Below are positions 1 through 64,000 of a stretch of 64,000 nucleotides of DNA, in pieces. The notes under the pieces are model-generated. The model did no database searches and was not told where the DNA came from. It saw only the letters and a program-made list of their open reading frames with translations. Source of the stretch: Terriglobales bacterium. Its GTDB lineage: Bacteria; Acidobacteriota; Terriglobia; Terriglobales; Acidobacteriaceae. Positions within the stretch are counted from its first letter, which is position 1; every line of letters starts with the position of its first letter. Location of the stretch: the NCBI GenBank assembly GCA_015655585.1, contig JAATEV010000115.1, forward strand, positions 29,197-93,196. The letters are read 5' to 3'. The translations under genes and the position numbers were made by a program.

Positions 1-2
1 CT

Positions 3-566
3 TATTTTCTGGTCCTGTTCCTGCTCGCTAAAACGGTCAGTGATGCACTCGGCCTGGGAGCCATCTCCAACGCCATCGGGGCCTTCTTCTCCTACCTGCC
101 GAACATCGTCGCGGCCCTCCTCCTTCTTATCCTCGGAACGACCGTAGGCCAGTTCGCCGGACAGATGGTAACGCAGGCGGCGGAAAGCTCCGGCATCGAC
201 TCCGCCCCCACCCTGGGGAAATTGGTGTCATCCCTGATCGTCTTCATCGTAGCCATGATGGCGATAGCCCAGTTGAAGATCGATACGGAGATGATCCGAA
301 TCGTAACCAGCTTCTTCCTCGGAGCAGGAGCTCTCGCCTTCGGACTCTCATTCGGACTGGGCACGCGAGACATAGTACGCAACATCATCACCGGCTTTTA
401 CGCCCGCAAGATTCTGGCCGTAGGCAAGCCCCTTGAGATCGCAGGACAGAGCGGCACCCTCACCGCAATCACCGCAACCCACACCATCCTCGACCACAAC
501 GGCCACGACATCCTCGTAGCAAACTCCAACCTTCTGGAACAAACAAGCAAACAGAACAGAGAATAG
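3..566 (+). CDS. MscS-like mechanosensitive channel, C-terminal part (5' truncated by window)
   Basis: The reading frame is open from the first bases of the window, so the start lies upstream. The visible ~187 residues show two or three hydrophobic membrane helices (for example YLPNIVAALLLLILGTTVG and LVSSLIVFIVAMMAIAQL). A glycine-rich pore-like helix follows (FLGAGALAFGLSFGLGTRD). Then comes a beta segment typical of the MscS middle domain: 'ILAVGKPLEIAGQSGTLTAI...HTILDHNGHDILVANSNLLEQ', which matches the G-x-V...T-x-L-x-x..G..I-x-x-PN-S pattern. Family knowledge: such proteins are inner-membrane tension-gated or small-conductance channels of the conserved-TM-helix group. The C-terminus stops soon after the beta domain, shorter than E. 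coli MscS. No partner gene is visible. Confidence 0.75.
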   Translation, partial: YFLVLFLLAKTVSDALGLGAISNAIGAFFSYLPNIVAALLLLILGTTVGQFAGQMVTQAAESSGIDSAPTLGKLVSSLIVFIVAMMAIAQLKIDTEMIRIVTSFFLGAGALAFGLSFGLGTRDIVRNIITGFYARKILAVGKPLEIAGQSGTLTAITATHTILDHNGHDILVANSNLLEQTSKQNRE

Positions 567-1270
567 AAACCTCTGCTCCTGCCATCGCTGTTGTCATGCC
601 ACCCTCAACCAGCTCAAATGGGGTCCGGCTTCATCGTTGTGAAGCCGCCCCCGGCTTTGCTGGCGGGGGCGGTGGGCATTCGCGCAAAGCGCGAACCGCT
701 TTCTCTCACCCCGCCCCAACTCCGTCGTTTCGACCGGAGCAGCGCAGCTTCATCGCGCTGCGAAGCGGAGAAATCCGCTTCTCCACCCATACCCCACCCA
801 AGCCCATAAGCTCCTACAGGCATCGAACCTGCTCGACCGCATCCAGCACGCAGCCACAAAAAAGCCTGTTCCAGCCACAATTTACCAGCCCTCTGACCAC
901 GCACTTTTCCGTATCGGGTAAGATACAAAACTCTCCAATATCTCCGACTGCTCAACCCCACCTGGATAGCGGACGACCGCCGCGACGACACCGTTCCCGG
1001 CACAGTCTTCGTCTTCGAACGATGGAAAAACCGCGCCAATCGCGACTATTTCGTCCATACCTGGCTGACCGTCCAGCCCCTCGAACAGATGCGCAACGCC
1101 ACCCCCGCTCACCACCGGCAACCCATCCATCCGCATCCCACTCTTCCAGCGCGGATACAGCCAAAAAGATTTTCCCTGCCCGCCTGAAGACTTATCACGC
1201 ACACTAACCAACGCAATATCAACCAGATAAACCTAAAACCTAAAGATCCGTCTCCATAATCCCACCCACA
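567..1270. other. 700-bp stretch without an intact gene
   Basis: No intact gene with a credible start and ribosome-binding site is seen. The stretch around 600-800 is rich in short C/G inverted repeats (for example clusters of GCGAAGC and GAAGCGG). The overlapping long open frames here give Arg/Ser/Pro-rich translations typical of shadow frames. A short stretch of protein-like sequence at 897-1187 is listed separately. Confidence 0.5.
897..1187 (+). pseudogene. Possible remnant of a protein-coding gene, unrecognised
   Basis: In the third forward frame, an open stretch of about 97 codons ends at TGA 1185-1187 and gives unusually natural protein sequence. It contains 'LNPTWIADDRRDD', 'TVFVFERWKNRANRDYF' and 'HTWLTVQPLEQM', with many acidic and aromatic residues and C/G-ending codons. 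It has no ATG/GTG/TTG start and no ribosome-binding site, and a stop lies just upstream at about 894, so it is more likely a decayed gene end than a working gene. I do not recognise the family. Confidence 0.3.
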
Positions 1271-1308
1271 AAAAAGCCCGCTCCCCCAAATTCCAGGAAC
1301 GGGCTTTT
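1271..1308 (-). terminator. Rho-independent-type terminator of the beta-propeller gene
   Basis: AAAAGCCCG (1272-1280) and CGGGCTTTT (1300-1308) form a perfect 9-bp stem around a 19-nt loop, about 20 bp past the stop of the minus-strand gene at 1327. The A/T ends of the stem give a U-run on either strand, so it could act bidirectionally. Confidence 0.7.
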
Positions 1309-1326
1309 CCAGTCATATTCTTCCAA

Positions 1327-2223
1327 CTACTTAGGCATAGGAACCGACTCCGCCTTACCAACCCCACGCTCAGTAAACCAAAGCGTATCGCCTGCAGGCT
1401 CCACGCCGGTAGGCGTCTTAAGTCCATCTTTAACAACAGTTACGCTCCCCTTGTCCCCATTGATGGTGATAGCAGTGATCTTCCCGCTACCATTCTCCGC
1501 AACAAAAAGCTTTCCATTCGCCGCCCGCATTCCATCCGGCCCCTTCACCGGCTGGTCCATCCAGATATCCACGGGCTGCCCCGGCTTACCGGACGCATCC
1601 ACGGGGATGCGGTAAAGCTTATTAAAAATCACATTATTCACGTAAAGCGTTCCATTCAGGAAGGTTATGCCGTCAATGCCCATAAGCACCCGGCTCTCCA
1701 GAAAGAGCTCGGCCGTGGAGGCCCCAGCCGCCAGCCTGTAGATCCTGCTGGTGGCTGTATCGCTGATATACAAGGCTTTATCCGGCCCAATCGCAAAATC
1801 ATTGCAAGTAGTGTTGTCCCCCGGCAGGTTCCAGCGGACCTTCGGCGCACCGGTGGTAAGGTCAAATCCTCTCAGCGAGGTATGCCGCTGCGCCGGAGTC
1901 GTGTTGGGCACAGGCGTCAACTGACACGTCCACAGCGTATTGCTGGAGCCATCCGCCAGCATCCCAAAGAAAAACGTCCCGGCCCCTTCCGCACTGGCAT
2001 CAATAAATTTCTCCGCAGTAGACGACCCCGGACGCACCTTATAGACGAACGGCGAGCTGGCGCTGCCAACGATCAGCACGCCGCCCGGCGCCACAGTCAG
2101 ACTTTCCGGCTGCGATTTCGCATCGCCGATCAGGATGTCGGCTGCTGCCGCAACCTGCGTAAAACTCACGACCAGGGCAAGTCCGGTTGCGAAACGCCGA
2201 GCATTCGAAATAAACATCGTCAA
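1327..2223 (-). CDS. Secreted SMP-30/NHL-type beta-propeller protein
   Basis: 298 residues. An N-terminal signal peptide (ATGLALVVSFTQVAAAADI, about residues 12-30) is followed by repeating blades with 'DGITFLNGTLYVNNV', 'GPDGMRAANGKLFVAENG' and 'TPTGVEPAGDTLWFTERG' motifs. These are typical of SMP-30/gluconolactonase-like or NHL-repeat six-bladed propellers. The start is supported by GAGGAG about 8 nt upstream of ATG. The likely location is the periplasm. The specific substrate cannot be read from sequence: gluconolactonases need a metal-binding Glu/Asn/Asp set that I could not place with confidence, so it may be only a binding propeller. It is transcribed divergently from the LysR gene at 2414 and ends at a clear terminator. 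Confidence 0.7.
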   Translation of the reverse strand: MTMFISNARRFATGLALVVSFTQVAAAADILIGDAKSQPESLTVAPGGVLIVGSASSPFVYKVRPGSSTAEKFIDASAEGAGTFFFGMLADGSSNTLWTCQLTPVPNTTPAQRHTSLRGFDLTTGAPKVRWNLPGDNTTCNDFAIGPDKALYISDTATSRIYRLAAGASTAELFLESRVLMGIDGITFLNGTLYVNNVIFNKLYRIPVDASGKPGQPVDIWMDQPVKGPDGMRAANGKLFVAENGSGKITAITINGDKGSVTVVKDGLKTPTGVEPAGDTLWFTERGVGKAESVPMPK

Positions 2224-2413
2224 GTCTCCTCAGATAGAAATCGGGTGGAAATAAACAACTGAAGTCAGGTTTGATTGGCCGGTTCAGTATACGGAATAAG
2301 AAGCCAGCCTCTCATGAAGAAGTCCGCTCAATCGCAGGAAAGTTCCGGACAAATGCACAAGTTTGGCCGCCACCTGAAACGAAATTATATGATTTGAATC
2401 GAGATAGATACGC

Positions 2414-3337
2414 ATGATCCTCCGGCATCTCGAATTTCTTACAGTCCTGGCACGAGAAAAGCATTTTGCGCGAGCGGCTGTCTGCTGTCACGTAACCCAA
2501 TCCACGCTCTCCGCAGGGATCAAGCAGATGGAAGAGAGCCTCGGTGTCCTTCTGGTCGACCGTGGACAACGCTTCATAGGCTTGACCCCGGAAGGAGAAA
2601 AGGTCCTTGAATGGGCGAAGCACGTCATTGTGGACTACGAGAGCCTGCAACAGAACCTCTCCGAGATGCGGCGAGGACTGGCAGGATATTTGAAGATCGG
2701 AGCGATACCAGTCACGCTACCGGTGATCTCCATGCTCACAACACCGTTTGCCAAGCGTCATCCCCATACCCACACCGTCATCCGCAGCCTGACCTCCATT
2801 GAGATTCAAAGAGGCATCGACGAACTCACACTCGACATCGGAATGACGTACCTCGACAACGAGCCTCTAGCCAGAGTCCGCCGACTCCAGTTGTACTCCG
2901 AACACTATATCTTTCTGACTCGCCAAAATCCGAGTCTGGGAGACCGCAAAACGATTCCATGGGCAGAAGCAGCGAACTATCCTCTTTGTCTGCTGACCTC
3001 CGACATGCAGAATCGCAGGATCATCGATACGCACTTCCACGAGGCCGGAGCGGAAGTCAATGCTGCCATCGAAACAAATTCCCTCATTACCCTGTGGTCT
3101 CATCTGAAGTTTGGCCAGTGGTCCACCGTTGTGCCGAATTCTTTTCTTTCACTCATCGGCAACGTCGATGGACTCGTTGCGCTCACACTCGTCGAACCCG
3201 AAGCATCGCACGTCGTCGGCCTCGTCGCTTCGGATCGTGATCCTCTGCCTCCCGTAGCCCGCGCCTTTCTCGACCTGGCCAAACAAGCGAATCTTCACGA
3301 AGAGATCACCCGGCAACTCGCACATCTGCACCTGTGA
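2414..3337 (+). CDS. LysR-family transcriptional regulator, CynR-like
   Basis: 307 residues. The N-terminal winged helix-turn-helix is classic LysR: 'LRHLEFLTVLAREKHFARAA..CHVTQSTLSAGIKQMEESLGVLLVDR'. A linker and a periplasmic-binding-protein-like effector domain follow (about 90-300). It lies directly upstream of, and in the same direction as, formate dehydrogenase and cyanase. By analogy with E. coli cynR, the effector is probably cyanate or a related compound; this comes from position, not from seen effector residues. ATG 2414 has only a weak purine-rich Shine-Dalgarno. A T-N11-A dyad in the gap before fdh is a likely binding site. Confidence 0.8.
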   Translation: MILRHLEFLTVLAREKHFARAAVCCHVTQSTLSAGIKQMEESLGVLLVDRGQRFIGLTPEGEKVLEWAKHVIVDYESLQQNLSEMRRGLAGYLKIGAIPVTLPVISMLTTPFAKRHPHTHTVIRSLTSIEIQRGIDELTLDIGMTYLDNEPLARVRRLQLYSEHYIFLTRQNPSLGDRKTIPWAEAANYPLCLLTSDMQNRRIIDTHFHEAGAEVNAAIETNSLITLWSHLKFGQWSTVVPNSFLSLIGNVDGLVALTLVEPEASHVVGLVASDRDPLPPVARAFLDLAKQANLHEEITRQLAHLHL

Positions 3338-3357
3338 TTCACCAAGCCGTAATGATG

Positions 3358-3372
3358 ATCGATAACTTCGAT
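3358..3372 (+). promoter_or_regulatory. Candidate LysR-type operator (T-N11-A dyad)
   Basis: ATCG-ATAACTT-CGAT is a short perfect dyad that fits the LysR T-N11-A rule (T 3359, A 3371). It lies 75 bp upstream of the fdh start, between the LysR gene and its presumed target operon. Confidence 0.4.
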
Positions 3373-3446
3373 TACCCCATTGAAGACCTTTGTTTGACCA
3401 TCGTTGTTCCCATTTGAGAGTGTTGTTTCCGTAATTGGAGGAAACA

Positions 3447-4607
3447 ATGGCAAAGATACTTTGTGTGTTGTACGACGATCCAGTCACCGGATATCCCAAG
3501 AGCTATGCTCGCAACAACGTTCCCAAGATCGACCACTATCCCGGCGGCCAAACAGCTCCCACTCCGAAGGCAATCGACTTCACACCTGGTGAGCTGCTCG
3601 GCAGCGTCTCCGGCGAGCTTGGCCTACGCAAATACCTCGAAGGTCTCGGCCACACCCTCGTCGTTACGTCGGATAAGGAAGGCCCGGACTCGGTCTTCGA
3701 CCGCGAATTGCCGGATGCCGATATCGTCATCTCGCAGCCCTTCTGGCCTGCTTACCTGACGCCGGAGCGCATCGAAAAGGCAAAGAAGCTGAAGCTGGCG
3801 ATCACGGCCGGCATTGGTTCGGATCACGTCAACCTCGAATCCGCCATCAAGCACGGCGTCACTGTTGCCGAAGTGACGTACTCCAACAGCATCAGCGTCT
3901 CCGAACACGTCCTGATGATGATCCTCTCCCTGGTGCGCAACTATCTTCCGTCCTACGAGTGGGTCCTCAAAGGTGGCTGGAACATCGCAGACTGCGTGGA
4001 ACGCTCTTACGATCTCGAAGGGATGCATGTAGGAACGGTTGCCGCAGGCCGCATTGGACTCGCTGTATTGAAGCGTCTTAAGCCCTTCGACGTAAAGCTG
4101 CACTACTTCGATCAGCACCGCCTGCCGCAGAACATCGAGCAGGAGCTTGGGCTCACCTATCATCCCAGCGTTGAGGACATGGTCAAAGTATGCGACGTCG
4201 TGACGATCAACGCGCCGCTGCACCCCGGCACGCTCGACCTCTTCAATGATGAACTGATCGGAAAGATGAAGCGAGGCGCCTACCTGGTGAACACAGCTCG
4301 CGGCCTCATCTGCAATCGTGATGCCGTGGTTCGCGCACTGGAGAGCGGCCAGCTCGCCGGATACGCCGGTGACGTCTGGTATCCGCAGCCAGCGCCGAAG
4401 GATCATCCGTGGAGAACGATGCCGCATCATGGCATGACGCCTCACATCTCAGGCACGTCGCTTTCTGCCCAGACCCGCTATGCCGCAGGCACACGTGAGA
4501 TATTGGAGTGCTTCTTCGAAAACCGGCCCATCCGCGACGAATATCTGATCGTGGACGGAGGCAAGCTCGCCGGAACCGGAGCGCACTCCTATACGGTAAA
4601 GAAATAA
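3447..4607 (+). CDS. fdh: NAD-dependent formate dehydrogenase
   Basis: 386 residues from ATG 3447, chosen because GGAGG sits at 3437-3441 and the protein then begins MAKILCVLYDD as in known bacterial FDHs. It oxidises formate to CO2 with NAD+ in the cytoplasm and is metal-free, of the D-2-hydroxyacid dehydrogenase fold. Visible family signatures are the Rossmann loop 'GTVAAGRIGLAVLKRL' and 'VNTARG' with the substrate Arg. The 'GDVWYPQPAPKDHPW' and 'MTPHISGTSLSAQ' segments carry the catalytic Gln and His. The C-terminus stops at 'GTGAHSYTVKK' and lacks the longer tail of the Pseudomonas enzyme. Cyanase follows 69 bp downstream, so the two are probably co-transcribed. Confidence 0.95.
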   Translation: MAKILCVLYDDPVTGYPKSYARNNVPKIDHYPGGQTAPTPKAIDFTPGELLGSVSGELGLRKYLEGLGHTLVVTSDKEGPDSVFDRELPDADIVISQPFWPAYLTPERIEKAKKLKLAITAGIGSDHVNLESAIKHGVTVAEVTYSNSISVSEHVLMMILSLVRNYLPSYEWVLKGGWNIADCVERSYDLEGMHVGTVAAGRIGLAVLKRLKPFDVKLHYFDQHRLPQNIEQELGLTYHPSVEDMVKVCDVVTINAPLHPGTLDLFNDELIGKMKRGAYLVNTARGLICNRDAVVRALESGQLAGYAGDVWYPQPAPKDHPWRTMPHHGMTPHISGTSLSAQTRYAAGTREILECFFENRPIRDEYLIVDGGKLAGTGAHSYTVKK

Positions 4608-4630
4608 AAATATCGTTCAACCAGGATGAG

Positions 4631-4655
4631 ACGGGCGAAGCCATTCTTCGCTCGT
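4631..4655 (+). other. Intercistronic hairpin between fdh and cynS
   Basis: ACGGGCGAAG and CTTCGCTCGT pair (one G-U) around a 5-nt loop, 20 bp upstream of cynS. It could stabilise the upstream message or attenuate; there is only a short T-stretch (CTTTT) afterwards, so a strong terminator is unlikely. Confidence 0.35.
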
Positions 4656-4676
4656 CCATTCTTTTAGGAGTCACGA

Positions 4677-5123
4677 ATGACGCGCGAAGAACTCTCCGCA
4701 AAGATACTGGATGCAAAACGAAGGAAGGGACTTTCATGGAAGCAGATCGCAGAAGCCATCGGCCCTAGCTCACCGATCCTATACACTGCCGCGCTGCTCG
4801 GTCAGATGACGCTCACCAAAGAAGAGTCCGTCAACCTTGCAACACTGCTGGGATTGGATGAATTCGAAGCAACCCTCCTGACAGAGCCGCCCTATAGAGG
4901 TTCCCTGCCCACAGCTCCGCCGAGTGATCCATTAATCTACCGCTTCTACGAGCTCGTGCAAACCTACGGCACAACCTGGAAGGCTCTCATCGAGGAAGAG
5001 TTCGGCGATGGCATCATGAGCGCGATCGACTTCGATATGGAGATCCAGCGCGAAGAGAATCCGAAAGGGGATCGTGTACGCATTACGATGTCCGGGAAAT
5101 TCCTTCCCTACAAGCGCTACTAG
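4677..5123 (+). CDS. cynS: Cyanate hydratase (cyanase)
   Basis: 148 residues, near the 156 of E. coli CynS. It converts cyanate plus bicarbonate to CO2 and carbamate, which decays to ammonia. The N-terminal helical domain is followed by the catalytic C-terminal segment. The active-site triad Arg96/Glu99/Ser122 of the E. coli enzyme is matched by Arg89, Glu92 and Ser115 with exactly the same spacing (YRFYELVQTYG and ..GIMSAIDF). AGGAG at 4666-4670 fixes ATG 4677. Its stop overlaps the convergent msrB stop by 4 bp, so no room exists for a separate terminator. Confidence 0.95.
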   Translation: MTREELSAKILDAKRRKGLSWKQIAEAIGPSSPILYTAALLGQMTLTKEESVNLATLLGLDEFEATLLTEPPYRGSLPTAPPSDPLIYRFYELVQTYGTTWKALIEEEFGDGIMSAIDFDMEIQREENPKGDRVRITMSGKFLPYKRY

Positions 5124-5710
5124 GCAAGCTTGACGAACTTCAGCGCCACTGAATTCATACAGTAGCGCAGACCTGTCGGCTTGGGCCCGTCATCGAAAAC
5201 ATGTCCCAAGTGAGCCTCACACCGTCGGCACGAGACCGCAGTGCGCTGCATACCTAGCGACACATCGGTACTTTCACGAATATTCTCTTTGGCGATTGGC
5301 TGCCAGAAGCTGGGCCATCCCGTACCCGATTCAAATTTTGTAGCGGAGTTGAAAAGTACCGTATCGCAGCAGATACAGTGATACAGTCCCTTATCATGCA
5401 GATTCCAATTCTTGCCGGAATAAGGCTGTTCCGTTCCCGCACGCCGCGTTACCTCGAACGCAAGGGGAGATAGCTGCTGCTTCCACTCTTCATCGGTTTT
5501 AATGACCACAGGCAGAGTAACGATATCGCCCCGCTTCCCCGAATCAGAAAACTCCACGATTCTGACCTCCTTCGGAGAATCAACCTTCGCCTGAACGATC
5601 TCAGTTCCACGCCAAGACCTGACTGCGATCGCAGCCATAGCGCCACTCCCAACGAAAAGGAATGTCCGTCGAGTTATGCAGCTTCGGCTACTATCCTGTC
5701 TTGAAAGCAT
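5120..5710 (-). CDS. msrB: Exported peptide-methionine (R)-S-oxide reductase
   Basis: 196 residues. The N-terminus has a Tat-like signal (TRRTFLFVGSGAMAAIAV), so export to the periplasm is likely. The MsrB domain (about 60-196) shows both zinc CxxC pairs ('CICC' and 'CRRC'), the 'SGTGWPSFWQPI' substrate loop, 'HLGHVFDDGP', and the catalytic Cys in 'LRYCMNS'. It reduces methionine-R-sulfoxide in proteins. A strong GGAGGG precedes ATG. It lies 18 bp downstream of a thioredoxin-fold protein that could be its electron donor. It is the last gene of the minus-strand train; whether it belongs to the biosynthetic operon or is an independent repair module is open. Confidence 0.92.
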   Translation of the reverse strand: MLSRQDSSRSCITRRTFLFVGSGAMAAIAVRSWRGTEIVQAKVDSPKEVRIVEFSDSGKRGDIVTLPVVIKTDEEWKQQLSPLAFEVTRRAGTEQPYSGKNWNLHDKGLYHCICCDTVLFNSATKFESGTGWPSFWQPIAKENIRESTDVSLGMQRTAVSCRRCEAHLGHVFDDGPKPTGLRYCMNSVALKFVKLA

Positions 5711-5728
5711 GACGCCCTCCTATTCATC

Positions 5729-6805
5729 TCATCCAAACGTGAAGGAAAAGGCCTGTAATCCAGGCTCCAGAAACTCAATAGTGAAGGTGTGGTCCGCAAC
5801 GGTTCCCTTCTGTCTCACCAATTGATACAAGCGGTGATCTGTCACCACGCCATTGCCTTGAGCATCCGTATCGACTCCATGATTCTCACCAGGAACCCGT
5901 CCGTCAATTGTTACCCGAAAGCGAACAGGCTTTCCATCAGCAGTCGAACCAAGTACAAGATGGAGGTCCCGGGCATGGAAACGGAAGATAATCTTTCCAC
6001 CAGCAGATCTGAGCACTGCAACCTGCTGACGATCCATCCATTTACCCCCAAGCCCCCACTCATTTAGCTGAAGGTGATTCGGCTCAGCGTAAAGCTTTTC
6101 TACATCTCGCTTGATTCCTCCTGAAGATGCAAAGCGTTCCGCGCGTTCATATCCGATGTATGTCTCAGGAGAGCGAGCATCGTTCGTATCCGCGGCAGCC
6201 TGAACCCCCTGCCCATGAACACTCACGGTACTTGTTGCCATCGGTTTCGCGTTAGCTTCCTGAAGTAACTGCTGTATCCAGCGTTCGGACTGGTCGTACT
6301 CCCCTTCGCCGAAGTGCTCGTAACGCACCTTGCCTTTCGCATCGATGAAGTAGTGGGCAGGCCAATACTGATTGTGAAACGCATCCCAGATCGCATCATT
6401 GTTATCGAGCGCAACAGGATAGCCAATGCCAAATTTATTCACTGTCTTCTGAACATTTGGCATCTGCTTCTCGATATCAAACTCAGGAGTATGAACTCCT
6501 ATCACGACTAGGCCGCTATTCTTATATTTCTCCGCCCAGGCGCGAACATAGGGTATCTCGCGAATGCAGTTAATGCAGGAATAATCCCAGAAATCGACAA
6601 GAACAACCTTGCCTTTAAGCTGCTTTGCTGTCAGAGGAGTGGAATTGATCCATCCGGTCGCACCAGACAGACCAGATAACGGGAAGTTTCCTACAGCACT
6701 TGATTGCTGCTGCGCCTCAACCAGAGGTGTGCTGGCAGTCATACACGCTAGAGCCGCAACAAGCGCAACCGACTTCATATTTTTCCAAAAGGAAACAACG
6801 GACAT
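5729..6805 (-). CDS. DipZ-like exported thioredoxin-fold protein
   Basis: 358 residues. A signal peptide (MKSVALVAALACMTASTPLVEA) is best seen if translation starts at the second Met (6778); both starts have weak ribosome-binding sites. Residues ~40-185 form a TlpA/redoxin domain with the redox pair in 'WDYSCINCIREIPYV' (CxxC) and 'GVHTPEFDIE'. Residues ~215-358 resemble the carbohydrate-binding-like C-terminal domain found in DipZ of mycobacteria ('HLQLNEWGLGGKW', 'FRVTIDGRVPGENHG', 'FTIEFLEPGLQAFSFTFG'). The DipZ membrane (CcdA) part is absent. It probably handles disulfides in the periplasm and may recycle MsrB next door. Confidence 0.82.
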   Translation of the reverse strand: MSVVSFWKNMKSVALVAALACMTASTPLVEAQQQSSAVGNFPLSGLSGATGWINSTPLTAKQLKGKVVLVDFWDYSCINCIREIPYVRAWAEKYKNSGLVVIGVHTPEFDIEKQMPNVQKTVNKFGIGYPVALDNNDAIWDAFHNQYWPAHYFIDAKGKVRYEHFGEGEYDQSERWIQQLLQEANAKPMATSTVSVHGQGVQAAADTNDARSPETYIGYERAERFASSGGIKRDVEKLYAEPNHLQLNEWGLGGKWMDRQQVAVLRSAGGKIIFRFHARDLHLVLGSTADGKPVRFRVTIDGRVPGENHGVDTDAQGNGVVTDHRLYQLVRQKGTVADHTFTIEFLEPGLQAFSFTFG

Positions 6806-6935
6806 CGAATTCCAAACCTCTCCGTGGGCGGTACAAATACATTAGAAGTGCAGTCCCGCTCAAAAGCAGATCGATTGCTTAGACAATCAACATGAAAAAA
6901 GGTTACAGGACTCAACACCGCACAGGGCAAGCAGG

Positions 6936-7883
6936 TCAAACCTTAAACGATTTCAGCACCTGCTCCACATCAGCGAGTTGCAACAGAAGTTGCCTTTCAT
7001 GCTCCTGAAAAAATGCCCGCAGCATATCGAGCTGAGATGTTGCCGAGCTGTTGCCAATGTCATCGCGAAGCTGTTCCGTTTTCCGTCGACAAACGCTGTA
7101 GAGGATTGGTCTAATCATGGGATGCACTGCCTGACGATCAACATCCATAACATTGGACGCATTAAAAAAGTTCTCAGTGATCGCCCAGCTAGGCGTGAGA
7201 TTGCGTACCTGGTGCCGCCATCCGGAGGGCGTAAACATGGTCTCTCCCGCTTTCAATATCGCTCTGAAACAGCGTACTGTTCGGAACGCCGGAAACTTGT
7301 CGAAATCTGGATTAAAAGCATCAGCCACACCGCAATACGACTCAGGCAAATCATCCGGTGGAAATAAGACCCATTCTTTTTCACCGAAGATCTGGGTCAG
7401 CCAAGCGTGTGTTCCGCTTGTGTCAACGTGCAATGGAGAACCTGTCGATCGAGGCCCAATAAAAAACCATCGAAATGACGGTCTACTATGAACTGGAAAA
7501 TCTGCAAACCAATCATCGACAAAAGCGGGAGTCTTGTAGTCATCACATAACTCGTCGCCGAAGTGAAGATCTTTGAGATATAGCGGACCATTCTTGACTG
7601 GATATTCATCCGGATTAAAGATGTATGCGATGTACTCGGAGAGGCGAGCTTGCTGCTTCTCATTGAGGGAGTCGGTCAACTCGACCTGAACCTCTCCATA
7701 TTGTGTAACAAGCCACTCCCATGTCCATTTCTCAAGAGCCTGCCAGTTAGCAGAGGCATCCGTAATAATAAGCGGGATGCGAGGAATTAGATAATGGCTA
7801 TAGAATTCCTCTGCGGTGATAGAAGATACAGAAGCAAGTTCTACTTCATTCGAAAAAATAGAATTGCCAGTCATGATATCCAT
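6936..7883 (-). CDS. JmjC/cupin_8-type Fe(II)/2-oxoglutarate hydroxylase
   Basis: 315 residues. The double-stranded beta-helix of the cupin_8/JmjC-like family is visible. The iron ligands would be His152 and Asp154 in 'SPLHVDTSGTHAW' and His224 in 'GWRHQVRNL', with the 'GEKEWVLFPP' strand and Asn in 'ITENFFN' as in JMJD-type protein hydroxylases. Such enzymes hydroxylate amino-acid side chains in peptides or proteins using O2 and 2-oxoglutarate. GAGG lies 7 nt before ATG 7883. It follows the MDR reductase by 74 bp and fits as a late tailoring enzyme of the small-protein pathway. That role is inferred from position only. Confidence 0.75.
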   Translation of the reverse strand: MDIMTGNSIFSNEVELASVSSITAEEFYSHYLIPRIPLIITDASANWQALEKWTWEWLVTQYGEVQVELTDSLNEKQQARLSEYIAYIFNPDEYPVKNGPLYLKDLHFGDELCDDYKTPAFVDDWFADFPVHSRPSFRWFFIGPRSTGSPLHVDTSGTHAWLTQIFGEKEWVLFPPDDLPESYCGVADAFNPDFDKFPAFRTVRCFRAILKAGETMFTPSGWRHQVRNLTPSWAITENFFNASNVMDVDRQAVHPMIRPILYSVCRRKTEQLRDDIGNSSATSQLDMLRAFFQEHERQLLLQLADVEQVLKSFKV

Positions 7884-7957
7884 TAGGTCCTCGACCTTTC
7901 AACATCCTATTGAGTTGCGCAAATGTCTCCCTACAGGGGCTACCCCTATTACTTCGC

Positions 7958-8950
7958 TCAAGGCACGAGTACAATTTTCCCGCACTGCTGATTTGACTCC
8001 ATGTATCGATGTGCCTCGACAACGCTTGTGAGAGGAAAAACCCGGTCGACAGAAGGATTGATAACTCCCTCCTCTAAGCGGTCTAGGATAAACTTTTCGG
8101 CCTTCTTCCTCTGCTCAGGAAAACGAACCATGGAGAGATTTCTATACGCATGGACCACAACACACTTCTGCAGAGCCAACAGCAATGGAAACACGGTTAA
8201 CTCGGTACTCAGTGTTCCGTACAGAACTATGCGGCCTCCAAATGAAGCTGCCTGTACTAATTTAGAGACCATGCTGCCTCCGACAGCATCGAACATGACA
8301 TCGGCGCCTGCGCCTGAAGTAATTTCCGCAACGCGTGCAAGCATATCCTCCTCTGTCGTAACGAGAACATCGTACGCGCCGGAATCCATAAGATACATTT
8401 TCTTCAAGGGATTCCGTGTAGTAGCTATTACTTTTGCATTCACAGATCTCGCCATCTGCATAGCAATTGCTCCAACGCCACTGCTGGCTGCAGAAATAAT
8501 TACATACTCTCCAGATGTAAGTCCCCCTGTATAAATTAATCCCCCATAGGCAGTTAATGCCGCCATCCAAATGGAAGCAGCATCTACCGCTGGCAAATAC
8601 TCAGGACAAAGAGTAAGCGAATATTCAGGCATGACAACAAGTTCGCCATAGCTACCATATTCGTGCATGGAAAATATGGGAAGAGTGGCAACACGCTGTC
8701 CTTTTCTAAAATAAGTTACCTCTGAGCCGATCTGTTGAATAATGCCTACAGCCTCAAAACCGAGGCCGGAAGGATATTTATTAGGCACTTCAAGATATTT
8801 TCCTAACCGAAATGCCAGTTCAGCACGATTCAATCCAATCGCTTCAACAGACAGCAATACTTCATTCGCTCGCAGCTCAGGAATTGGCCGCTCCTCAACC
8901 TTGAGTACATCTGCAGAACCTGGTTCATAAAAAACAACAACACGTGGCAT
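7958..8950 (-). CDS. Zinc-free MDR oxidoreductase (quinone/enoyl reductase type)
   Basis: 330 residues from ATG 8950, which has AGGTGA just upstream; a GTG at 8959 overlapping the previous stop is possible. It is a medium-chain dehydrogenase fold with a GroES-like N-terminal half ('GLNRAELAFRLGKY', 'GLGFEAVGIIQQIG') and a nucleotide-binding half ('AASSGVGAIAMQMARS'). The structural and catalytic zinc cysteines of alcohol dehydrogenases are missing, as in quinone oxidoreductases and stand-alone enoyl reductases. In this cluster it is the only candidate for the enoyl-reduction step of chain building, or for reduction of a conjugated product. Substrate unproven. Confidence 0.8.
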   Translation of the reverse strand: MPRVVVFYEPGSADVLKVEERPIPELRANEVLLSVEAIGLNRAELAFRLGKYLEVPNKYPSGLGFEAVGIIQQIGSEVTYFRKGQRVATLPIFSMHEYGSYGELVVMPEYSLTLCPEYLPAVDAASIWMAALTAYGGLIYTGGLTSGEYVIISAASSGVGAIAMQMARSVNAKVIATTRNPLKKMYLMDSGAYDVLVTTEEDMLARVAEITSGAGADVMFDAVGGSMVSKLVQAASFGGRIVLYGTLSTELTVFPLLLALQKCVVVHAYRNLSMVRFPEQRKKAEKFILDRLEEGVINPSVDRVFPLTSVVEAHRYMESNQQCGKIVLVP

Positions 8951-8955
8951 AACGA

Positions 8956-9633
8956 TCACCTAGGAACTGCGATACGAATCTCGCAGCCAAGACTAGCATA
9001 ACCACTGACAGGCGCAAGCACTACCACCTCACCTTTCAAATCAGCTTTTTGTACAAAGTGGCGGATCTCCTCGGTCGTGTATTTCTCTTCAGATCTGCTT
9101 TCCTCAACCCCAGCCTGACTTCGCAGTCTATTGAATATTTCAAGCGCTCTCGGATCTGCATCGCGACGTACTTCATGGATGAGAGCCACACCGCCAGGCG
9201 CAAGGCAACGACGAACCTCAATCAAAGCTGCGGATGGATCGGCCAGATGATGTAACGTTGACCGACTAGCGATAAAGTCCAGACTACCGTCGACAAAGGG
9301 AAGCTGATGCATATCGCCATGCACGACTCGGATGCGATGACAAAACATTTCCTTCTGGATGTTCTCCCGAGTCACATGCAGCATGTCCTCAAAGTAATCG
9401 AGTCCAATAAAATCCAGTTGATTAAATTCAGGCATTGATGCCAGTCGGAGCAAAAATCGGCCAGTGCCACAACCTGCATCCAGAAAGCGACGGCCACCAG
9501 GGTTACTACGAACCTCCTGACGAACCCGCAGAAGAAGAAGGTCGTCGAATCTCCCCAAAAAACCATTTGTAAAGCGATCATAAATCTGAGCCGAGTAATG
9601 CACCGGCATGTTCTCGCGCTGTTCCACACTCAT
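8956..9633 (-). CDS. Class I SAM-dependent methyltransferase
   Basis: 225 residues. SAM-binding motif I is 'FLDAGCGTGRFLLRL', followed by an acidic residue in 'FIGLDYFEDML', motif 'VVHGDMHQLPFVDGSLD' and 'RSTLHHLADP..AL.E..R.LAPGG', typical of the Methyltransf_11/UbiE-like group. Substrate could be carbon, oxygen or nitrogen; the sequence does not decide. ATG overlaps the stop of the upstream synthase gene (ATGA), showing translational coupling within the biosynthetic operon. Confidence 0.85.
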   Translation of the reverse strand: MSVEQRENMPVHYSAQIYDRFTNGFLGRFDDLLLLRVRQEVRSNPGGRRFLDAGCGTGRFLLRLASMPEFNQLDFIGLDYFEDMLHVTRENIQKEMFCHRIRVVHGDMHQLPFVDGSLDFIASRSTLHHLADPSAALIEVRRCLAPGGVALIHEVRRDADPRALEIFNRLRSQAGVEESRSEEKYTTEEIRHFVQKADLKGEVVVLAPVSGYASLGCEIRIAVPR

Positions 9634-10826
9634 GAGGGCGCTCCTACGTTATGTGCAGTCACATGTGCTACTGCATTGAGCAATAGAAATTCTCTATCTG
9701 ATGGTTTTGATTCGGTGTCCTTTTGGACTTCCACAAGAATTCGATCAAGCATATCGGATGAAAAATAATATCCCCTTTTATTCAGATAGGCTTCTATGGC
9801 AGCACGTCCGCTATGTTTGCCAATAACAAGCACGGCATCTTTGCCACCCACCAATGCAGGGCGAAATGGCAAATATGTATCGATGTCTTTCATAAGCCCA
9901 TCCTGATGCACTCCAGCCTCTGTTGAAAACACATGCGAACCAACAACAGACTTATTCGGAGCAACAGGAATACCTGTCTCACGAGCGACAAGATGGCTAA
10001 GTGAAGTCAGGTGGTCAAGCTTTACAGAATGCCTGCATTTGTATTGCTCCGAATGCACCGATAACGTAAGAGCAACTTCTTCGAGAGAAGCATTCCCAGC
10101 ACGTTCGCCAAGTCCGTTTATGGTGCATTGCACCACACGTACACCTTCTTCAATTGCAGCCAGAGTATTGGCCGTCGCTAAACCAAGATCATCATGGAAG
10201 TGTGCGGCCAATGGAATCTTGTCTAGCGCGGAAACATGTTCCCGTATATATCGAATCGATTTACGCACCTGTTCAGGCGTCATAATTCCAACGGTATCCG
10301 GAAAAGAAACGGACGTAGCTCCAGCATCTATTGCCTCCTTATAGGCTTCACATAGAAAGTCGGGCTCTGTCCGTGAAGCATCTTCGGGGCTGAACGAGAC
10401 CAGACGAAAGCTCTTACGCGCATAATGAATGCTGCTAGATATCATTTCCAGAATCTCAATCTTGCTTTTGCGCAATTTGACTTCCCGATGGAGCTTGCTT
10501 GTTGCCAGAAAGATATTAACCGAACTTCGAAATGGATTTGCATTTTCAAAAGCCACACGAGCAGCATCAATATCGCCGGGCAAAGCGCGGCAGAGCGCCA
10601 TAACTACCGGCCCACGCAGATTAGCCGCAATAATTTTTACGGCCTCAGTCTCCGATGATCCACATGCAGGAAAACCCGCTTCTATTGAGTTGATACCGGC
10701 TTCTGCTAGAGCTTGTGCAATCAGAAGCTTCTGCTCTGGACGCAGAGAGGCACCTATCATCTGCTCTCCATCACGCAGAGTCGTATCACTCAATAGAACC
10801 TGACGTAAATGATTCGAATCAGTCAT
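9630..10826 (-). CDS. LeuA/NifV-like acyltransferase (isopropylmalate/homocitrate synthase family)
   Basis: 398 residues if started at ATG 10826, which gives 'MTDSNHLRQVLLSDTTLRDGEQ' and overlaps the MaoC gene by 8 bp; a longer start at 10883 would overlap by 65 bp and seems unlikely. It is a DRE-TIM (HMGL-like) barrel: TTLRDGEQ carries the metal Asp and catalytic Arg, 'AAHFHDDLGLATANTLA' the metal HxH, and 'NGLGERAGNASLEEV' and 'GSHVFSTEAGVHQDG' are family marks. These enzymes condense acetyl-CoA with a 2-oxo acid. The C-terminal LeuA allosteric domain is missing, as in NifV-type enzymes, so feedback control by leucine is not expected. No leuBCD partners lie here. In context it likely makes an unusual acid building block. 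Confidence 0.85.
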   Translation of the reverse strand: MTDSNHLRQVLLSDTTLRDGEQMIGASLRPEQKLLIAQALAEAGINSIEAGFPACGSSETEAVKIIAANLRGPVVMALCRALPGDIDAARVAFENANPFRSSVNIFLATSKLHREVKLRKSKIEILEMISSSIHYARKSFRLVSFSPEDASRTEPDFLCEAYKEAIDAGATSVSFPDTVGIMTPEQVRKSIRYIREHVSALDKIPLAAHFHDDLGLATANTLAAIEEGVRVVQCTINGLGERAGNASLEEVALTLSVHSEQYKCRHSVKLDHLTSLSHLVARETGIPVAPNKSVVGSHVFSTEAGVHQDGLMKDIDTYLPFRPALVGGKDAVLVIGKHSGRAAIEAYLNKRGYYFSSDMLDRILVEVQKDTESKPSDREFLLLNAVAHVTAHNVGAPS

Positions 10827-11289
10827 AATAGCGCACCATGAACTCCGCAACGCAGGCGGGAAGAACTCCGCCGTCACGTTCAACAGTCACCAGCCACACC
10901 GCTTGCGTTGAGCTCTTCAATCGCTCACATCGCATAAGACGGACACGTCCACGAATCAGAGAACCCACGGGAACAGCCGAGACAAATCGAACATAATTCA
11001 CACCAGTAACCAGGCCGTACTGAACACCTTGCATCTTTACACCACCCATCAGAAAGTGAGCAGCCATGGCAAGACTAAATAAACCATGAGCGATCGTTCC
11101 CTTAAAAGGGGACTCCGTCTTCGCCCGCTCCGGATCGACATGAATCCACTGTTGATCCATACTAAGTTCAGCAAAAGTATCAATCTTCTCCTGCGTAATC
11201 TTGAGATAAGGAGTAAGAGCGACATCTTGATTCTGTAATTTCTGCAAATATTCAAATCCAGCAATAATATGCTGTTCCATTAAATCCAT
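10819..11289 (-). CDS. MaoC-like hydratase/dehydratase
   Basis: 156 residues, a single hot-dog domain. The catalytic pair Asp45-x4-His50 is seen in 'LSMDQQWIHVDPERA', followed by 'SPFKGTIAHGLFSLAMA', the signature of R-specific enoyl hydratases. It would dehydrate the 3-hydroxyacyl intermediate produced by the KR of this cluster. ATG overlaps the KS stop by one base (TAATG), so translation is coupled. Confidence 0.88.
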   Translation of the reverse strand: MDLMEQHIIAGFEYLQKLQNQDVALTPYLKITQEKIDTFAELSMDQQWIHVDPERAKTESPFKGTIAHGLFSLAMAAHFLMGGVKMQGVQYGLVTGVNYVRFVSAVPVGSLIRGRVRLMRCERLKSSTQAVWLVTVERDGGVLPACVAEFMVRYYD

Positions 11290-12509
11290 TAGCTAACCCT
11301 TTCCACAGCGATGGCAGCCACATTTCCACCAAATGCAAATGAGTTGGAGAGCGCAACCCGAATCTGTTGCTTGCGAGAAGCAGTACAGACAAGATCGATA
11401 TCTTCAAAACCAGGTTCTGGATTATCCAACCATAGTGTTGCCGGCACGCAGTCGTTTTGCATCGCCAACAGAGTAGCAATAAACTCAACACTCCCTGTGG
11501 CTCCCAGAGAGTGGCCATGATGACCTTTAGTAGAACTCACAGCAACAGGGCTACCCCCATGTCGCCTTGTAAGTAGTTCCCGAATTGCAATTAGCTCTGC
11601 TTTATCATTCACTTCAGTTCCCGTACCATGGGCGTTGATATAGTCAAGACGACTCAAATTGTCCTCGCTCTGTCCCAACGCATTCCACATTACCCGAGCC
11701 CCTGTCTGCCCTGTCGGATCAGGAGAAGTAGGATGGTACGCCTCATTGACCGCGCTATAACCAATCATGCGCGCAAGTATATTTGCATTGCATCGCCTTG
11801 CCATCTCCTCTTCTTCAAGCACCACCAGTGCAAATGCATCGCCCAGCATCATTCCATCGCGATCTGCATTGAACGGATGGCAACCATTCTTCCCAATCAA
11901 TCGAAGAATGTTGAACCCTGTCAGGGAAATATCGCTGAAGTACCCATAACCACCAGCGAAAACACGGCGCGCACGTCCCTGACGTATCCAGTCATATCCC
12001 GTTCCAATGGAGCTTGTTCCCGAAGCACATGCAGTTGAGATCAGCGACGATGGCCCCTTTACCCCTAGTGTTTCTGTAAGCTCATGCAGAAACGCAGCCG
12101 AGCTCAAGCTAGTGTGCGATTCGACATAACTACCTAGAGCATTTACTTCCCCTCGCTGCACCTTTAGAAAGTCTAGATAGCGTGACGTGGCTCCTCCATT
12201 CGAAGACCCCATACACAGACCAATATCATAGGGGGATAAGCCTTCAGGAGAAGATCCCAGACTATCCAGCACATCGGAGATAACCTCTCCCATCAAGCGG
12301 CTTGAACACAACTCAGCGCTGCGTGGATCGCTCGGCACCTCTGGAATAACCGCGGCCTCCTTTGAGCGGAATACCCAATGACTTACATCGAAGCGGGTAA
12401 TATCTTTCCTGCCTGGCTGCATAGCGACCAGACCTTCCCAGAAGAGATCGATGCCACGTCCATATGGACTCCAGATCGCCATACCGGTCACAACAACAGA
12501 TCTGTTCAT
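11289..12509 (-). CDS. Beta-ketoacyl-ACP synthase, FabF-like, catalytically complete
   Basis: 406 residues. The full Cys-His-His triad is present: Cys161 in 'ISTACASGTSSIG', His294 in 'NAHGTGTEVND' and His333 in 'KGHHGHSLGATG', with Lys328. It extends acyl-ACP by decarboxylative condensation with malonyl-ACP. The neighbouring gene at 13252 is a KS-fold protein without Cys, so the two probably form a KSalpha/KSbeta heterodimer as in type II PKS and aryl-polyene systems. It overlaps the FabG-type gene upstream by 4 bp. Confidence 0.92.
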   Translation of the reverse strand: MNRSVVVTGMAIWSPYGRGIDLFWEGLVAMQPGRKDITRFDVSHWVFRSKEAAVIPEVPSDPRSAELCSSRLMGEVISDVLDSLGSSPEGLSPYDIGLCMGSSNGGATSRYLDFLKVQRGEVNALGSYVESHTSLSSAAFLHELTETLGVKGPSSLISTACASGTSSIGTGYDWIRQGRARRVFAGGYGYFSDISLTGFNILRLIGKNGCHPFNADRDGMMLGDAFALVVLEEEEMARRCNANILARMIGYSAVNEAYHPTSPDPTGQTGARVMWNALGQSEDNLSRLDYINAHGTGTEVNDKAELIAIRELLTRRHGGSPVAVSSTKGHHGHSLGATGSVEFIATLLAMQNDCVPATLWLDNPEPGFEDIDLVCTASRKQQIRVALSNSFAFGGNVAAIAVERVS

Positions 12510-13255
12510 AAGCTGCCTCCTCCATCCAACTCAATGCACTGACCGACAACGTAAGTAAAGTCTGGACGAGCAAGCGCCGAGACAACCGCTGCGACCTCAT
12601 TAGCCTGTGCAATGCGGCCAATAGGGATGCGCTGTCCCATGTGGGTTAATGCTTCCCGGTCATTCGTACCGAGCATCTCCGTTTCCGTGAATGCCGGAGC
12701 AACAGCATTCACACGAATTCCCTTGGAGATCAGTTCACGTGCCATCCCCCGGCTCAAATTTGTAAGCGCTGCCTTCGAGGCGCTATATGCCGTCAATCCA
12801 ATCTGCGGCTGAGAACCGGAGCGGGAAGAGATATTGATAATGGCACCGGACTTTTGTGGCAACATCAGACGAATCGCTGCCTGAGAGCAAAGTACGGTGC
12901 CCTTAAGATTTGCCTCAAAAACTTCAAGAAACTTACTCCATGGCGTCAGAGCAAAGAGCGCCGAGTGCGTAACACCTGCATTGTTCACCAGTACATCGAG
13001 TCTCCCATGTCGACGACGTATCTCTTCAAACATCCCGCGAACCTCATCGGACTCACATGCATTCGCTCGATAAATCCACGCATGTCCTCCATCACCCTTA
13101 ATGTTGGCGCAAACACACATCGCCGCATCATGACGACTGACATAATTGATAACAACGGTATAACCATCCTTTGCCAGCCGCTCACAGATAGCTCGTCCAA
13201 TACCACGAGAGCCACCTGTAACAAGCGCGACTTTTTCGGTAGAGTCACCACTCAT
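12506..13255 (-). CDS. FabG-type 3-oxoacyl-ACP reductase (SDR)
   Basis: 249 residues. A classical short-chain dehydrogenase: NADPH loop 'VTGGSRGIGRAI', 'VLVNNAG', catalytic Ser in 'INISSRSGSQPQIG' and Tyr-x3-Lys in 'AYSASKAAL'. It reduces the 3-oxoacyl-ACP made by the KS. 4-bp overlaps with both neighbours indicate coupled translation. Confidence 0.9.
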   Translation of the reverse strand: MSGDSTEKVALVTGGSRGIGRAICERLAKDGYTVVINYVSRHDAAMCVCANIKGDGGHAWIYRANACESDEVRGMFEEIRRRHGRLDVLVNNAGVTHSALFALTPWSKFLEVFEANLKGTVLCSQAAIRLMLPQKSGAIINISSRSGSQPQIGLTAYSASKAALTNLSRGMARELISKGIRVNAVAPAFTETEMLGTNDREALTHMGQRIPIGRIAQANEVAAVVSALARPDFTYVVGQCIELDGGGSL

Positions 13256-14454
13256 GGCCTATCTCCTATGACGAAGGCTGAGTTTTGTCCGGACATTTCC
13301 AGGCTTATCACCACTCCAAATCCATTCGAAATTGAGACCGGAGCTTCCGTAACTATATTGGTGTCAAAGGTCTCTTCTGTCCGACAAGTGCCAACCGTCG
13401 GCGGTAGCACCTTATCGCGCATAGCAAGAACCGCAGCGAAAAACGATGCACTTCCTGAAGCGCCCCACATTTCTCCTATACCACCTTTGATAGAAAAAAT
13501 CGCTGGCCGATGAGGAAACACGGCGGAGATAGCTGCAAGCTCGGAGCTGTCGATAGAAGAAACTCCATTTGCGGCTCCTGAAATAAATACAACCTCATCT
13601 GGATCGACATTGGCCTCAACTAAACTACGACGAATTGCTTCAGCAATATCGTCTGTACTACGTTCCGCCGGATTCTTCCATGCAAGGCTATCTGTAACCG
13701 TACCGAAGCCTTTCAGATAAGCGAGCGGCTTGGCAGAGCGAGAAGATACGAAACCGGATCGTTCCAGTACAAAGAAGACACTTCCTTCACCGGGAATCAA
13801 ACCATGCGATGAAGAACTATAAGGCTGACCGGCACCGCCGCTCGATCCTGCACAGCAACTCAACCGAGCCCTGTAGCACAGCTCTGAAACATACTCTGAG
13901 AGCTCATCCATACCACCCGCCACCATAACATCGGCACTATCACTGCGAAGTTGGTCCAGTGCGGCCCCGATTGCAGGAGGACCAAAGTGCATTGAACTTG
14001 GTCCACGAAGTTTGAGCTGTATTGCGAGCGAACCTAGAACACTATTCGCAATGGTCTGTACAAACTGCAAACCACTCGCACCGCTCGGTCCCTTCGTCCA
14101 AAGCGTCTCATAATACTGACCGATAATCTGATGCTGACCAAAGTTACGATTGATCAGCAGGCCAGCACGTTCTGGAGCAACACCTGTAAGCTCTCCAGCA
14201 GATCTCCAGGCCTCTTCCGCAGCCAGTCGTGCAAGCAATGTAGGACGTGTTGGACGCGATAGACCTGAAGATGGAACCTGCTCACTCAGCAGCTCGATCG
14301 ACGGAGCAAGCATCGCAAGACTTGTACGTCCCAGGTGCGATCTCATAATCTCTGGCGCTCGTTCATTTCGCAAGAGTTTGTCCCACGCTGCTTCAACGCC
14401 AAGCCCATATGCAGAGACACACCCCATCCCCACGATTGCCGCGCTTGCATTCAT
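13252..14454 (-). CDS. Chain-length-factor-like KS (KSbeta), lacks active-site Cys and His residues
   Basis: 400 residues of thiolase/KS fold aligned end to end with the neighbouring KS. The nucleophile loop 'GPSSLISTACASGTSSIG' of the active KS is replaced by a shorter 'GPSSMHFGPPAIG', the NAHGTGT His by 'SGAANGVSSID', and the second His segment by 'KGGIGEMWGASGS'. Every catalytic position is therefore lost, as expected for a chain-length factor that shapes the heterodimer pocket. It is less likely a pseudogene because the frame is intact and it is translationally coupled on both sides. Its presence argues for a type II PKS-like machine with a defined chain length rather than ordinary fatty-acid synthesis. 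Confidence 0.85.
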   Translation of the reverse strand: MNASAAIVGMGCVSAYGLGVEAAWDKLLRNERAPEIMRSHLGRTSLAMLAPSIELLSEQVPSSGLSRPTRPTLLARLAAEEAWRSAGELTGVAPERAGLLINRNFGQHQIIGQYYETLWTKGPSGASGLQFVQTIANSVLGSLAIQLKLRGPSSMHFGPPAIGAALDQLRSDSADVMVAGGMDELSEYVSELCYRARLSCCAGSSGGAGQPYSSSSHGLIPGEGSVFFVLERSGFVSSRSAKPLAYLKGFGTVTDSLAWKNPAERSTDDIAEAIRRSLVEANVDPDEVVFISGAANGVSSIDSSELAAISAVFPHRPAIFSIKGGIGEMWGASGSASFFAAVLAMRDKVLPPTVGTCRTEETFDTNIVTEAPVSISNGFGVVISLEMSGQNSAFVIGDRP

Positions 14455-15995
14455 CTAACCTCACTGCCTTTCTGTTGCTCTTCTGAAGAAGTAGATGCAG
14501 TAATTCGCTCATCAAATATAGCTAGCATCTTCTGCTCCTTCGAAGAGAGAGCACCCATCCCCTGATTCAACACAAAGTGAGTCGGCATCTCCGTTGAAGT
14601 AAGCCATCGACTATAAAACCTTCGCAACTGTTCGATGGATTGCAGCGAGCCCTTCCGCACTGACAACGTTGCAACTGGAACCTGCCCCCAAAAAGGATGA
14701 GACTGTGCATGAACCACAGCATTCATCACGTCGGGATGACGAAGCAGAACCGATTCGATCATCTCCGCCGCAATCAGAACACCCCCCCTGTTGATAGAGC
14801 GGTCGAGTCTTCCGCGGATATAGAGTCGTCCCTCATCAAACTCGCCAAGATCCGTGGTTCGCAATACATGATCGCCTCCCTCCACCCACACCTCATCAAC
14901 ATAAGAGCGCATCAACGAGCTACTGCGAACCCGAATCTCAGATATCCCATCCTGAGTTGCATCAATGCGAACCTCAAAATTTGGCAACGGCTTGCCAACA
15001 CAAGCAGGATCGATCGGGTCGCGGTCGACGAATAGAGTCGCCACACGCGGTCCTGCCTCTGTAAGCCCGTAAGTAATGGCGAACGTAGTAGCTGGCAGAA
15101 GATCCATCGCATCTGCCAGAAGCTCTTTCGAAACTCGTCCAGCTCCCACCGTAACAAGACGCAATTCCGGACATCTTCGACCTGTAGCACGCAAGCCTTC
15201 AACAAAAATCTTCAGCATTGCCGGAACCGTCGAAAGCGTTGTAATTTTCCCTTCTTCCAAATTGCGACAAAGTGAAGGAGCAAAAAGAGGCTGACGCGGG
15301 CAAAAGAGCGTCGCTCCTACTGCCAGATGACATAAGCATTGATGGATCAGAGCATACGCATGAGCAACCGGTAATACAACCAGAGTGCGGTCTTCATCCC
15401 TAAGGCCAAGCGAACTTATATTGGAACGGATATTGGAAAGCACGGAACGATGCTGAAGAACCACACCTCTAGGAGAGCGTGTCGATCCTGAACTCCAGAT
15501 AATAAGTGCAGGATCAACATCAATCACCGGATGCGTATGACTCACTCTATCCAAAGTTTTAGCCGTAAAGATACGGATTCCAGTAGGCATAACAACCTCA
15601 TGCCATGACTCAGGAATGAGGTTCGCTCCGCTGAATTCAAAATCTGCCGGAGTAATTACACCTTCCAGATTTGAATCTACAGCCATCTGCTCCAGCCACT
15701 CCGTAGTGCGGCTTCTCTGCATTGGTGCAGCAACCGCACCCAGGCGAACAAGGGCAAAGAGTAAGATAAAAAAATCCGCCGAGTTATCGGCGATGAGCCC
15801 CCAACGCTGAAATCGTTCAATCCCGAAATCAGACAACTCCTTCGAACGCGCAATCGAACGCTCTCGCAACTCCGCATACGTGACGGATGCATTATCTTCG
15901 ATCGCGACGCGCGTTCCATAGAAGCGTGCAGGCCAATCCAGCAGATCACCAATGCAGAACGGCGCGCCGCCCATCGCCTCACTCAAATTCATCAT
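14451..15995 (-). CDS. AMP-forming acyl/aryl ligase (ANL superfamily)
   Basis: 514 residues. The adenylation motifs are in order: P-loop 'IIWSSGSTRSPRGVVLQH', 'ITYGLTEAGPRV', 'TTDLGEF..GRLYIRGRLDRSINRGGVLI' and a C-terminal Lys in 'ALSSKEQKML' at the place of the usual GK motif (that motif is degenerate). It activates a carboxylate with ATP and, next to the ACP, most likely loads it onto the ACP as starter unit or onto CoA. Candidate substrates are the product of the LeuA-like enzyme or a fatty/aryl acid; sequence alone does not tell. Confidence 0.88.
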   Translation of the reverse strand: MMNLSEAMGGAPFCIGDLLDWPARFYGTRVAIEDNASVTYAELRERSIARSKELSDFGIERFQRWGLIADNSADFFILLFALVRLGAVAAPMQRSRTTEWLEQMAVDSNLEGVITPADFEFSGANLIPESWHEVVMPTGIRIFTAKTLDRVSHTHPVIDVDPALIIWSSGSTRSPRGVVLQHRSVLSNIRSNISSLGLRDEDRTLVVLPVAHAYALIHQCLCHLAVGATLFCPRQPLFAPSLCRNLEEGKITTLSTVPAMLKIFVEGLRATGRRCPELRLVTVGAGRVSKELLADAMDLLPATTFAITYGLTEAGPRVATLFVDRDPIDPACVGKPLPNFEVRIDATQDGISEIRVRSSSLMRSYVDEVWVEGGDHVLRTTDLGEFDEGRLYIRGRLDRSINRGGVLIAAEMIESVLLRHPDVMNAVVHAQSHPFWGQVPVATLSVRKGSLQSIEQLRRFYSRWLTSTEMPTHFVLNQGMGALSSKEQKMLAIFDERITASTSSEEQQKGSEVR

Positions 15996-16279
15996 CAGCC
16001 CAGCCTTGGCGCTTCTGCTTTTTCATGAATCTCGCACCGCAGGTAATCTGCCAGTGTAGAGACGCTGAAAAAATCTGAGGCTTGAATGGTATCCAGAGGA
16101 GATTGAAATTTATCTGAAAGAGCCGCAAGAATCTCTAGACTATTCAGAGAGTCAAGCCCAATACCACCTGCAGCTTCAGCGCCAAAAAGCGGTGCGTCCT
16201 TCGCAATGCTATCTGGTGAAATAGAAAGCCCTAGCGCATCTACGATTGTTTGCTGAATAACTTCTTCTAAATGATCCAT
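15995..16279 (-). CDS. Acyl carrier protein
   Basis: 94 residues from ATG 16279, chosen because GGAGG lies 7 nt upstream and the protein then has normal ACP length. The phosphopantetheine attachment Ser44 is in 'GIGLDSLNSLEI', followed by typical helix III/IV sequence ('ASDFFSVSTLADYL'). It holds the growing chain for the KS/CLF, KR and dehydratase encoded downstream. Its stop overlaps the ligase start. It is the only ACP in the cluster. Confidence 0.9.
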   Translation of the reverse strand: MDHLEEVIQQTIVDALGLSISPDSIAKDAPLFGAEAAGGIGLDSLNSLEILAALSDKFQSPLDTIQASDFFSVSTLADYLRCEIHEKAEAPRLG

Positions 16280-16361
16280 CGCATATCCTCCGGAAAAAAT
16301 AAGTATTCTTACCTGCAAGATGTCACTCTTCAGACGATGGGAAAGGATTGCAAAGAAAACT

Positions 16362-17429
16362 TTATATCGTGTTTGGAATGTCTATCTGGTATTTCTCCGC
16401 CACATGCATAAGATTTGTCCAGAGATGCGACGAGACAGGAATACCATCGCGAAGACGCTGCTTCTCAACTCTCCCTTCGCGTTCGCCGGCCATCAATATA
16501 TCTTCAAAGCCGGGAGCGATCCTCGCCCCCTTAAGAATCTTCTTCAGTTCATCGACCCTCGCAACGAAATTATCCAGCGATAGAAACCGCTGCACATCTA
16601 TCGCGAGAAAAGTGTGACTCACTCCCGCTGGACGATCTCGGACTCGCAACGAGCCGACCTGATGTGCCATAGCACCCCCGCTCAACACTCCACAGAGAAT
16701 TTCAATCGCAACGGCAAGGCCGCTGCCTTTAAACCCGGCGTCCTTCCCTCCGAGCGGCATCAGCGTGCCCTTCATCGCGGCGGTCGCACTCGTTGTCAGA
16801 TCTCCCATAGCATCCAGCGCCCAGCCTTCAGGAATTGTCGCCCCTCCAGACAGTACGACATCGACAATCTTCCCCGCCGCTACTGTCGTTGTTGCCATAT
16901 CAAGAACCCAACCTCCCGGAACAGTCACACAAATCGGATTCGTACCAAGCAACGGCTCGACGCCTTGCCATGGAGCGACCAGAGGCGATGCATTGGAGAA
17001 GACAATTCCGATACAACCTTCCAGTGCCATCATCTCTCCCCAAAATGCAGCCCTGCCAAAATGGTTCGAATTTCTTGCGACTACTAACCCGGTTCCAAAT
17101 CCACGAGCAAGCCGAACCGCTTCCTCGCAACATTTTGCTGCAACAACTTGTCCTAATCCGTTCTCTCCGTCGTACAGGATGCAGCTAGAAGATTCTTCTA
17201 TAACTGATCCCACAGATTTGGGATCGATATTTTTCGCAGCCAGTTGCTCAACATAGGGAGGAACCAACTGGATGCCATGCGAATCGACACCACACAAATT
17301 CGCCTTGACCAGCGACGTTGCCACACATGCAGCATGATCTACAGGAACATGGAGCCTACAAAAAATATCACAAATGAATCTCTGAAGAGCTTCATGGCAT
17401 ACCAGATTTTTCTTAATCTCTACAGGCAT
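16362..17429 (-). CDS. Malate/L-lactate dehydrogenase-family (Ldh2-type) NAD(P)-dependent reductase
   Basis: 355 residues. The family's 'NLCGVDSHGIQLVPPYVEQL' and 'ARNSNHFGRAAFWGEMM' segments, 'NASPLVAPW.G.EPLLGTNPI' and 'LDMATTTVAAGKI' are all visible. Members reduce or oxidise 2-hydroxy/2-oxo acids or cyclic imino acids (for example piperideine-2-carboxylate). It starts 1 bp after the acyltransferase-like gene. Possible roles here: reduction of a 2-oxo acid from the LeuA-like branch, or of a ring formed from an ornithine side chain. Both are inference. Confidence 0.82.
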   Translation of the reverse strand: MPVEIKKNLVCHEALQRFICDIFCRLHVPVDHAACVATSLVKANLCGVDSHGIQLVPPYVEQLAAKNIDPKSVGSVIEESSSCILYDGENGLGQVVAAKCCEEAVRLARGFGTGLVVARNSNHFGRAAFWGEMMALEGCIGIVFSNASPLVAPWQGVEPLLGTNPICVTVPGGWVLDMATTTVAAGKIVDVVLSGGATIPEGWALDAMGDLTTSATAAMKGTLMPLGGKDAGFKGSGLAVAIEILCGVLSGGAMAHQVGSLRVRDRPAGVSHTFLAIDVQRFLSLDNFVARVDELKKILKGARIAPGFEDILMAGEREGRVEKQRLRDGIPVSSHLWTNLMHVAEKYQIDIPNTI

Positions 17430-17430
17430 A

Positions 17431-18576
17431 TCAGACTTTCAGTGAAACCTCGCGAGAGGATTTATCTTGGTTCTTCGAAGTCACTACCGGCAGAATAAAA
17501 TGCGATTCATAGAGAGTACGCAATGCCAGTTTCAACTCAGTCTCTGAAAACATATGCTTAAGCGCACTCACAATCTCGGTGCCTCTCCTCTCCTGGCTCA
17601 GGGCCTGACATAGGGAATTCATGAGTGGTGTCATTGCAAGTGCGGTTCCGCATCTGAGACTCACAAGAACTTCCCCCTCAGACATCTTCAGAACCTCAAC
17701 ATTTTCAGCATTCATCCTCCAGTTCTTTTCAAGAAATCCCTCATCATCAAGAATGGAAGAAGACGGAAGCATCGGCTCGAAACGATTCCGCAAATTGAAA
17801 TGGCACCATTCTTCCCAGCACGGCAGATCCGCGCGAACTTCACTTTCCAGAATGGAAACAAATGTCTGGGAAGCGCGTTGGCAGAACCCCGCAATCGTTT
17901 CAGAGGAGTGCCTGGTTAGCGGCGCTTCAAAACGGACAACCATGCCACCGATGCCATCATTATGTGTCACAGCGAGAATCAAGGGAGCGCCAGTCTTTGC
18001 GCTCACAAAGGCAAGCCCCATTCGAACCAATATCTGTGTCTCGCAGAAATCAACACTGACAGCACTTTGAGGAGACTGGCTGGCAGTTGTTCCAGTCAGG
18101 CCATCGAACCAGCCGATCAGCGTTCTTCGTTCACGAAGCGCACAAACCATCTTCCAGATCGCTGTAGGTTCTTCTGAGTTAATGTACTTTACCGGATCGA
18201 TAAGAGTATCGGTGTAACTGGATTCACGTGCGTCCCAGCGTCGTTGCTCTTCTTGAAAGTTGGCCGCATCCATTAATAGAGTTGTCGGAAGGTCAGCCTT
18301 TTTATTCAGAACCAGAGGAATCCAATTGTAAGGACCAACTTGAAACGACGTAACAACAGCTCCTCGACCAGCTTCGTGTGCCTTCCGTAAATACTCCAGC
18401 CCTACAATCTTCACTCGCGATAACTCTTGATTGTTGATCCAGTACCGAAGATTATCGTTGCGCCTTCTGGCACAGCGAGCAGCGTGCGTCCACAACGTAT
18501 CGCGTGCAATCGTCTTACGGAGTGCAAGCCGCATCCCTAAAAAACTAAGTTGCTCAATGTCGTTCAGAGTTGTCAT
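17431..18576 (-). CDS. LpxL-like acyltransferase-fold protein with C-terminal PqqD/RRE-like domain
   Basis: 381 residues. Residues ~55-265 resemble the LpxL/HtrB lipid-A acyltransferase fold: 'VVTSFQVGPYNWIPLVL' sits where family members have a TGHFGNWE-type H-x4-E motif, and 'LIGWFDGLTGTTA' and 'VRMGLAFVSAKTGAPLILAV' match later blocks. The catalytic His and Glu appear replaced by Gln79 and Asn84. Residues ~285-364 look like a small winged-helix PqqD/RRE-like domain ('EVLVSLRCGTALAMTP', 'EIVSALKHMFSETELKLAL'). Hypothesis: it transfers the ACP-bound chain onto the neighbouring small protein, docking through the RRE-like domain. No transmembrane segment is evident. It overlaps the arginase gene by 4 bp. 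Confidence 0.6.
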   Translation of the reverse strand: MTTLNDIEQLSFLGMRLALRKTIARDTLWTHAARCARRRNDNLRYWINNQELSRVKIVGLEYLRKAHEAGRGAVVTSFQVGPYNWIPLVLNKKADLPTTLLMDAANFQEEQRRWDARESSYTDTLIDPVKYINSEEPTAIWKMVCALRERRTLIGWFDGLTGTTASQSPQSAVSVDFCETQILVRMGLAFVSAKTGAPLILAVTHNDGIGGMVVRFEAPLTRHSSETIAGFCQRASQTFVSILESEVRADLPCWEEWCHFNLRNRFEPMLPSSSILDDEGFLEKNWRMNAENVEVLKMSEGEVLVSLRCGTALAMTPLMNSLCQALSQERRGTEIVSALKHMFSETELKLALRTLYESHFILPVVTSKNQDKSSREVSLKV

Positions 18577-19802
18577 AGAAGACAGCTTCCCTCCACGTCC
18601 CTGCTCGAAAAGACCGCTCCTAGCAATGTCATCAGAAGATGCAATCCACTCGATGCAGTTCTAAGATACTGATCCCGATCCGGATTGATCTCAACGATAT
18701 CGACACCGACAACGCGACGACTCTTTCCAATCACAGAAAGAATCTCTTTCACTGCATCGAAAGATAGTCCACCCGGAATAGGAACATTGGTTGCAGGAGC
18801 AACCAAGGGATCCAGCACATCGATGTCGAACGATACATACACAGGCATACCTTCCGGAAAATTCGAGAGAACTCCTGCGGCTTTTTTCTGCAAGGCATCC
18901 GAAGCGCCCATAAGTACGTGATTCAAATTCAAAGAAGGCTGCTTCATCATTTGAAACCCTTTAAGACCAACGCTCACAAATGGCATCCCGGGATTTTCTT
19001 CAATAAGACATCTTGCGAAATTTCCATTCGTCGGCACACTGTATCTCCCCCGCTCTGCCAGGTCAGAGTGGGCATCCAAATGCAAAACAGCAATGGGTTC
19101 ATGGCTCGCACTCAGCACTCCCGAGATTGTCCAATACGATATCGAGTGATCCCCCCCTAGAACAACCGGAACGCTTTTTAAAGCAACACATCTCCGCACA
19201 AGTTGAGACAAACGAACTCCATATCTCTCGGCTGGCTCTCCCAACTGCGGCACAACATCACCAGCATCCACAAATGTCACACCCTCTAAAACGTGGTGCC
19301 CAGCAGCAACATCGAACCAACCACGCGGAGAAAGGTCCGCATCTACTGCGTACTCCAACTGGCTGGATGCAACACGAATTGCAGCCGGCGCTGCTCTCGC
19401 TCCACTCCCAGTCTGACTTGAAAAATCCGATGGAGCCCCAAACACCGTGACCTGCGCTTCCCCTGCAGAGCCTTTTGGACAATTCAAAAATCTCGGAAAG
19501 AAATCCGATATAAGCCCCTGACCGGGTAACTCCTCAGCCGCTTCGACCAGCAACCCAGCATTCAAAAGCTTTGCCAGTGTTGTCGATGTAAGATTCCACT
19601 GCGAATACAGAGCCGCAATGTCTGTCGGCGAATCCAACGCCTTCAAACACTCCGCTACATCCTGCGAAATAACGAATTCAAGATTTGGTAAAGGTCCACG
19701 AGCCGTGTAAGACCCCGCAGCCTGCACCAGAAGTTCAATATGAGGAGAGCGCTGCAACAGAAACGGTCTCCTCATATTGTTTTGGTTAGCATAATCGTTC
19801 AC
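18573..19802 (-). CDS. Arginase-family ureohydrolase with N-terminal PqqD/RRE-like domain (candidate peptide arginase)
   Basis: 409 residues from GTG 19802 (GGTGAT upstream). Residues ~15-90 resemble a PqqD-type RiPP recognition element ('IELLVQAAGSYTARG', 'FVISQDVAECLKALDSP', 'LAKLLNAGLLVE'). Residues ~115-405 are a full ureohydrolase with all manganese ligands: His219 in 'GGDHS', 'HLDAHSD' (243-247) and 'SFDIDVLDP' (324-332). Free arginases and agmatinases have no such N-terminal domain. Peptide arginases (OspR-type) are known to turn Arg in ribosomal peptides into ornithine. The gene lies 46 bp behind a small protein with one Arg, so I infer that this is its substrate. A free guanidino-compound hydrolase remains possible. 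Confidence 0.8.
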   Translation of the reverse strand: MNDYANQNNMRRPFLLQRSPHIELLVQAAGSYTARGPLPNLEFVISQDVAECLKALDSPTDIAALYSQWNLTSTTLAKLLNAGLLVEAAEELPGQGLISDFFPRFLNCPKGSAGEAQVTVFGAPSDFSSQTGSGARAAPAAIRVASSQLEYAVDADLSPRGWFDVAAGHHVLEGVTFVDAGDVVPQLGEPAERYGVRLSQLVRRCVALKSVPVVLGGDHSISYWTISGVLSASHEPIAVLHLDAHSDLAERGRYSVPTNGNFARCLIEENPGMPFVSVGLKGFQMMKQPSLNLNHVLMGASDALQKKAAGVLSNFPEGMPVYVSFDIDVLDPLVAPATNVPIPGGLSFDAVKEILSVIGKSRRVVGVDIVEINPDRDQYLRTASSGLHLLMTLLGAVFSSRDVEGSCLL

Positions 19803-19848
19803 AAATCACCGTTCGATACAGCATGAAACTTAGCTGTACGGCTATCAA

Positions 19849-20154
19849 TTAGCCATGGGTGATCGCAGTAACTGCGGTGAGGCCATGCGCCAGAGCAGCG
19901 ACCTTGACGACCTCTTCAGCAGCCAGACCAGCAGCAGAACGGCTGGCAGCCTGCGCGCCCAGCCCGACGTGAAGGATGCCGTTTTGCAGAGAGGCGGATG
20001 CAGTTGCTTTGCTTACAGTGGAAAGAGATGCGCCGTGACCTGCGACAAACACGGTAGCCGTGTCTGCGCCCGCAGGCTTAGTGTAAACAGCGTCAAACTT
20101 TCCACTCTTGGCAAAAGCGGCGGGAATGCTCTTGGGAATGACAAGATTAGCCAT
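19849..20154 (-). CDS. Small Ala-rich protein, candidate RiPP precursor with a single Arg
   Basis: 101 residues, about a quarter Ala, no Cys, no signal peptide. GAGG 7 nt before ATG supports the start. It is the first gene after a strong promoter and precedes a peptide-arginase-like and an acyltransferase-like gene, both with RRE-like domains. Arg72, in 'GAQAASRSAAGLAAEE', is its only arginine. This is notable because the next gene encodes an arginase-fold enzyme. The N-terminal part ('NLVIPKSIPAAFAKSGKFDAVY', ending 'FVAGHGASLSTVSK') could be the leader or docking part and the Ala-rich C-terminal third the core. I recognise no named family; Nif11- or NHLP-type leaders are not apparent. The opposite strand is also open here but lacks a ribosome-binding site. 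Confidence 0.7.
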   Translation of the reverse strand: MANLVIPKSIPAAFAKSGKFDAVYTKPAGADTATVFVAGHGASLSTVSKATASASLQNGILHVGLGAQAASRSAAGLAAEEVVKVAALAHGLTAVTAITHG

Positions 20155-20211
20155 AGAAACCTCGGATGATTTTTTGAGATTTGGCCCGGGAGGAAACTTG
20201 TTATCCAGATA

Positions 20212-20227
20212 TCAGTCTTTTGACTGA
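20212..20227 (-). other. Small hairpin in the 5' leader of the candidate precursor
   Basis: TCAGTC and GACTGA form a 6-bp stem with a 4-nt loop about 60 nt upstream of the small-protein start and ~10-25 nt after the expected transcript start. It may stabilise the mRNA 5' end. Confidence 0.35.
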
Positions 20228-20242
20228 GAAATTACGTGGTTG

Positions 20243-20271
20243 ATCCTATAGAGCAGTCATACAAGTGTCAA
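20243..20271 (-). promoter_or_regulatory. Sigma70-type promoter of the biosynthetic gene train
   Basis: Read on the minus strand: a perfect -35 TTGACA (20266-20271), a 17-bp spacer and a -10 TAGGAT (20243-20248; 4 of 6 consensus). It lies 89 bp upstream of the small-protein start and after the end of the DinB-like gene. With mostly overlapping genes downstream, it could drive everything from 20154 to 6936 or beyond. Confidence 0.6.
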
Positions 20272-20344
20272 GTTTTAAAAGAATTTACCGAAAGCACTTC
20301 GACCTCTATCTAACTCTATCTCCCGGTAACCTTCGTACTATGCA

Positions 20345-20878
20345 TCAGAAGTCGCGCTCATCCCTTTGCAATCGTTTGCGTTCCCTCGCGAGATCTCCGA
20401 TCTGCCTGATATGGTGAAATCCATGCGTTCGATGAAAACGACGCCATTCTGCAACACTCAGCGGACCGATGTCAGGATGATCAAGTATCTTCATCTTCGC
20501 CCCGAACAGGCTCTCCGCAGAAGAAAGCCGTTCGTTCATTGTGCCAAGTGCCTGGTGAAATTGTTTCAGCGAGCCAGCAGCGAGTCTCCCCTTGGGTTGC
20601 GCCTGTGGTGCCGCGGAGCGGCCGCTCGGAAAATAATTCAGCCTGGTCAGAATGAATGCGGCAATGTAGCTTCTCGGTGTTATGTCACTTACATTCGTTT
20701 TTTGGGAATGAATAATCTTGAGTAACCCCAGTGTCGTACTCATATACGAAAGAAGCAGATGCTCCACGATGAGCAGGCTGTTCCATTTATTATGCGGTGC
20801 CCACGACCAGTCCTGCGCTGAAAACCCTATCGTAGCTCGCTCAAGCTCAGTTTGAATCTCTTCCAGTTCCGCGTGCAT
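20345..20878 (-). CDS. DinB-like (DinB/YfiT superfamily) protein
   Basis: 177 residues from ATG 20878, preceded by AAGG. It is all-helical with the superfamily's features: 'ELERATIGFSAQDWSWAPHNKWNSLLIVEHLLLSY', a C-terminal 'GPLSVAEWRRFHRTHGFHHIRQI' and His residues (His in LIVEHL, H-x3-H near the C-terminus) that form the usual metal site. Function in this family ranges from thiol transferases to unknown; none can be assigned. It lies upstream of the biosynthetic promoter and is probably independent. Confidence 0.75.
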   Translation of the reverse strand: MHAELEEIQTELERATIGFSAQDWSWAPHNKWNSLLIVEHLLLSYMSTTLGLLKIIHSQKTNVSDITPRSYIAAFILTRLNYFPSGRSAAPQAQPKGRLAAGSLKQFHQALGTMNERLSSAESLFGAKMKILDHPDIGPLSVAEWRRFHRTHGFHHIRQIGDLARERKRLQRDERDF

Positions 20879-21001
20879 AGCCACCTTGATAGAAAACTTA
20901 TCGAAATATAATAGTCGGTTTTTACTGGAGGACTTACGATCAGTCTCACCCCTGCTTCACTCACGGCCTCGATTCTCAAACCCAACTACTAGGAGAGCGT
21001 T

Positions 21002-23443
21002 ATGGTAGCGAAACAAATCGGACTTACCTCAAAATCCGCCTCGGTAAGTCTCGCAGATCTGGCCAAGGTCGCAGAGGCCCTGGGAATTCAGGTCAACCGT
21101 GATCTTCGCGATATCTGGGGAGTCTCAGCTTCAGTCTCCGCACTGCCAAACCCCGACTCCATCAACCCCGGCGTCTGGCCCATCTTTATCATGGACTCGC
21201 TGCCCGATGAAGAGGCAGGCGTTCACCTCACCGATCATCTTCAACCCTACGCGCTGGTTGCGGCAGGAGAAACATGGTCTCTGTCGGCAAGTCATGAATG
21301 CCTGGAGATGCTCGTAGACCCAAGCGGAAACTGGTTGATATCCTCCTCTGCTGTTCAGGTAGTGAACGGTGAGATTCAGGATCTCGGTTCGGAAAAATAC
21401 GAATACCTCGTTGAGGTATCCGATCCCTCTGAAGATCCCAGCAACGCCTACATGATCAACGATGTCCTGGTTTCGGACTTCTATACGCCACGTTTCTTCG
21501 ATCCCGTCGTCGCTGGCGGAGGCGTGCGCTACAGCTTCTCCGGCAAGATCACGCGGCCGCGTCAGGTATTGCCCGGCGGATACTTGAGCTGGGTGAATCC
21601 CCAGACCGGAAAGATGCAACAACTCCAGTACTTTGAGCAGCCAACCATCATTGATCTGCCGTCTCCAGCGCCAACCTCGAACCGCACTACCTTGCGTGGA
21701 AGAGTCGACTCCGTTAGCCCATCCGCGGCTCGCTTCTCTCGCCTGCCAAAGGATGAAGCTGTTGTGGAGCGCAGAGACGTTCGCGCGGCATGGCTGGCTA
21801 GTGCAGGCGGACGACGCTCATCAGCTTACCTTCTCGCTTCCGCGCCGCGGCCTGTTCCCGTATCGAAGACCTACGACGAAGTGCTCGACATAATCGGACG
21901 CCACAAGACCGAGTTGCTGATCGATGGTGTCTCCTCGGTTCGTCCCGGATGGAGCTTTGAAAACGACTGGATCACAAGCGATCGCGCGATCATCGTGAAG
22001 GTCGATCCCAATACGCAGGCTACAACCCTTCCCAAGCTCCCCCGACAGATAGAGGGCATCCCCGTCGAGGCACGGCCCGACAGTGCCATCGGAGTCCTGG
22101 CACGCACTAGCCCCACAGCGTTCATAGCAGTCACAACCGGAACGCGCGGCGAGTTCCATCAGCCAGAGTTCCGCGGAGAAATAGCAGGCCCCTCGGCTCC
22201 CTCCTCCGCCATATCGGACCTCCTGGCCGCTAAGGCTAAAAAGCAGCAGATCCCCTACGTCGGTCCCGCCAACGCCACACTCGACGACATCACCGAGGAG
22301 ATGTCCATCATCCTGCACGCAAGTCCCGACGCGGGCTGGGCACAACTCCAAACCTTCCTCGGCGACATCAAACACGAACTCATCGTAGGCATGTACGACT
22401 TCACCTCTGGCCATATCCTTGAAGCAGTCAACTCCGCTCTTGATAAGAAAAATCTGGTGCTCACTCTCGATCACCCTGCAAGAAACAAGACCGCGGACCA
22501 GTCCGACGACGAGACCTTTGCCGCGTTGAGTCAGACTCTGACCTCCGATCTGAAGTTCGCCTGGGCGCTCACAGATACAGACACGCACGCTCCTGTATGG
22601 ATCTATCCGCACGCCTACCACATCAAGGTAGCGGTCAAGGATAAAAAGTCCTTTTGGCTATCGAGCGGCAACTGGAACAACTCCAATCAGCCTGAGATCG
22701 ATCTCACCGACACCACCAGTGCCAAGGCCATCGCAAAGAAGAGCGACCGCGACTGGCACGTAATCTGCGATAACGCGACGCTCGCAAAGACTTTCGCTGC
22801 ATTCCTCAACAATGACTACACCGTGGCGTTCACGGAGGAATCAAAACCCAAGCAGATCACCGGGATGGCAGCCTCCATCTCTGTTCCTGTGCCGGATGCC
22901 ATCCTGCCGACAGCGGCGGCTCGTGCTCCGATGAGCTTTTTCCCACCAAAGACCATCTCCGGAAAAATCCGCGTTCAACCTTTGCTTACACCTGACCCCG
23001 GCTCCTATCAGCCCAAAGTCCTCGAACTGATTAAGTCGGCGACGAAGACCTTCTACATGCAGACACAGTACATCCATACCAGCGATGCAGCCAACGATGC
23101 CGCACACATGGAGTTGATTCAGGCCATCGTCGACCGCATCGAGGCAGGAGTCGATGTGCGACTGATTACAAGCCAATATCAGACCAAAGACTGGATCGAA
23201 AAGCTGAAGGACGCAGGCGTTCAAACAACTGACCATCTCCGCATCCAGGCCAACGTCCATAACAAGGGCATCACCGTCGATTCGAAGATAGTCATGGTAA
23301 GCAGTCAGAACTGGTCTGCGGAAGGCACCCTGCGCAATCGCGATGCGGGCGTCATCATCTATAACGAGGAGGCCGCCGCATACTTCGAGCAGATCTTCCT
23401 GCACGATTGGGCCTACCTCGCCAGCGCAAAGTCAGTAGACTAA
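21002..23443 (+). CDS. Large phospholipase-D-like protein with two HKD motifs
   Basis: 813 residues, AGGAG before ATG 21002. The C-terminal half carries two PLD motifs: 'YHIKVAVKDKKSFWLSSGNW' (about residue 540) and 'HNKGITVDSKIVMVSSQNW' (about residue 757), both H-x-K-x4-D with downstream GN/QN. The N-terminal ~400 residues are of unknown type; residues ~10-30 include 'SLADLAKVAEALGIQVNRDL'. There is no evident signal peptide. PLD-fold proteins hydrolyse phosphodiesters (lipids or nucleic acids) or transfer phosphatidyl groups; which applies here is unknown. It stands alone between two minus-strand genes. Its length, almost double that of simple two-HKD enzymes, is due to the extra N-terminal part. 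Confidence 0.85.
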   Translation: MVAKQIGLTSKSASVSLADLAKVAEALGIQVNRDLRDIWGVSASVSALPNPDSINPGVWPIFIMDSLPDEEAGVHLTDHLQPYALVAAGETWSLSASHECLEMLVDPSGNWLISSSAVQVVNGEIQDLGSEKYEYLVEVSDPSEDPSNAYMINDVLVSDFYTPRFFDPVVAGGGVRYSFSGKITRPRQVLPGGYLSWVNPQTGKMQQLQYFEQPTIIDLPSPAPTSNRTTLRGRVDSVSPSAARFSRLPKDEAVVERRDVRAAWLASAGGRRSSAYLLASAPRPVPVSKTYDEVLDIIGRHKTELLIDGVSSVRPGWSFENDWITSDRAIIVKVDPNTQATTLPKLPRQIEGIPVEARPDSAIGVLARTSPTAFIAVTTGTRGEFHQPEFRGEIAGPSAPSSAISDLLAAKAKKQQIPYVGPANATLDDITEEMSIILHASPDAGWAQLQTFLGDIKHELIVGMYDFTSGHILEAVNSALDKKNLVLTLDHPARNKTADQSDDETFAALSQTLTSDLKFAWALTDTDTHAPVWIYPHAYHIKVAVKDKKSFWLSSGNWNNSNQPEIDLTDTTSAKAIAKKSDRDWHVICDNATLAKTFAAFLNNDYTVAFTEESKPKQITGMAASISVPVPDAILPTAAARAPMSFFPPKTISGKIRVQPLLTPDPGSYQPKVLELIKSATKTFYMQTQYIHTSDAANDAAHMELIQAIVDRIEAGVDVRLITSQYQTKDWIEKLKDAGVQTTDHLRIQANVHNKGITVDSKIVMVSSQNWSAEGTLRNRDAGVIIYNEEAAAYFEQIFLHDWAYLASAKSVD

Positions 23444-23542
23444 CGAAGCATCTCCCTTGAAAGGGGCGTGGCACCAGCCGCGCCCCGAGTCCCCTGTTAT
23501 CAATACAACTTTTCCATCCCCATCTTCAGCTAGCTCACCTTT

Positions 23543-24337
23543 TCAGGTGAAGCGGCCTCTCCACGCAGTAGACCATAGTCCATTTCCATGGATGCGAATC
23601 CGCATCTGCGCGATCAGGATACGTGTCGCTTTCCCCAATCCCCTCACTCGCCACGACGGCAATTCCGGTTCTTCCAATTTTTCGCAGCAAAGAAGAACCG
23701 TAACTGCTGCCATCGCCCCCAGGTGATACATCGGTGCCAGCATCGCCCAGAGCATCCAGGCCCAGCAGGAAGAAACGCACCAGATTCCATGTACCATGCC
23801 GAAACGCAATGCAGAGATATCTGCCGCAACTCCAAACGCCGACAACTTCGCAGGTGCATGGCAACGATTGAGACTAACCTGCTTAGTCGGCGAGACCTGC
23901 CATACAACTGCAACCAGAAACATGACGACGGACGGCAGATAGGAGTGAGCAAAAATCAGCCTGATCCACATCTCGATCAAAAGAAGTACAACTCCGGCCG
24001 CCATCCAGACGACCCCATACCCACCCAGGAAGAATGCGATCGAACGCAATCGCCGATGCGCGAAGCTGCGCAGGTAGACATAGTAGATCGGCTGGGTCAG
24101 TACCGGCAGCATCATCGCAGCCAGCATCAGCATCCAGCCGGATACCACCGCTGTCAGAGTGTTCATAGCCAACAGCATAGAGAGCGACGCCGGAAACGAT
24201 CCTGCGCTGATATCGATTGCTCCGCAATGAGCCAAGGCACCACCCCGGGGCTCTGCGATTAGCAGAACCCACGCGACAGCGGCAATCAGCAGCACAAGGT
24301 TGCGGACTCGTGCCGCCTCCCTTGGGTTATAGATCAC
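23543..24337 (-). CDS. DUF2182 multi-pass membrane protein
   Basis: 264 residues with about six hydrophobic helices. The DUF2182 hallmark 'LMLAAMMLPVL' and 'FFLGGYGVVWMAAGVVLLLI' are visible, as are later 'MVHGIWCVSSCWAWMLWAM' segments. The family is sometimes called a predicted metal-binding integral membrane protein; its function is unknown. ATG overlaps the tyrosinase stop by 4 bp, so it is translated coupled to the copper enzyme. This hints at a role in copper handling or in the same oxidative process. Confidence 0.8.
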   Translation of the reverse strand: MIYNPREAARVRNLVLLIAAVAWVLLIAEPRGGALAHCGAIDISAGSFPASLSMLLAMNTLTAVVSGWMLMLAAMMLPVLTQPIYYVYLRSFAHRRLRSIAFFLGGYGVVWMAAGVVLLLIEMWIRLIFAHSYLPSVVMFLVAVVWQVSPTKQVSLNRCHAPAKLSAFGVAADISALRFGMVHGIWCVSSCWAWMLWAMLAPMYHLGAMAAVTVLLCCEKLEEPELPSWRVRGLGKATRILIAQMRIRIHGNGLWSTAWRGRFT

Positions 24338-25935
24338 TGCCCCTCCCGGTAGACGTTGACTCGTCCAACAGTAATCTCTGCGCCATCCGAGACCGGGCGG
24401 CTTGGAACAATCGTAACCCGCAAACTACCGGAATCCAACGCATTGTCGATATGCAGCCGATCGACGATGGCGCTGATATCGAGTAAGAAGTTCAACCCTC
24501 CGCCTAAGTGCTTTCCATCGGCAAGGCTGGCTCGCCGCAGGCCAAAGAGGCCGACCGTTCCGGCAAGTAACTCCGGATGATCAGACGGAGTCGCGCCTTC
24601 CGGAAGATCGATAAAGACACTCAGAGCGATTGCATCATGCGTTCCGCGAACATTCTCTAGGTTCAAATACACGCGGTCAGGGGTCGAAGTCTGCGCCACC
24701 ATAGCCAGACTATGAACGACCTTCTGCTGCACATCCGTATCGAGTGCCACCGTCGTAGATGCACCCGAACCCGTAATAGACACGGCGCTATTGTTGGCGC
24801 CCACAAGTTCCACGGTATTCCTTACCGGCCCGGCAGCAACAGCAGACATGGGAGCGGCGACTCCAAGAGTATTCAGCCGTTGTGCCAGCAGATCCACAGC
24901 CGGAGCCTGCGTCAAATTTTCATAAGTGTAGTTCATCTGGCTCAGGCTGTTGACGTCTTTCGGCGCATAACGCCACGATTTTTTTCCAGGCATCGGCATA
25001 ACGAACTCTCGTTCGCCACTGGCCGCAGGACCTTTCAGCCAGTTAGCATCGCTAGGATTCGTATGCGCCGGATTAGAATTCCAGACTGCCCACATACGGT
25101 CGATATTGGAATGGTGCAAATAAAAGATCGGATCAAGCCCCGCGAGTCCTGGGTCCGACATCAACCCATAAACCGTATCGGAAACCGAACCGCCCACAAA
25201 CACGTGCGTCAGATTATGCGGGTCCTGCTCAAGATTTCCCGATGGATACAAATCACCATGCCAGAAGCCAGTCAACGGCCCGCCAAAACCCGGCAGTGGC
25301 GTATTCCCGTTAGAACCCGTATAGACACTATTGGAAAGGCACTTCTCCGTAACGATTCCGTTGAAGCCCGGAGGGGGCGGATACTTCTTCAAAGCCGCTA
25401 CCGTCGGATCGAAGACAATGTTATTCGCATAAGGACCGTAGCGGGCAGTGACGAAGAGAGGATTGGAGCTGCCGTCCGGCATACTCTGCTGAGTAAATGC
25501 AGGAGGGATCTCGAACTCATCAGCCGGTCCAAAATAATCCCAATAAGGAAGCGCCCACGTGTCAGGCCCTTTGGCCTGCACAATGTCCTCACGAAGCTGT
25601 GCTTCCAGTGCAACAAGATATCCGCGATGCCACGGCGCAAAAAACCAGCTCTGGTGCTGGCATTGGTTCCAGTAAGTTTTTACAGCATTGGGCTTCGGCA
25701 GAGGCGTCGTTGGAACCTTCGGCACACCGGGAATATATCCCCATCCAGGAAACTTTCCGGGGTCGTTATCGGCCGTCACATATTCGCCGTGGATAGCGGC
25801 GAAAAACCACCAGCTCGCAGGATCATCCAAAGATCGCGCCATCATCGTTCTAACGCCGATTGCATACCAGTACAGATCTTGATTATCGAAAGTTCCACCC
25901 TTATTCCAGGCATTTGCACGCGTAAAATTGGCCAT
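24334..25935 (-). CDS. Tyrosinase-family (type 3 copper) oxidase
   Basis: 533 residues from ATG 25935, chosen because GAGGAGAAGG lies directly upstream; an earlier in-frame ATG lacks this. The CuA site includes 'HQSWFFAPWHRGYLVALE' and an earlier His in 'AIHGEYV'. The CuB site includes 'HNLTHVFVGG' and 'DPIFYLHHSNIDRMWAVW'. A C-terminal ~180-residue beta-rich domain follows. It lacks a signal peptide. Members hydroxylate monophenols and oxidise catechols to quinones; the bulky C-terminal domain may cap the active site as in other tyrosinases. Coupled to DUF2182. Confidence 0.92.
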   Translation of the reverse strand: MANFTRANAWNKGGTFDNQDLYWYAIGVRTMMARSLDDPASWWFFAAIHGEYVTADNDPGKFPGWGYIPGVPKVPTTPLPKPNAVKTYWNQCQHQSWFFAPWHRGYLVALEAQLREDIVQAKGPDTWALPYWDYFGPADEFEIPPAFTQQSMPDGSSNPLFVTARYGPYANNIVFDPTVAALKKYPPPPGFNGIVTEKCLSNSVYTGSNGNTPLPGFGGPLTGFWHGDLYPSGNLEQDPHNLTHVFVGGSVSDTVYGLMSDPGLAGLDPIFYLHHSNIDRMWAVWNSNPAHTNPSDANWLKGPAASGEREFVMPMPGKKSWRYAPKDVNSLSQMNYTYENLTQAPAVDLLAQRLNTLGVAAPMSAVAAGPVRNTVELVGANNSAVSITGSGASTTVALDTDVQQKVVHSLAMVAQTSTPDRVYLNLENVRGTHDAIALSVFIDLPEGATPSDHPELLAGTVGLFGLRRASLADGKHLGGGLNFLLDISAIVDRLHIDNALDSGSLRVTIVPSRPVSDGAEITVGRVNVYREGQ

Positions 25936-26567
25936 TTCCTTCTCCTCTTGCCAAGTGTGTTCTGGTCCGTTTCGTGTAAGCCCCGCGCTGCAATCCGCAT
26001 GAACGCTAGTCATTCAGACAGACGCCGGAGATATGCTGCCGCAAACCTAAGGCTAAGACCTTTCGGGCTGCGACTGGTAAATCTGACTGGTGAAATTGTT
26101 CATGTATCTACATGGCGCAACTCAGTGCGAACCATGCATCCTCTCCATCGATTCACTCTTCATCGGTGTAATCCCATCCTTGACCACTTCATATCAAGCG
26201 ATAGGGACACGAACCCCGCGACTCCCTCTGCAGAACACTCAGGGAAGGAGCTTGGTATGCGCTCCCCGAAGAGGTAATTGCGCTGTTTGCTGATTTGTAG
26301 AATTGGTTTGCGCGAAAGCTAAAGGAGCAAGAGAAACCAGGCAGAAGCAACGAAAAACAAACATGAACGCCCCCGAAATGTGAAATTGAGCAACACATAA
26401 AACAGAGGTCTGGGAAAGGAAAAGAAGAACGAAGCAACTATAGGAAACTCCAAATAGGAACGCAAATGAATTTCCGAAATATACGTTTGCTTACCGTCTA
26501 TCTAGTTAAGTAATGCAGATTGTTCAGAGACTACTGTACTCATCGCCCGAAGCTGAAATTCATCTGG
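25936..26567. other. Gene-free stretch between tyrosinase and TonB receptor
   Basis: About 630 bp with no credible gene on either strand; the open frames here are short or lack ribosome-binding sites. It should contain the tyrosinase promoter (upper part) and the 3' end of the receptor transcript (lower part). No clear terminator hairpin is seen. Confidence 0.45.
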
Positions 26568-28436
26568 TCAGCGCGTATAAGACAGCCCCGAGCTTACGTA
26601 GATCCCCGGCGAAGGAAAGCCCACGAACTCCTGATAGTGCGAATTGAACGCGTTCTCGAACCGCATATGCCATACAAGCCGCGAGCTCAACTTACGCTCC
26701 ACTGCAATCGTGGACATCGTATAGCGTGGCACCGTCATCTTCTCCGGCACAGGCACCTGATAATCAAACCGCCGCCCCACCCACGTAGTATCCATCCGCA
26801 CAACGAACTGCCGAGGCAGCACAAGCCGCAGATGCAGCGCCTCGCTCCAGCGTGGAACATCGCGAAGACGATCACTTGTGCCGATCAATCCAGCGTCAAC
26901 ATACGTCACCGAGCCCCCAACGCGAATCCTGCGAAACTCCGCCAACACATCCAGATCGCTGCCCCGTGCAAATGCGCTGCTGCGATTCACTAGCTTGAAC
27001 AGTGTCGGGCTGAAGTCGGTCAGATTGTCATAGCGGTTGTCGAAGTACGTCAGCGACGAGCGCACATGCGAATGAAAAAATGCGTGTGAGACTCCAGCAT
27101 CGTAAGTACGGCCAGTCTCCGGCTTCAAATCAGGGTTGCCCACCAACGGGCTGCCTAGAGAATAGAACGACGGCAGCTTGAATCCCTGCCCATAGCTCAA
27201 GTGCAGTTGATACCCTCGAAAATTCCATGAGCCACCAGCACGCGACGACAACTTCACGCCATAGTCATTGGTCTGCTGCACGTTCAGCCCAGCGGTAAGC
27301 GAGCCAAAGCTTCGCGCAGCAATCACCGTTCCCGAAGCGTTGAACGTGTGCCGGTCAAGCTGATAGTTCGCAGGCAGATAGCCGCCAAGGTTGCCGCTCG
27401 AAGACCCGCTCTCACGCAGCCACGAGACCGAAGAGTAAGTCGTACCCCACGGTCGGAATGCATACTGCTGCGAGCTCAGAGCATCGAAGCGCAGGAAGCG
27501 AGTATCGCTGAGTGTGCTCGGAACATAAGAAGGGCCCGGCGGAATACTATCGAAGATAGCAGGGCTGTTATCGCTGCCAACACGTGAAAAAATCCCGGCG
27601 CGCGCATCGTAAGAAAATCGCGGCGTCAACGACTGCCGGAACGTGCCTCCAGTCGATACCTGGTCCGCGATGTTCACCTCAGGCGTGTTCACCAGTGCGT
27701 ACAGCGGCCCTCCGCTGCTCACAGGCAGCTCCGAATCCGAAAGCCGATTCCATCGCGCAAAGCCATCGAGCGAGCTTCCACTCGAAAACCGATGGTTCGC
27801 CAGCACATTCGCCGTACCCAGCATCGACCCATCGTTCAGAACCTGCTGGCCGATCCGCATAAAGCTCCCACCCGCCGCCACGCCGCTCGCGCCATGCACC
27901 CACGAGCCTCCTCCGTTGGCATACGCATAGCCATACTGCCCACCTTCCGCCGATACATGGAACCGAGGCATCTCCTCCGGCCTCCGCAGCACCACGTTCA
28001 CCACGCCGCTGATAGCCTCCGAGCCATAGACCGTCGAGAGTGGCCCGCGAAAGATATCAATGCGTTCAATGCTGTCGAGGTCCAGCGTCGCAAAGTTAAA
28101 AGCGCCGCCCAGTTGGTCCCCAATGTCATTGGCCGGGATGCCGTCAATCAGCACCAGCGTGAAGTTAGGCTTCCCTCCGCGAATCGTAAGCGTAGTCAGC
28201 GAGCCCTTGCTACCGGATTGCGAAAGATGAACATTCGCATCCGAGCGCAATAGCTCCGCAACATCGCGCGCTCCACTCGCAGCCAGATCTTCCCGAGTGA
28301 ATGTAGACACCGAGCCCGTCAGCAGATCGAACGGCACCGGCTCCGCATTGACTTCAACGATTGTGGTGGTAGCAGGCAGAGTCGATGCACTCTGCGCGAA
28401 GACTCCCGGCACAAAAATAAGTGCGCAGAGAATCAT
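26568..28436 (-). CDS. BtuB-type TonB-dependent outer-membrane receptor
   Basis: 622 residues from ATG 28436 (signal peptide MILCALIFVPGVFAQS); an upstream TTG at 28466 is possible. The plug domain shows 'VSTFTREDLAASGARDVAEL', 'TLTIRGGKPNFTLVLIDGIP', 'LDSIERIDIFRGPLSTVYGS' and 'ISGVVNVVLRRP', matching BtuB/CirA-like receptors. A ~480-residue beta-barrel follows, ending with the aromatic-rich terminus '..GIYVSSGLSYTR'. Substrate unknown (cobalamin, siderophore or other). No cobalamin riboswitch can be seen in the 190-bp gap upstream. It is divergent from the VioB-like genes. Confidence 0.9.
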   Translation of the reverse strand: MILCALIFVPGVFAQSASTLPATTTIVEVNAEPVPFDLLTGSVSTFTREDLAASGARDVAELLRSDANVHLSQSGSKGSLTTLTIRGGKPNFTLVLIDGIPANDIGDQLGGAFNFATLDLDSIERIDIFRGPLSTVYGSEAISGVVNVVLRRPEEMPRFHVSAEGGQYGYAYANGGGSWVHGASGVAAGGSFMRIGQQVLNDGSMLGTANVLANHRFSSGSSLDGFARWNRLSDSELPVSSGGPLYALVNTPEVNIADQVSTGGTFRQSLTPRFSYDARAGIFSRVGSDNSPAIFDSIPPGPSYVPSTLSDTRFLRFDALSSQQYAFRPWGTTYSSVSWLRESGSSSGNLGGYLPANYQLDRHTFNASGTVIAARSFGSLTAGLNVQQTNDYGVKLSSRAGGSWNFRGYQLHLSYGQGFKLPSFYSLGSPLVGNPDLKPETGRTYDAGVSHAFFHSHVRSSLTYFDNRYDNLTDFSPTLFKLVNRSSAFARGSDLDVLAEFRRIRVGGSVTYVDAGLIGTSDRLRDVPRWSEALHLRLVLPRQFVVRMDTTWVGRRFDYQVPVPEKMTVPRYTMSTIAVERKLSSRLVWHMRFENAFNSHYQEFVGFPSPGIYVSSGLSYTR

Positions 28437-28624
28437 TGATACAAGGAATGGGAAAAAGCTCAACAAGTAGGTCCCAAAGACTTCTCAGCGAAAGATAAGT
28501 GCAGTGGAACTGATACTAGCACGCAGAAGAAATCTCGCAACTTTCACTTGACTCCATCCGAGCTCTTATGACAAAGTCCTCTTCAGCAATCTTTCCCATC
28601 CAGCAGAGCAGGTAGGATCTCCCC

Positions 28625-29554
28625 ATGCAAAGGCTTTCCGACGAAGCCACCGAGCAGTTGAAGAATGCGCCATCCGCGCCGCCTCCCACCCCACCCGTTT
28701 ACCCCACATACGGCGTTCACAACCCTCCCGAGTACAGCCCCTGCGCCGCGCCCGACTGTCTTTACAGCCGCGGTCCCGGCGAGCCATCCGATCCAATCCT
28801 GCCGCTCTACTGGACGGCGAAGTGGAAGATGTATCGCGTGTACAACCAGTACGCCGAATATCCGCCGCCATACGATGGCGCTCCGCCACCGCCGTTGAAA
28901 GAGGGCGTAGACTACGAAGTCTCCAACGGAGCAAGCTACTACGACAGCACCTGGCGCGGCCCCAACGGCGAACAAGGCGCGATGATGGAATTCTACGAAG
29001 ATCGCGCGCTGCCCATCTTCCCCGGACCGAACCACTACAGTTGCGCCTACATCTCGCTCGGCAACAACGCATACTTCCTCACCTTCAAGGACAACCGTCC
29101 CGCCAGCATGGCGCCCGTGTGCCTCTTCTCCGCGCTCAACCATCCACCCATGCGCGACTTCATCAAGCATCTCCCCTACAGCAAGGGAGACAGCGACCGC
29201 CTCGACGGACGCGTGCAGGCATACTCCATCTGGACAAGCCCCTCCGGCAATCAGCCTCCCATTCAGGTAGGAGCAAGCCCCGACCGCACCAAGGAAGGCG
29301 CTGTGCTCTTCGGCTACGCCTTCAACAGTGAGTGGACAGAGGAGCGCAACGGCTCACTGCCCATGCTGTACCGTCTGCCGCAGTCCTTCTACTTCTCCGG
29401 ATGGGCGGGTAATCCACCCAACGCGCCCATCGTAAGTCAGAACTTTTACGACTTCTCCATCACCAAGCCGGACCCCGCTAAAACGTGGGATCTGGTAGCA
29501 GAGTTCGCCGCAGGAAATCCCATCCCAGTCTGCAACTTCGGTTCTGGTTCCTAA
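28625..29554 (+). CDS. Unrecognised 309-aa protein preceding split VioB-like genes
   Basis: I do not recognise a family. The protein has no signal peptide or membrane segment. The N-terminus is Pro-rich ('SAPPPTPPVYPTYGVHNPP') with a Cys pair in 'CAAPDCLY'. The remainder is rich in Tyr/Trp/Phe and Gly, for example 'LYWTAKWKMYRVYNQYAEYPP', 'PNHYSCAYISLGNNAYFLT' and 'QSFYFSGWAGNPPNAP', suggesting a compact beta-rich fold. It has a modest AGGA Shine-Dalgarno and lies 65 bp upstream of the ferritin-like VioB gene in the same direction, so the three genes probably work together. Confidence 0.65.
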   Translation: MQRLSDEATEQLKNAPSAPPPTPPVYPTYGVHNPPEYSPCAAPDCLYSRGPGEPSDPILPLYWTAKWKMYRVYNQYAEYPPPYDGAPPPPLKEGVDYEVSNGASYYDSTWRGPNGEQGAMMEFYEDRALPIFPGPNHYSCAYISLGNNAYFLTFKDNRPASMAPVCLFSALNHPPMRDFIKHLPYSKGDSDRLDGRVQAYSIWTSPSGNQPPIQVGASPDRTKEGAVLFGYAFNSEWTEERNGSLPMLYRLPQSFYFSGWAGNPPNAPIVSQNFYDFSITKPDPAKTWDLVAEFAAGNPIPVCNFGSGS

Positions 29555-29619
29555 GCCGGGTCTCACCGGCACGATCGTTCCTCATCTCCATCGAACCAAC
29601 AACTCCTAAGGAGGGGCAT

Positions 29620-30663
29620 GTGATTCGCTTGTCCGTCAGTAAGCTCACGACCATTCAGGATGCGCAATCCCTGCTGCAAACAGCAGTGGGTGTGGAGTTC
29701 GGCACTCTGCCGCCGTATCTCTACGCGCTCTATTCCATTCCGCCGAACACCAACTCCGCCTCCAGCCAGTTGATCCGCTCCGTCGCCTTGCAGGAGATGA
29801 TCCACATGTGCCTCGCCTGCAACATCCTCAACGCGCTCGGCGGCGATCCCATCGTCAAGGTGCAGAACTACCCCGGCCCCTTGCCCGGAGACATTGGCCC
29901 CAACGGCACGCCGCTGACTCTCCATCTTCTTCCCTTCTCCAAAGACGCCATGGCGCAGGCCATGGCCATCGAAGAGCCGGAGAATCCACCCGACTATCCC
30001 GTCAAGACCGCGGCGCTCCTCGCACAGGCAACGCCCAAGGCCATGACCATCGGGCAGTTTTACGACGCGCTCGACAAGTTCCTCGCTACCTTGCCCGCAA
30101 GCGTATGGCACCAGAATCGGAACCAGATCGTAGACAATCAGTTCTTTACCGGGCAGCTCTTCGCCGTCAACAGTTACGCGGATGCCCACAACGCAATCAC
30201 GCAGATCGTCTCCGAAGGCGAAGGCACCAGCGAAGGCAGCGAATACAACCCGCTCGACTTCCAGGACCAGCCCGCGCACTACTTCCGCTTCGGAGAAATC
30301 TTCAACGAGCGCGTACTCACTCGCGACCCCGGCAGCAGCCTCGGCTATACATGGGGCCCGGAGAAGTTCGACGTATCCTGGCCCACCGCCGGCCACGTCA
30401 TCTCCGACCCCAGCCAGCACAACTTCTCGCAGGAGCCACAGGCAGCGCAGGACGCGCAAGCCGCCTGCAACACGGCCTTCTCTTCCATGGTCGACGCACT
30501 CCAGCGCGCCGTCACCGGCACCGAAGGAGCCTTGGGAGAAGCCGCACGCTTCATGTTCGACCTCCGCATGGCCGCGCTCCACGCCTTCACCGTTCCGCTC
30601 AACAGCGGACAGGTCGCCGGCCCCGCCTTCCTTTACGTGACCGCAAGCACAGGAGATAAGTAA
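29620..30663 (+). CDS. Ferritin-like (VioB C-terminal/iminophenyl-pyruvate dimer synthase) protein
   Basis: 347 residues from GTG 29620, fixed by AAGGAGG at 29608-29614. It matches the C-terminal, ferritin-like catalytic half of VioB/StaD/RebD: 'VEFGTLPPYLYALYSIP', 'VALQEMIHMCLACNILNALGG' (E-x2-H metal motif) and 'TPLTLHLLPFSKDAM'. It also has 'GQFYDALDKFLATLP' and 'LGEAARFMFDLRMAALHAFTVPL'. In violacein biosynthesis this domain couples two indole-pyruvate imines. No VioA-like amino-acid oxidase is near, so the substrate here must differ. The stop and the next start share a base (TAATG). Confidence 0.82.
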   Translation: MIRLSVSKLTTIQDAQSLLQTAVGVEFGTLPPYLYALYSIPPNTNSASSQLIRSVALQEMIHMCLACNILNALGGDPIVKVQNYPGPLPGDIGPNGTPLTLHLLPFSKDAMAQAMAIEEPENPPDYPVKTAALLAQATPKAMTIGQFYDALDKFLATLPASVWHQNRNQIVDNQFFTGQLFAVNSYADAHNAITQIVSEGEGTSEGSEYNPLDFQDQPAHYFRFGEIFNERVLTRDPGSSLGYTWGPEKFDVSWPTAGHVISDPSQHNFSQEPQAAQDAQAACNTAFSSMVDALQRAVTGTEGALGEAARFMFDLRMAALHAFTVPLNSGQVAGPAFLYVTASTGDK

Positions 30664-32555
30664 TGAGTGTTCTGGAGACTCCCCGCATCTACTTCAAAGG
30701 CCAGGTGTCCTGGGACCCTGTCACCACCAACAACTACGCCCAAAACTACAACGAAACCAACTGCACCACCATCTTCCCCGAGAAGCTCCCCAGCATTCAG
30801 GACGAGGTGCAGAAGTACCGCGATGCCTCCGTGGCCCAGATCGGCAGCATGGGCAACTGGAACCCGCACGGCACCTACCGCTCCTCCTTCTACGATGCCG
30901 CCGTATGCGGATTCGATCGCGGCCAGGGAACCAGCACCGACGATCCCTTCTCCGCCAGCGCGGTCAACTTCACCGGAATGCTAGTCGATCTCGAACCCTT
31001 CGGCTCCTACACCTCGCAGCTCTTTTTCGATTCCATGCTCTTCGGCGTTCAGGGCGGCTACTCCATCCAATTGCCGCGCACCTCGCGCCTCATAGACCGG
31101 CAGATCAACTTCGCCCGCAATACCTCCAAACAAACCGCCATCGCAGGCGTCGCGTCCGTAATCTGGACCACCAGCTTCGCCAAAGCCGACGGCCTCCGCA
31201 TCGACGCCTTAGACTCCGGCATCCTCGCCGACCTCAACCAGGCCCTGCAAGCCGACGACGTCCTCGGCCTCACCGTCCGCTTCAACACCTACCGCACCAT
31301 CTACTACGACAACCCCACCCTCACCAACGGATCGGCCGCAATGAAGCAGGAGGCCGCGGAACTCATCAACAAGATCACCTCCGGCGGCGGCTTCCAGCCC
31401 AACCCTGCCCGCGCTCTCCTCGTGGGCGTGCTGGGTCTCTGGCGTAAGAACGAGCCCGTGCAGGAGCCCGGCGACCGCGCACTCGTCCCCGTCGGCAATC
31501 CGCCTTCCGTCGGAAGCGCAGCCGCCCTCTGCACCACAGACTCCATCGTCATCGATCTCGCCAATAGCATCCCCGAGGTCGATGCCGACCTGAACAAAGC
31601 CAACCTCGGCACGCTCTCCGTAGTGGCCGTCGATCAGTCCGGCGTAGTCCAGCAGACTCTCGGCTCCATCCCCTACTCCGCCTACGACCGCACAGCCTAC
31701 GAGGCCAGCGCCGGAATCGTCACCCTTCCCTTGGCCGCAGGCGTCTCCCAACAGATCGCCAACCTCAACATCCAGATCAACAGCACACAAGGCCCCATCC
31801 TCAGCGAAGAGGCTCTCCGCGCCATCCCGCTGTCGCCGAACCTGTACATTGATCAAGGCCAACTCACCGAAGCCATCTTCCAGGTCTACGAGCACGGTCT
31901 GCCAGTCACCAACGGCATTAACCTCCAGATGAACCTGATGTCGGCCGACGGATCAAGCATCGAAAGCAGCTCCCAGCTAACCACCGACGCCTCAGGCCGT
32001 GTGAGCGTTCTGTTGTCCGCCCCCAACCCAGGCATCACTGCCTACGTCCCTTCCTTCACCGCCACCGACGCACCCACCGGCGGCCTCAACACTCAACTCA
32101 ATACCTATATGTACGTCCGTGTCCTTCCTGCCGATCAGAACATAGCAGCCCTTCCGCCCACCTGGCCCAACGTGTACGCCTACGTCCTGTCCAACTGGAA
32201 CGCGATGGCGCCCTGCATGGACAACTGGCTGCGCCTCGACGACCCCGCGCAGATTCGTGCCTACACCGCCATCCTCAAACGCCTCACCGCCCCAACATCC
32301 TTCGAGCACTTCCGCTTCATGCCCATCACGCGCGACCTGAGCGCCGGAATGCGTACACTCCTCTACGCATGGCTGGACTCTCCGCAGGACGCAGCGGCAG
32401 AACTACCCTCGCGCGTGCAACTGCTCAAGAAAGGACTCCGCCCGCAAGAGCCCGCAGCCACCCAACCCCAACCAGAGCAGCCAACTCTATCTATAGAGAA
32501 CATGACGCAAACGCAACTAAGCCAAAGCTTTCGCGGAGGCCCCAAAGGAAACTGA
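30663..32555 (+). CDS. VioB N-terminal-half-like protein as a separate gene
   Basis: 630 residues. The start 'MSVLETPRIYFKGQVSW' parallels the VioB start (MSILDFPRIHFRG-type). 'LQADDVLGLTVRFNTY', 'GVLGLWRKNEP' and the end 'YAYVLSNWNAMAPCMDNWLRL', '..FMPITRDLSAGMRTLLYAWL' follow the same order as in the N-terminal ~600 residues of VioB. The VioB polypeptide is thus split, with the ferritin-like half encoded first. The C-terminal tail (about 595-630) is Gln/Pro-rich. I infer that the two products form one complex. The comparison is from memory of the family and was not computed. Confidence 0.72.
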   Translation: MSVLETPRIYFKGQVSWDPVTTNNYAQNYNETNCTTIFPEKLPSIQDEVQKYRDASVAQIGSMGNWNPHGTYRSSFYDAAVCGFDRGQGTSTDDPFSASAVNFTGMLVDLEPFGSYTSQLFFDSMLFGVQGGYSIQLPRTSRLIDRQINFARNTSKQTAIAGVASVIWTTSFAKADGLRIDALDSGILADLNQALQADDVLGLTVRFNTYRTIYYDNPTLTNGSAAMKQEAAELINKITSGGGFQPNPARALLVGVLGLWRKNEPVQEPGDRALVPVGNPPSVGSAAALCTTDSIVIDLANSIPEVDADLNKANLGTLSVVAVDQSGVVQQTLGSIPYSAYDRTAYEASAGIVTLPLAAGVSQQIANLNIQINSTQGPILSEEALRAIPLSPNLYIDQGQLTEAIFQVYEHGLPVTNGINLQMNLMSADGSSIESSSQLTTDASGRVSVLLSAPNPGITAYVPSFTATDAPTGGLNTQLNTYMYVRVLPADQNIAALPPTWPNVYAYVLSNWNAMAPCMDNWLRLDDPAQIRAYTAILKRLTAPTSFEHFRFMPITRDLSAGMRTLLYAWLDSPQDAAAELPSRVQLLKKGLRPQEPAATQPQPEQPTLSIENMTQTQLSQSFRGGPKGN

Positions 32556-32998
32556 TAGCCGCACACCAGGCTTCCACCTCCAAAGTGCATAAGCTGTCGT
32601 TTCGAACTCTTCAAACGCTGCCATCCTCCGACTCCGCCTCGCGCAGCATCATTGTGAGAGGCGGAGTCGAAGAACCTGCGATTGCCGTTGCTGTTGTCTG
32701 TTCTTGTTGCCGTTACCCCCGCCATCCGCGATCAGCTTTTAAAAATCCGCTCTTATCAGTCTTAAAAAATCCTTTCAATCACCGTTACGCCTTAAAACCC
32801 TGTCGAGCCCCCAAAACAGTAACCCAAACAGAACAAAAGCAAAACGGGGTGGCATAATCACCCCATCCAAACGCGTATCATGGAATCAGGGGGAAAAGGA
32901 AAACACGCAAGCCAATGCACCAGGGAGTTCGACAATAACTCCTTTACTTATAATGTTTTGACGCGAATCGGCACCGAAGGGGAGTCCAGCAGAAAACC
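32556..32998 (+). promoter_or_regulatory. Intergenic region with -10-like element ahead of holB
   Basis: No gene is seen in 440 bp. A perfect TATAAT lies at 32949-32954, 45 bp before the holB ATG, with a weak TTCGAC at 32928-32933 as a possible -35 (15-bp spacer). It probably starts the housekeeping operon holB-tsaC-CYTH. Confidence 0.4.
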
Positions 32999-34141
32999 AT
33001 GACAATACCATCCACCTTCGGCGATTTTCTCGGCAACACCCAGCCCATCGAGCAGCTCCGCACCGCTATCGCCGCCGCCCGCCTCCCCCACTCCCTCATC
33101 CTCTCCGGCCCCGCCGGAGCCGGAAAGTACACCCTCGCTCTCATGCTAGCCATGACCGTCGAGTGCGAGCGCCAGCCCCGCGATCTCTGGTCCAACGGCC
33201 AGTCCCTCGCCAGCTTCTGCGGAGTCTGCCGCAACTGCACCCGCATCGCCGCAGCCTCCAGCCTCGACGAAGAGGTCGACAAAGCCGTAGCCGCCCGCGA
33301 GGAGCTCCGCGAGGCCGACAAGAAGGATACCCGCGTCCTCGTCCAGCCCCACCCCGACGTCCTCATCATCCCCCCCGACCCCCCGCAGCTATTAATTAAG
33401 CTCGGCCAGGTCCGCACCGTCATCCAGCGGGCCCACTACCTCCCCAGCGAGGCCCCCCGCAAGATCTTCATCTTCACCGCCGCCAGCTTCATGAAAGAAG
33501 CGGCCAATTCCCTCCTCAAGATCCTCGAAGAGCCCCCCGCCACCGTCCATATCTTCATCCTCGCGGAAAACCCCGGCGAGCTGCTTCCCACCATCCGCTC
33601 CCGCTGCGCCAATATCCGCCTCGGCGCTCTTCCCGTCGAAGAGATCGAGATGCTCCTGGCTGACCGCCGCCCCGACGTCCCGCCCCAGCAGCGCACCCTC
33701 ATCGCCCGCCTCGCGCAGGGCGCAGCAGGCAAGGCCCTCGGCTTCGATCTCCCCGCCTACACCGCCGCCCGCGCCGATGCCCTCCTCTTCCTCCGCAACG
33801 CCGCTGCGTCCCAGACGGGTACAGCGGAGCCCGATCACTCCTCCCTCTTCAAAATGACCGAGACCTACCGCGCCGGAGCCGAAGGCCAGCAGAAGACCCT
33901 CTCCCTGCTCCGCAGCCTCTCTCTCCTCCTCGAAGACATCCTCCTCCTTCAGGCCGGAACCCCCGAACTTCTCCGCAACACCGACCTCCGTCAGGAGCTC
34001 GACCGCCTCAGCCAGACCCTCGGCTTCCACTGGGTCGAGTCCGCCTCCCGCGCCCTCGATCAGGTCCACTCCGGCCTCCGCCGCAACCTCCTCCGCAACC
34101 TCTCGCTGGACGCCTTCGCGGAGCAACTGGCAGCCCGATGA
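32999..34141 (+). CDS. holB: DNA polymerase III delta' subunit
   Basis: 380 residues. AAA+ clamp-loader fold: 'LILSGPAGAGKYTLALMLA' (Walker A-like), zinc Cys set ('MTVEC' and 'CGVCRNC'), 'KIFIFTAASFMKEAANSLLKILEEPP' and sensor 'TIRSRCANIRL'. It belongs to the clamp loader that puts the beta clamp on DNA. A ~50-residue acidic/basic insertion lies between the zinc cysteines and the 'VRTVIQRAHYLPSEAPRK' strand. It overlaps the tsaC gene by 4 bp. Confidence 0.93.
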   Translation: MTIPSTFGDFLGNTQPIEQLRTAIAAARLPHSLILSGPAGAGKYTLALMLAMTVECERQPRDLWSNGQSLASFCGVCRNCTRIAAASSLDEEVDKAVAAREELREADKKDTRVLVQPHPDVLIIPPDPPQLLIKLGQVRTVIQRAHYLPSEAPRKIFIFTAASFMKEAANSLLKILEEPPATVHIFILAENPGELLPTIRSRCANIRLGALPVEEIEMLLADRRPDVPPQQRTLIARLAQGAAGKALGFDLPAYTAARADALLFLRNAAASQTGTAEPDHSSLFKMTETYRAGAEGQQKTLSLLRSLSLLLEDILLLQAGTPELLRNTDLRQELDRLSQTLGFHWVESASRALDQVHSGLRRNLLRNLSLDAFAEQLAAR

Positions 34142-35157
34142 GTCAGACAACCGAGCGCCTGAACTCCTCGCCCAGCGACATAGCCCGAGCCGCCCAAATC
34201 CTCCGCAGCGGAGGTACCGTAGCCTTCCCTACCGAGACCGTCTACGGCCTCGGCGCCAACGCCCTCGACGGCGAAGCCGTCGCCCGCATCTTCGCCGCCA
34301 AAGACCGCCCCCACTGGGATCCCCTCATCGTCCACGTGGCCGACCGCGCCATGCTCGACCAGGTGGCCACCGTCCCCCCGCAGGCCGAACCCCTCATCCA
34401 GACCTTCTGGCCCGGCCCCCTCACCCTCCTCCTGCCACGTAAACCGGCCATCCCCGATGCCGTAACCGCCAACCGCCCCCTCGTAGGCGTCCGCCTCCCT
34501 GCCCACCCCATCGCCCGGGCCCTCATCGAAGCCGCCGGACTCCCCATCGCCGCTCCCAGCGCCAATCGCTTCGGCCGCACCAGCCCCACCACCGCCGCCC
34601 ACGTCCTCGAAGACCTCGACGGCCGCATCGACGCTGTCCTCGACGGAGGCCCCACCAGTGTAGGCGTAGAGTCCACCGTCATAGGCCTGAATACAGGCCC
34701 CGGCCAGTCCCCCATCGTCCTCTACCGCCCCGGAGCCATCACCGCCGCCATGCTGGAGACCATCGCAGGCCCCGTAACCCTCTACCAACCCGCTCCAACC
34801 CCAACCGCTCCCGAGTCCTTACCCTCTCCCGGCGTAGGCATCCGCCACTACGCCCCCCGCGCCCGGCTCCTCCTCGTCACCAGCGAGGCCGACCTCAACG
34901 CCCAGCTCTCCCAACTATCCCCAGATCAACACCCCGCAGGCGTCCTGCTCCCCCACGGCTGGCATCTCGACCACCCAGCCCAAACCTACCCCTGGGGTGA
35001 CCTCAACGACCCTGCCACCCTCGCCCAGACCCTCTTCGCCGGACTCCGCGACCTCGACCGCCGCGGCGTAGCCACCATACTCTGCCCTCTGCCACCCACC
35101 ACCGGCCTCGGCCTCGCCATCCACGACCGCCTGAAAAAAGCTGCAAAAACAAGCTGA
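34138..35157 (+). CDS. tsaC: L-threonylcarbamoyladenylate synthase (Sua5/YwlC type)
   Basis: 339 residues, so the long Sua5 form: YrdC domain (~10-205) plus C-terminal Sua5 domain (~225-335). Marks are 'GGTVAFPTETVYGLGANA', 'KDRPHWDPLIVHV', 'FWPGPLTLLLPRK', 'VGVRLPAHPIA' and 'APSANRFGRTSPTTAAHVLEDLDGR', with 'PGVGIRHYAPRARLLLV' starting the second domain. It makes threonylcarbamoyl-AMP for tRNA t6A37. Confidence 0.95.
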   Translation: MSQTTERLNSSPSDIARAAQILRSGGTVAFPTETVYGLGANALDGEAVARIFAAKDRPHWDPLIVHVADRAMLDQVATVPPQAEPLIQTFWPGPLTLLLPRKPAIPDAVTANRPLVGVRLPAHPIARALIEAAGLPIAAPSANRFGRTSPTTAAHVLEDLDGRIDAVLDGGPTSVGVESTVIGLNTGPGQSPIVLYRPGAITAAMLETIAGPVTLYQPAPTPTAPESLPSPGVGIRHYAPRARLLLVTSEADLNAQLSQLSPDQHPAGVLLPHGWHLDHPAQTYPWGDLNDPATLAQTLFAGLRDLDRRGVATILCPLPPTTGLGLAIHDRLKKAAKTS

Positions 35158-35198
35158 ATCCACTGCCACTGAGCGCGCCGACCTCATATACTCCAGCC

Positions 35199-35807
35199 AT
35201 GCAGAACTCTGAGATCGAACTCAAATGCCCGCTCGCTGATCCAGAATCTCTTCAAAAACAGCTCCCCGCTCTCGGCTTCCACCTGGTAACGCCCAGCACC
35301 TTCGAGCGCAACACCCTCTACGACACGCCCAACCGCGACCTCCGCAGCAAGCGCCAGATCCTCCGCCTCCGCCAGTACGGCGACCTCTGCACCGTCACCC
35401 ACAAGCGCCTGCCCGACGAGCACGACTCCGCCGACACCCGCTACAAGATCCGCATCGAGACCGAGACCGTCGTCGAAGACCGCAAGGCCCTGGAAGAAAT
35501 CTTCCACCAGCTCGGCTACGACCCCGCCTTCATCTACGAGAAGCATCGCACCGAGTGGGCCCAATCCCTCCCCGACGGAGGAACCGCCCACCTGGTCATC
35601 GACGAGACCCCCATCGGCACCTACGCCGAGTTGGAAGGCCCCACCGACTGGATCGACCGCACCATGACCGCCATCCACATCGATCCAGCCACCACTCTCA
35701 CCGACAGCTATGGCGCCCTCTTCCTCAACTGGAAGCAGCGCACCGGCAGCCCCGCCGAAAACCTGACCTTCGCCGAGATCACCCCCACCCCCGTCAATCT
35801 TGCGTAA
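35199..35807 (+). CDS. CYTH-domain protein (class IV adenylate cyclase/triphosphatase type)
   Basis: 202 residues. The family's N-terminal E-x-E-x-K motif is 'EIELK' at residues 6-10, followed by 'NTLYDTPNRDLRSKRQILRLRQYG' and 'VTHKRLPD', then 'RIETETVV', 'YEKHRTEW', and 'HLVIDETPIGTYAELEGP' with its acidic metal ligands. Members cleave triphosphates (thiamine-PPP, PPPi) or make cAMP. Sequence does not decide. It is 41 bp downstream of tsaC. Confidence 0.85.
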   Translation: MQNSEIELKCPLADPESLQKQLPALGFHLVTPSTFERNTLYDTPNRDLRSKRQILRLRQYGDLCTVTHKRLPDEHDSADTRYKIRIETETVVEDRKALEEIFHQLGYDPAFIYEKHRTEWAQSLPDGGTAHLVIDETPIGTYAELEGPTDWIDRTMTAIHIDPATTLTDSYGALFLNWKQRTGSPAENLTFAEITPTPVNLA

Positions 35808-35878
35808 AGTATTCTATCTATTATAGATAGGGCTGTACTTTGCTGTTGGTTATTAATTATGTAGTAAACAGAGAAAGA

Positions 35879-35910
35879 CCCCGGTTCTCTACCGGGGCCT
35901 TTTCTTTTTC
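35879..35910 (+). terminator. Rho-independent terminator after the CYTH gene
   Basis: CCCCGGT (35879-35885) and ACCGGGG (35891-35897) form a 7-bp GC-rich stem with a TCTCT loop, followed by a T-rich run (CCTTTTCTTTTTC). A second small A/T-rich hairpin, CTATCTA-TTA-TAGATAG, lies at 35814-35830 just after the stop codon. Confidence 0.85.
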
Positions 35911-36003
35911 CCTGTCTCTATTCTACGCGGTTCGAGAGGAAAGTACGCCACTCGAATCTGCTGGATTGGTGCGGGTTTTGATGAATCCGAGGCTTGACAG
36001 GAG

Positions 36004-37065
36004 TTAGAAGATCTGGAAGTTGACCTCGATATTCAGCTCCACCAGTACAGGCTTCCCGTCCTTCATCGCGGGCCTGAACCGATACTGCTGCACCGCTTCC
36101 ACGGCCTTCTCATCCAGTCCCATGCCGACGCCGCGAATAACCCGCACATGGCTCGGCTTTCCGTCGGTTCCAACCCATAGGCCAATCAGGACATTGCCCT
36201 GAAACTTCGCCTTGCGGGCCTCTTCCGAGAACTCCGGATCGACCGAGGTGAGCACCGACGGGGCCGAAACTCCGCCGCCAACCCTCATCGGCCCGCCGCC
36301 CGTATTGCTCCCCGAACCCGGTCCAATACCCGAGCCATTGCCCGAGCCCATACCAGTGCCATTACCATTGCCCATCGACGGCGGCCCTACCACCGGCGAG
36401 TTCGCCAGGCCAAGCTGAGGCAGACTGCTGGCCATCTTGACGTCCTTCTGCACCTCGACCGTCGGCTCAATGTGAATCTTTGGGTCCTGCATCGGCGGGG
36501 CCTTCGGCGGAACGATCTGCTCCTGAGCGAACTTAGGAGGCGTTCCCTTCGTCACCGGCGTCGGCCCACGCTGCCCACCGCCACCGCCCATCGACACCGC
36601 TTTCGGCGGAGCCGGTGGAGGAGGAGCGGTCAGCTCCGTAATCGTCACCTGCTTGGTTGTAGGCGCAAACTGCACATGCTTCTTCAGCAACCACCCCACC
36701 AGCAGAAACAACAGCGCATAAATCACAATCGCAGAGCCCGTCGCCGCGGGGTTCTGCTTCACCTTCATCCGGTCGACAACGGCGATCGGCTTCGACTCCA
36801 GCACCAGCGGCGGCAGCTTCTCAGGAAAGAAAGCGTCCCGCAGATTGCTCCACAGCGATGCAAATACACCCTCTTCTTTGATAATCAGGTCGTTGTCCGC
36901 CGGCTTCGACTGAAGCTGAAGCGGCGCTTCTTTCGACTTACTGAACGCATCCTTCAGGTTTGCGATCAGCGAAACCCACATCGATCCATCTGTCTCTTCA
37001 TTCAGATGCGGGGCCTCTGCCGGACGCAGATCGGGTCCCTTCTTGCCTGGTTCTAAATCAGCCAT
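36004..37065 (-). CDS. Energy transducer TonB-family protein
   Basis: 353 residues. A ~100-residue cytoplasmic N-terminal part comes before the single membrane helix ('SAIVIYALLFLLVGWLL', about 110-127), longer than in E. coli TonB. A Pro/Gly-rich periplasmic linker follows ('TAPPPPAPPKAVSMGGGGG', 'GNGNGTGMGSGNGSG'). The C-terminal TonB domain is 'DPEFSEEARKAKFQGNVLIG...VIRGVGMGLDEKAVEAVQQYRFRPA'. It transmits proton-motive energy to outer-membrane receptors such as those at 26.6, 48.9 and 54.2 kb. No exbBD genes are adjacent. Confidence 0.92.
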   Translation of the reverse strand: MADLEPGKKGPDLRPAEAPHLNEETDGSMWVSLIANLKDAFSKSKEAPLQLQSKPADNDLIIKEEGVFASLWSNLRDAFFPEKLPPLVLESKPIAVVDRMKVKQNPAATGSAIVIYALLFLLVGWLLKKHVQFAPTTKQVTITELTAPPPPAPPKAVSMGGGGGQRGPTPVTKGTPPKFAQEQIVPPKAPPMQDPKIHIEPTVEVQKDVKMASSLPQLGLANSPVVGPPSMGNGNGTGMGSGNGSGIGPGSGSNTGGGPMRVGGGVSAPSVLTSVDPEFSEEARKAKFQGNVLIGLWVGTDGKPSHVRVIRGVGMGLDEKAVEAVQQYRFRPAMKDGKPVLVELNIEVNFQIF

Positions 37066-37368
37066 AGAATGCTTTGCCTCAACGACGGTCAGCCGCAGCC
37101 CCGCCTACCCCATTTCAAAAGATCGTACCCTACTTCTTTGTCTCTGTTTTAGATGATATGGTCCGGTCTTGCGCCGGGTTTATTTCCTGCTGCGGCATCC
37201 CGTTCAAGCTTCAGGACATTCTACAAACATTTCCATATTGTTTCTTTCGTATTGGACGCATTTCGTTCTGCAAATGTCTCAACCTGGCCCTTCTTTCTTC
37301 TGCTCCCCGGATACAATAGAGATTTGGCGCGAACCGCACCGCTGCAATCAGGAACCGAAGAGGAAAGA
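37066..37368 (+). promoter_or_regulatory. Divergent intergenic region tonB/ileS with -10-like TACAAT
   Basis: No gene is seen. TACAAT at 37312-37317 is a plausible -10 about 52 bp before the ileS start; no good -35 is visible. I see no T-box leader features. Confidence 0.3.
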
Positions 37369-40329
37369 ATGCCGGAAGCACCCCAGTCAAACCCCGAAAA
37401 AGCGTTGAAATCCACCCTGAATCTCCCGCAGACCGCCTTCCCCATGAAGGCCAATTTGCAGCTCAACGAGCCCGCCCGCCTCGAATCCTGGCAGAAGCAG
37501 GACCTCTATGCGCAGATTCGCGCCGCTCGCGCCGGGGCAGAAAAATATATTCTTCACGATGGGCCTCCCTACGCCAACGGAGCGATCCACCTCGGTCACG
37601 CCCTGAACAAGTGCATCAAGGACTTCGTCGTCAAGACAAAGACCATGGCTGGATTCGACGCCCCCTACGTGCCCGGCTGGGACTGCCACGGTCTTCCCAT
37701 CGAAATCAAGGTCGATGAACAGCTTGGCCGCAAAAAGCTTGAGATGGACCCCATCGCCGTGCGCCGCGCCTGCCGCGAATACGCGCAGAAATACGTCGAA
37801 CTCCAGCGCTCCCAGTTCGAGCGCATCGGCGTCTTCGGCCGCTGGAACGATCCGTACCTCACCATGAGCTTCGGCTATGAGGCCTCCATCGTCGAGACCT
37901 TCTACGACTTCTTCGAGAAGGGTTTCATCTACAAGGGCCTCAAGCCCGTCTACTGGTGCTTCCATGACCGCACCGCGCTCGCCGAGGCCGAGGTCGAGTA
38001 CGACCAGCACACCTCGCCCAGCGTCTACATCCGCTACGCGCTCACCAGCGACGCCAACGCTATCCACGCCGGTCTTGCCGAGAACGCGCCCGTCTACACC
38101 ATCATCTGGACGACCACTCCCTGGACCATCCCGGCCTCGCAGGCCGTTGCGTTCAATCCTCACCTCGAATACGTCGCCATCAAGACCTCTACCGGCACCT
38201 ACATCGTCGCCGAGGCGCTGCTCTCTACCGTCATCGTCCGCTGCAATCTTATGAGCGCGAAGAACCCCGTCGAGCCTGCCACGCAAAACGATATCGTCGC
38301 CGCCTTCCCCGGCACGAAGCTCGAGCACGTGACCTTCCAGCATCCCTTCCTCGACCGCAGCATCCTCGGCGTCACTGCCGACTACGTCACCGCCGAGCAA
38401 GGCACCGGCGCGGTCCACACCTCGCCCGCTCACGGTGTAGACGACTTCGCCACCGGCCAGCGCTACAAGCTCCCCGAGCTCCAGTACATTGACAACGCCG
38501 GACGCCAGCGCAACACCGCAGACGCATCCTCGAACTTCACCACGCAGCCCTACGAAGACCTCACCGTCTTCAAATCCAATCCCGTCATCACCGAGATCCT
38601 TCGCGAAAAGGGCGCGCTCCTCTCCGCCTCTCACTTCGAGCACTCCTATCCGCACTGCTGGCGCTGCCACAACCCCGTCATCGTCCGCGCCACGGAGCAG
38701 TGGTTCATCAACATGGAGACTCCGATGAGCACCGCGGAAGGCTCTGAGACCTCCTTCCGCCAACGCGCCCTTGACGAGATCAAGCAGGTCAAGTGGGACC
38801 CCTCATGGGGAGAAGAGCGCATCTCCAACATGATCGCTACCCGTCCCGACTGGTGCATCTCGCGCCAACGCATCTGGGGCGTGCCGATCGCCGTCTTCCT
38901 CTGTGAGAAGTGCGGCCACCCTCTCAACGACAAAGCCGTCAACAAGAGCATCGTCGAGCTCTTCAAAAAAGAAGGCGCCGACGCCTGGTACAAGTACGAA
39001 GCCGCCGAGCTTCTTGCCGCTGGAACCACCTGCCCAGGCTGCAATCACAACGAGTTCCGCAAGGAGATGGACATCCTCGACGTCTGGTTCGAGTCCGGCT
39101 CAAGCTGGCACGCCGTTCTCGATCTCGAACCCGAACTCCACTCCCCCGCCGACCTCTACACCGAAGGCGGCGACCAGCATCGCGGCTGGTTCCACTCTTC
39201 TCTGCTTACCTCCGTCGCCGTTCGCAACCATGCGCCCTACAAGATGGTCGCCACCTCCGGCTGGACGCTCGACGAACAGGGCCGCGCCTTCTCGAAGTCG
39301 CTCGGCAATGGGGTTGATCCTGTAGACATCGCCAAGCGGCTCGGCGGCGAGATCATCCGCCTCTGGGTCGCCTCCGTCGACTTCCGCGAAGACGTAGCCG
39401 CCAGCGAAAACCTGATGCAGCGCGTCAGCGACAACTATCGCAAGCTGCGCAACACGCTTCGCTTCCTCCTCGGCAATCTGCACGACTTCAACCCAGCCAC
39501 GGATGCCGTCAAGGAGTTCAAAGACCTTGAGCCGCTCGACCAGTACATCCTCGCCCAACTGGCCGAACTCAATCACAAGATCCGCCGCGCTTACGACGAG
39601 TTCGAGTTCCACCGTGCCTACCACGCCATCAACGAATTCACGAACACCGATCTCAGCGCGCTCTATCTCGACGTCCTCAAGGACCGTCTCTACACCTTCG
39701 CTCCCAATCACCCGGCTCGCCGCAGTGCGCAGACCGCTCTCTGGCATATCGCCGAGACCCTCACCCGGCTCATCGCTCCGATCCTCAGCTTCACCGCGGA
39801 CGAAGCATGGCCTATGCTCCCCCAGGTCGAAGGCCGCGAGTCCAGCGTTCACCTCGCGCTCTTCCCCGACCTCCACGACTTCATCCCAGCCAACACTCGT
39901 CATCTGGAAGAGGACTGGAGCCAGCTCCTCGCCCTTCGCGATGAAGTCCTGAAGGTTCTCGAAGAGGCTCGCTCCACCAAGGCCGTCAGCAACCGTCCCT
40001 CCGAGGTTCAGGTCGTCGTTGGCTCGCTCCACTCCATCGCCGAGCAGCCGAATCCAATCTTCGAGCGCTACGCCCATGTTCTCCCGGAGCTTCTCGGCGT
40101 AGCCCAGGTCGAGATCTCCCATGCCATCGTCACAGAAGGACAGGTCGTCAAGGGGGCCTTCTACGCCCAGGCCAAACCGGCCGCAGGATCGAAGTGCGAG
40201 CGCTGCTGGCGCTTCACCGCCGACGTAGGTGACGACACGGGCTACCCCACCGTCTGCCTCCGCTGCGCCGACGCCCTCTCCGCCATCAACTTCCCTCCTT
40301 ACAATGCACCGCAGGAGGCACAGGCCTGA
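37369..40329 (+). CDS. ileS: Isoleucyl-tRNA synthetase
   Basis: 986 residues from ATG 37369 (AGAGGA upstream); an open frame extends further 5' but shows no synthetase homology. The class I HIGH motif is 'HLGH' (74-77) in 'PYANGAIHLGHALNK', the KMSKS-equivalent is 'AFSKSLGNGVDP', editing-domain motifs include 'TTTPWTIPASQAVAFNP', and the C-terminal zinc finger is 'CERCWRF...CLRC'. KMSKS is altered to AFSKS. It charges tRNA-Ile. lspA follows 2 bp downstream, a common bacterial pairing. Confidence 0.97.
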   Translation: MPEAPQSNPEKALKSTLNLPQTAFPMKANLQLNEPARLESWQKQDLYAQIRAARAGAEKYILHDGPPYANGAIHLGHALNKCIKDFVVKTKTMAGFDAPYVPGWDCHGLPIEIKVDEQLGRKKLEMDPIAVRRACREYAQKYVELQRSQFERIGVFGRWNDPYLTMSFGYEASIVETFYDFFEKGFIYKGLKPVYWCFHDRTALAEAEVEYDQHTSPSVYIRYALTSDANAIHAGLAENAPVYTIIWTTTPWTIPASQAVAFNPHLEYVAIKTSTGTYIVAEALLSTVIVRCNLMSAKNPVEPATQNDIVAAFPGTKLEHVTFQHPFLDRSILGVTADYVTAEQGTGAVHTSPAHGVDDFATGQRYKLPELQYIDNAGRQRNTADASSNFTTQPYEDLTVFKSNPVITEILREKGALLSASHFEHSYPHCWRCHNPVIVRATEQWFINMETPMSTAEGSETSFRQRALDEIKQVKWDPSWGEERISNMIATRPDWCISRQRIWGVPIAVFLCEKCGHPLNDKAVNKSIVELFKKEGADAWYKYEAAELLAAGTTCPGCNHNEFRKEMDILDVWFESGSSWHAVLDLEPELHSPADLYTEGGDQHRGWFHSSLLTSVAVRNHAPYKMVATSGWTLDEQGRAFSKSLGNGVDPVDIAKRLGGEIIRLWVASVDFREDVAASENLMQRVSDNYRKLRNTLRFLLGNLHDFNPATDAVKEFKDLEPLDQYILAQLAELNHKIRRAYDEFEFHRAYHAINEFTNTDLSALYLDVLKDRLYTFAPNHPARRSAQTALWHIAETLTRLIAPILSFTADEAWPMLPQVEGRESSVHLALFPDLHDFIPANTRHLEEDWSQLLALRDEVLKVLEEARSTKAVSNRPSEVQVVVGSLHSIAEQPNPIFERYAHVLPELLGVAQVEISHAIVTEGQVVKGAFYAQAKPAAGSKCERCWRFTADVGDDTGYPTVCLRCADALSAINFPPYNAPQEAQA

Positions 40330-40331
40330 TC

Positions 40332-40835
40332 ATGCAGTCAGAACAGACCCAGCACAATCAGTTCGGAGTCGTGCTCGCCATCTCCGCCATCGTCGTCGCA
40401 CTCGACCGCATCACCAAGCATCTGGTCGCGCACGAGCTTCCGAACGGACAGGCCCACACAGTTATCCCCGGCATCTTCCGCATCACCGACGTTCACAACA
40501 CCGGCGCGGCCTTCAGCATGTTCGCCGAAAGCACCTCGCCCGCGACCATTCGCAACATCCTGATCGGCTTCTCGGTCTTCGCCGTCATCGTCCTTCTGGT
40601 CATGCTCTGGCGCGCAGGCAGAGCCCTCACCCTGACATCAACGGCTCTGGCACTCATTCTCGGCGGAGCCATCGGCAATCTCTACGACCGCGTCCGCTAC
40701 CACTACGTCATTGATTTTCTTGAAGTCCACATCGTGAACTACCACTGGCCCGATTTCAATCTCGCCGACTCCTGCATCTGCATCGGAGCCTGCCTGTTGA
40801 TGATCGAGATCTTCCGGCCGCAGGCAGACCGCTAG
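40332..40835 (+). CDS. lspA: Lipoprotein signal peptidase II
   Basis: 167 residues with four membrane helices. The two catalytic Asp are in 'YDRVRYHYVIDFLEV' and 'FNLADSCICIG'; 'DVHNTGAAFSMF' is the conserved early loop. It cleaves prolipoproteins in the inner membrane. Two bases separate it from ileS. Confidence 0.95.
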   Translation: MQSEQTQHNQFGVVLAISAIVVALDRITKHLVAHELPNGQAHTVIPGIFRITDVHNTGAAFSMFAESTSPATIRNILIGFSVFAVIVLLVMLWRAGRALTLTSTALALILGGAIGNLYDRVRYHYVIDFLEVHIVNYHWPDFNLADSCICIGACLLMIEIFRPQADR

Positions 40836-40852
40836 CCTCAGGCAGCGGTCTG

Positions 40853-42097
40853 TTACTTCCCGGCGTAGGGTGTCTTCAAATAGCGTAGCGCGGTATCCGT
40901 CTGCGACTGGTCGCCTCCGCCCTGGCTCGCCAGCTTGTACTGCCTGATGGCCTCTTCGCGGTTATGGAGAAGGTCGAACATTTCGCCTGCGTTGAGCTGG
41001 GCGCGGCGGCGAATCCATTCGCTGCAAGTAGGTTGAGCAGCAACCTGGAGATAATTCTGTGCAGCTTCGGCAATCTGGTTCTGACCGCGCTGCGTATCGG
41101 CGAGACCGAAGTAAGCCATGTGAAGCCGAGGCTCGATGAAGTAGCCGGGCTTCTGGGCGTCAGCAAGAATAGCGCGATAGGAAGCAATGGCTCCAGGGCC
41201 GTTGCCGGAGTCCTTGGTAAGATTGGCGACCTCAAGCCGGAAGAGATAGTCGCGGGGATACTGGTCGGCGAGTCCCTTCTGCACAACGATCGCCTCGGGA
41301 TAACGAGCATCGTGGCGAAGGAATAGCGAGAGCGCAGTACGGGACTCGATAGGAGTGACGATTCCGTGCGCCGCAGACTCACGGAGAAGGTCGAGCCCCT
41401 TCTCCTTGTTCCCTCCAACTCCGGCGATACCTACAAGAATGCGGACGAACCGAGGGAGGCTGGCAACAGCGAACTGCTGAATGCCGATAGCCATCTTGGC
41501 ATCGACATAGCCGGGATCGGCCTTGAGTGCCTGCTCGCTATCGTTGCGAGAGGCGAGTCCCTGACGAGCAGCAGAGACGTAACTGTGATCGACCAGGGTA
41601 ATGAACGAGGCGTGCATTCCTCGTGCGTATCCGCGGGCGAAGTAGGCATTGGCATCGTTGGGGTTGGACTTGATCTGCTGATCGGCAAGCGCAATGGCTG
41701 CATTGGTCAGGGACTCGATGCGGTCGCGAACGGGCTGGGGAACAGGGACAGAGCGCTTTGATGTAAGGAAGGAGTCGTGGGCGTAGTAAGTGGTATCGAG
41801 AAGATCCTGCCGATAGAGCTCACGAAAGATGAGCGTCATGAGGATATAACCCGTGGCAATGGCGGACTGGGGATTCGCCTTCTGGATGGCCTCGAAACGG
41901 GTGAGGGCGCCGTCGTAGTCCAGATTGTAGAAATGCTCGTGGGCCTCGCGTACAGCCGGGGTCAGATTGATGGGATCGGTATGGGCCTTGGAGTTATCCC
42001 CCTGGGCGAAAGCGACGGATTGGACAACGAGAAGCACGATCAGCGCCGAAGTGACTTTGGCAACGTAATTTACGGGTATTTTCGGGAACTTCAGGGT
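40853..42097 (-). CDS. Exported TPR-repeat protein
   Basis: About 414 residues if started at ATG 42097, which gives a signal peptide ('VTSALIVLLVVQSVAFAQ'); a start at ATG 42187 adds 30 residues, and neither has a strong ribosome-binding site. Helical repeats of TPR type run along the protein: 'EHFYNLDYDGALTRFEAIQKANP', 'DANAYFARGYARGMHASF' and 'RRAQLNAGEMFDLLHNREEAIRQY'. Probably periplasmic; specific role unknown. Confidence 0.75.
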   Translation of the reverse strand, partial: TLKFPKIPVNYVAKVTSALIVLLVVQSVAFAQGDNSKAHTDPINLTPAVREAHEHFYNLDYDGALTRFEAIQKANPQSAIATGYILMTLIFRELYRQDLLDTTYYAHDSFLTSKRSVPVPQPVRDRIESLTNAAIALADQQIKSNPNDANAYFARGYARGMHASFITLVDHSYVSAARQGLASRNDSEQALKADPGYVDAKMAIGIQQFAVASLPRFVRILVGIAGVGGNKEKGLDLLRESAAHGIVTPIESRTALSLFLRHDARYPEAIVVQKGLADQYPRDYLFRLEVANLTKDSGNGPGAIASYRAILADAQKPGYFIEPRLHMAYFGLADTQRGQNQIAEAAQNYLQVAAQPTCSEWIRRRAQLNAGEMFDLLHNREEAIRQYKLASQGGGDQSQTDTALRYLKTPYAGK

Positions 42098-42265
42098 CAT
42101 CGTATCGGCTGTCCGTTTCTGGATCGGGAGGTATAGTCCGGCTCTGCTGCCAGCTTTAAATGTATTCGTTCTTGATTGGACGCGCATCCCGGTTAGGGGT
42201 ACGCTTGGACACCGGCATTTCTAAGCCGGGATGAATGAATCTTTGCTGACATTGGACGGACTTGT

Positions 42266-42724
42266 ATGACCAGGTTTGAGTTACTCCACCTGTTGGTGGG
42301 GCAGGCCCGGAACAACGGGTTTGAATTTCGACGATGGTACGTGGGGAAGCTTGGCCTGCCGTGGCCGGGATCGCGTCAGGCACTGGAAAAACTCTCGGAA
42401 GAACGGCGGTACTACGCGCTGCTCTTCTCGCACGAGTTCGCTTCGAACTTCTGGAAGGCGGGCGAGATCATGACCTTTCAGGTGCCGACGCAGAGCTTCA
42501 TGCGGAGGATGAAAGATGGATCGATCCGCACTATTCAGCGCAAGGGATACACGCGCAGAAGTACGCGGGAAGATGTCTGGCTCTACCACTTGAAAGAGCT
42601 GGCCACAGTGGAGGAGCCTTTGCGATACATGCGGCGGTATCTGCGGGTGGAGGAGGATCTGGACGAAGACGCCGAGACGCCGGTTGCGGTGGGAGAAGCA
42701 GATCCCTACGACAGCGAAGACTAG
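42266..42724 (+). CDS. Unrecognised 152-aa protein
   Basis: I do not recognise a family. It is soluble, basic in the middle ('RRMKDGSIRTIQRKGYTRRST') and acidic at the end ('VEEDLDEDAE', 'GEADPYDSED'), with helices such as 'MTRFELLHLLVGQARNNGFEFRRWY' and 'YYALLFSHEFASNFW'. It has natural composition and sits between two divergent or convergent TPR genes. The start at 42266 lacks a strong Shine-Dalgarno. Confidence 0.6.
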   Translation: MTRFELLHLLVGQARNNGFEFRRWYVGKLGLPWPGSRQALEKLSEERRYYALLFSHEFASNFWKAGEIMTFQVPTQSFMRRMKDGSIRTIQRKGYTRRSTREDVWLYHLKELATVEEPLRYMRRYLRVEEDLDEDAETPVAVGEADPYDSED

Positions 42725-42735
42725 GCCGGCCCAGC

Positions 42736-43548
42736 CTATTTCAATGCGTCAAGAGCTCGCAGGGCTTCTTTCTTCTTCTCCCCGTCCGGGTCAAGCTTCA
42801 GGTAGGTCTTATACTCAGCAATCGCTTCGTCTTTCTTCTTCATCTTCTGGGCTACCTGCGCAAGAGTAAAGTGAGCCAGCGAATAATCAGGCTGCGTTTT
42901 GATGGCATCCTGAGCGCGAAGATAGGCCCCGGCAAAGTTTTCATCGCGCAGGTAGAACATCGCTACGTTGATGTCCTCATCGACGCGCTCGTCCTCGGTC
43001 TGGACGTGCGTGGCTTTGGGAAGCGGATGACGGTGAACGGAGGTGCCTTCCGAGCCGGGAGCAAGATCGGGAGTTCCGTCTTCATCTGGATTGCCGGAAC
43101 TGGAACTGCTGCTCGACGAACTGCTGGAGCTGCTGGAATCGGCGCCGGGAAGCGGCGGCGCAGGAGTGGTGGGAAACGGATGTTGCGTAACCGCATCCGA
43201 GGGGGTCGTCCTGGCTCCCGAATTGGCCCCCGGGGCGTCGGGCGCGGCAGACTTCTCTGCTCCACCTGGAAATGGATGCTCGGAGGCTGCATCGGCAGGG
43301 GTAGTCCTGGAACCGGGAGCGTCCGGCTGATTTGCGTTCGCTGGCTTCTCCTGCTCTCCGGGAAAGGGGAATTGCTCGGCTGTAGTGGGCTGCCTGGCAG
43401 GCGTGCACGGCTTGGATTGGGGCTGAGAGGCTTGCTGCCCCTGTGCCGGACAAGGCGGATTCGGAGGCGTCTGCGACGTCTGGGCGAAGCCCGTACCGGA
43501 GAACGCGGCGACGGCGAGCAGAAGGCGAAATGTGAGTCGGGCGGCCAT
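42736..43548 (-). CDS. Exported TPR-repeat protein with low-complexity linker
   Basis: About 270 residues from ATG 43548, which starts a signal peptide ('LTFRLLLAVAAFSGTGFAQ'); an ATG at 43587 is possible. A Pro/Gln/Ser-rich linker contains three versions of a short repeat of the type 'T.EQFPFPGEQEKPA', 'ASEHPFPGGAEKSA' and 'VTQHPFPTTPAPP', then a run of about 14 Ser. A C-terminal TPR pair follows ('NVAMFYLRDENFAGAYLRAQ', 'SLAHFTLAQVAQKMKKKDEA'). Role unknown. Confidence 0.75.
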   Translation of the reverse strand: MAARLTFRLLLAVAAFSGTGFAQTSQTPPNPPCPAQGQQASQPQSKPCTPARQPTTAEQFPFPGEQEKPANANQPDAPGSRTTPADAASEHPFPGGAEKSAAPDAPGANSGARTTPSDAVTQHPFPTTPAPPLPGADSSSSSSSSSSSSSSGNPDEDGTPDLAPGSEGTSVHRHPLPKATHVQTEDERVDEDINVAMFYLRDENFAGAYLRAQDAIKTQPDYSLAHFTLAQVAQKMKKKDEAIAEYKTYLKLDPDGEKKKEALRALDALK

Positions 43549-43668
43549 TCGGTTAACAGACTCTCTGATCTTTTGACGCTGGAACACGGCGATTTGTTAT
43601 AGTCAGCTCGGGATTGCCTGCAATTTCTTTCCCTACCCTACAGTTTATTGGATGGAACCGGTTTAGCT

Positions 43669-44136
43669 ATGTTGGATGGACTGATTATTCGCTCCTCGTC
43701 GATTCATGCGGCGGGATGCTACACAAGACGCGCGGTAAAAAAAGGCCAGAGGGTCTGTGAATACGAAGGCCCGAGGTTTACCAAAGAGGAGGCGGATGAA
43801 CGGTATAAGGACCGTTTTATCACGTACCTATTCAGTTGCGGCGAGGACGGAACCGTAATCGACGGCTTCGGAACGGCCATGTTCATCAACCACTCCTGCG
43901 ATCCGAACTGCGAGACCGAGGAAGAGGATGGGCGGATCTACGTGAAGGCAATCCGCAACATTGCTCCGGGAGAGGAGCTGACGTATGAGTACAACCTCCA
44001 CGACAGCGACGATGAGCCGGGAGACTGCTACTGCGGAGCCCCACAGTGCCGGGGAACGATGTTCAGCGAAGAAGAGGTAAAGCGCCGGGCAAAGAAGGTT
44101 CGCGCTGCGGCTCGTCGGAAGGCCGCTCGGCAGTAA
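43669..44136 (+). CDS. SET-domain protein (protein-lysine methyltransferase fold)
   Basis: 155 residues from ATG 43669; a TTG seven codons upstream is the alternative. All SET marks are present: 'GCYTRRAVKKGQRVCEYEG', the SAM/knot motif 'FINHSCDPNCE', 'YVKAIRNIAPGEELTYEY' with the catalytic Tyr, and post-SET zinc cysteines 'CYCGAPQCRG'. The C-terminus is a basic tail. Bacterial SET proteins of this size may methylate lysines in proteins; target unknown. Confidence 0.88.
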   Translation: MLDGLIIRSSSIHAAGCYTRRAVKKGQRVCEYEGPRFTKEEADERYKDRFITYLFSCGEDGTVIDGFGTAMFINHSCDPNCETEEEDGRIYVKAIRNIAPGEELTYEYNLHDSDDEPGDCYCGAPQCRGTMFSEEEVKRRAKKVRAAARRKAARQ

Positions 44137-44270
44137 CCCTTTTGCATTGCGGAAGCGTTATGCACACGGCGCGATCTGCCATCGCCGGCTGGGTGGCTGA
44201 CGGCGATTACAATAGAGAACACACGGGGCTGAGGCAGCTTATCCCCACTGCTGCGTAGCTTTTCTTCTAT

Positions 44271-46259
44271 ATGGCTTATCAGGTTCTTGCTAGGAAATAC
44301 CGGCCGCAGCGCTTTGCGGATGTTGCGGGACAGGACCATGTGACCGTCACGCTGATGAACGCGCTGACACAGGGTCGGATCGCGCATGGATACATCTTCA
44401 GCGGGCATCGCGGAATCGGAAAAACGACCATCGCCCGCATTCTGGCGATGGCTCTGAACTGCCGGAACGCAATTGGCTCACCGCAGCGCCCGACGGCTGA
44501 ACCATGCGAGGTATGCGAGAGCTGCGTCGAGATCAGGGCCGGGAATGCGGTCGATGTGATCGAGATCGACGCAGCGACGAATCGCGGTATCGACGAGATT
44601 CGCGAGCTGCGGGATGCGGCACGGTATCGTCCTGCGCGGGACAAGTACAAGATCTACATTCTGGACGAGGCCCATCAGATTACGGATGCCGCGTTCAATG
44701 CACTGCTGAAGACGCTGGAGGAGCCGCCGGAGCACATCGTCTTTATGATGGCGACGACGCAGCCCGAGGACATTCCGCAGACCGTTCGCTCGCGATGCCA
44801 GCACTTCAGCTTCCACGCGGTAAAGCTGGTAGACATCCTGGGCGAACTGCGTGGAATTGCCCAGCGCGAAGGCGTCGATGCGGACGAGGCGGCTCTGAGC
44901 CTGCTGGCCGAGGCTGGCGATGGGTCGATGCGTGACGCACTGTCGATCATGGACCAGGCGATTGCCAGCGCTCCCGTGGAAGATGGTCGGCCCAGGCTGG
45001 ATGCAGGTCAGATTCGCGAACTGATGGGCACAGTGCCTAACGCGGTCTTCGAGAGGCTGCTGGAGGCCGTGGACGGAAATCGTAGCGCAGAGGTAATTAC
45101 GGTCGCGAACCAGTTGCTGGATGCGGGAAACTCCCCGGCTCAACTGGCTCGCCAGTTCGTGCGCTATCTAAGAAACTGCGTGATTGCGAAGATTGCGGGC
45201 GTGGGAGCAGACGGCGCTGCGGAAGGTGCGGCGACCGAGCTGTTGCAGATCTCGGCGGATGAGCAGAGACGCGCAGGCAGGTCAGCTTCTCTGTTCAGCG
45301 AGGAAGAGCTGACTCGGTTTCTCCAGGTCATGCTGCGGACGTTCGACGAGCTGGGATATCGACAGGAACAACGGTTCCACTTCGAACTCGGGCTGTTGAA
45401 ACTGGTGCATCTGCGGCGGCTGTTGCCGATCGAAGAAGTATTGAGCAAGTTCCCCGTAAGTGCCGGAACAGGCCAGACAGGCTCAGGCGGCTCGCCCAGG
45501 GCGACGTCAGCAGCAAGTGCGAACCCGGCCCGCGGAACAGCTCCTGTGACTCGTCCTGTAGAAGTCAGCCCGGCGGTCCCTTCGAAGCCAGCCTTCTCTC
45601 CATTCAAACAGAGCACGCGGCGCTTCGATGAGAGTTCTCCAGCCGCTTCACCGGCTCCAGTTGTAGAACCGGCGAAGCCCTCTCCGCCCGTCGTGACCAC
45701 GGCTCCAGAGATTACTCCTGTTACGGTTACATATTCAAAGCCGGTCGATTCCCTTCCCTCTCCCGAGGCAAAGGAGACCCTTCCCGATGCCGAGAAGGAA
45801 CCTGCTCTCCCTAAAGTAGACAAGGAGCCTGTGGCTCCAACCTTCTCCAATTTGCAATCCTCCTCGTCGCACTCTGCCGAGTCCTTGCAGAAGGCCGCCA
45901 CGGATGCCCTGAGCGCAGCAAAGGGACAGGATACGGCCGCCGATGCAGTCGCAGAGGCGGAGTGGGTGGTAGCAGGGGGAGAGATCCGTGTGCAGACGGA
46001 GGTCTCGAAGATCATGCTGCCGATGGTAATCAACTCGGAGGCCGAGAAGGTGATCCGAGCGGCTCTGCGGGACGCAGGAGCAGGAACACTGAAGCTGGTG
46101 CTGCTGCCGGGCGTGAAGACTGCGACGGAGAAGAAACCCAAGGCAGCGCGGGTCGGCAGCGTGCAGGCAAAGGCGCTGGAGCACCCCATTGTGCAGCGGG
46201 CGCAGTCGCTGTTCAACGCGGAGGTTCGAAGCGTGATCGACCTGCGGGACACAGAATAA
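44271..46259 (+). CDS. dnaX: DNA polymerase III gamma/tau subunit
   Basis: 662 residues. AAA+ module: Walker A 'FSGHRGIGKTTIARILA', zinc Cys cluster 'CEVCESC', 'ILDEAHQITDAAFNALLKTLEEPP' (Walker B) and sensor 'VRSRCQHFSFH'. A helical collar is followed by a Pro/Ser/Glu-rich linker (about 400-560) and a C-terminal tau-like domain. It is the motor subunit of the clamp loader. I see no frameshift signal for a short gamma form, though the long linker is typical. Confidence 0.95.
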   Translation: MAYQVLARKYRPQRFADVAGQDHVTVTLMNALTQGRIAHGYIFSGHRGIGKTTIARILAMALNCRNAIGSPQRPTAEPCEVCESCVEIRAGNAVDVIEIDAATNRGIDEIRELRDAARYRPARDKYKIYILDEAHQITDAAFNALLKTLEEPPEHIVFMMATTQPEDIPQTVRSRCQHFSFHAVKLVDILGELRGIAQREGVDADEAALSLLAEAGDGSMRDALSIMDQAIASAPVEDGRPRLDAGQIRELMGTVPNAVFERLLEAVDGNRSAEVITVANQLLDAGNSPAQLARQFVRYLRNCVIAKIAGVGADGAAEGAATELLQISADEQRRAGRSASLFSEEELTRFLQVMLRTFDELGYRQEQRFHFELGLLKLVHLRRLLPIEEVLSKFPVSAGTGQTGSGGSPRATSAASANPARGTAPVTRPVEVSPAVPSKPAFSPFKQSTRRFDESSPAASPAPVVEPAKPSPPVVTTAPEITPVTVTYSKPVDSLPSPEAKETLPDAEKEPALPKVDKEPVAPTFSNLQSSSSHSAESLQKAATDALSAAKGQDTAADAVAEAEWVVAGGEIRVQTEVSKIMLPMVINSEAEKVIRAALRDAGAGTLKLVLLPGVKTATEKKPKAARVGSVQAKALEHPIVQRAQSLFNAEVRSVIDLRDTE

Positions 46260-46271
46260 GGAGCGACGACG

Positions 46272-46604
46272 ATGGACTTTTCCGATCTGGGCAAGATGCG
46301 CGAGATGATGGGCCAGGCCAAGCAGATGCAGGAGCAGATGAAGCAGATGCTTGCGGACACAGTGGTCGAGGCTTCAAGCGGTGGCGGCGTAGTGACCGTG
46401 CGGATGAATGGGAAGAAGGAGGTTCTGCGGGTGAAGATCGAGTCGACCGTGATGGGCAGCTCGACGGCTGACCTGGAGCTTCTGGAGGACCTGATCGCCG
46501 CGGCAGTCAATGAAGCGGGGCGACGCGCGGATGAAGCAACGCAGTCGCACATGTCGGGCATGATGAGCGGATTGGGGCTGCCGAATCTTCCGGGGTTGAG
46601 TTAG
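46272..46604 (+). CDS. ybaB: YbaB/EbfC nucleoid-associated protein
   Basis: 110 residues: 'LGKMREMMGQAKQMQEQMKQM', then 'VVTVRMNGKKEVLRVKIEST', 'DLELLEDLIAAAVNEAGRRADE'. A small dimeric DNA-binding protein, in the conserved dnaX-ybaB-recR order. It shares one base with recR (TAGTG). Confidence 0.95.
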   Translation: MDFSDLGKMREMMGQAKQMQEQMKQMLADTVVEASSGGGVVTVRMNGKKEVLRVKIESTVMGSSTADLELLEDLIAAAVNEAGRRADEATQSHMSGMMSGLGLPNLPGLS

Positions 46605-47227
46605 TGGCAGGTTCGTACACGAGTACGCCGAGCCGATTTGCCGAGCCGATGGCGCGGCTGATCGAAGAGCTGAAGAAACTTCCGGGCATCGGGACAAAGA
46701 GCGCACAGCGACTGGCGTTTCATGTGCTGCGGTCTTCGAGCGAGGACGCCGAAGCTCTGTCCACGGCAATCCGCGAGGTGAAGCTGCACCTGCGGCTGTG
46801 CTCGGTGTGCAACAACATCACGGACATCGACCCCTGCATCTACTGCACGAGCCCACTGCGGAACCAGCGGCTGATCTGCGTGGTGGAAGAGCCCACGAAT
46901 ATCGCAACCATCGAAAAAACGCGCAGCTACAACGGCGTGTACCACGTACTGCATGGAACGCTCTCTCCCATAGGAGGAGTAGGGCCGGAGCAGTTGCGGA
47001 TCAACAATCTGTTGACCCGGCTGCCGGAGGCGGATGAGGTCATCCTGGCGACCTCTCCCACAACCGAGGGGGAGGCGACGGCGGGGTATCTGGCGATGGA
47101 GCTGCGCCGGGCTAAGATCGACCTGCTGATAACGCGGATCGCTACCGGAGTTCCGGCAGGGAGCGATATCGAGTACGCCGATGAGGTGACGATGACTCGC
47201 TCTCTCGAAGGGCGGCGCGAGTTCTAG
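46604..47227 (+). CDS. recR: Recombination protein RecR
   Basis: 207 residues from GTG 46604 overlapping the ybaB stop. Helix-hairpin-helix 'LKKLPGIGTKSAQRLAFHVL', C4 zinc finger 'CSVCNN..DIDPCIYC', Toprim 'ICVVEEPTNIATIEKT' and 'ILATSPTTEGEATAGYL'. It acts with RecO/RecF in gap repair. Confidence 0.97.
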   Translation: MAGSYTSTPSRFAEPMARLIEELKKLPGIGTKSAQRLAFHVLRSSSEDAEALSTAIREVKLHLRLCSVCNNITDIDPCIYCTSPLRNQRLICVVEEPTNIATIEKTRSYNGVYHVLHGTLSPIGGVGPEQLRINNLLTRLPEADEVILATSPTTEGEATAGYLAMELRRAKIDLLITRIATGVPAGSDIEYADEVTMTRSLEGRREF

Positions 47228-47268
47228 GCATGTGACTCACTGCGCGGCGGGTTGTATTCTGACATGGC

Positions 47269-48861
47269 ATGTCTAAACCGATTGTTCTGACCATTCTTGA
47301 CGGCTGGGGTTATCGAGCCGAGACTCACGGCAATGCCATTGCACAGGCTCGCAAACCTGTTTATGACCGGCTGCTGCGCGAATATCCGAACACTCTGCTG
47401 CGCGCAAGCGAGCACTTTGTGGGACTGCCGGATGGGCAGATGGGCAACTCCGAGGTAGGCCATCTAAACCTTGGCGCAGGACGCATCGTGCGGATGGACA
47501 TGACGCGCATCGACGCGGCGATTGCGGACGGCAGTTTTTTTGAAGATCCGACGCTGGTAGAGGCATACGGACTGGCCGCGGAAAAGGGCCGGGCACTGCA
47601 CCTGATCGGGCTGCTCTCCGACGGCGGAGTCCACTCACATCAGAGGCACCTTGAGGCGCTGGTCCGCATGGCGGCGCAGCGCAGGCTTACACGCGTCTTC
47701 GTCCATGCCTTTATGGACGGGCGCGACACCATGCCCGCCAGTGGAGTGGGCTACATGGAGCAACTCCTGCAAACGCTGCGCGAGACCGGCGTGGGCCAGA
47801 TCGCCAGCGTAAGCGGACGATACTATGCGATGGATCGCGACCTCCGCTGGGAAAAGGAGCGGCAGGCCTTTGACGCAATGGTGACGGGCTCTCCCGAAGG
47901 CGGACGCTACGCCGACCCAGTGGAGCGAATGAAGGAGCTCTATAACAACGGCATTACCGATGAGTTCGTGCCTCCGTTTACTTACATCGACGAGACGGGC
48001 GAGCCGGTGGGGCTGATCCGCGACGAGGATGTTGTGGTGAACTTCAACTATCGTGCGGACCGCGTGCGGCAGATTACGCGAGTGCTGGCGCGCAACTCGG
48101 GACTCGCAGCCGATGGCGGGCTATCACTGCCGAAAGCAGAGGAGTTGGATGCGGAGATTCCACGGAATCTGGTGCCGCAAAATCTGCGCTACGTCTGCAT
48201 GACCCAGTACGACAAGAACTTTTCGCTGCCTGTCGTGATTCCACCGGAGTCGATGGATAATCTGCTGGCAAACCTGATGGCGCAGGCAAACCTGCGAAAC
48301 CTGCGTGTCGCCGAGACGGAGAAATATGCTCATGTGACGTACTTCTTCAACGGCGGAATCGAGAAGCCATTTGCGGGCGAAGACCGCGTGCTGGTTCCCT
48401 CGCAGAAGGTGGCGACGTATGACCTGGCTCCGGAGATGTCAGCCGCCGGGATTGCGGATGCGGTGGTGAAGGCGGTAAACGATACGGCCTTTGATGTCAT
48501 CATCGTAAACTTCGCCAACGCCGACATGGTAGGACACTCGGGCAAGCTGGAGCCAACAGTGCGCGCCGTGGAGACAGTGGATACGGAGCTGGGGCGCATC
48601 TACCAAGCCGTGAAACAAAGAGGAGGGAGCCTGCTGGTGACGGCGGACCACGGCAACGCCGAGATGCTGATCGACCCGGCAACAGGCGGGCCGCATACAG
48701 CGCACACGACGAATCCGGTTCCGTTTCTATACATCACAGAGAAGGGACTGGGAGCGGAGCTGCGCAACGGAGGAAGCCTCCGGGACATCTCGCCTACGAT
48801 CCTCGACCTGCTGGGCGTGGAGCTTCCAGCACAGATGACAGGTGGGAACCTGCGGGCTTAA
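47269..48861 (+). CDS. gpmI: 2,3-bisphosphoglycerate-independent phosphoglycerate mutase
   Basis: 530 residues. Alkaline-phosphatase superfamily: '[12 protein letters not shown]' with metal Asp, nucleophile Ser in '[16 protein letters not shown]', '[12 protein letters not shown]', '[13 protein letters not shown]', '[12 protein letters not shown]' and '[13 protein letters not shown]' with metal His/Asp. It interconverts 3- and 2-phosphoglycerate with two Mn ions. It starts 41 bp after recR and is convergent with the receptor gene at 48879. Confidence 0.97.
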
Positions 48862-48878
48862 AGCAACGTCTCAGATAG

Positions 48879-51335
48879 TCAAAAGGTTCTCCGTAGCCAG
48901 AATCGCACCTGGAACGGTTCGACGGGGTGAAAAACATCTGTGAACGCCGACGTGGCTGTCGGCGTTATCTGGGACTCATAGGCATAGTCAATGTCGTGGT
49001 CGCGGCGATTCAGCAAATTCAGAAACTCAGCGGAAACTCCCCACTCCTTCTGAATTCGATAGCCGATCTCTCCATTGAGCAACGCCGTTGGCCTGGAGCG
49101 AAAAACTCCATCGGACGTCAAATCGCGTGGGCCGAAGTAGCGCAGGCGCAGGCTTCCAGAAAAGTTGCTGAGATCGTGCAGCGCCAACCCCGTGGCAATC
49201 ACCAGTCCAACGGCTTCCGGAACGCGCCTGCCGCCATCGCTGTCCGGAGCTGCATCGTCGCCATCCACCTCGGTAAACAGTGCCTTCGAATTCGCCAGAT
49301 CGAAATCAATAGCCCAGTGTTCCGCCGGAGTCCAGTAATTCGCTAATTCAAAACCATAGCGATCGCTCGGCTGCGAGGAAGCCGTTGTTCCCCCGGTGTC
49401 GCCGGACTGCTGCAACTCCGATTTGCTGTGCAGATACCAGAACGAAAGCGTGCTGTTGAGATGTGGCACAGCCGTAGTGCGCACGCCAAACTCCGCGCCT
49501 TTGGTTGGAATCAGGGCAGGAATCTTCTCGCCGGGCACATTCGGGTAAGGATTGTCCCCCGAAACCGGTTCGATCGTCAGCGTTGTGCCACGCGCATCGT
49601 TCGAGTGATAGCTGGAACCTCCTTCGAGATAGAACTCAGTCCTCGCCCACGGGCCGAAGATTAAATTTACCTTCGGGCTGGGTATCGCCTTGGTGACGGT
49701 ACCGGAGTTCGCCGAAGTCACCAGACTCGTCACGTTCAGGTGGGTCATGTCGCCGCGCAACGCCACGACCGAACGGAATTTTGATGCCCACTGAATTCGA
49801 TTCTCGCCATAAAGGCCAATCAGCGTGTCCGTGAAATTATCCCTTTGCGTGGTCGCGGGCAGTATGTTGCCGGTGCCGGAATCCTTCTTGTCCACGCGCA
49901 GTCGCTTCGATGACTGGTAAAGGCCGTTGCCGATCCAGTCGTTGCGCAACTGGAAGCCGAAGGTGGTTTGCACCTTGCGGCCAGCCCACCCGCTGAGAAT
50001 CGTGTGGTGTGCATCCACCCCGGCCACCCAGCGCCTGTCGTTCTGATTGAATTGGTCGCCGAGAATCGGATCAGTAAGGTAGTAGGTGAAGTTCGAATAG
50101 AGATTGAGATCGTAATAAAACAGGTAGGGCGTAATCTTCGTCAGCGAATTTGTATTCTGACGATGCCATTCCCCGTGCAGACTATACCGCTCCGACCTGC
50201 CGCCATCTGTCGGGTCTACTGTGCCGAAAAATCCAACGAGAGGAACAGCATTTTCGGCAATCTGATCGCTTGAGTTCCATTTCCCATGGTAGCCGCGAGC
50301 CGTAATGCTGAACCCATGCTCGTTCGAGCCCTGGCTGTACGTCAGCAGTCCGTTGTATTTGAAGTAGTCGTCCGGGCGCGTCCACGGTCCATCATCGTGA
50401 TATGCTTCGCCGCCAAACAGCAGATTGCCCGCGCCAAACTTATGCGAGACACCGAAGACGCCCCGTCCATATCCATACATGCCGCCTTCCACCTGAAAGA
50501 AGTTCCGAGGCAGAGTCTTGAAAAACTCCAGATGGGCCGAGCCAGCCGAGCCGTAGTTGCCAACATCAGCGTAATAAGGGCCTTTCTCGTAATTGATCCT
50601 CTGCACGAACTCTGGAATTACGGTATTCATGTCCGAGTACCCTTCGCCGTGTGCGTGCGAAGGCAGATTCAGCGGCATATCGTCAATGAAGATAGCGAAG
50701 TCCGTGCCGTGGTCAAGATTGAAGCCGCGCAGAAAATACTGGTTGGCCTTTCCGCCACCTGCGTGCTGCGTAATGATGACGCCGGGAACCGTTTCCAGAA
50801 TCTCTCCCGAACGAAGAATCGGACGATCCGCAATCTCCTTCGCGCCTACCGCTCCCTGAGTAGCCGAATTAGCGATTGCTATGAGGTCGTCTTCTCTGCC
50901 CTTCACGTTCAGAGTAGTGCTCACTGTGCCTAGAGCCAGAGAGATACGCAGCGGTGTTGGCGTTCCAGCAGCCCCGATGGCAACGGAGATTTCTTTGGCC
51001 TCAAAACCGGGATTCGATATCGCAAGCCGATAATTACCTGCCGATAATCCAGAAAGGATGAAGGAACCCTCCCTGTCCGTCCGCGTCGTTCTTAGTACAG
51101 AACCATCCGCGCTGCGAACCTGCACGGTAGCTCCGGCAATCATCGCGCCAGACATGTCAACGATAGTTCCCGATAGCCGAAATGGATCCGCACTCGTAGC
51201 CACCGGATGATCCTGCGAATCGAGCGCGGTACCCGCTATCAGAGTCGAATTGGATTGAGCAGTAGCTGTCAGTAGAGATACCGTCCCCCACAAACTAAAT
51301 ATTACTAATTTATAATTCGTGCTACTCATTTGCAT
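48879..51335 (-). CDS. TonB-dependent receptor with N-terminal carboxypeptidase-regulatory-like domain
   Basis: 818 residues; AGGAG 5 nt before ATG. Signal peptide (~1-27), then a CarboxypepD_reg-like beta domain (~50-130: 'LSGTIVDMSGAMIAGATVQV', 'SFILSGLSAGNYRLAISNPG'). The plug follows (~150-260: 'IADRPILRSGEILETVPGVI', 'FLRGFNLDHGTDFAIFIDD') and then the barrel, ending in Phe ('VRFWLRRTF'). The N-terminal domain is typical of Acidobacteria/Bacteroidetes receptors. Its promoter region holds a GACT-N5-AGTC dyad that is shared with the siderophore receptor at 54.2 kb, pointing to metal uptake. Confidence 0.9.
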   Translation of the reverse strand: MQMSSTNYKLVIFSLWGTVSLLTATAQSNSTLIAGTALDSQDHPVATSADPFRLSGTIVDMSGAMIAGATVQVRSADGSVLRTTRTDREGSFILSGLSAGNYRLAISNPGFEAKEISVAIGAAGTPTPLRISLALGTVSTTLNVKGREDDLIAIANSATQGAVGAKEIADRPILRSGEILETVPGVIITQHAGGGKANQYFLRGFNLDHGTDFAIFIDDMPLNLPSHAHGEGYSDMNTVIPEFVQRINYEKGPYYADVGNYGSAGSAHLEFFKTLPRNFFQVEGGMYGYGRGVFGVSHKFGAGNLLFGGEAYHDDGPWTRPDDYFKYNGLLTYSQGSNEHGFSITARGYHGKWNSSDQIAENAVPLVGFFGTVDPTDGGRSERYSLHGEWHRQNTNSLTKITPYLFYYDLNLYSNFTYYLTDPILGDQFNQNDRRWVAGVDAHHTILSGWAGRKVQTTFGFQLRNDWIGNGLYQSSKRLRVDKKDSGTGNILPATTQRDNFTDTLIGLYGENRIQWASKFRSVVALRGDMTHLNVTSLVTSANSGTVTKAIPSPKVNLIFGPWARTEFYLEGGSSYHSNDARGTTLTIEPVSGDNPYPNVPGEKIPALIPTKGAEFGVRTTAVPHLNSTLSFWYLHSKSELQQSGDTGGTTASSQPSDRYGFELANYWTPAEHWAIDFDLANSKALFTEVDGDDAAPDSDGGRRVPEAVGLVIATGLALHDLSNFSGSLRLRYFGPRDLTSDGVFRSRPTALLNGEIGYRIQKEWGVSAEFLNLLNRRDHDIDYAYESQITPTATSAFTDVFHPVEPFQVRFWLRRTF

Positions 51336-51741
51336 GAGAACTCCTGCGCTTCATCCCTCGTTGCAATACCTGAGCCTGGCCTGGAATTGTTACCTCAGAA
51401 ACAATCTGCAAGCGCAGGCGCCCCACGCTGTCGTTCAACAGAACGTCTCTAGAAAACAGAATTCAATGACCCACCCTTGATAACACATTTTTAAAAAAAG
51501 GTGTCACGACAATAGCTTGCTATTAGCCTCTACATCTTGCTGAATACATGGAATGCGCGGCCTGTTGCCTGAAGCTCTCTTCCCACTCTCTGAGCCGCCA
51601 GAAAATGACACGTCAATGTCAATAGGACTAATATAGTCCTATATTAATTAAGCCCCTCACAGAGTCTTCTGGCAAAGCGCTGCGAGGGGTCAGAGATCGG
51701 CTCATCTCCGGGCTGGGTGTTCTTTCCATCGAAGGGAACGC
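51336..51741. other. Divergent intergenic region between TonB receptor and two-component genes
   Basis: No gene of normal size. It contains the inverted repeat at 51622-51642 (listed separately) and a small AATAGC-TT-GCTATT dyad near 51510. Promoters for the receptor (minus) and for the microprotein/two-component genes (plus) must lie here. Confidence 0.5.
51622..51642. promoter_or_regulatory. Candidate operator, perfect 9-bp inverted repeat with GACT-N5-AGTC core
   Basis: ATAGGACTA-ATA-TAGTCCTAT. The core GACT-N5-AGTC with A/T flanks resembles binding sites of Rrf2-family regulators (IscR/NsrR type). Two related sites lie before the receptor at 54.2 kb. An Rrf2 gene is at 61387. Confidence 0.55.
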
Positions 51742-51885
51742 GTGGTCACGGAAAATCTCTCCGAGGGAATTGCCTGTGTTCTTGTCTGGTTCTGTTTGCT
51801 CGCTCTCGCTACCGCTTGGCTCTCAATTGGTTCCCTCACGCTCTATCGGAACAACTCGATTCCAAGAGGCTCAGTCGCAAACTGA
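51742..51885 (+). CDS. 47-aa single-pass membrane microprotein
   Basis: GTG 51742 is preceded by AAGGGA at 5-nt spacing, and TGA is at 51883-51885. The predicted product starts 'MVTENLSEGIACVLVW', has one hydrophobic segment of about 25 residues ('IACVLVWFCLLALATAWLSI') and a short polar tail with 'YRNNSIPRGS'. It ends 27 bp before the response regulator. Natural composition and topology make it credible, but nothing identifies a family. It could modulate the sensor kinase. Confidence 0.45.
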   Translation: MVTENLSEGIACVLVWFCLLALATAWLSIGSLTLYRNNSIPRGSVAN

Positions 51886-51912
51886 AAGCACGCGGCCAGT
51901 AGGAGAAAGGCA

Positions 51913-52611
51913 ATGACAGAACCAGCGCTGCCCGGACTTCGCGTGCTTGTCGTTGAAGATGATAGAGAACTCGCCGCATCCGTTCGCACCGGACTGGAGG
52001 AAGAGGGCTGTCATGTAAATCTCTGCTTCGACGGAGGGGCCGGACTGCGTCAGGCCGAGTTACATGCCTTCGATATCCTCCTGCTCGATGTCATGCTCCC
52101 CGTGCTGGACGGCTTCGAAGTCACCAAACGTCTCCGCCTTCAGGGTTCCCAGCTTCCCATCGTCATGTTGACCGGTCTTGACGCTACGCAGGACGTGGTA
52201 CGCGGCCTCAATGCCGGCGCGGACGATTACCTCACCAAGCCGTTCGACTTCGACATTCTTGTAGCTCGCCTTCGAGCCAGAGTACGCGCGGCCCTCAACG
52301 GAAATCGCGACATACTACGGTTTGCCGATCTCACCCTCGATATCGAGAAGCACCAGGTAACACGCGGCGGCATTAAACTCGATCTCACGCGCACAGAGTT
52401 CTCTATCCTCGAATACCTCATGCGTTCAGCAGGCCGCGTCGCGCAGAGAGACCGCATCATCGAATCCGTATGGCCTGACCGGGATATCACCGAGAATAAT
52501 CTCGATACATTCATCCGGTTTCTCCGGCACAAAGTCGACCTTCCCGGTATGCCTCGCCTGATCCATACCGCACGCGGCATCGGATATTGCCTTCGGGAAT
52601 CACGCTCTTGA
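51913..52611 (+). CDS. OmpR/PhoB-family response regulator
   Basis: 232 residues; AGGAG before ATG. Receiver domain with acidic pair 'VVEDDREL', phospho-acceptor Asp59 in 'DILLLDVMLPVLDG', Thr/Lys in 'MLTGLDA..' and 'DDYLTKPFDFD'. The winged-helix DNA-binding domain (~130-230) includes 'LTRTEFSILEYLMRSAGRV' and 'RFLRHKVDLPGMPRLIHTARGIGYCL'. It pairs with the kinase that overlaps its stop codon. Confidence 0.95.
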   Translation: MTEPALPGLRVLVVEDDRELAASVRTGLEEEGCHVNLCFDGGAGLRQAELHAFDILLLDVMLPVLDGFEVTKRLRLQGSQLPIVMLTGLDATQDVVRGLNAGADDYLTKPFDFDILVARLRARVRAALNGNRDILRFADLTLDIEKHQVTRGGIKLDLTRTEFSILEYLMRSAGRVAQRDRIIESVWPDRDITENNLDTFIRFLRHKVDLPGMPRLIHTARGIGYCLRESRS

Positions 52612-54002
52612 AACGCCTGTCCATTCATATCCGTCTGACTGTTTATTACCTGTGCAGTCTGGCGGTCATCGTTACGGCCTTCGCAATCGGCTGCTGGTAC
52701 GCGATGAAGGCGAGCATGTACCACTCTGTCGACCGCGATCTTCGCTACCGCATGAGAGCCGTCGTCCCGTTTCTGCAAAGCCACTCCCTCAATACTCCCG
52801 AAGAGTTTCGCAAGACATTCGAGAACTCCCCGGATTCATCCATAGTTGGCGTCTTCGTTCAAATTACCGATGCAAAGTCTTCCCTGCTCTATCAATCAGA
52901 GATTCTGGCCGTACACCATGTTCCTGTACTTCCCCCCGGAAACGCGGATGGAAGCATCTCCTGGAGTTCTGCAAAGGAGTATGGCTGGACGATTCGTGCT
53001 GCAAGCGAGCGTATAAGGATCGATGGCGAGGAGCTCAACGTTCACATCATCGAGCCTCTTACCGATCTGCTCGATTCGCTTCATCAACTGACGTTTTACC
53101 TCTCGCTTCTCATCCCCCTGGCCCTGCTGGTCACCATGGCGGCTGGATACTGGATCGGCCGACGCGCCCTCGCTCCCGTGGAACAGATCAGGCAGACAGC
53201 CGACGCCATGCATCCCATGGATCTCACGACACGCCTTGAGGTGCCGGAGACCAATGATGAACTCGGAAGGCTGGCGCGAACCCTGAACTCCATGCTGTCC
53301 AGAATTGAGGCTGGATTCCGTTCCGTAGAGCGCTTCACCGCGGACGCCTCACACGAGCTGCGCGCCCCTCTGGCATACATCATCACCACAGGAGATGTTG
53401 CTCTACGCCGCCCAAGATCACACGAAGAACTAGAGGCAGTTGTAGGAAAAATTCTAGCCGAAGCCCGGCGCATGTCGACTCTGATCGAAAATATGCTGAC
53501 TCTGGCTCGCGGCGACGCATCGCGAGTCACAAGCCAGAAAGAAGCCGTCAACCTGAATATCTTGATCGAGGAGGTTGCAGACCAGATAAGAACGGCTTTC
53601 TCCGCAAAAGGGCTTCAGTTCTACACCGTCCTCCCGCAAAACAGCGTGCAGGTCATCGGCATCGAACCGGAGTTGCGTAGCCTTATTCTCATCCTTCTGG
53701 ATAATGCGATGAAGTACACCGACTCAGGCTCTGTTCGCCTCACACTTACAGCAGAGCCCTCCATCGCGAAGCTCATCGTCACCGATACAGGAATCGGCAT
53801 CGAACCGGATGCCCAGCCCCTGATCTTCGACCGCTTCTGGCGCGCCGACAAAGTTCGGTCGCGGGCTGGTGGAGGAGCGGGTCTGGGACTTTCGATTGCT
53901 GCTCAGATTCTTAAGCGACACCACGGCACAATCTCCGTGAACAGCGCGCTCGGTAAAGGAAGTTCCTTCACCGTTGCTCTACCACTGCAAATAGGCGACT
54001 AA
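52608..54002 (+). CDS. Sensor histidine kinase
   Basis: 464 residues from TTG 52608 that overlaps the regulator stop (TTGA). TM1 (~10-32), a ~125-residue periplasmic domain, TM2 (~160-182, 'LSLLIPLALLVTMAAGYWIG') and a HAMP linker ('LAPVEQIRQTADAMHPMDLT'). HisKA follows with phospho-His in 'FTADASHELRAPLAYI', then HATPase with 'LILLDNAMKYTDSGS', 'VTDTGIGIEPDAQPLIFDRFWR' and 'GAGLGLSIAAQIL'. It lies between two TonB receptors. The signal is unknown, metal limitation being a reasonable guess. Confidence 0.93.
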   Translation: MKRLSIHIRLTVYYLCSLAVIVTAFAIGCWYAMKASMYHSVDRDLRYRMRAVVPFLQSHSLNTPEEFRKTFENSPDSSIVGVFVQITDAKSSLLYQSEILAVHHVPVLPPGNADGSISWSSAKEYGWTIRAASERIRIDGEELNVHIIEPLTDLLDSLHQLTFYLSLLIPLALLVTMAAGYWIGRRALAPVEQIRQTADAMHPMDLTTRLEVPETNDELGRLARTLNSMLSRIEAGFRSVERFTADASHELRAPLAYIITTGDVALRRPRSHEELEAVVGKILAEARRMSTLIENMLTLARGDASRVTSQKEAVNLNILIEEVADQIRTAFSAKGLQFYTVLPQNSVQVIGIEPELRSLILILLDNAMKYTDSGSVRLTLTAEPSIAKLIVTDTGIGIEPDAQPLIFDRFWRADKVRSRAGGGAGLGLSIAAQILKRHHGTISVNSALGKGSSFTVALPLQIGD

Positions 54003-54010
54003 AAAAGTCG
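53996..54010. promoter_or_regulatory. Candidate operator copy, CGACT-N5-AGTCG
   Basis: CGACT-AAAAA-AGTCG overlaps the stop codon of the kinase gene, 168 bp before the receptor start. It shares the GACT-N5-AGTC core with sites at 51622 and 54051. Confidence 0.4.
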
Positions 54011-54050
54011 TAGATTTCAGAAAATTTTCAGGTTGCTCGTTCATATTGAT

Positions 54051-54071
54051 TAAGGACACTTTTAGTCGTAT
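54051..54071. promoter_or_regulatory. Candidate operator copy, imperfect GACA-N5-AGTC
   Basis: TAAGGACA-CTTTT-AGTCGTAT matches the perfect site at 51622 at most positions, including flanks (AGGAC...AGTC.TAT). It lies about 107 bp upstream of the siderophore-receptor start. Confidence 0.45.
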
Positions 54072-54083
54072 TTCTGCACCCCG

Positions 54084-54108
54084 ATATGCGATCATTTTGA
54101 TCGCATAT
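54084..54108. promoter_or_regulatory. Perfect 11-bp inverted repeat upstream of siderophore receptor
   Basis: ATATGCGATCA-TTT-TGATCGCATAT, 70 bp before the receptor ATG and 82 bp after the kinase stop. It is not followed by a T-run, so an operator is more likely than a terminator. Its sequence differs from the GACT-N5-AGTC dyads, suggesting a second regulator. Confidence 0.55.
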
Positions 54109-54177
54109 TAAGACCGGGCGTGTGCTCTATTTCATTGTTTTCAAAGAAGTTCTTCAACAATATGAAGGAGATTGAGG

Positions 54178-56820
54178 ATGAAGGAATCTGGAAGAAGCAA
54201 GCTGACCTGCAAAGGTTCTCTGTTGGTAACGTGTGGTTCGGAGGTTCCGGAAACGGAAGAATCCGCAGGAAGCGCCCAATCTTCGTCAGCAGGCCGCAAA
54301 AAGCGCGGCTCCCTGCTGGCAATGGCGGCCCTGACGATTGCCGGTCTGTCCGCACACAAAGCCGAAGCTGCTGCAATCTCCAATGGCTCGAAGGACGTGC
54401 CCGAAACCGGAAAGGCTCCGACGCCAGGAGTTGGAGAAGGACAGTCGACTCCAGCCCAGACGGTTCACAACTTCCAGATCCCGGCAGGCACATTAAGTGA
54501 AGCCCTCGCTGCCATGGAAAAGGAGACAGGCATCTCCTTCAATCTGGCTACAGACAAGATCGGCGAAGTACAGTCTCCCGGTGTCACCGGTGTACTGACC
54601 GTTCAGGAGGCCCTGACGAAGATTCTCGAAAAGACAGGCGTATCGGCCCGCTTCGAGAGCCAGAACAGCGTGGCCCTTTCTCTTACCGGCAACACGACGT
54701 CGGTCGAGGTTACCGCTGCGGCGCAGCCCTCGATCAAATACACTGCCCCTCTGGTCGATCTTCCTCAAACGATCAACATCGTCAGCCAGGAGACCATGCA
54801 GAACACAGCTTCCACCACGCTGATGGAAGCGCTGCGCACTGTTCCCGGCATCACCTTCGGAGCCGGGGAGGGTGGTAATCCGCTCGGGGATCGTCCGTTT
54901 ATCCGCGGCATGGACTCGCAGTCCAGCACGTACATCGACGGTATGCGCGATATCGCGGCACAGTCGCGCGAGGTCTTCGATGTGGATAGCATCGAGGTTC
55001 AGGAAGGTCCGGGCGGCGCCTATGGCGGTCGTGGAACCGGCGGCGGCAGCATCAACATGAACAGCAAGCTGGCGCGCCGCGACAACTTTATCGCCGGAAG
55101 CTTTATGCCCGGCACATCGAACTACAAGCGTGCAACGGTTGATGCCAATGCAAAGCTGAACCGCCTGGTGTCCGCCCGTTTAACGGGTATGTGGCATGAC
55201 GCGGATGTTGCCGGACGCGATGCGGTCCACAATGGGCGCTGGGGTGTGGCGCCAAGCCTGGCCATCGGTCTGGGCGGCCCCACGCGCGCTTACTTCGATT
55301 ACTACCACCTGGTGACGAACAACATGCCGGACTCCGGCATCCCCTATAACAATCCGAGCAAAGTGCCGACCACCGACCCCGGAGAACGAGTTCTCCAGGC
55401 CGGCGATGGATCTCCTCTCAAGCTGCCCCGACGCAGTATGTTCTGGGGTCTGACCGACCGTGACCATGATCGTGATACAGGGAAGATCGCCACTGGTCGA
55501 GTGGAGCGCGATCTGTGGAATGGGCATGGCCTGCTTCGCAACAGCTTCCGCTACGAGCGCACCGCACAGGACTATGTGTGGACGCTTCCGGATGACAGCC
55601 AGGGCAACCTCTACTACGGCCTGATCTTCCGCCGCATCAACAGCCGTGTCGCCGCGGTCTTTACAGCCGACAACCAGACTGATCTCTCCGGCCAGTTCAA
55701 GACCGGCAAGATTCGTCACTCCTACGCGACCGGTATGGAATTCTCGAAGGAGCGAGGCAACAACGACTCCTACACGAACAACACCACGACGGCTACCGGC
55801 GGAGTGGAAGATTGTCGCTTTGGAGCGGGTGCGGCGTCAGGGTACAACTGCACGCTGCTGTTTTCGCCCGACTACCAGGACCCCTGGGCTCTGACCGGCA
55901 CCCTCAAGCTGAATCATAATCCGACGCATTCCACCTCTCTGACCAAGTCCGTGTATGCATTCGATACGATTGTGTTCAACCCGCATTTTCAGAGCACGGT
56001 TGGAGGACGCTATGACCACTATGACTCCAGCTTCAAGACTGCGCTGACCGCAGGTGTGAGTACGCCCTATAGCGTAACCAATAACATTGGAACCTACCTG
56101 GCGAGCCTCATCTATAAGCCGGATCGCGCCACCAGCGTCTACGGTACGGTCAGCACGGCAGCAATCCCCACCGGCAATGCGCTGGCTCAGGGATCGGATA
56201 CCTCCGCGCTGAACAGCCAGATCAATGCCAACCTGCAACCCGAAACTATCCGCGAGGAAGAGTTCGGAGCCAAGCGGGAGTTGTCGGGTGGCCGAGCGCT
56301 GGCGCGAATCGACTTCTTCCGGGAAGACATCCAGAACGTCCGCATTACTCAGGCGGATGGAACGGTTGCTGCCGCCGGTAACGATCGCACGCTTGGCGCA
56401 CAGGTTGGCGTCAGCGGCCAGATCACCAGGAAATGGCAGTTCACCGGCGGTTACACCTACATCGATGCCACCCTGACTAACGCAGGCGGCACGGGAGCAA
56501 CCAATGGCCAGTCCATGCCCAACACGGCTCGTCATAGTCTCAGCATCACCAGCAGCTACCGGATTACCCGGCATCTGAACGCTGGTGGAGGCATCTACAG
56601 CATGACCAAGGTGTGGGGAAGCCAGGCGAACAACAAGTGGGTACCGGGGTATGCTCGCGTGGATATCTTCGGCAACTACGAGTTCAACAAGCACCTGAAC
56701 CTGCAGGCGAACATCCAGAACGTCGGCGACAAGCTGTACTTCCAGCAGGCGTATGCCACGCATTACGCCATTCCGGCGCCGGCACGCTCTGCCGTCTTCG
56801 GCATCAACGTAAAGTTCTAG
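54178..56820 (+). CDS. TonB-dependent siderophore receptor with secretin/TonB short N-terminal domain
   Basis: 880 residues from ATG 54178, fixed by AAGGAG at 54165-54170. A long basic N-terminus precedes the export helix ('SLLAMAALTIAGLSAHKAEAA'). The STN domain (~98-170) is 'FQIPAGTLSEALAAMEKETGI...VQEALTKILEKTGV'. The plug includes 'VDLPQTINIVSQETMQNTAS', 'ALRTVPGITFGAGEGG', 'FIRGMDSQSSTYIDGMRD' and 'SIEVQEGPGGAYGGRGTGGG'. The barrel ends in Phe ('SAVFGINVKF'). STN domains usually signal to FecR-type anti-sigma factors, but none is encoded here. It heads a Piu-like iron operon. Confidence 0.95.
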   Translation: MKESGRSKLTCKGSLLVTCGSEVPETEESAGSAQSSSAGRKKRGSLLAMAALTIAGLSAHKAEAAAISNGSKDVPETGKAPTPGVGEGQSTPAQTVHNFQIPAGTLSEALAAMEKETGISFNLATDKIGEVQSPGVTGVLTVQEALTKILEKTGVSARFESQNSVALSLTGNTTSVEVTAAAQPSIKYTAPLVDLPQTINIVSQETMQNTASTTLMEALRTVPGITFGAGEGGNPLGDRPFIRGMDSQSSTYIDGMRDIAAQSREVFDVDSIEVQEGPGGAYGGRGTGGGSINMNSKLARRDNFIAGSFMPGTSNYKRATVDANAKLNRLVSARLTGMWHDADVAGRDAVHNGRWGVAPSLAIGLGGPTRAYFDYYHLVTNNMPDSGIPYNNPSKVPTTDPGERVLQAGDGSPLKLPRRSMFWGLTDRDHDRDTGKIATGRVERDLWNGHGLLRNSFRYERTAQDYVWTLPDDSQGNLYYGLIFRRINSRVAAVFTADNQTDLSGQFKTGKIRHSYATGMEFSKERGNNDSYTNNTTTATGGVEDCRFGAGAASGYNCTLLFSPDYQDPWALTGTLKLNHNPTHSTSLTKSVYAFDTIVFNPHFQSTVGGRYDHYDSSFKTALTAGVSTPYSVTNNIGTYLASLIYKPDRATSVYGTVSTAAIPTGNALAQGSDTSALNSQINANLQPETIREEEFGAKRELSGGRALARIDFFREDIQNVRITQADGTVAAAGNDRTLGAQVGVSGQITRKWQFTGGYTYIDATLTNAGGTGATNGQSMPNTARHSLSITSSYRITRHLNAGGGIYSMTKVWGSQANNKWVPGYARVDIFGNYEFNKHLNLQANIQNVGDKLYFQQAYATHYAIPAPARSAVFGINVKF

Positions 56821-56830
56821 GCATACGAAG

Positions 56831-57520
56831 ATGGAACAACCGAATCAAAACTCGTTGGAACTGGTGCGCGCCGCGGCTCTCCGCGGCGTGCATCAGGCTC
56901 AGGTTCTATATGGGCAAATGCTGCTTGATGGCAAGCTCGTGGAACGCTCTCCTGCTGCGGCGTTTTACTGGTTCGAACGTGCTGCCAGGAGCGGAAACAT
57001 CATGGCGATCAACATGGTGGGAAGATGCCTCGATCAGGGATGGGGCGTACCTCCAAGCCAGTCCCTTGCCGAGAGGTGGTTCCGCAAAGCTGCGGAACAA
57101 GGCCTCGACTGGGGCATGTATAACCTGGCAACCCTGCTGACACTCGGAGAAGGCGGCGTTCCTCAGGACAAAACGCAGGCGTTTTTCTGGCTGCGCAAGG
57201 CGGCCGACCTCGGGCATGTCAAATCCCTGAATCTTCTCGGAGGCTTTTACGAGGACGGCTGGGTCGCGCGTCCTAATCGTGCCACAGCCCGCGATCTTTA
57301 CCGCAAAGCTGCTATCGGTGGAGACTTCCGCGGACAATTCAACTACGCCCGATTCCTGCTTCAGGAAGGCGACCGGATGGGAGCCTTGCACTGGCTCCAA
57401 CAGGTTCCCGTCACCGCGACTCCATCATTCCTCGCCAAGATGCGAGATTTCCTATCCAAGCTTCCGCATCGCGAGATCAGGGACTTCGTAGCCACTCTCA
57501 ATTTCTGCCCACAGGAATGA
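56831..57520 (+). CDS. Sel1-repeat (TPR-like) protein
   Basis: 229 residues, at least four Sel1 repeats: 'AAFYWFERAARSGNIMAINMVGRCL', 'LAERWFRKAAEQGLDWGMYNLATLL', 'QAFFWLRKAADLGHVKSLNLLGGFY' and 'TARDLYRKAAIGGDFRGQFNYARFL'. No signal peptide. It lies 10 bp after the receptor. Sel1 genes often accompany PiuC-type hydroxylases and siderophore receptors; a scaffold role is likely. Confidence 0.9.
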   Translation: MEQPNQNSLELVRAAALRGVHQAQVLYGQMLLDGKLVERSPAAAFYWFERAARSGNIMAINMVGRCLDQGWGVPPSQSLAERWFRKAAEQGLDWGMYNLATLLTLGEGGVPQDKTQAFFWLRKAADLGHVKSLNLLGGFYEDGWVARPNRATARDLYRKAAIGGDFRGQFNYARFLLQEGDRMGALHWLQQVPVTATPSFLAKMRDFLSKLPHREIRDFVATLNFCPQE

Positions 57521-57564
57521 TCTCTGTTCAACCACAGTCATGATTTTTTATTTGAGGTAAAAGA

Positions 57565-58245
57565 ATGCTGATTCAAATCCCAGATCTGCTGAGCCAGGAA
57601 GAAGTGGCGCAGTTCCGCAATGAACTCGACAACACCAACTGGGTCGATGGCAAAGCCACAGCCGGCTATCAGTCCGCCCAGGTAAAACACAACATGCAGC
57701 TACCGGAGTCAAGCCCGGTAGCAATCGAGCTTGGCCGGAAGATCGTCCAGGCCTTGCAGCGCAATCCCCTGTTCATCTCAGCGGCCCTTCCTGCAAAGAT
57801 CTTCCCTCCCCTATTCAATCGCTACGATGGCGGGCACTCCTTCGGCAACCATGTCGATAACTCCGTCCGCCGCATTCCACTCACCGGCGAACAGATCCGG
57901 ACAGATCTGTCTGTGACGCTCTTTCTCAGCAGCCCGGAAGAGTACGACGGAGGCGAACTCATCATTGACGATACTTATGGCGCTCACTCGGTCAAACTGC
58001 CTGCTGGTCACATGGTGCTCTATCCGTCGACCAGCCTCCATCGCGTCCTTCCGGTGACTCGCGGCAGCCGCGTCAGCTCCTTCTTCTGGCTTCAGAGCAT
58101 GGTGCGTCGCGACGCACAGCGCAGCCTTCTGCTCGATCTCGACGTAGCCATTCAAAAAGTAGGACAGGACATGCCCAATCATCCTTCGCTCGTCGAGTTC
58201 ACCAGCGTCTATCACAATCTGCTGCGCGAATGGGTAGAAGTGTAG
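57565..58245 (+). CDS. piuC: PKHD-type Fe(II)/2-oxoglutarate dioxygenase (PiuC/YbiX-like)
   Basis: 226 residues, the normal length. Iron ligands in '[11 protein letters not shown]' (HxD) and '[22 protein letters not shown]' (distal His, 2-oxoglutarate Arg). The N-terminal '[22 protein letters not shown]' and '[14 protein letters not shown]' are typical of the family. PiuC-type proteins are induced under iron limitation with siderophore receptors; the exact substrate is not settled. Confidence 0.93.
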
Positions 58246-58306
58246 TCGAACAATACCGACAGAACGTCTATTCCCACGACCGCAGATCCCTTTGAGGAAA
58301 TTCATT

Positions 58307-59176
58307 ATGTTAAGCAATTCATCTCGCAACTCATTTCTGCTGGCTCTGGCGCTGAGTGCCTGCACAGCAACTCATGCCCAGAGACCGCAGGAACGTCCGC
58401 GTGTGATTCTCGAAGCGCTCGACCTCGATCATGACGGCAATCTCTCTCCGCAGGAGATACAGGCCGCTTCAACATCTCTTCACTCGCTGGACCGGGACGG
58501 AGACGGCCAGTTAAGCCTCGATGAACTTTCGCCGCGTCGCACGGATGCTGGCGCCTCTCCAGATCAATTAGCCACACAGCTTATGCACTTCGATAAAAAC
58601 GGAGACGGAGTCCTGACGCCCGATGAGCTTCCGGAGCGTATGCAATCCCTCTTTACGCGTACCGACGCGAACAAGGACGGAAAGCTCACTGCGGATGAGA
58701 TTCGCCAAAGCGCCGCAAAGACCGCAGGCCCACGCGGGCGTGAGTTGAACTCGGAAGAAGCCGTCAACATGATGCATCTCGATCCGATAGCCGACGCATT
58801 GGATGCCGACCATAACGGGCCAATCTCAGCCGAAGAGATCAGCACGGCAAGCGCTCATCTCCTCCTGCTCGATAAGAACCACGATGGAACCATCGCCGCG
58901 GACGAGATTCCCATGCGCCAGCAAAGCCCGGCCCAGCGCGTGGCACATATGCTGGGAGAATTCGATACCAATCAGGATGGCAAACTGAGCCGCGAAGAAG
59001 TTCCCGACGGTATGCGCGATCGCTTTGCCGATGCCGACAAAAATAACGATGGCTTCCTGGATTCCAACGAACTCCAGCAGATGTTCGCCACCATGCCAGC
59101 GGGCGGCGGCCCTCGCCGCAATCGCGACGCCAACGCCGATCCAAACACCCAGCAACCGAAAGGACCGAGCCACTAA
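58307..59176 (+). CDS. Exported protein with eight EF-hand-like repeats
   Basis: 289 residues from ATG 58307 with GAGGAA upstream. A signal peptide ('SFLLALALSACTATHAQ') precedes eight D-x-D-x-D-G-type loops: 'LDHDGNLSPQEI', 'RDGDGQLSLDEL', 'KNGDGVLTPDEL', 'ANKDGKLTADEI', 'ADHNGPISAEEI', 'KNHDGTIAADEI', 'TNQDGKLSREEV' and 'KNNDGFLDSNEL'. It would bind calcium or possibly iron or another metal in the periplasm. The fifth loop lacks the usual Asp (HNG). Its stop and the apbE start share a base (TAATG), placing it firmly in the iron operon. Confidence 0.9.
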   Translation: MLSNSSRNSFLLALALSACTATHAQRPQERPRVILEALDLDHDGNLSPQEIQAASTSLHSLDRDGDGQLSLDELSPRRTDAGASPDQLATQLMHFDKNGDGVLTPDELPERMQSLFTRTDANKDGKLTADEIRQSAAKTAGPRGRELNSEEAVNMMHLDPIADALDADHNGPISAEEISTASAHLLLLDKNHDGTIAADEIPMRQQSPAQRVAHMLGEFDTNQDGKLSREEVPDGMRDRFADADKNNDGFLDSNELQQMFATMPAGGGPRRNRDANADPNTQQPKGPSH

Positions 59177-60741
59177 TGCATATCTCTTCTTCTCGCTTCT
59201 GGCAGATCGCCGCAGCCGTTCCATTGGCTACAGTCGCAGTCAGTAGCTCGGCGCAGCCCGTCATTGCATTCGATCAGCAGGAGACTGGTACCTGGAGCTT
59301 TCACCACGAAGATGTCCTCGGAACATCTCTGGAGATCAAGGTTCAGGCCAGCACTCTCGCCGAGGCACAACGCGCCGAAGCTGCGGCTCTAGCTATCTTC
59401 GATAAAGACAACGCCATCCTCAGCACCTGGCGCCCCGAGAGCGAAGTCTCACGGTGGGCCAGAACACGCTTCGAGCCGGTAGCCGTTTCTCCCGAGCTCT
59501 ACGATGTTCTGTCGCAGTTTGACCACTGGCGCAAGCGCACCGGCGGAGCTCTCGACGCTTCCGTGGAAGCTGCAACGCGCCTATGGAACAACGCAACTGC
59601 CGAAGGCCGAGTACCCGACGAACACGAAATCGCTATGACCGTCGAGGCCATCCAGCAGCCACACTGGTCGCTCGACGCAGAACACCGCACCGCCACACGG
59701 CTCAGCGATGTGCCGCTCGCTCTGGCATCCTTCACCAAGAGCTATATCACCTCGCGCGCCGCGGATGCAGCCTTGAAGGCTGGCGCCGCCGGCGTCATGT
59801 TGAACGTAGGCGGAGACGTGATCGTTCGCGGTGCCCTGACACAGAAGGTCGCCATCGCCAACCCCGCAGCCGCTGCGGAGAACGACCGGCCCTTGGATTC
59901 CGTTGTCGTTCGAGATCGCGCTGTAGCCACAAGCGGCTCATATCGCCGTGGCTTTGAACTCGCAACTGCCATAAAGGCAAATACGCCGCAATTCTCTCAC
60001 CTGATCGATCCGCGCACGGCGCAGCCTGCAAATCACGTACTCTCCTCCACCGTGATCGCGCAGGATGCAGTTACGGCAGGAGCACTGGCAACGGCATTTT
60101 CTATCCTCCCCATCGAGGAAAGCCGCAGGCTGGCCGCCTCTCATCCGAACACCCAGTACCTCCTTGTACTAGCCAATGGCGAACAGATCACTAGTAACGA
60201 CTGGCCGCAATCTTCAGGTCTCCTGCAGGTTGCATATCATCTTCCGCCCGCTCCGGTCGCACTACAGGCCGCCAACGGCCAGTGGAACCCGGCCTTTGAG
60301 TTGGGCATCGACCTGAACCTGCCGCGCATTCAGGACGCTCGCTATCGTCGCCCCTATGTAGCTGTGTGGGTCGAGGACGCAGACCATTACCCAGTACGCA
60401 CACTGGCGCTCTGGACGCAGAATCCTCGCTGGCTGAACGAGCTAAAGCAGTGGTATCGCGATGACCAGGTTCGCAGCCTTGCGGAAGGCACGGATGTATC
60501 GCGCACCGTATCGTCGGCAACGCGTGCGCCGGGCCATTACACGCTGACGTGGGACGGCAAGGATAACGAAGGCAAGCCCGTAAAGGCTGGCAAATACACT
60601 ATCTGCATCGAAGCCTCTCGCGAACACGGCGGCTACGATCTCCAGCGGCATGAGCTGGACTTCAACGGCAAGGCACAACAGGTAGCTCTGCCCGAGGCAA
60701 AAGAACTGGGAGCGACAACGCTTGATTACCACAAGCGCTAA
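59176..60741 (+). CDS. ApbE-like FAD:protein FMN transferase fused to DUF2271
   Basis: 521 residues. Signal peptide (~1-30). The ApbE domain (~45-340) has 'RTGGALDASVEAATRLW', 'LASFTKSYITSRAADAAL', 'GVMLNVGGDVIVRG', 'FSHLIDPRTAQPANHVLS' and 'VIAQDAVTAGALATAFSIL', the last carrying the Mg-binding Asp. The C-terminal DUF2271 domain (~360-515) has 'RPYVAVWVEDADHYPVRTLALW' and 'YTLTWDGKDNEGKPVKAGKYTI'. ApbE attaches FMN to threonines of flavoproteins such as periplasmic ferric reductases. It overlaps the PepSY gene by 20 bp if that uses its TTG start. Confidence 0.9.
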   Translation: MHISSSRFWQIAAAVPLATVAVSSSAQPVIAFDQQETGTWSFHHEDVLGTSLEIKVQASTLAEAQRAEAAALAIFDKDNAILSTWRPESEVSRWARTRFEPVAVSPELYDVLSQFDHWRKRTGGALDASVEAATRLWNNATAEGRVPDEHEIAMTVEAIQQPHWSLDAEHRTATRLSDVPLALASFTKSYITSRAADAALKAGAAGVMLNVGGDVIVRGALTQKVAIANPAAAAENDRPLDSVVVRDRAVATSGSYRRGFELATAIKANTPQFSHLIDPRTAQPANHVLSSTVIAQDAVTAGALATAFSILPIEESRRLAASHPNTQYLLVLANGEQITSNDWPQSSGLLQVAYHLPPAPVALQAANGQWNPAFELGIDLNLPRIQDARYRRPYVAVWVEDADHYPVRTLALWTQNPRWLNELKQWYRDDQVRSLAEGTDVSRTVSSATRAPGHYTLTWDGKDNEGKPVKAGKYTICIEASREHGGYDLQRHELDFNGKAQQVALPEAKELGATTLDYHKR

Positions 60742-61339
60742 GAACGTAAAAACGCCGCGCGCGATCCTTCGGCAGAAAACTGCGAAGATCGCGCGCTGGC
60801 TCCATATCTATTTATCGATGGCGTGCTTCGCCATCGTGCTGTTCTTTGCAGTAACAGGGCTCACTCTCAATCACGAAGAGTGGTTCGAGAATGCACAGAA
60901 GGTCACCGTTATGAAGGGGGCCATGCCTCTCGATCTTCTGCACAAGCCCGATGAGTTGCGGATCGTGGAATACATTCGCAACATCAACCACGTCCGCGGT
61001 GCCGCCGGAGACGTGCGTACCGATGACGGCCAGATCACCCTCTCGTTCAAAGGTCCGGGTTATTCGGCGGATGCAACAATCGAACGATCTTCCGGAAGAT
61101 ACGAGCTCGTCGAAACTCGAAACGGTTTCTGGGCCGTCATGAACGATCTGCACAAGGGGCGTGACACCGGAAGTCGATGGAAGTGGCTCATTGACGCCTC
61201 CGCCGTTCTGCTGACGCTGGTCTCGCTCACCGGTCTGATACTGATCTTCTTTCTGTACAAGAAACGCACTGCGGGGCTTACAGTAGCCGCCATCGGTTCC
61301 CTGCTGTGCCTGCTGCTTTATCGTCTTTTTGTCCCCTGA
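60722..61339 (+). CDS. PepSY-associated membrane protein
   Basis: 205 residues. TM helix ~28-52 ('WLHIYLSMACFAIVLFFAVTGLTL', the PepSY_TM start), 'NHEEWF', a periplasmic PepSY part, then 'DLHKGRDTGSRWKWLIDASAVLLTLVSLTGLIL' and a last hydrophobic segment ('LTVAAIGSLLCLLLYRLF'). The start is uncertain (TTG 60722; no ATG before residue 33). PepSY membrane proteins in siderophore operons are proposed ferric-siderophore reductases; this may be the flavin-linked partner of the ApbE protein. Confidence 0.85.
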   Translation: MITTSAKNVKTPRAILRQKTAKIARWLHIYLSMACFAIVLFFAVTGLTLNHEEWFENAQKVTVMKGAMPLDLLHKPDELRIVEYIRNINHVRGAAGDVRTDDGQITLSFKGPGYSADATIERSSGRYELVETRNGFWAVMNDLHKGRDTGSRWKWLIDASAVLLTLVSLTGLILIFFLYKKRTAGLTVAAIGSLLCLLLYRLFVP

Positions 61340-61386
61340 GCGCCCTAACACCGAGGAGCATCTCCATACAGGCAGGTTCGAATCAC

Positions 61387-61845
61387 ATGGGCTTACTGAA
61401 ACTTACAAAACGAGCAGACTACGGCATGATGGCCATGCGTTATCTGGCTGAACATGCTGACGAAGGCCCGCACTCGACACGGGATATCGCAGCGTCCAAC
61501 GACATCCCATACCCAGTATTGGCAAAGACGCTGCAGGCGCTCGCAAGAGCGCAGCTCATCACCTCGCAACACGGAGCCATGGGCGGTTACGTTCTCGCAA
61601 GACCTGCCCATACCATCAGTACGCTCGATGTCATCAGCGCGTTCGACGGCCCTCTGGTGATTACAAGCTGCGCCACTCTCCACGGCACCTGCAACATCAT
61701 TGGACGCTGCACCGTAAAAGAGCCCTTGAGCAGAGTCAATAACAGCATCCGTCACCTGCTCGACAGCATCACCATCGCCGACCTGACAGATCCGGAGCCA
61801 AAGCTTCCCGATTACAAAGCCGCAAACCTTATAAACATCTCGTAA
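61387..61845 (+). CDS. Rrf2-family regulator with Cys triad
   Basis: 152 residues from ATG 61387 ('GLLKLTKRADYGMMAMRYLAEH'). Winged helix with 'STRDIAASNDIPYPVLAKTLQALARAQLI' and 'SQHGAMGGYVLARPA'. The three cysteines in 'SCATLHGTCNIIGRC' (C-x6-C-x5-C) can ligate an Fe-S cluster, as in IscR, NsrR and RirA. It closes the iron operon and is the natural candidate for binding the GACT-N5-AGTC dyads at 51.6 and 54.0 kb. Confidence 0.92.
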   Translation: MGLLKLTKRADYGMMAMRYLAEHADEGPHSTRDIAASNDIPYPVLAKTLQALARAQLITSQHGAMGGYVLARPAHTISTLDVISAFDGPLVITSCATLHGTCNIIGRCTVKEPLSRVNNSIRHLLDSITIADLTDPEPKLPDYKAANLINIS

Positions 61846-61902
61846 GACCGACATCGATTTCGCCGGGCAACCTCTTTACACCCATACGATAACTAAAGAA
61901 GG

Positions 61903-63570
61903 ATGGATACAGGAAGACGATCTATACCGATACCGCCCCTGAGCGTCTGCTTGGAACGGAACCGCATATCGCCCGTTAGAGGTCATCAAAGGACTAACTT
62001 TATAGTCACTCGCAATGCCCTCTTACTCTGGGCTTTCCTTATCGCGTGCTGTCTCCATTGCAGCGAGGCTTCGTCACAGATTCTTCACAATGACGAAGCC
62101 GTTCGGCACTACATCTCTATCTCCTGGAATACCCTCACTCGTTCGACAAGCGATTGCAAATCCTATGAAGACACCAAGGTTGCTGATCGACCGGTTCTCT
62201 TCATCCCTCATGATTTTCAGATCGATTCGGACTTCAGGTCCTTCGTATCTCGATGCCAGATCGATATCGAACGCCTGCCCAGAATTATCGAAAAACTGGA
62301 TGACGTGCCGGTCAGCTCACTCCGTCGCAATGGGCTCTTGTACCTTCCCAGGCCTTATGTCGTCCCAGGTGGCCGATTCAACGAGATGTATGGATGGGAC
62401 AGCTACTTCATCGAGCTGGGATTGCTTGTAGATAATCGTAAAGATTTAGCGCAGGACATCGTGGAGAATTTTCTTTTTGAGGTCGAGCACTACGGCGGAG
62501 TCCTGAATGCAAACCGCTCCTACTATCTGAGTCGCTCGCAGCCTCCTTTTCTGGCAACCATGATTCTGTCCCTATATCGCTCCCACGGGACAAGGCAACA
62601 GTCGGAATCCGGATTGAATAAAGTTTGGCTTGGTCACGCATACAACGATGCCGAGCGCGTCTACTCCTTTTGGATTGGTCCCGATCATCAAGCAGGTGAC
62701 ACTGGCCTTAGCCGCTACTTCGATCTTGAAGGTGGACCGGTTCCCGAGATGGCGGACGACGACCAGTACTACGCGAAGGTAGAGCAATGGCTGAAAGAAC
62801 ATCCTCTCGAACATCCGGAGTATTTGATCAACGAGCCTGACGCCGCACACAGATCAAAGCTATCGGAAGAATTCTTCCGAGGCGACCGGGCCGACAGAGA
62901 ATCAGGCTTCGACACAACTTTTCGCTTCGGTCCCTTCTCCGGATCAACCCATCACTTCGCGCCGGTCTGCCTGAATTCGCTCTTGTACCGCTATGAGCGC
63001 GACATGGAAAAGATGGCCCTACTGCTGGGGAAAACGAAGGAAGCTCGGGCATGGAGCCTGAGGGCGCAGAGACGAAGATTGTTAATGAATCGCTATCTCT
63101 GGGATGCAAAGGTTGGCGGATTTGTCGACTACGACTTCGTCAGGAAACAACGCTCGAACTATCCATACGCAACCTTCTTCTATCCGCTGTGGGCGGGGCT
63201 TGCGACTCCGGGACAGGCAAAAAAAATGACTGCCTTGTTGCCTCAACTGGAAGTCGACCACGGGGTCCAGATGAGTACTTTCGCAAGTGGCCTGCAGTGG
63301 GATTCTCCGTTCGGATGGGCTCCGTGCAACTGGATCGTTGTCGACGGCTTGAGGTCCTACGGCTTCGAGAGGGATGCCCGGCGCATAGCCGCTAAATTCA
63401 CGCGCATGGTAGAAGAGAACTTCGAGAAAGAAGGGACGATTCGAGAAAAGTACAACGTCAAAGAAGGAACAACTGAGGTGCAGGTAAGCAACGGCTATAA
63501 GCAGAACGTCACGGGGTTCGGATGGACGAATGGCGTCTACCTGGTCATGCAGCAGTTCTTGCAAAAGTAA
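61903..63570 (+). CDS. treA: GH37 trehalase
   Basis: 555 residues. A signal-anchor-like segment (~40-58, 'ALLLWAFLIACCLHCSEASS') suggests export, though ~38 residues precede it; a later start is possible. Both GH37 signatures are intact: 'PGGRFNEMYGWDSYF' and 'QWDSPFGWAPCNW'. The catalytic Asp lies in 'ESGFDTTFRFG', and 'GTIREKYNV' near the C-terminus holds the conserved Glu region. It splits trehalose into two glucose. It follows Rrf2 by 57 bp. Confidence 0.92.
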   Translation: MDTGRRSIPIPPLSVCLERNRISPVRGHQRTNFIVTRNALLLWAFLIACCLHCSEASSQILHNDEAVRHYISISWNTLTRSTSDCKSYEDTKVADRPVLFIPHDFQIDSDFRSFVSRCQIDIERLPRIIEKLDDVPVSSLRRNGLLYLPRPYVVPGGRFNEMYGWDSYFIELGLLVDNRKDLAQDIVENFLFEVEHYGGVLNANRSYYLSRSQPPFLATMILSLYRSHGTRQQSESGLNKVWLGHAYNDAERVYSFWIGPDHQAGDTGLSRYFDLEGGPVPEMADDDQYYAKVEQWLKEHPLEHPEYLINEPDAAHRSKLSEEFFRGDRADRESGFDTTFRFGPFSGSTHHFAPVCLNSLLYRYERDMEKMALLLGKTKEARAWSLRAQRRRLLMNRYLWDAKVGGFVDYDFVRKQRSNYPYATFFYPLWAGLATPGQAKKMTALLPQLEVDHGVQMSTFASGLQWDSPFGWAPCNWIVVDGLRSYGFERDARRIAAKFTRMVEENFEKEGTIREKYNVKEGTTEVQVSNGYKQNVTGFGWTNGVYLVMQQFLQK

Positions 63571-63601
63571 ATGCGGGATTCAACAAACGAACAACCTCCC
63601 T

Positions 63602-63736
63602 CATCCTGAACTGATGCGTCACGCCTCAGCCCAGACGACGATGAATGTCTACGGACAGGCCATGACATCATCCAAGCGGGAAGCAAATGGCGAAGTCGTG
63701 GAGATGGTGCTCAAGCCGGTGAAAGCGAGCGCCTAA
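63602..63736 (+). pseudogene. C-terminal remnant of a tyrosine-recombinase (phage-type integrase) gene
   Basis: The last ~42 codons encode 'PELMRHASAQTTMNVYGQAM', the helix around the conserved His-x-x-(catalytic Tyr) end of tyrosine recombinases with the Tyr in 'NVYGQAM', followed by a natural C-terminus and TAA at 63736. Upstream codons are unrelated to integrases, and the catalytic Arg-box parts are gone, so this is a broken gene end. Confidence 0.75.
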
Positions 63737-64000
63737 AGGCATGAATTTTGCGAATGGGAGTCAGTGGGAGTGAATCTAAGGGAAAGGGCACTCAAATTTG
63801 ACTCGTAACTGATTGATTTGATTGGTTGCGGGGCCTGCAATGCGCCGAATTTTCTATTGCTTGCATTCTCCGTGGAACTGGCACGGAATGCCGCGTGAAA
63901 CCTTTCTATTGATTTTTCTCGTCTGCTCAGTTCGACGGCTTTCTTTTGGCAAGAGGGATATATCGTTCGCCCGGTGTCTTCCAGGAGTTGAAGAATTCGA
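63737..64000. other. 264 bp after the integrase remnant, no gene seen
   Basis: No reading frame with protein-like sequence. A 'TTGGTTGCGGGG' string at about 63822-63833 resembles the 3' border of some tRNA genes but does not continue as a tRNA; it may be an attachment-site relic. Confidence 0.3.

What the first reader, a model, noticed from the sequence alone, without database searches (positions are those of the whole stretch)
6936..20271. Probable new ribosomal lipopeptide pathway: small Arg-bearing protein, RRE-fused arginase, RRE-fused acyltransferase-like protein and its own KS/CLF acyl-chain machine
Fourteen consecutive minus-strand genes, many overlapping by 1-8 bp, begin with a 101-aa small protein behind a good promoter. 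Next come an arginase-fold and an LpxL-like protein, each carrying a PqqD/RRE-like domain, then ACP, ligase, KS, CLF, KR, dehydratase, LeuA-like synthase, methyltransferase, MDR reductase and a JmjC/cupin hydroxylase. Known parts: RREs bind RiPP leaders, peptide arginases (OspR type) make ornithine, and fatty-acylated ornithine/lysine RiPPs exist but use GNAT enzymes. Inference: here a dedicated chain, possibly a polyene, is put on the peptide ornithine by a different enzyme fold.
Basis: partly seen in the sequence, partly recalled or inferred. Interest (0 to 1): 0.95.

Follow-up and report, generated by a model that had tools for sequence, protein, structure and literature searches.

The report
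Lipopeptide pathway with peptide-guided acyltransferase-fold enzyme
A run of 14 bacterial genes encodes a small protein with a single arginine, an arginase and an acyltransferase-like protein that each carry a predicted peptide-docking domain, and enzymes that would build a fatty or polyketide chain, so the cell likely turns the arginine into ornithine and would attach the chain to it by a route that differs from the ribosomal lipopeptides found in the papers seen here.

The parts
20243..20271 (-). promoter-like site TTGACA-17-TAGGAT
   Evidence: 10 of 12 matches; such sites are not enriched over shuffles
19849..20154 (-). 101-aa small protein, likely substrate; single Arg R72
   Evidence: 4 homologues at 69-78% identity, R72 invariant in 5 of 5, P0002 has a second Arg; no Pfam family
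18573..19802 (-). PF00491 arginase with RRE-like N-terminal extension (about residues 1-110)
   Evidence: Arginase 7.3e-54 over residues 117-394; GGDH, DAHSD, DID motifs intact; extension vs PqqD 94.8% with 30 members, 8.9% with the closest seven
17431..18576 (-). LpxL/PatA-fold protein with C-terminal RRE (about residues 276-367); catalytic H-x4-E replaced by Q79-x4-N84
16362..17429 (-). Ldh_2-family NAD(P) oxidoreductase (malate/lactate/sulfolactate type)
   Evidence: PF02615 6e-105; nearest solved chain 1v9n malate dehydrogenase
15995..16318 (-). acyl carrier protein (possible ATG start at 16279)
   Evidence: PP-binding 3.8e-6; LDSL motif
14451..15995 (-). AMP-forming acyl ligase
   Evidence: PF00501 2.4e-52; AmcH model 142.3 bits, under its cut-off of 370
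13252..14454 (-). KS-like chain-length-factor-type partner, active-site Cys absent
   Evidence: PF00109 8.2e-15 and PF02801 5.4e-17; HFGPP where the KS has TACASG
12506..13255 (-). ketoreductase (SDR)
   Evidence: PF00106 6.5e-57; YSASK motif
11289..12509 (-). ketosynthase with Cys and two His motifs
   Evidence: PF02801 7.4e-29; nearest solved chain 9s5h_B, 212 bits; motifs
10819..11289 (-). MaoC-type dehydratase
   Evidence: PF01575 2.1e-20; D-x4-H motif
9630..10883 (-). LeuA-like (isopropylmalate/homocitrate synthase family) protein, likely ATG start at 10826
   Evidence: PF00682 1.5e-80; nearest solved chain 3rmj isopropylmalate synthase
8956..9633 (-). SAM methyltransferase
   Evidence: PF08241 1.2e-23
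7958..8959 (-). MDR-type reductase
   Evidence: PF00107 4.9e-21
6936..7883 (-). JmjC/Cupin_8 hydroxylase, candidate ornithine hydroxylase
   Evidence: PF13621 9.9e-25; nearest solved relative JMJD6, 116 bits; HVD and GWRH motifs

Best explanation
The operon encodes a 101-residue protein whose only arginine (R72) is likely hydrolysed to ornithine by a PF00491 arginase that carries a predicted leader-binding RRE domain, would then likely be hydroxylated by the JmjC enzyme, and is predicted to receive an acyl chain built by the operon's own ACP, ligase, KS/CLF, ketoreductase and dehydratase, delivered by a protein predicted to join a PatA/LpxM-type fold to a second RRE. Shown: the gene run, the families, the invariant Arg, the arginase, KS, KR, ACP, MaoC and JmjC motifs, the modelled RRE on the LpxL-like protein, and the loss of its H-x4-E pair. 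Inferred: that both RREs bind the small protein's constant N-terminus (NLVIP), that R72 is the target, the order of steps, that the chain ends on the ornithine amine, and that the LpxL-like protein catalyses the transfer with a rebuilt site (Q79, N84, D158, C178 and H259, the same in 8 of 8 members, are candidates). Starter and length of the chain are unknown; that the LeuA-like and Ldh_2 enzymes supply a branched or hydroxylated starter is a guess.
Confidence: 0.45

Rival explanations
1. The LpxL-like protein is a dead acyltransferase kept as an adaptor: its fold holds the ACP-bound chain, its RRE holds the small protein, and another enzyme, or uncatalysed attack on the thioester, makes the bond.
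For: H-x4-E replaced by Q-x4-N in 8 of 8 members against 11 of 11 compared LPLATs that keep it.
Against: D158 is kept in 19 of 19 and H259 in 18 of 19 aligned rows, and C178 is constant in 8 of 8 where the LPLATs have F, which looks like a maintained pocket; no other acyltransferase family was found in the 14 genes.
Confidence: 0.25
2. The chain is not attached to the small protein: the operon joins a peptide-modifying unit (arginase, LPLAT, JmjC) to a separate small-molecule pathway, or ornithine is later freed and built into a small molecule.
For: The chain set (LeuA, Ldh_2, MT, MDR, KS/CLF) is large and would make sense alone; homologous clusters with the chain set could not be read.
Against: An acyltransferase-fold protein carrying an RRE sits between the arginase and the ACP genes with 1- to 4-base junctions.
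Confidence: 0.17
3. The arginase extension is not an RRE and the arginase is an ordinary metabolic ureohydrolase; only the LPLAT binds the peptide.
For: Catalytic domain is PF00491; the extension of the seven closest members alone matches PqqD poorly (8.9%).
Against: The match rises to 80.2% with 13 and 94.8% with 30 members, against at most 1.1% for 20 null slices; 16 of the 120 listed hits that neither trained the model nor are the window's own protein also match it.
Confidence: 0.1

Closest known systems
Selidamides (phaeornamide, kamptornamide; passages of PMC9505594 and PMC12703449)
   Same: Arg to ornithine by an arginase, hydroxylation of the ornithine (phaeornamide), fatty acylation of the side chain: the predicted order here.
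   Different: There: OspR-like PF12640 arginase, GNAT acyltransferase, NHLP precursor, lanthionine synthetase. Here: PF00491 arginase with RRE-like extension, LPLAT-fold protein with RRE, unrelated small protein, its own KS/CLF chain set.
Enteropeptin arginase KgrD (PMC12703449, part 1)
   Same: Peptide ornithine made by a PF00491 arginase.
   Different: KgrD needs a thiomorpholine beside the Arg and is followed by N-methylation; no acylation. Whether KgrD has an RRE was not tested.
Biphenomycin-like pathway, PbsE/PbsQ (PMC12257519, passages)
   Same: Arginase followed by a cupin-like hydroxylase on the new ornithine.
   Different: PF12640-type arginase (PbsE, per PMC12703449), MNIO and B12 radical SAM enzymes, cross-linked product.
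PatA / LpxM lipid acyltransferases (solved structures)
   Different: H-x4-E absent, RRE added, no lipid A or mannoside pathway in the 14 genes.
Goadvionins, lipolanthines, lipoavitides (passages of PMC9505594 and PMC13060382)
   Same: Ribosomal peptides joined to polyketide or fatty chains.
   Different: Lipidated at the N-terminus and named in a passage on GNAT lipidation; no arginase step mentioned there.
Cispentacin/coronafacic KS-CYF pathways (PMC10698177, passages)
   Same: ACP, adenylating ligase, KS with a KS-like partner.
   Different: All scores under the family cut-offs; no AmcC, AmcD, AmcE or AmcG model matched; extra KR, MDR and LeuA-like genes.

Membership tests
RRE, LpxL-like protein | Three-strand, three-helix winged-helix fold like solved RREs | tested here: met
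RRE, arginase extension | Similarity to PqqD/RRE domains | tested here: inconclusive
RRE, both | Binding of the precursor peptide | not testable with these tools
   needs binding assay or complex prediction
RiPP pathway | Small precursor gene next to RRE-bearing modifying enzymes | tested here: met
RiPP pathway | Leader removal and export, modified product | not testable with these tools
   no peptidase or transporter family in the 14 genes; product unknown
Peptide arginase PF12640 (OspR type) | PF12640 catalytic domain | tested here: not met
   PF00491 in the window protein; PF12640 at E 0.29 in one of 30 relatives
Arginase family PF00491 | Domain over cut-off and metal motifs | tested here: met
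   183.5 bits against 22; motifs
LpxL/LPLAT acyltransferase | LPLAT fold | tested here: met
LpxL/LPLAT acyltransferase | Catalytic H-x4-D/E pair | tested here: not met
   Q-x4-N in 8 of 8; H-x4-E in 11 of 11 comparison proteins
Selidamides | GNAT acyltransferase | tested here: not met
   no GNAT family among the 14 genes
Selidamides | Acylated ornithine or lysine side chain | not testable with these tools
   needs mass spectrometry
Type II KS/CLF synthases | KS with catalytic residues plus a partner lacking the Cys | tested here: met
Cispentacin/coronafacic KS-CYF pathways | AmcB, AmcF, AmcH models over curated cut-offs | tested here: not met
   15.9 of 80, 211.2 of 325, 142.3 of 370 bits

The most novel reading that the evidence does not exclude
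The RRE-fused LPLAT-fold protein is the first of a non-GNAT class of peptide side-chain acyltransferases: it has dropped its family's His/Glu pair, uses new residues, and loads a chain from a dedicated KS/CLF line onto an arginase-made ornithine of a folded small protein, giving a ribosomal protein/type II polyketide hybrid.
Probability: 0.35. Interest if true: 0.88.

Novelty: new variant of a known kind. Interest (0 to 1): 0.72.

Why it matters
In the papers seen here, fatty chains on ribosomal peptides are put on by GNAT enzymes, and most peptide arginases are PF12640. A pathway that reaches a similar predicted product with other, RRE-guided folds and its own chain supply would show convergent evolution of peptide lipidation, offer a second acylating scaffold for peptide engineering, and give a search handle (RRE fused to an LPLAT fold or to PF00491) that Pfam alone did not show here.

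Tried and rejected
Rejected: OspR-type arginase (PF00491 instead). Rejected as membership: cispentacin-type synthase (under its cut-offs). Not decided: polyene versus reduced chain.

Besides the window's own genome: no LPLAT match at 1e-8 in 398 genomes of the class sample, no arginase match at 1e-40 in the same 398, 12 weak short LPLAT matches in 395 of the phylum sample, one weak match in 60 relatives. The samples are drawn from larger groups and overlap. A 2-genome search was empty. A PDB sequence search with the LPLAT alignment gave three chance-level hits. The small-protein model was too poor to search with, so no fold search was run on it.

Literature: none of the 15 listed (of 46) papers pairs RiPPs with LpxL-type acyltransferases by title or abstract start; 0 papers for recognition element + RiPP + arginase + fused; the RRE survey PMC12710340 has no 'acyltransferase', 'agmatinase' or 'ureohydrolase' in its main text, but it reports 1,158 fused Pfam families whose tables I could not open. 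Open-licence papers only; the selidamide paper was not held.

Full report
Observation. Window 6936-20154 holds fourteen consecutive minus-strand genes, mostly overlapping by 1-8 bp. Order: small protein, arginase, LpxL-like protein, Ldh_2 oxidoreductase, ACP, AMP ligase, CLF-like, KR, KS, MaoC, LeuA-like, methyltransferase, MDR, JmjC/cupin. The run has 49.6% GC against 57.5% for the rest of the window, which suggests a later arrival (inference).

Small protein. 101 residues, no Pfam family at E 0.5 and no NCBIfam match better than 0.2. Four homologues at 69-78% identity among 33 candidates. R72 is invariant in 5 of 5, and 4 of 5 have no other Arg; P0002 has a second at 84. At the operon's Arg frequency, at most one Arg in 101 residues has probability 0.0097. 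The N-terminal NLVIP and the residues after R72 are among the constant parts. The protein is conserved over its whole length, which is unusual for a leader-core precursor and leaves open that it is a folded carrier. Its AlphaFold model is poor (pLDDT 54.7).

Arginase. PF00491 at 7.3e-54 over residues 117-394, with metal motifs present. The extension of about 110 residues is shared by many relatives: 46 of the 120 listed hits match a model of it at 0.01; 29 of these trained the model, one is the window's own protein, 16 are others. Against 30 PqqD sequences from the phylum sample, the 30-member profile scores 94.8%, the 17 distant members alone 92.8%, the thirteen closest 80.2%, the seven closest only 8.9%; twenty slices of the arginase and LPLAT domains score at most 1.1%, and the whole LPLAT domain 0.4%. 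The arginase and LPLAT extensions match each other at 51.2%. I call it RRE-like: good but not final support. No Pfam PqqD match was found in 30 of 30.

Chain set. KS with Cys and both His motifs; partner without the Cys; KR, MaoC and ACP with their motifs (the motif meanings are recalled). The KS's nearest solved relative is chain B of 9s5h (212 bits); the CLF-like protein is nearest to FabF enzymes (99.5 bits) and matches 9s5h chain C at 64. NCBIfam shows below-cut-off similarity to cispentacin proteins. The LeuA-like protein is nearest to isopropylmalate synthases, the JmjC protein to JMJD6 (116 bits). Nothing here fixes the chain's structure.

Context. By equal contig length, small protein, LPLAT and arginase lie together on a 14529-base contig, LPLAT and arginase on contigs of 14254 and 32688 bases (the last named Candidatus Solibacter), and small protein and arginase on one of 4193. 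No second complete cluster could be read: none in 60 relatives, in 395 phylum genomes or in 398 class genomes. RRE-like arginases without the LPLAT occur elsewhere.

Mechanism. The predicted chemistry is most like phaeornamide: Arg to Orn, hydroxylation, N-acylation (PMC9505594, passages), and arginase followed by a cupin-like ornithine hydroxylase has a second precedent (PMC12257519, passages). The arginase and acyl-transfer candidates belong to other families than phaeornamide's. Membership in the selidamides fails on the GNAT; likeness in working is a separate claim that is not refuted. Peptide-chain hybrids are known (goadvionins, lipolanthines, lipoavitides), lipidated at the N-terminus.

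Verdict. Observation confirmed; interpretation partly supported; new variant of a known kind; acyl transfer inferred only.

Noticed in passing
L049 (Mammaliicoccus sciuri plasmid NZ_CP077961.1), 6599-10128: An arginase-family protein with a similar N-terminal extension by eye (not matched by the extension model) lies between two proteins that look like PLP decarboxylases, behind a tiny ORF ending in SRPRLK: possibly another arginase-modified peptide.
   Followed up: partly
L060 (Thermoactinospora rubra NZ_MSZZ01000011.1), within 8498-10858: Arginase with an extension that matches the RRE-like model at E 5e-4.
   Followed up: partly
L150, 5408-9057: An RRE-like arginase read in two frames, near a metallo-beta-lactamase-like ORF and an ORF with an HEWGH zinc-protease-like motif (by eye).
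   Followed up: partly
L151, 9612-10973: Arginase matching the 30-member model from position 11 on, so with an extension; no other cluster gene matched nearby.
   Followed up: no
arginase hits P0014-P0133: 46 of 120 listed arginase homologues carry the RRE-like extension, including proteins named from Pseudomonas guariconensis (P0076) and Spirosoma terrae (P0126): a wider, mostly unnamed class of possible peptide arginases in PF00491.
   Followed up: partly
6936-20154: The run is about 8 GC points below the rest of the window and missing in 60 relatives, as for an acquired island.
   Followed up: no
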